Shown here: positions 1-12,564 of the stretch, piece by piece
How the letters are laid out: every line of letters starts with the position of its first letter
Numbering within the stretch: position 1 is the stretch's first letter
NCBI GenBank assembly: GCA_025966355.1
Contig: JAICWZ010000014.1
Span: 1-12,564 of the forward strand
DNA: 12,564 bases
Origin: Thermomicrobiaceae bacterium
GTDB lineage: Bacteria > Chloroflexota > Chloroflexia > Thermomicrobiales > Thermomicrobiaceae
Direction of reading: 5' to 3'
Position numbers and translations under genes: made by a program
Notes under the pieces: generated by a model
Seen by the model: only the letters and a program-made list of their open reading frames with translations
Databases searched by the model: none
Told to the model about the DNA's origin: nothing

Positions 1-1197
1 AATCGCTTCACGTTCGACTCCGTGCGCATCGATGGCTTTGAATGGGCCGATGCGCTGCAGTTAAATGCGCAGCTTGACGACAGCGTCTACGACCCGGCGT
101 TCCGGCTCATCGCCGAACTCGGGCTACCACTTTCGATCGGAACGCAGGTACGCCCTGAGCCGGCGCTGGCGCATGAGCCGATGCTGGACCGCGGCTGCGA
201 GCTCACCGGCAGCGACCGCTCGTCGCGCCGCCCGATCGCGTTGCTCAATCCGTTTGGCGGCAATGACGCGCTCAAGGGATTCGTGCCCCAGAAGTTCGAC
301 GACTTGGTGCCGCTGATGCGCGCGCTGATCGAGGAAGGCTATGACATCCTGATCTGCCCGACCGGCTCAACCTGGGGTTCGCGTGCGCGCATCGAAGATC
401 TGCGGGAGCGCCTGCCGGAGGATCTGCGCGGCTACACCGGCGTCGTGCCGGACCCGGCGACATCGTCCGCTCCCACGACGGTGATGCGCGACATTGTCAG
501 CCTGGTCGGTCAGGTCGAACTGGTTGTGACGATCGAAGGCTGGATGATGCACGCCGCATTTCTGAACGGGAAGCCGTACCGGCTGCTGCTCATGCCGGCC
601 ACTGGTGAGCGCGATCGGCAGCCGTGGGGCCGAGCGCGCGAGCAGCATGTCTGGCGCTTCCAGGGCGATCCGGCGCTCGACAGCCCGCCCTGTCCGGAGC
701 GGCCTCGCCGTGCCGCCTGGCTGACGTTGCTGAGTCGCGTCAACGATCCGCTCTGGTCCGATACGCTGCTCGCCGTCGCGGGAAGCCCCGATCGCGATAT
801 TCGCCACGCGGCATTGCATGCGCTGGGGCGACTCGGGCGCCGCGACCTGCGGCCGCATTTCGCGGCTCTGCTGGACGATCCATCGTGGACGGTTCGCGCC
901 CTGGCCGCCGAAGTATTGCTCGAACGCTATCCAGCGGGGAACGAAGGCGGTCCTGAACGGCGAACGCTCGCGGGCTATCGCGCGGTCGGCATGGTGCCGC
1001 ACGGCGGCTGGGAGACGGTCGCACACCTCCGATCGGCCGCGCTTCCAGCGCTCCGGGCAACGCTCCACGACGCGGACCCGGTCATGCGACGCGAGGCAGC
1101 AATGGTCCTGGAACGCTACAACCGCAGGCTCGATTCGCCGAACGACTCCGGTTCGATCGAAGATCTCGGGATGGACGGAGCGCCACATGAGCCGTGA
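1..1197 (+). CDS. GT9-like glycosyltransferase fused to C-terminal HEAT repeats (5' end missing)
   Basis: The frame is open from the first base of the window, so the gene begins upstream; a GTG at 22 is only an internal candidate. The visible part holds the C-terminal half of what looks like a heptosyltransferase-type (GT9) GT-B fold: a strand-loop LLNPFGG at about 241-261, then an alpha/beta stretch, then VVTIEGWMMHAA at about 523-558, which occupies the place of the usual nucleotide-sugar-binding SNDTGPMHLA segment. The key residues there are diverged. From about 763 the protein changes into alpha-helical pairs of HEAT type (DRDIRHAALHALGRLG, DPSWTVRALAAEVLLERY, and again DPVMRREAAMVLERY near 1084-1128), which normally form a protein-binding scaffold. 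It overlaps the next gene by 11 bases, implying coupled translation. The likely role is sugar transfer in surface glycan assembly. The donor and acceptor cannot be told, and the GT9 assignment is moderate because the N-terminal domain is not visible. Confidence 0.65.
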   Translation, partial: NRFTFDSVRIDGFEWADALQLNAQLDDSVYDPAFRLIAELGLPLSIGTQVRPEPALAHEPMLDRGCELTGSDRSSRRPIALLNPFGGNDALKGFVPQKFDDLVPLMRALIEEGYDILICPTGSTWGSRARIEDLRERLPEDLRGYTGVVPDPATSSAPTTVMRDIVSLVGQVELVVTIEGWMMHAAFLNGKPYRLLLMPATGERDRQPWGRAREQHVWRFQGDPALDSPPCPERPRRAAWLTLLSRVNDPLWSDTLLAVAGSPDRDIRHAALHALGRLGRRDLRPHFAALLDDPSWTVRALAAEVLLERYPAGNEGGPERRTLAGYRAVGMVPHGGWETVAHLRSAALPALRATLHDADPVMRREAAMVLERYNRRLDSPNDSGSIEDLGMDGAPHEP

Positions 1198-1960
1198 ACC
1201 GCGCTCGGACACACCCGCGACAGACACGGTGCTCATCCTGACGCCGCTGAAAGACGCGGCGCCGCATCTCGCGACCCACGTTCGTCTGCTCACGACGCTC
1301 ACGTACCCCCATCGACAGATTTCGTTCGGCTTCCTGGAGGGCGATAGTCGTGACGACACGGCAGACCGCCTGAGCGGGGAGTTGCGGCAGCTCCGCCGCG
1401 AATTCGCCGGCGCCGATCTCTGGCGCCGCGATTTCGGCTTCGCGCTTCCGCCAGGTACGCATCGGAGCGATCCACGGATTCAGCCGGAGCGACGGCGTGT
1501 GCTGGCTCGCGCGCGCAACCACCTCCTGTCGCACGCCTTGCGCGATCAGGACTGGGTGCTCTGGCTCGATGTCGATCTCACGTTCTATCCGCCCGACATC
1601 ATCGAACGCTTGCTGGACGTTGGGAAACGCATCGTGCTGCCACACTGCGTGCTCGATCCTGGTGGCCCGACATTCGACCAGAATGCCTGGCGCGATAAGG
1701 GACGCTATCATCTTGACGATCTGCGCGACGAGGGCGCCGTCGTGCCGCTCGATACGGTCGGCGGGACGATGTTGCTGATCCGAGCCGATCTGCATCGTGA
1801 TGGCCTCATCTTCCCACCATTCCCGTATCGTCCCGGACATCCGCGTGCACGAGGAGGAGAAGGCGAGCTTGAAACGGAGGGCCTTGGGCTCATGGCCGCC
1901 GACATGGGCGAGACGTGCTGGGGACTCCCGCACCTCGAAATCATCCACCGGCGCGCCTGA
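1187..1960 (+). CDS. Anp1/Mnn9-type (GT62-like) glycosyltransferase
   Basis: The protein is a 257-residue single domain. Its motifs match the Anp1/Mnn9/Van1 family of mannosyltransferases, known mainly from the fungal Golgi: LEGDSRDDT (50-58), RARNHLL (108-114), WVLWLDVDLTFYP (123-135) with the metal-binding DxD, VGGTMLLIRADLHRDG (191-206), IFPPFPY (208-214), ETEGLGLMAADMG (229-241) and a late H254. The start ATG at 1187 has GGAG at 1177-1180, six bases upstream, and overlaps the previous gene. The frame is open further upstream, but that part is only a shadow of the GT9/HEAT gene. There is no signal peptide or membrane segment, unlike the type II membrane-anchored fungal enzymes, so it probably acts in the cytoplasm on a lipid- or protein-linked acceptor. 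A TGA at 1958-1960 ends it just after the domain is complete. GT-A fold is secure; mannose as donor is inferred from the family. Confidence 0.8.
   Translation: MSREPRSDTPATDTVLILTPLKDAAPHLATHVRLLTTLTYPHRQISFGFLEGDSRDDTADRLSGELRQLRREFAGADLWRRDFGFALPPGTHRSDPRIQPERRRVLARARNHLLSHALRDQDWVLWLDVDLTFYPPDIIERLLDVGKRIVLPHCVLDPGGPTFDQNAWRDKGRYHLDDLRDEGAVVPLDTVGGTMLLIRADLHRDGLIFPPFPYRPGHPRARGGEGELETEGLGLMAADMGETCWGLPHLEIIHRRA
1851..1859 (+). promoter_or_regulatory. Candidate ribosome binding site inside the Anp1-type gene
   Basis: The run GAGGAGGAG lies nine bases before a TTG at 1869 that is in frame with the GT71-GT4 protein. It is the best Shine-Dalgarno-like site for that frame. It also encodes ordinary residues (RGGEGE) of the Anp1-type protein, so the match may be chance. 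Competing starts are GTG 1797, ATG 1800, GTG 1845 and TTG 1884; none has a better-placed site. Confidence 0.3.
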
Positions 1961-4385
1961 CAACGCCCGAGCGGAGATCGCCCAGCAGCAGCGCCTGCTC
2001 GCCGAGCGTATTGCAACGCTCGGTGGCCCCCTGCCTCCGTTTCGCGGTCGTGGCATTGTCACGGCAATCGGCGGCGGGCATATCGTCGGCGGCTGGGTGC
2101 TTCTGTCGTTCCTGCGCCAGGTTCACCACTGCCGCTTGCCGGTCGAAATCTGGTATCTGGGTGAGGCCGACCTGTCGCCGGAACTGCGTGCGGCCTTCGA
2201 TCGCTTCGACGTCGAGTTCGTCGATGCCGGCCGCGACCTGCGCGTCAGCGGCCGGCGGCCGGAGAATGGATGGGAACTCAAAGCCTGCGCGGTCGCGCTG
2301 AGCCGCTTCGCCGAAGTCGTCTGGCTCGACGCCGATCTCCTCCCGCTCATCGATCCCACCACGCTCTTTGAAGATCCACACTATCACTCGGCCGGTGCTC
2401 TCTTCTGGCCCGATATTCGTTCGGTGAATCGCTTCAACCCGATCTGGTCGATCGCAGGCACAGCTCCGCCGGATGGCCCCGAGTACGAATCGGGTATGGT
2501 CGTACTCGACAAGTCGCGCCACTGGCCCGAACTGCAACTCGCGCTCCATTTCAACCAGCAATCGGACTTCTATTATCGTTACCTGCTCGGCGATAAGGAC
2601 ACCTATCAGCTCGCCTGGCGGCTGCGAGATGCGCCACGCGCGCTGCCGGCACAGCTCCCGGAAGTCGCACACGGCGTCTATCCCGACGACAGGCTCGGAC
2701 AGCCCCGGCTTGTCGGGCTCTGGCAGCATGATTTCGCGGGCGAACGTATCGCCCTCCACCAGACCGACACACGACTCGTCGCCTGGGGTCGCAGTCCGAA
2801 CGTGTCCGGCTTTCCGTATGGCACCGAGCGTGACGCCGCACTGGCGGAGCTGCGGAACATCTGGAACGGTGATCTCGGCCGGCGCCCAGCGCACCAACTG
2901 AACGGCGCGGCGCCGACCGATATCGAAACGATTCGCCGCTTCGCCTACCTTCGTCCGGGGATCGAATGGCGCGATCTCGAACTGCTGCCCGGCGGCCGGA
3001 TCGGCGAAGGCGCGCGGCAGATGGAGCGCTTCTGGCGTATCGAGGAGGGCGATGGAGATCCGCGACTAATCCTCAGCGGGCGCATGCGGGAAACGTGTCT
3101 ATTGAGATTGCAGGCCGACGGTCGTTGGCAAGGCGCCTGGTTGGAGGATGAACGGGGGCCGGCCGAACTCATACCGCTGGCGCAGGATGAGCCGCCGCAC
3201 CCCGCTCGGCTCGATTCGCGTCCGAGCCTGCTGTACATCACGCCGGTCGCGCCGGCCGAGAGCGGCAACGGTGTGGCGATGCGCGCCGCGCAGGTGTTGC
3301 GCCGCCTGACCGAGACGTACCGAGTCTCAGTCCTTATTCTGCCGCTCTACCCGAACGTCGCGGCAGCGCACCCGCCAAAATGGCTGGGCGAACGCTGTGC
3401 CGCCGTCCGCTGGGCACCGCCACCGTTACCCGTCGATCGATCGAACGTCGCACCACACGAACACGCCGCCTGGCAGGCAGCCTGGGTTGACGAGATCGGC
3501 CGCGCGTATCACGACGAACCGTTCGATGCGATCCACCTCTTTCGCGCGGGCACGATTCCGCTGGCGGACACCTACCTGCGCCGCCCCGATCTCCAACGGG
3601 CCATCATTCAGATCGATCTCGACGATGTTGAATCGCGCACCCAGAGCCGCCTGGCCGCTCTTTACGGACGCTATGATCGCGCTGCAGAACATGCCGAGGC
3701 CGAACGACGATCGAACTTCGCGCTTCACATCGAGCAGCAACTTCTGACCGGCTGGGATCGGATCTTCGTCTGCTCCGAGGTCGATCGTGTCGAACTCGAA
3801 CAGCGCCTACCCGAGCGGAACGCCGAGATCGTCGTCCTGCCGAATCGCGTCCGCCTACCGGCGGCCCCACCCCCACGACCATGCGTATCGCCGCGAACGC
3901 TGCTCTACGTCGGCACGCTCAGCTATTTCCCGAATGCCGATGGGCTCATCTGGTTCTGCCGCGAAGTTCTGCCGCGCATGCGTGAGTGGAGTCCGATCGC
4001 GCTGCGACTGCTGGTCGTAGGCAGCGGCCCAACCGACGACGTTCAGGATCTGGCGCATATCCCGGAGGTCGAGATCATCGGAGAAGTCGATAAACTCGAT
4101 GCTTGGTACGCGCGCACCGATCTGGTGATCGTGCCGCTACGGGCCGGTGGAGGCACGCGGATCAAGCTCATCGAAGCGCTCGCGTATCAGCGGCCGGTCG
4201 TCAGCACGACGCTCGCCGCCGAGGGACTCGACGTCATTGACGGGACGCATCTCCTGATCGGCGATCGGCCGGCCGTTTTCGCCCGGCACTGTCTCCACCT
4301 GCTCGAAGATCGCGATCTCGCAGAGCACCTCGCCGCCAACGGCCGGACATTGGTCGAAGAACGCTACGCGATCGCGGGAGAATGA
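1869..4385 (+). CDS. Two-domain glycosyltransferase: Mnn1-like (GT71) domain, beta-rich insert, GT4 domain
   Basis: The protein is about 838 residues if TTG 1869 is used. The N-terminal domain (about 2050-2830) reads as a Mannosyl_trans3/Mnn1-type GT71 fold: GGGHIVGGWVLLSFLR, PVEIWYLGE, GWELKACAVA, VVWLDADLLPL with the DxD aspartates at 2328-2330 and 2334-2336, then ALFWPD and a late ESGMVVLDK. A beta-rich segment I do not recognise follows (about 2925-3180, with GRIGEGARQMERFW and LEDERGPAELIPL). The C-terminal domain (from about 3225) is GT4: SLLYITP, RTLLYVGTLSYFPN, DLVIVPLRAGGGTRIKLIEAL and RPVVSTTLAAEG. No membrane segments are seen. The start is uncertain: the coding character begins near 1965, where this frame has no ATG, GTG or TTG until 2097, so the first 30 or so residues from TTG 1869 are probably a shadow of the overlapping gene. 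The GT4 domain stops soon after LVEERY, slightly short of the usual last helix. The protein could make two successive linkages of one glycan. Confidence 0.78.
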   Translation: MKRRALGSWPPTWARRAGDSRTSKSSTGAPDNARAEIAQQQRLLAERIATLGGPLPPFRGRGIVTAIGGGHIVGGWVLLSFLRQVHHCRLPVEIWYLGEADLSPELRAAFDRFDVEFVDAGRDLRVSGRRPENGWELKACAVALSRFAEVVWLDADLLPLIDPTTLFEDPHYHSAGALFWPDIRSVNRFNPIWSIAGTAPPDGPEYESGMVVLDKSRHWPELQLALHFNQQSDFYYRYLLGDKDTYQLAWRLRDAPRALPAQLPEVAHGVYPDDRLGQPRLVGLWQHDFAGERIALHQTDTRLVAWGRSPNVSGFPYGTERDAALAELRNIWNGDLGRRPAHQLNGAAPTDIETIRRFAYLRPGIEWRDLELLPGGRIGEGARQMERFWRIEEGDGDPRLILSGRMRETCLLRLQADGRWQGAWLEDERGPAELIPLAQDEPPHPARLDSRPSLLYITPVAPAESGNGVAMRAAQVLRRLTETYRVSVLILPLYPNVAAAHPPKWLGERCAAVRWAPPPLPVDRSNVAPHEHAAWQAAWVDEIGRAYHDEPFDAIHLFRAGTIPLADTYLRRPDLQRAIIQIDLDDVESRTQSRLAALYGRYDRAAEHAEAERRSNFALHIEQQLLTGWDRIFVCSEVDRVELEQRLPERNAEIVVLPNRVRLPAAPPPRPCVSPRTLLYVGTLSYFPNADGLIWFCREVLPRMREWSPIALRLLVVGSGPTDDVQDLAHIPEVEIIGEVDKLDAWYARTDLVIVPLRAGGGTRIKLIEALAYQRPVVSTTLAAEGLDVIDGTHLLIGDRPAVFARHCLHLLEDRDLAEHLAANGRTLVEERYAIAGE

Positions 4386-4389
4386 TGGA

Positions 4390-5574
4390 TTACGTCCGGG
4401 CTCTATCGAGCACCTCGTTCAGCACATCGATCAAACGGCTCGTGGCGCGCTCCCAGGTGAAGTCGCGCAACACCACGTCGCGCGCGCCGTACGGGCCGGC
4501 GTCCGGCCGAGCAATCGCGGAGCGAATCGCGGACACGGCGGCGTCATGATCCGGCTCCCACCAGTTGGAGCCCGCGAAGAGGGCCTGCAGTGCGGGATCG
4601 CCCTCGAAGCGCGCCGGAACCTCGCGACTCCGCAGGAGGGTGGCCGTATCTGGCGTCAAGTAGGCCTGGTAAGCGCTGTGATCGGGCGCGATCAGGCGCA
4701 GTCCGCTGGCGGCCGCCTCGACCATCGCCTGATCCCAACCTTCGCCGTGCGACAGGCTGATGTAGTGCGTGCCGGCGGCGAAGAGGCGCGGCATCTCATC
4801 ATCCGGTAGCAGATCGAGCAGCATCTCAACCGGTGCGGCATCGGCAAAGCGACGACCCGTGCTGTCCTCCAACTGGCGCATCTGCAAGAGCAAGAGTTCG
4901 AACCAGCCTGGAGCGTAGCGTCCGAGTTTGAGAATCAAGATGGCGTCATCGTGCTCGCGCGTCGCATCGAGCCAGGCGTGCAGCAATCCAACGATATTCT
5001 TGCGCGGACCCAGCTCCGAGACGTTCAGAAAGCGCGTTGGGTAGTCCAGCACCGGACGCCCGGCTTGCGTGCGAAACGCAAGCGGCTCGACCGGCTTTCC
5101 ATAGAGATGCGGATTGATTCCGAGCGGCACAACACGAAGACGTTCGTCCGGCATGCCGCTGTTCAGCCACGCCTGGCGCGATGATTCCGTGGACACGATG
5201 ACCATGTCGTGTCGCAGATTGCGCTCGATCCAGGCATCCGCCACCCGCGTCGACTCGAACGACGTGTAATTGACGTTGAACGTTGACCGGTCGATCTCAA
5301 CCTGATGCGGCATCGTGAAATGCAGCGTCATCTCCGCGTCGAGTGGCCGCAGCAGATCCTCAAACCACGGATCGCGCATCGCCGCCGGCAGCGTTACCGG
5401 ACTCCACGACGGCAGATCGATCAGCTGCACGGCGACTCCCTGATGCACCAACTCACGAACAAACTCGCGGACATGATGGTCGTAGCCACTCGGCCCGCGA
5501 AACGGACCATGCACGCGCAGCGACGTCAAGCGGCTCGCTCGCGCCGTGCTCATCTCCTCCACTGTCTTCATCAT
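4390..5574 (-). CDS. GT4-family glycosyltransferase
   Basis: The protein has about 394 residues and a GT-B fold, with the GT4 hallmark half in the C-terminal domain: FLNVSELGPRKNI (183-195), the linker ILILKLGRY (213-221), and HGEGWDQAMVEAAASG (277-292) containing the EX7E pair E279/E287 (numbering from GTG 5577). The glycine-rich acceptor-side loop is HGPFRGPSGYDHHVREFV near the N terminus. GTG 5577, ATG 5574 and ATG 5571 are in tandem; ATG 5574 was chosen because no clear Shine-Dalgarno site separates them. The gene begins only 9 bases after the acyl-CoA dehydrogenase stop (6 if GTG is used), so the two are probably co-transcribed. Its stop is 4 bases from the stop of the convergent GT71-GT4 gene. 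No membrane segment is seen. It belongs functionally with the glycosyltransferase cluster although it lies on the other strand. Donor and acceptor are unknown. Confidence 0.85.
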   Translation of the reverse strand: MMKTVEEMSTARASRLTSLRVHGPFRGPSGYDHHVREFVRELVHQGVAVQLIDLPSWSPVTLPAAMRDPWFEDLLRPLDAEMTLHFTMPHQVEIDRSTFNVNYTSFESTRVADAWIERNLRHDMVIVSTESSRQAWLNSGMPDERLRVVPLGINPHLYGKPVEPLAFRTQAGRPVLDYPTRFLNVSELGPRKNIVGLLHAWLDATREHDDAILILKLGRYAPGWFELLLLQMRQLEDSTGRRFADAAPVEMLLDLLPDDEMPRLFAAGTHYISLSHGEGWDQAMVEAAASGLRLIAPDHSAYQAYLTPDTATLLRSREVPARFEGDPALQALFAGSNWWEPDHDAAVSAIRSAIARPDAGPYGARDVVLRDFTWERATSRLIDVLNEVLDRART

Positions 5575-5583
5575 CACACTCGC

Positions 5584-6894
5584 TTACGATGAGACGGTCG
5601 CGAGTGACCGCGGCTGCCACATCTCGATCTCGGCGATGACCTCGTCCAACGGCGTCAGGTCAGCCGGATCGCGCATCAGGGCCGCCTGCGGCGGGAAGAG
5701 CCCGATGACTTTGTCGCGATCGAGGTAACGCTCGACGATCTTGACTTGAATGTGCGCCGCGCCTTCATAGATACGAAGCACGGCCGAATCGCGGAAGATG
5801 CGCGAGATCGGCATGTCGTTGACGTAGCCCATGCCGCCATGCAACAGCATCGCGTCACCGGCCGCCCAGAGCGCCGTCTCGCTGGCGATCAGCTTGGCCA
5901 GCGAGGCCCAGACAAAGGCGAGCGGGTCGTCCGCTTCTTCCTGTCGCGCCGCGCGCATCACCAGATAATGCGAGAGTTCGACCTGTCGTCGCATAATGGC
6001 GAGGTGATTCGCCACCGGTGGATGCTCGCGCAGGAGCTTGCCAAACTGCATCCGCTGCCCGGCGTACTCCTCGGCGGCATCGAGCGCGCTCCGGGCGATG
6101 CCGACCGCCTGCGCAGCGATGGCGACGCGTGAGTGTTCCAATGTGCTGTTGATGATCTCCCAGCCCTGACTCAGCTCGCCGAGCATGGCGCCATCCGGCA
6201 CGAAGACGTCGTCGAAGATGACTTCGCAGAGCGTCGAGCCGGCCTGACCGAGCTTGTTATACGGTGTCGGACGCGAGAGTCCCGGCAGATCGTCGCTCAG
6301 CTCAACCAGAAAGACGGTGAGTCCGCGACCGCGACTTTCGACCGTGCCGGTGCGCGTCGCCAGCACGATCAGCCCGGCACGATCGGCGTTCGTAATCCAG
6401 CGTTTGGCGCCCTTCAGCAGCCAGCCGTCGCGCCCGTCGGCACGCCGCGCCGTCAACTGAATCCCCTTCGCGTCGGAGCCATTCTTCGGCTCGCTCAGGC
6501 CGAACGAAACGAGCAGTTCGCCCGTCGCCATGCGCGGCAGGTATTTCCGCTTTTGCTCCTCGGTGCCGAAGGTATTGATTGGATAGCCGCAGAGCGAGTT
6601 CTGCACCAGCACCGCCAGCCCGAGTCCAGCGTGGCCGCGCGCGAGTTCTTCAATAATCGTCGCCTGCTCACTCGGACTGAGATCGCTGCCACCGTAGGCT
6701 TCCGGAGCGTCCATGCCAAGACAGCCGAGCTCCACGCAGCGCCGGAGAAAATCGAGCGGCACCGCATACGGCTCACGCTCCGCATCGGCCACCGCCTTCT
6801 GAAATGCCGCGCCCTGCACGAACTCACGGGTCATCTCACGTATTTCGTCCGACATGTCACGCTCGCTTTCTGTGAAGGGAATCGACTCAGGCAT
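5584..6894 (-). CDS. Acyl-CoA dehydrogenase
   Basis: This is a flavoenzyme of about 436 residues that introduces the alpha-beta double bond in an acyl-CoA and passes electrons to electron-transfer flavoprotein. It shows the family order: an N-terminal helical domain ending in LGCLGMDAPEAYGG (57-69), the FAD-facing strand FGLSEPKNGSDA (131-142), WITNADRAG (166-174), SRVAIAAQAVGIAR (255-268), the flavin-phosphate region RMQFGK (281-286) and LLHGGMGYVNDMPISRIFRD (350-369). The usual catalytic-base glutamate is present at E377 in RIYEG. The start ATG 6894 (MPESIPFTESERD) fits the family N terminus. The frame is open for another 34 codons upstream but that stretch looks non-coding, and ATG 6855 is an alternative. 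No clear Shine-Dalgarno site precedes either. Substrate chain length cannot be read. It seems to head a two-gene transcript with the GT4 gene, an unusual partner for a catabolic dehydrogenase. Confidence 0.92.
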   Translation of the reverse strand: MPESIPFTESERDMSDEIREMTREFVQGAAFQKAVADAEREPYAVPLDFLRRCVELGCLGMDAPEAYGGSDLSPSEQATIIEELARGHAGLGLAVLVQNSLCGYPINTFGTEEQKRKYLPRMATGELLVSFGLSEPKNGSDAKGIQLTARRADGRDGWLLKGAKRWITNADRAGLIVLATRTGTVESRGRGLTVFLVELSDDLPGLSRPTPYNKLGQAGSTLCEVIFDDVFVPDGAMLGELSQGWEIINSTLEHSRVAIAAQAVGIARSALDAAEEYAGQRMQFGKLLREHPPVANHLAIMRRQVELSHYLVMRAARQEEADDPLAFVWASLAKLIASETALWAAGDAMLLHGGMGYVNDMPISRIFRDSAVLRIYEGAAHIQVKIVERYLDRDKVIGLFPPQAALMRDPADLTPLDEVIAEIEMWQPRSLATVSS

Positions 6895-7028
6895 CTTCGT
6901 GGGACAAAAGCAGTCCGTTCCTTCCTTGAATTGTAGGACGTCAGGCGCGCTGGCGCATGGCGCGGCACGGCTCACTGATCTACGATTGCTCCACAACGAA
7001 CTGAATTGTGCAGCGAAGGGCGGGCGAG
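6895..7028. promoter_or_regulatory. Divergent intergenic region between acyl-CoA dehydrogenase and DUF1028 genes
   Basis: These 134 bases must hold the promoters for both flanking transcripts. On the minus strand, TACAAT (6935 down to 6930) resembles a -10 element lying about 36 bases before the dehydrogenase start, but no good -35 stands 16-18 bases before it. The plus-strand side has no convincing hexamer pair. GAAGGG at 7015-7020 is the ribosome binding site for the DUF1028 gene. Confidence 0.3.
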
Positions 7029-7706
7029 ATGACCTTTACCGTCATTGGGCGATGCGAACGAACCGGGATGCTCGGAATCGGGAGCGCGACAGCGGCCTTT
7101 GCCGTCGGGGTGCGTGTGCCCTTTATTAAGGAGCGGCTCGGCGCCGTGGCGATCATGGCGATCGCTGATGAGCGACTCGGGCCGACCGCGCTGCGCCTGC
7201 TTGAACTCGGCTATAAAGCGCCCGGCGTCATCGCGCAGATGGAAATCGCCGACCCGTTCATCGAATACCGGCAGCTCGGCGTGCTCGATGACGACGGTCA
7301 CGGTGCCGCACGCACGGGCAGCATGAACAAGGACTATTCCGGTCATCGGATCGGCGAGAATTATGTCATCCTCGGCAACTATCTGATGGGTGAAGGGGTG
7401 CTGGCGGCGATGGAGACGGCCTTCCTGGCCGATCCCGACGAAGATCTCGAAGAGCGCCTGCTGCAAGCAGTCGAGGCGGGGCGTGATGCCGGAGGGCAGC
7501 ATGGCGGCCAGCGCTCGGCCGTGCTGAAGGTCTACGACCGCAAGAGCTTTTCGCGCGTCGATCTGCGCGTCGATATTCATGACGAGCCGGAGGCCGAACT
7601 GCGCCGCATCTTCAATATCTACCGGCCCGCCATCCCCTATTACGATATGCGGCAGGTCGATCCGCGCGTCCAGTCGCTCGACGACTGGCTCGCGGAGCAT
7701 CGCTGA
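7029..7706 (+). CDS. DUF1028 family protein (Ntn-hydrolase-like)
   Basis: The protein has 225 residues. It matches the DUF1028 family: TFTVIGRCERTGMLGIGSA at the N terminus, FAVGVRVPFIKERLGAV (24-40), the aligned AIADERLGPTALRLLELG (44-61), EYRQLGVLDDDG (79-90), GHRIGENYVILGNYLMG (105-121), and AGGQHGGQRSAVL (154-166) followed by SRVDLRVDIHDEPEAELRR (175-193). The family has an N-terminal-nucleophile-hydrolase-like fold with a conserved Thr just after Met, but its reaction is not established. The C-terminal peptidoglycan-binding-like extension seen in some members is absent. ATG 7029 is preferred over the in-frame GTG 7008 because GAAGGG lies 8 bases before it and the family begins with M-T-F. 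It is 18 bases ahead of the P450 gene and probably co-transcribed with it. DUF1028 genes often sit near amidohydrolase and peptidase genes, and both types occur later in this window. Confidence 0.88.
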   Translation: MTFTVIGRCERTGMLGIGSATAAFAVGVRVPFIKERLGAVAIMAIADERLGPTALRLLELGYKAPGVIAQMEIADPFIEYRQLGVLDDDGHGAARTGSMNKDYSGHRIGENYVILGNYLMGEGVLAAMETAFLADPDEDLEERLLQAVEAGRDAGGQHGGQRSAVLKVYDRKSFSRVDLRVDIHDEPEAELRRIFNIYRPAIPYYDMRQVDPRVQSLDDWLAEHR

Positions 7707-7724
7707 GGCTGAAGGAGGCACGAC

Positions 7725-8942
7725 ATGACCGTCACCATCGACTTCAGCGACCCGGCCGTGCGGGCCAATCCGTATCCGATCTATGCCGAACTGCGCCGCG
7801 ACGCGCCGGTCGTCTGGACCGGCCAGAACTGGCTGATCAGTCGCTATGAAGACATCATCGGCCTCATGACCGACGAGCGCGTCTCCTCGGCCCGCGCCGA
7901 GTCGATCTTTCAGGTTTTGCCTGCCGAGATTCAGAGCGAGGTGCAACCGCTCCGTCATGTGCTCGGCAGCCGCATGCTCCTGACCGATCCGCCGATCCAC
8001 ACACGCTTGCGCAACCTTGTCACCAAAGCCTTCGGCGCCCAGAGCGTACGGGCGAAGCGACCGCGCATTCAGGAGATCTGCGATCGCTTCGTCGATCAGG
8101 TGATCGGACAGGGCAGGATGGACGTGGTCGCGGATCTGGCGGTGCCGCTGCCCGGCTGGGTCATCGCCGATATGCTCGGCGTGCCGCAAGCAGATCAGGC
8201 GAGCTTCACCCGCTGGAGCCGCGATCAGGTGCGCGTCTACGACCGCCCCGGCACAAGCGGCGAGCGCATCCCGATCATGCGCCAGGGACAGGCAAGCATG
8301 CTGGAGATGAAGACTTATCTGGAAGACGTCATCGCTGCCCGCCGCGAAGAGCCGCGCGACGATCTGATCACCTACCTCGTGCAGGCGGAAGAAGCGGGCG
8401 ATCGCCTCTCAACCGATGAACTCGTCATCATGATCATCGCCCTGCTCGTCGGCGGCAACAATTCAACCGCTCACCTGATCGGCAACGCGATCTTCACGTT
8501 GGCGCGCCATCCGGAGGCGCTGGAGCAGCTTCGTGCCAACCCCGACCTGATCGCGACCGCCGTCGAGGAAGTGCTGCGCTTCGAAAGCCCGGTGCAGGCA
8601 ACGAGTCGCGTCGCGCGCGATGTCATTGAGATCGGCGGTCAGACGATCGAGCCGGGCCAGGGGATCAGCCTCCTCTTCGGCTCGGCAAATCGCGACGAAC
8701 GCCAGTTCCCGCATCCTGACGAACTCGATCTGGCACGCAAGCCGAATCGACACCTGACCTTCGCCCACGGCCCGCACTTCTGCCTCGGCTCGGCCATCGC
8801 CCGCGCCGAAGCGCAGATCGCCGTCCAAACCGTCGTCCAGCGCTGCCTGGGACTCGAACTCATCTCCGACCACGCCGACTGGCAGGAGGGCTTCTCCTTC
8901 CGAGGACTGAAGCAGCTGCCGGTACGGTTTAAGGCGGCGTGA
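7725..8942 (+). CDS. Cytochrome P450 with unusual I helix
   Basis: This is a soluble bacterial class I-type P450 of 405 residues with no membrane anchor. The heme-binding loop FAHGPHFCLG (346-355) holds the thiolate ligand C353. The ExxR pair is E282/R285 in EEVLRF, and RMLLTDPPIHTRLRNLV near residues 84-100 is the usual C-helix region with the heme-propionate His/Arg. The I helix reads LLVGGNNSTAHLIG (240-253), where most family members have (A/G)Gx(D/E)T. The acidic residue is Asn246 and the following Thr is Ser247, so the proton-relay pair is altered while T248 remains. The ATG at 7725 has a strong AAGGAGG (7712-7718), six bases upstream. No ferredoxin or reductase gene is near. The substrate is unknown. 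Pairing with a DUF1028 gene in one transcript suggests a small catabolic or tailoring unit. A hairpin follows the stop. Confidence 0.95.
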   Translation: MTVTIDFSDPAVRANPYPIYAELRRDAPVVWTGQNWLISRYEDIIGLMTDERVSSARAESIFQVLPAEIQSEVQPLRHVLGSRMLLTDPPIHTRLRNLVTKAFGAQSVRAKRPRIQEICDRFVDQVIGQGRMDVVADLAVPLPGWVIADMLGVPQADQASFTRWSRDQVRVYDRPGTSGERIPIMRQGQASMLEMKTYLEDVIAARREEPRDDLITYLVQAEEAGDRLSTDELVIMIIALLVGGNNSTAHLIGNAIFTLARHPEALEQLRANPDLIATAVEEVLRFESPVQATSRVARDVIEIGGQTIEPGQGISLLFGSANRDERQFPHPDELDLARKPNRHLTFAHGPHFCLGSAIARAEAQIAVQTVVQRCLGLELISDHADWQEGFSFRGLKQLPVRFKAA

Positions 8943-8949
8943 TCACGAT

Positions 8950-8980
8950 GATGAGGGCGACGCATGCGATCGCCCTCGTC
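8950..8980 (+). terminator. Hairpin downstream of the P450 gene
   Basis: GATGAGGGCGA (8950-8960) pairs with TCGCCCTCGTC (8970-8980), eleven pairs including one G-T wobble, with a nine-base loop. It starts seven bases after the P450 stop. There is no T-run behind it, so it may be a weak or factor-assisted terminator or an mRNA 3' stabiliser. Confidence 0.5.
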
Positions 8981-9449
8981 GCCCAAACGCTCGATCGCAG
9001 TCTCCCGCCGACGCTCTGCCCGCCTCAATTGCCGCACAGACACAAGCTCATCATATACTCCGCACTCGACTGGCATCGAAACCGCTGAATGGATGCCCCT
9101 CGTCGGAAGGCAATTGCGCATATCGTCGAACGACACCGGGCGAATTGAAGTGATCAAAATCAGGGAAACGGACGGGGAAGCATCTCCGCATCATGGCCCA
9201 ACCACCGGCTCTGTTACCATCGGTTGCCGCAAGATCATCCTGGCTTCGGTATACTGCCCTCGCAGTGCGATCGTCTCGGGCAATCCGGGACTATTCGTAG
9301 CGTGAAGCGAATCGGTTGTGGTGTACGATCGTTCTGCTAGCGGAGCAGCGCCCTTTCTGGGGACCAAGGGACGTTGCAGTACGCTTTTTCGCCGTTCGGA
9401 TAACCATCTTGATCCGGCGGAAAGTTGATCGGTCCGAGTGCGAGTTTCG
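8981..9449. other. Non-coding stretch between P450 and the LysM gene
   Basis: No credible gene is seen in this stretch. Open frames here (for example 8964-9305 on the plus strand, 9191-9511 on the minus strand) lack ribosome binding sites and any domain-like pattern. TATACT occurs twice (9054-9059 and 9250-9255), each with TTGCCGCA starting 25-26 bases upstream; that spacing (19 and 20 bases between hexamers) is too long for a normal sigma-70 promoter. A hairpin with a mismatched middle lies at 9392-9420 (CGGAT paired with ATCCG, flanked by CCG and CGG). Confidence 0.4.
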
Positions 9450-9465
9450 GTGCGTACATACGCAC
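9450..9465. repeat. 7-2-7 inverted repeat, possible operator
   Basis: GTGCGTA, two bases, TACGCAC is a perfect dyad. It lies 39 bases before the -35 of the LysM/M23 promoter, a fitting place for an activator or a DNA-bending regulator. No regulator gene adjoins it, so the binding protein is unknown. Confidence 0.4.
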
Positions 9466-9504
9466 TAAAGGCGTCATATTCGCGGTCTGTTATGGATGAC
9501 CAAA

Positions 9505-9533
9505 TTGACATCCCGCGATAGCGCTGCTATGCT
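9505..9533 (+). promoter_or_regulatory. Sigma-70-type promoter of the LysM/M23 gene
   Basis: TTGACA (9505-9510) and TATGCT (9528-9533) are separated by 17 bases, with an extended -10 TG at 9525-9526. This is the best promoter in the window. It predicts a transcript start near 9540 and a leader of about 100 bases. Confidence 0.75.
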
Positions 9534-9539
9534 CTCGCC

Positions 9540-9642
9540 CTGGGACCTGGTTATGGCAAACGACAAGCAGCGAATTAGCGGGGACTCATATTCCTGCGCG
9601 TCGGAGCCGTAAGCCGTAAACGGGAACGGGAAGGGAAGATTT
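9540..9642 (+). other. 5' leader of the LysM/M23 transcript
   Basis: About 100 bases lie between the predicted transcript start and ATG 9643. The leader contains a tandem GCCGTAA repeat (9606-9612, 9613-9619), a short CCGT/ACGG stem possibility and a purine-rich GGGAAGGG ribosome binding site (9628-9635). I could not match it to a known riboswitch. Confidence 0.35.
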
Positions 9643-11370
9643 ATGGCTAACCGCGAAGACGGGCGGGCATCAAGTCCGCTGTCCGAGTCAGCGCCTCCGG
9701 CGCAGCCCGCATCGACGACATTTGGTTGGCGTAGATCCGAGGAGCCGGTCGCTCCCAAAGCCGCGGCCCCAACATCCTCGAATACCACGGACATTGAAGC
9801 GGCCCGTCCTGGCGAAGCGGTGCGACCGCTGCCAACCGCCCCACAGCCGCGCTTCACCCCAATGACAATCGCCGCCTCGCTCGCACCCGCGTCCTCGCCC
9901 ATGATGCAGGAACTGGATGAATATTCCTTCTGGTGGCCAGAAGGTGTGCAGCCGAGGCCAATTGTTACCGGTCCGGTGCAGGGACCGCAGTCGGGGCATC
10001 TGACGAGGTCCGCCATGGTGGCCGCGACGATCGCCGCCGTCGCCGGTTCAGCCTTCTTCGGCCCGGCGCTCGGAGCCGCGGTCGCCCAGACGCCATCGAA
10101 GGCGCCGAATGGCAACTCGAGCTCTCCCACCACGGTCAAGAACACCACCACCCAGGCTGCCGCCGCGACGGGTGTCGGCGGCGGTGGACAGGGAATCGAC
10201 TACGAGGTGCAGAACGGCGATACGCTCTATAGCATCGCGCAGCAGCACGGAGTTTCCACGCTTTCCGTGATCGCCGCCAATGATTTCGCGAATCCGGATC
10301 TCATCTTGCCCGGCCAGCACGTCACGATTCCGACTGATGCCAACGGCTCAACACCCAGCGACGTCACCATTACCGTCGCGGATGGCGATACCGTCGGCAA
10401 CCTGGCCGATCATTACGGCGTTTCCGCCGCGTCGATCGTCATCGCCAATAGCCTTTCGAATCCGAATCTGATCGTCGTCGGGCAGTCGCTTGTCATCCCC
10501 GGTGGTGGCGGCAGCGCCAGTAGCGGTAGCGCGAGCGCGGATACAAGCACAACCGCGAGTTACGCATCGACCGGCGACGCCGTGACGACCGATTCCGGCA
10601 GCAGTGCTGCGTCGACCGCCAACGACGTCACCGTGACGGTGAAAGATGGCGATACCGTCAATAAGCTGGCCGAGCAGTATGGCGTTTCAGCGCTCTCGAT
10701 CTCCATGGCCAACAACCTGGTCAACGCGAACGTGATCGTCGTCGGCCAAACCCTGACGATTCCTGGTGCGACGAACCAACCGGCCGCGGACAACTCCGAC
10801 GGACAGGGCGGGGCAACCGCTCCGGCGACCGCGCAGCTCCAAACGGCCAGCAACACGGCCCCCGTGGCGACCCAGGCGAGCGCGCCTCCCGCGACACCGG
10901 CACCGACCGCAACGCCCGAACCGACACCCGCTCCCACCCCACCTCCGGCACCAGCTCCCGCCGCCACGCAGGGCTTCGTCTGGCCGGTGCAAGGAACGAT
11001 TACGCAGAACTTCGGCCCGACGAGCCTCGGGCTCGAACCGGCCTACGAGGGCTATGCGCACTTCCATCAGGGGCTCGACATTGCCAACAGTATGTACACG
11101 CCGATCCATGCGGCCGGCGCCGGAACCGTCATCTTCGCCGGTTGGAGCAACAGCGGCTACGGCTTCTGCGTGAAGATCGACCACGGCAACGGACTCGTCA
11201 CGCTCTATGGCCACATGGCGCAGCAGCCGTCGGTCAGCGTCGGCCAATCGGTCGGCGCGGGCGATCTGATCGGCAAGATGGGCAGCACCGGCGCCTCGAC
11301 CGGACCGCACACCCACTTCGCGGTCCTCAAGAACGGCGTCTGGGTCAATCCGCTGAACTACCTGCCGTAA
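9643..11370 (+). CDS. Membrane-anchored peptidoglycan hydrolase: three LysM domains and M23 metallopeptidase
   Basis: The 575-residue protein has, in order: a 120-residue Ala/Pro-rich hydrophilic N-terminal part; one hydrophobic segment (about 123-149, MVAATIAAVAG to AAVAQ); LysM1 (187-230), LysM2 (241-286) and LysM3 (329-374), each with the GDT...L...YGVS...N and GQ...IP pattern; a Thr/Pro/Ala linker (about 395-445); and an M23 (lysostaphin-type) domain to the end. The zinc ligands are visible: H475 and D479 in HQGLD, and H558 of the HTH pair H556/H558, with a further GHM histidine between them. It should bind glycan strands through LysM and cut peptide cross-links outside the membrane. LysM2 and LysM3 are more alike than either is to LysM1, suggesting a duplication. 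The start ATG 9643 has a strong ribosome binding site. An internal ATG at 10015 with GAGG (10005-10008) would give a protein starting directly at the hydrophobic segment, but lacks a basic n-region. Confidence 0.93.
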   Translation: MANREDGRASSPLSESAPPAQPASTTFGWRRSEEPVAPKAAAPTSSNTTDIEAARPGEAVRPLPTAPQPRFTPMTIAASLAPASSPMMQELDEYSFWWPEGVQPRPIVTGPVQGPQSGHLTRSAMVAATIAAVAGSAFFGPALGAAVAQTPSKAPNGNSSSPTTVKNTTTQAAAATGVGGGGQGIDYEVQNGDTLYSIAQQHGVSTLSVIAANDFANPDLILPGQHVTIPTDANGSTPSDVTITVADGDTVGNLADHYGVSAASIVIANSLSNPNLIVVGQSLVIPGGGGSASSGSASADTSTTASYASTGDAVTTDSGSSAASTANDVTVTVKDGDTVNKLAEQYGVSALSISMANNLVNANVIVVGQTLTIPGATNQPAADNSDGQGGATAPATAQLQTASNTAPVATQASAPPATPAPTATPEPTPAPTPPPAPAPAATQGFVWPVQGTITQNFGPTSLGLEPAYEGYAHFHQGLDIANSMYTPIHAAGAGTVIFAGWSNSGYGFCVKIDHGNGLVTLYGHMAQQPSVSVGQSVGAGDLIGKMGSTGASTGPHTHFAVLKNGVWVNPLNYLP

Positions 11371-11394
11371 CCACACGAAGCGCAAACGCAACAG

Positions 11395-11428
11395 AGCCCG
11401 TCCTCGACCGAGGACGGGCTGCTTGCTT
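11395..11428 (+). terminator. Hairpin terminator between convergent genes
   Basis: The arms AGCCCGTCCTC (11395-11405) and GAGGACGGGCT (11410-11420) form a perfect 11-bp stem with a four-base loop, followed by the modestly T-rich GCTTGCTT. It lies 24 bases after the M23 stop and 22 bases from the stop of the convergent creatininase-family gene, so it can serve both strands. Confidence 0.8.
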
Positions 11429-11442
11429 CCAGGCGTGTTCGT

Positions 11443-12204
11443 TCAGGCCGGTATTCGCTCGCGGATGAACTCGGCCAGCATGTCGGCCAGGCCATCGATA
11501 TAGCGTCGCCCGCGCTCGGCGTCAGCCGGTCGCGCATCGCCGAGGATGCCGTTGGCCGTCAACGCCGTCATTCCCTGAGAGAAGATGAGCTTGGCCGCAT
11601 CCTCGTTGAAATCGCCAACGAATCCTTCTTCGGCTTGATCCATCAGCACCAGTTCCGGCTTTTCGGCCAGCACCATCGACGTTTCGGTTTCCCCGGCATG
11701 CGCACCGGCCACCTGCGGCGTGATGCCATCCCGCGCGGCGGCGGCGTTCATCACCGCGATAAACGACATCAGGTCGGTGAAGGGCAGGTAACGCGCTCCG
11801 CCGATCTTGCCACCCGTTTCGCTCTCCAACTCCTCCAGCGGCCCAAAATTGCCGCCGTGGCTCGGCAAGACGACCACATTCGTGAACCCATGCCGGGCCA
11901 GACTGCCGACGTACTGGCGCACCACCGCCTTGAACGTCTCCCGATCGAGCGTGATCGTACCCGGAAAGGCCATATGGTGCTCCGAGACGCCGAACGGAAT
12001 CGTCGGCCCGACGATCACGTGGTCGAGTCGCGCGCCGACCGCCTCGGCCAGCGTCGTTCCGAGCAGTGTGTCGGTCTGAAACGGCAGGTGCGGCCCATGT
12101 TGCTCCATCGAACCTGCCCCGCAAATCACCGTTGTCGTGCCGGCATCGAGCGCCGCCCGCACCTCGGGCCAGTGCATCTCGGCCAGCCGTCGAACCTCTG
12201 CCAT
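11443..12204 (-). CDS. Creatininase-family amidohydrolase
   Basis: The 253-residue protein belongs to the creatininase family, metal-dependent hydrolases that act on cyclic or linear amides. The first metal motif is GAGSMEQHGPHLPFQTDT (29-46), giving E34, H36 and D45. LPSHGGNFG (113-121) supplies H116, and GAHAGETETS (167-176) supplies H169 and the E172/E174 acids. Other members of this fold act on creatinine, FAPy nucleotides or the mycofactocin precursor peptide, so the substrate is not fixed by family. No mycofactocin genes are visible here. ATG 12204 is chosen because GGAGG (complement of 12211-12215) stands six bases before it; the frame continues upstream to 12285 without family-like sequence. 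It is divergent from the M20 peptidase gene and convergent with the M23 gene. Together with the M20 and DUF1028 genes it suggests use of amides or peptides as nitrogen source. Confidence 0.9.
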   Translation of the reverse strand: MAEVRRLAEMHWPEVRAALDAGTTTVICGAGSMEQHGPHLPFQTDTLLGTTLAEAVGARLDHVIVGPTIPFGVSEHHMAFPGTITLDRETFKAVVRQYVGSLARHGFTNVVVLPSHGGNFGPLEELESETGGKIGGARYLPFTDLMSFIAVMNAAAARDGITPQVAGAHAGETETSMVLAEKPELVLMDQAEEGFVGDFNEDAAKLIFSQGMTALTANGILGDARPADAERGRRYIDGLADMLAEFIRERIPA

Positions 12205-12348
12205 CAATGTCCTCCATCCGTTTTCATCACGCCGTTGCCGCGTATTGTCACACAGGCGAGCGTCTTTCAGGCGTTGACGAGACACGCATTTGCGCCGAAC
12301 CTAGAGGCGAATCGCGCGGGCGATCGGAGACAGGAAGAAGGGCACACT
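12205..12348. promoter_or_regulatory. Divergent promoter region for creatininase-family and M20 genes
   Basis: These 144 bases should carry both promoters. On the plus strand TTGACG (12274-12279) resembles a -35, but no good -10 lies 16-18 bases later. On the minus strand GACAAT (12249 down to 12244) resembles a -10, without a clear -35. AGGAAGAAGG (12332-12341) is the ribosome binding site of the M20 gene. Confidence 0.3.
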
Positions 12349-12564
12349 ATGCAGGATGTCTACCAGTACATCGACGACCATCGCGACGAATACCTGGAGC
12401 AGGTGCGGACGCTCTGCCGCCAGCCAAGCATCTCGGCGCAGAACATCGGCATTCAGGAGACGGCCGAGATGGTGAAAGCGATGCTCGAAGCGATCGGCGC
12501 CAAAGCCGAGATCGTGCCGATCGAGGGCGGCAATCCGGTTGTCTACGGCGAAGTCGGCAGCGGC
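12349..12564 (+). CDS. M20-family metallopeptidase, N-terminal part (cut by window end)
   Basis: The first 72 codons are present. They read as the N-terminus of the M20 ArgE/DapE/CPG2-type dinuclear zinc peptidases: a helical start YQYIDDHRDEYLEQVRTLCR (5-24), then QPSISAQNIGIQETAEMVK (25-43) matching the family's common P-S-(I/V)-S segment followed by the conserved helix, MLEAIGAKAEIVPI (46-59) and GNPVVYGEV (62-70), just before the metal-binding HxD motif that would follow. The ATG at 12349 has AGGAAGAAGG upstream. Whether it is a dipeptidase, carboxypeptidase or deacylase cannot be decided because the catalytic residues lie outside the window. The divergent creatininase-family gene fits a peptide/amide breakdown locus. 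Confidence 0.85.
   Translation, partial: MQDVYQYIDDHRDEYLEQVRTLCRQPSISAQNIGIQETAEMVKAMLEAIGAKAEIVPIEGGNPVVYGEVGSG

Follow-up and report, generated by a model that had tools for sequence, protein, structure and literature searches.

The GT62 and GT71 families of glycosyltransferases are both known mainly from the synthesis of cell-wall mannan in yeast. Mnn9, Van1, and Anp1 (CAZy GT62, PF03452) are α-1,6-mannosyltransferases of the fungal Golgi, and the Golgi GT62 enzymes carry a type II membrane anchor, a trait that lies outside the Pfam definition of the family. When 153 genomes were surveyed, among them 52 bacterial and 15 archaeal ones, PF03452 was confined to fungi, according to the available part of the report (PMC5225481). 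In the accessible portions of other papers, a single GT71 is tabulated from CAZy for the planctomycete Isosphaera pallida (PMC5352709), GT62 and GT71 are counted in fermented-milk metagenomes with the organism not given (PMC10819033), and a further paper deals with a yeast (PMC10662464). Searches of open-access PMC, judged by titles, the beginnings of abstracts, and selected passages, brought up no account of a GT62 protein from bacteria. The stretch of DNA analyzed here (the window, 12,564 nucleotides from a metagenome-assembled genome, or MAG, of a Thermomicrobiaceae bacterium, phylum Chloroflexota) encodes an Anp1/Mnn9-family protein followed by a Mannosyl_trans3 (GT71-like) domain (Table 1).

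Table 1 Features of the glycosyltransferase cluster in the window
Feature	Position	Strand	Remarks
ORF1	1..1197	+	398 aa, open at contig edge; C-terminal half HEAT repeats
Anp1/Mnn9-family (GT62-like) glycosyltransferase	1187..1960	+	257 aa; 11-base overlap with ORF1
Asp-Val-Asp metal-binding motif of Anp1 protein	1568..1576	+	D128, D130 (Mnn9 236/238)
His H254 of Anp1 protein	1946..1948	+	Mnn9 metal ligand His389
Fusion Mannosyl_trans3 + GT4, as scanned	1845..4385	+	
Mannosyl_trans3 (GT71-like) domain	2028..2924	+	Asp-Ala-Asp at 2328-2336
GT4 (GT-B) domain	3222..4385	+	PF13692; A2 alignment
Convergent GT4-type glycosyltransferase	4390..5577	-	PF13439 weak, below cut-off; MSMEG_0565-like, below cut-off

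Identity of the Anp1/Mnn9-Family Protein

A sequence-only reading had placed the first protein in the Anp1/Mnn9 family on its motifs, and this identity is solid. The protein scores 162.2 bits against PF03452 (E 2.2e-47; cut-off 28.8), and Mnn9 (3zf8, E 4.7e-15) is its sole match up to E 1 in a phmmer search of all PDB chains. Comparison of the structures, as that reading had suggested, gives the same answer, with 3zf8 heading the Foldseek PDB matches at 28% identity in the structural alignment. A profile of ten bacterial Anp1 domains, the window's included (alignment A1), retrieves Mnn9 at 1.7e-42 over nearly its full length, and PF03452 matches all ten rows at E 0.001. These profile, PDB sequence, and fold comparisons exclude a chance or motif-only resemblance. 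A plain GT2 enzyme was likewise rejected: PF00535 matches every row of A1, but in the window protein it reaches 27.5 bits (cut-off 23.3) against 162.2 for the Anp1 profile and is kept as fold kinship only. Neither PF03452 nor PF11051 had a match in 14 control genomes, a set that includes no fungus.

The nine other A1 domains come from Chloroflexota-type, Ignavibacteria, and alphaproteobacterial records and share 42-61% of their residues with the window protein. Seven positions that contact metal, GDP-phosphate, or acceptor in fungal GT62 enzymes are invariant in all ten rows: the metal ligands D128, D130, and H254 (Mnn9 236, 238, and 389), the donor-phosphate arginine pair R93 and R102, and the acceptor Asp/Asn D164 and N166. 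Mnn9 numbering was assigned by hand from the profile-Mnn9 alignment and the available part of PMC9769593, the source also for the roles of the metal ligands. The remaining four residues correspond to R208, R217, D286, and N288 of AnpA by hand mapping through Mnn9 numbering rather than direct alignment, and the roles of these AnpA residues rest, in the same portion of that paper, on docking and MD. A hydropathy scan, used in place of a dedicated predictor, revealed no type II membrane anchor in the window protein (highest 19-residue value 1.18).

The Mannosyl_trans3-GT4 Fusion and Its Neighbors

The second protein had been described as Mnn1/Mannosyl_trans3 type, which holds for its N-terminal part (PF11051, E 3.8e-25, 89.2 bits, cut-off 22) and overlooks a GT4 half at residues about 460-846 (PF13692, E 3.2e-24, residues 684-822). 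Both profiles proposed for a search by the sequence-only reading, PF03452 and PF11051, are above cut-off. The Mannosyl_trans3 domain covers PF11051 in two stretches, positions 1-133 and 184-234 of 273, and its best fold match in the PDB (Foldseek) is yeast Mnt2 (7xjv, GT71); with Mnn9 and Mnt2 leading the respective lists, no other GT-A family is the better match for either protein, and on profile and fold comparisons a chance or motif-only likeness is rejected for the second protein as well. DxD, E-x-G/ESG, and GDK elements are common to Mnt2 and the window domain, in an alignment that is weak in its second half.

A six-row Mannosyl_trans3 alignment (A5) takes four of five viral loci (L027, L028, L030, and L031) because L029 is nearly identical to L028, with 11 of 13,680 bases differing. 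PF11051 matches all six rows at E 0.01, and D-A-D, G-D-K, and E-x-G are each present in 6 of 6, ESG itself in 3. The corresponding profile ranks Mnt2 first (4.2e-8) and glycogenin-2 at 2e-4, a comparison on which a glycogenin/GT8 assignment is rejected; glycogenin matches to the domain are also weak in a phmmer search with the whole fusion protein (best E 0.015). The GT4 part is TIGR03087-like (142 bits, under the model cut-off of 316.65). In alignment A2 it corresponds to a free-standing GT4 gene located after Anp1 in L008 and L010, the two loci that most resemble the window.

In-frame standard start codons for the fusion lie at 1797, 1800, 1845, 1869, and 1884, none of them singled out by third-position GC. 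No in-frame ATG, GTG, or TTG occurs between 1884 and 2097, so the fusion begins inside the Anp1 gene (1797-1884) or at a non-standard codon, or else a frameshift or assembly indel joins it to Anp1. L010 also has no standard in-frame start between 10668 (inside Anp1) and 10824, and the missing start is thus not peculiar to the window contig.

The cluster also takes in ORF1 and the convergent GT4 gene. ORF1 (PF13646 HEAT_2, E 1.3e-13; PF02985, E 5.2e-9) matched no glycosyltransferase family at E 0.01 in the profile search, but visual inspection of its N-terminal half suggests a GT-B (GT9-like) enzyme. Its homology to the GT9 genes adjoining viral Mannosyl_trans3 was considered and set aside, BLASTP against two phage GT9 proteins being not significant. 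The convergent GT4 gene is 51% identical to its counterpart in L008 and 47% to that in L010, and the set of Anp1, GT4, and convergent GT4 recurs in all three Chloroflexota-type loci, window included. Among these three, a Mannosyl_trans3 domain lies within the Anp1/GT4 block only in the window.

Distribution in Genomes and Mobile Elements

The weight that had been placed on the pairing of the two families is not supported by the co-occurrence survey that the sequence-only reading itself recommended. Of 449 Chloroflexota genomes, three contain PF03452, two contain PF11051, and one, the window genome, contains both, so that the pairing does not recur; L008 and L010 combine Anp1 with GT4 and have no PF11051, and genome G428 has PF11051 without PF03452. 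One of the three PF03452 genomes, G089, has a weak match (32.9 bits in the genome scan, 35.1 bits for the protein) in what looks like a prophage; it is included in this count and left out of the alignment and of the three Chloroflexota-type loci. A scan of the five genomes or records behind other Anp1 loci gave no PF11051 match, which is weak evidence of absence.

Relatives of the Anp1 protein occur in two other Chloroflexota-type loci, one Ignavibacteria MAG, and six alphaproteobacterial plasmids. That MAG is the only one of 345 genomes of its phylum over the PF03452 cut-off, and five more match below it, at profile positions 14-102 of 263. A scan of genome contigs with the window Anp1 protein confirmed 2 of 27 stretches, using exact peptide patterns of one protein that miss the majority of distant relatives. 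Viral contigs contain relatives of the Mannosyl_trans3 domain, and one further relative stands alone in a member of the taxonomic order to which the window organism belongs. In tblastn searches (E limit 1e-3) of 50,697 phage records and 72,556 plasmids, the Anp1 protein matched no phage record and six plasmids, and the Mannosyl_trans3 part matched nothing in either set. In viral contigs, the ten-row Anp1 alignment confirmed none of 113 candidate stretches and the Mannosyl_trans3 alignment 5 of 57.

Proposed Function and Alternatives

The results above establish to which families the proteins belong, that residues for catalysis and substrate contact are conserved, and how the genes are ordered in relatives. 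Beyond this, the cluster is read here, with a probability of roughly 0.6, as a glycosyltransferase set, probably cytosolic, that would build a glycan of the cell surface, be it a polysaccharide, a glycolipid, or the side chain of a glycoprotein, with a GDP-mannose-using Anp1 enzyme and a GT71-like domain that adds sugar transfer. The Anp1-family protein would be a metal-dependent GT-A enzyme that, like the GT62 enzymes, probably takes mannose from GDP-mannose and attaches it to a mannose-like acceptor, and it would work with two GT4 enzymes, one downstream and one on the opposite strand. The Mannosyl_trans3 domain, situated in this lineage before the downstream GT4, would contribute one more sugar transfer, probably of a side or capping mannose; "extend and cap" roles for the two may be drawn by analogy. 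We infer the solubility of the enzymes, their donor and acceptor sugars, the linkages, the order of steps, and the surface location, and the GT71-like domain was presumably gained by horizontal transfer. GDP-mannose supply is plausible because a ManC/GMP-type domain, common in general, is present in the same MAG. More tentatively, the bacterial proteins may form a Mnn9-family branch of their own, carried in anchor-free multi-enzyme sets of scattered bacteria and joined in this lineage by a Mnt2/Mnn1-type domain similar to those of viral contigs, with a branched or capped mannan-like glycan as the possible product. A "paired mannan pathway" in bacteria, with its hypothetical mannan product, is suggested by one contig.

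A less likely alternative is that the bacterial enzymes keep the GT62-like and GT71-like folds but act on different donors or acceptors, giving an ordinary bacterial heteropolysaccharide that is not mannan-like. Single glycosyltransferase families often hold several donors. The plasmid Anp1 domains accompany PF04488, GT2, GT4, and GT25 modules, with sugar amidotransferase, NeuB, and formyltransferase genes within about 14 kb, and COLGALT1 and LH3, crystallized with UDP-sugars, are near fold neighbors of the Anp1 protein, COLGALT1 also matching the bacterial Anp1 profile (3.2e-9). Retention of mannose chemistry is nevertheless favored by the invariance of the GDP-phosphate and acceptor-mannose contacts across A1, and in sequence comparisons Mnn9 matches far better than any enzyme that uses UDP-sugars.

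That misassembly or misbinning of the contig created part of the adjacency of Anp1 and Mannosyl_trans3 is improbable, although the MAG is 79% complete in 614 contigs, the fusion has no clear start, and an acyl-CoA dehydrogenase gene has a best same-family relative just 38% identical. Tetranucleotide correlations of the window with its own contigs (ten stretches taken, two of them all N) are 0.42-0.59 for each of the eight readable ones and 0.70 pooled, compared with 0.60 and 0.61 for two longer stretches of G347, another genome of the family; composition does not settle the binning. The genes flanking the Mannosyl_trans3 domain are nevertheless syntenic with L008 and L010, the domain shares one open frame with GT4, and the missing start recurs in L010. 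Recent transfer of both genes as a pair from a fungus, compatible with the fungi-only PF03452 of the available survey text (PMC5225481) and with the rare, scattered occurrence of both families in Chloroflexota, is very unlikely, as the nine other Anp1 domains are closer to the window's than Mnn9 is (42-61% against 28%), sit in bacterial gene sets and fusions, and occur without PF11051, just as PF11051 occurs without PF03452 in G428.

Were this bacterial branch to prove deep, the mannan enzymes of the fungal Golgi would have bacterial relatives or a bacterial-type ancestor, and a phylogeny of the bacterial members bears on the origin of the yeast enzymes. A bacterial Mnn9 branch deserves notice. 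The literature regards GT62 as fungal (PMC5225481, in the part available). Small anchor-free members may also suit expression and crystallization better than Golgi complexes. Should the proposed activity be correct, mannose-based surface glycans would be expected both in bacteria not yet cultured and in Azospirillum that carries such plasmids.

Comparison with Known Systems

The window protein shares with Mnn9, Van1, and Anp1 the Pfam family, the Asp-x-Asp and His metal ligands, the GDP-phosphate arginines, the acceptor Asp/Asn, and the best Foldseek match. It differs from them in its length of 257 aa and in having no visible membrane anchor; the bacterial Anp1 domains, unlike the fungal enzymes, belong to a bacterial gene set or serve as modules in multi-glycosyltransferase chains, with no Van1-like partner noticed. 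Mnt2, Mnn1, Mnn2, and Mnn5 (GT71, PF11051) similarly share the Pfam family, the DxD, E-x-G, and GDK elements, and the best fold match (7xjv) with the Mannosyl_trans3 domain, which in contrast is fused to GT4, spans about 300 aa compared with 548 residues in the Mnt2 chain, and matches Mnt2 strongly by sequence only in the first half.

Among mobile elements, five Azospirillum plasmids and one from Gemmobacter encode multi-domain proteins, annotated just "glycosyltransferase," with an Anp1 domain 36-50% identical to the window's. The three of these six that were scanned read PF04488 + GT2 + Anp1, PF04488 + GT2 + GT4 + Anp1, and PF04488 + Anp1, with no PF11051. The IMG/VR Mannosyl_trans3 proteins (L027, L028, L030, and L031) have PF11051 in common with the window, at 33-34% identity, and in L027 and L028 a GT9-type gene adjoins. 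Unlike in the window, phage-type genes lie nearby in L028 (PhoH) and L031 (Volactin), with none identified for L027, and in L028 and L031 the Mannosyl_trans3 chain itself includes methyltransferase domains.

A recurrent glycosyltransferase set with a window-specific domain

The window is the entire contig C446 of a 2.72-Mb metagenome-assembled genome (MAG; 614 contigs, 79% complete), and its glycosyltransferase cluster pairs an Anp1-family protein (PF03452) with a large fusion in which a Mannosyl_trans3 domain (PF11051) precedes a C-terminal GT4 half. The arrangement can be compared with two Chloroflexota-type relatives, L008 from a genome of the same order (G253) and L010 from a MAG named Dehalococcoidia, the latter 64% identical to the window in the best Anp1 segment. 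Assignment of the window to the phylum Chloroflexota follows from the name of L010 and from the sequence-only reading. Both relatives have the order Anp1, GT4 and convergent GT4, and the window's convergent GT4 is 51% and 47% identical to its counterparts in L008 and L010, respectively. The GT4 genes that follow Anp1 in these relatives align to the fusion's C-terminal half, with no counterpart of its Mannosyl_trans3 part. Anp1, GT4 and convergent GT4 are thus recurrent, occurring in all three Chloroflexota-type loci with the window counted, and among these a Mannosyl_trans3 domain ahead of that GT4 is found in the window only.

The junction behind Anp1 varies among these loci. In the window (1797-2097) and in L010 (10668-10824), the first standard start codon of the next open reading frame lies well downstream of the Anp1 stop, and this frame is +1 relative to Anp1 in both; L008 differs in having an ATGA overlap at the same junction. 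The late start codon in the window and L010 could reflect a start within Anp1, a frameshift or assembly errors. At the contig edge, the HEAT repeats are fused to a possible GT-B enzyme, a part that matches no Pfam or NCBIfam glycosyltransferase model.

Coordinates and domain content of the window genes and of genes in other loci
Locus	Feature	Coordinates	Strand	Length	Remarks
Window	HEAT-repeat protein	1-1197	+		Cut by contig edge
Window	Anp1-family protein	1187-1960	+		11-base overlap with HEAT-repeat gene
Window	Large fusion	ends 4385	+		Third of three + genes at the left end
Window	GT4-type gene	4390-5577	-		Convergent to the three + genes
Window	Other five scanned ORFs				By domain scan: acyl-CoA dehydrogenase, DUF1028, cytochrome P450, LysM-M23 peptidase, creatininase
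L015	Azospirillum plasmid protein	12387-14756		789 aa	PF04488, GT2, Anp1 modules
L017	Azospirillum plasmid protein	9196-12783		1195 aa	PF04488, GT2, GT4, Anp1 modules
L009	Protein in prophage-like region (G089)	8855-9553		232 aa	Partial PF03452 match, 35.1 bits
L014	Mannosyl_trans3 protein, same-order genome	8779-9639			Stands alone
L027	Mannosyl_trans3, viral contig	4120-5652
L028	Mannosyl_trans3, viral contig	6594-8795
L031	Mannosyl_trans3, viral contig	2277-4403

Rarity and co-occurrence of the two families

Both families are scarce in a combined set of 449 genomes, assembled from 400 genomes of the phylum and 61 of the order with 12 common to both; many of the surveyed genomes are incomplete. 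PF03452 exceeds its cut-off in 3/400 phylum genomes and 2/61 order genomes (3/449 combined), one of the three being G089, where the match is partial and falls within a prophage-like region. PF11051 is found in 1/400 and 2/61 genomes, giving 2/449 on the assumption, with which the listed handles agree, that the same 400 phylum genomes were searched as for PF03452. The sequence-only reading had noted Anp1-type and Mnn1-type enzymes paired in a bacterial cluster and proposed that they make a surface mannan-like glycan or serve a glycoprotein or glycolipid pathway. The pairing holds for the window's own genome (1/449) and extends to none of the others surveyed. A search of the source genomes or records of L010, L011 and L015-L017 likewise found PF11051 in none (0/5); as this search matched nowhere, it provides weak evidence of absence.

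Occurrence of each domain in other settings

Outside the Chloroflexota-type loci, Anp1 domains are joined to other modules. An Ignavibacteria MAG (L011) encodes GT4 and Anp1 in a single chain, and on six plasmids, five of Azospirillum and one of Gemmobacter, Anp1 is the last domain of a longer chain. Domain scans of three of these six plasmid chains revealed PF04488 with GT2 and Anp1, PF04488 with GT2, GT4 and Anp1, and PF04488 with Anp1. A further glycosyltransferase gene adjoins each of the multi-module genes of L015 and L017. The prophage-region protein of G089 also matches phrog_1574, a family of unknown function.

Mannosyl_trans3 domains are also encoded on viral contigs, sharing a chain with methyltransferase domains in L028 and L031 and adjoined by a GT9-type gene in L027 and L028. 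The solitary protein of L014 is 40% identical to the window domain; its gene lies at a contig edge, placing its upstream neighbors out of view.

A survey published in 2017, covering 52 bacteria, 15 archaea and 86 eukaryotes, reports PF03452 only from fungi and PF11051 from fungi and plants (PMC5225481). Another paper tabulates one bacterial GT71 entry, in Isosphaera pallida (PMC5352709), and a passage from a metagenome study counts GT62 and GT71, naming no organism (PMC10819033). Searches of the open-access literature turned up no report of a GT62 enzyme from a bacterium, judged mostly from less than full text. The Pfam matches and the "glycosyltransferase" labels carried by the plasmid proteins mean that these proteins are already known to databases. 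The novelty is the bacterial, modular setting, the folds and families themselves being known.

Proposed pathway and hydropathy of the cluster proteins

The cluster's glycan is likely built on a carrier in the cytosol. The Anp1 protein would probably add mannose from GDP-mannose, with the GT4 enzymes likely attaching further sugars and the Mannosyl_trans3 domain, in the window lineage, likely adding one extra residue. A ManC beta-helix domain in the window's MAG makes a supply of GDP-mannose plausible, although this domain is common (9/14 control genomes). The identity of the sugars, their linkages, and the product and its location are those that we infer for this cluster.

Hydropathy scans of the four cluster proteins give maxima of 1.18, 1.62, 1.25 and 1.46. 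The usual line for such a maximum is 1.6, and the fusion alone touches it, with a peak stretch that forms the domain's first strand and helix in the structure model. These maxima, together with the modeled strand and helix, point to no clear anchor in any of the four. Whereas the fungal enzymes are anchored, the proteins of the window cluster thus lack a clear anchor by hydropathy scan.
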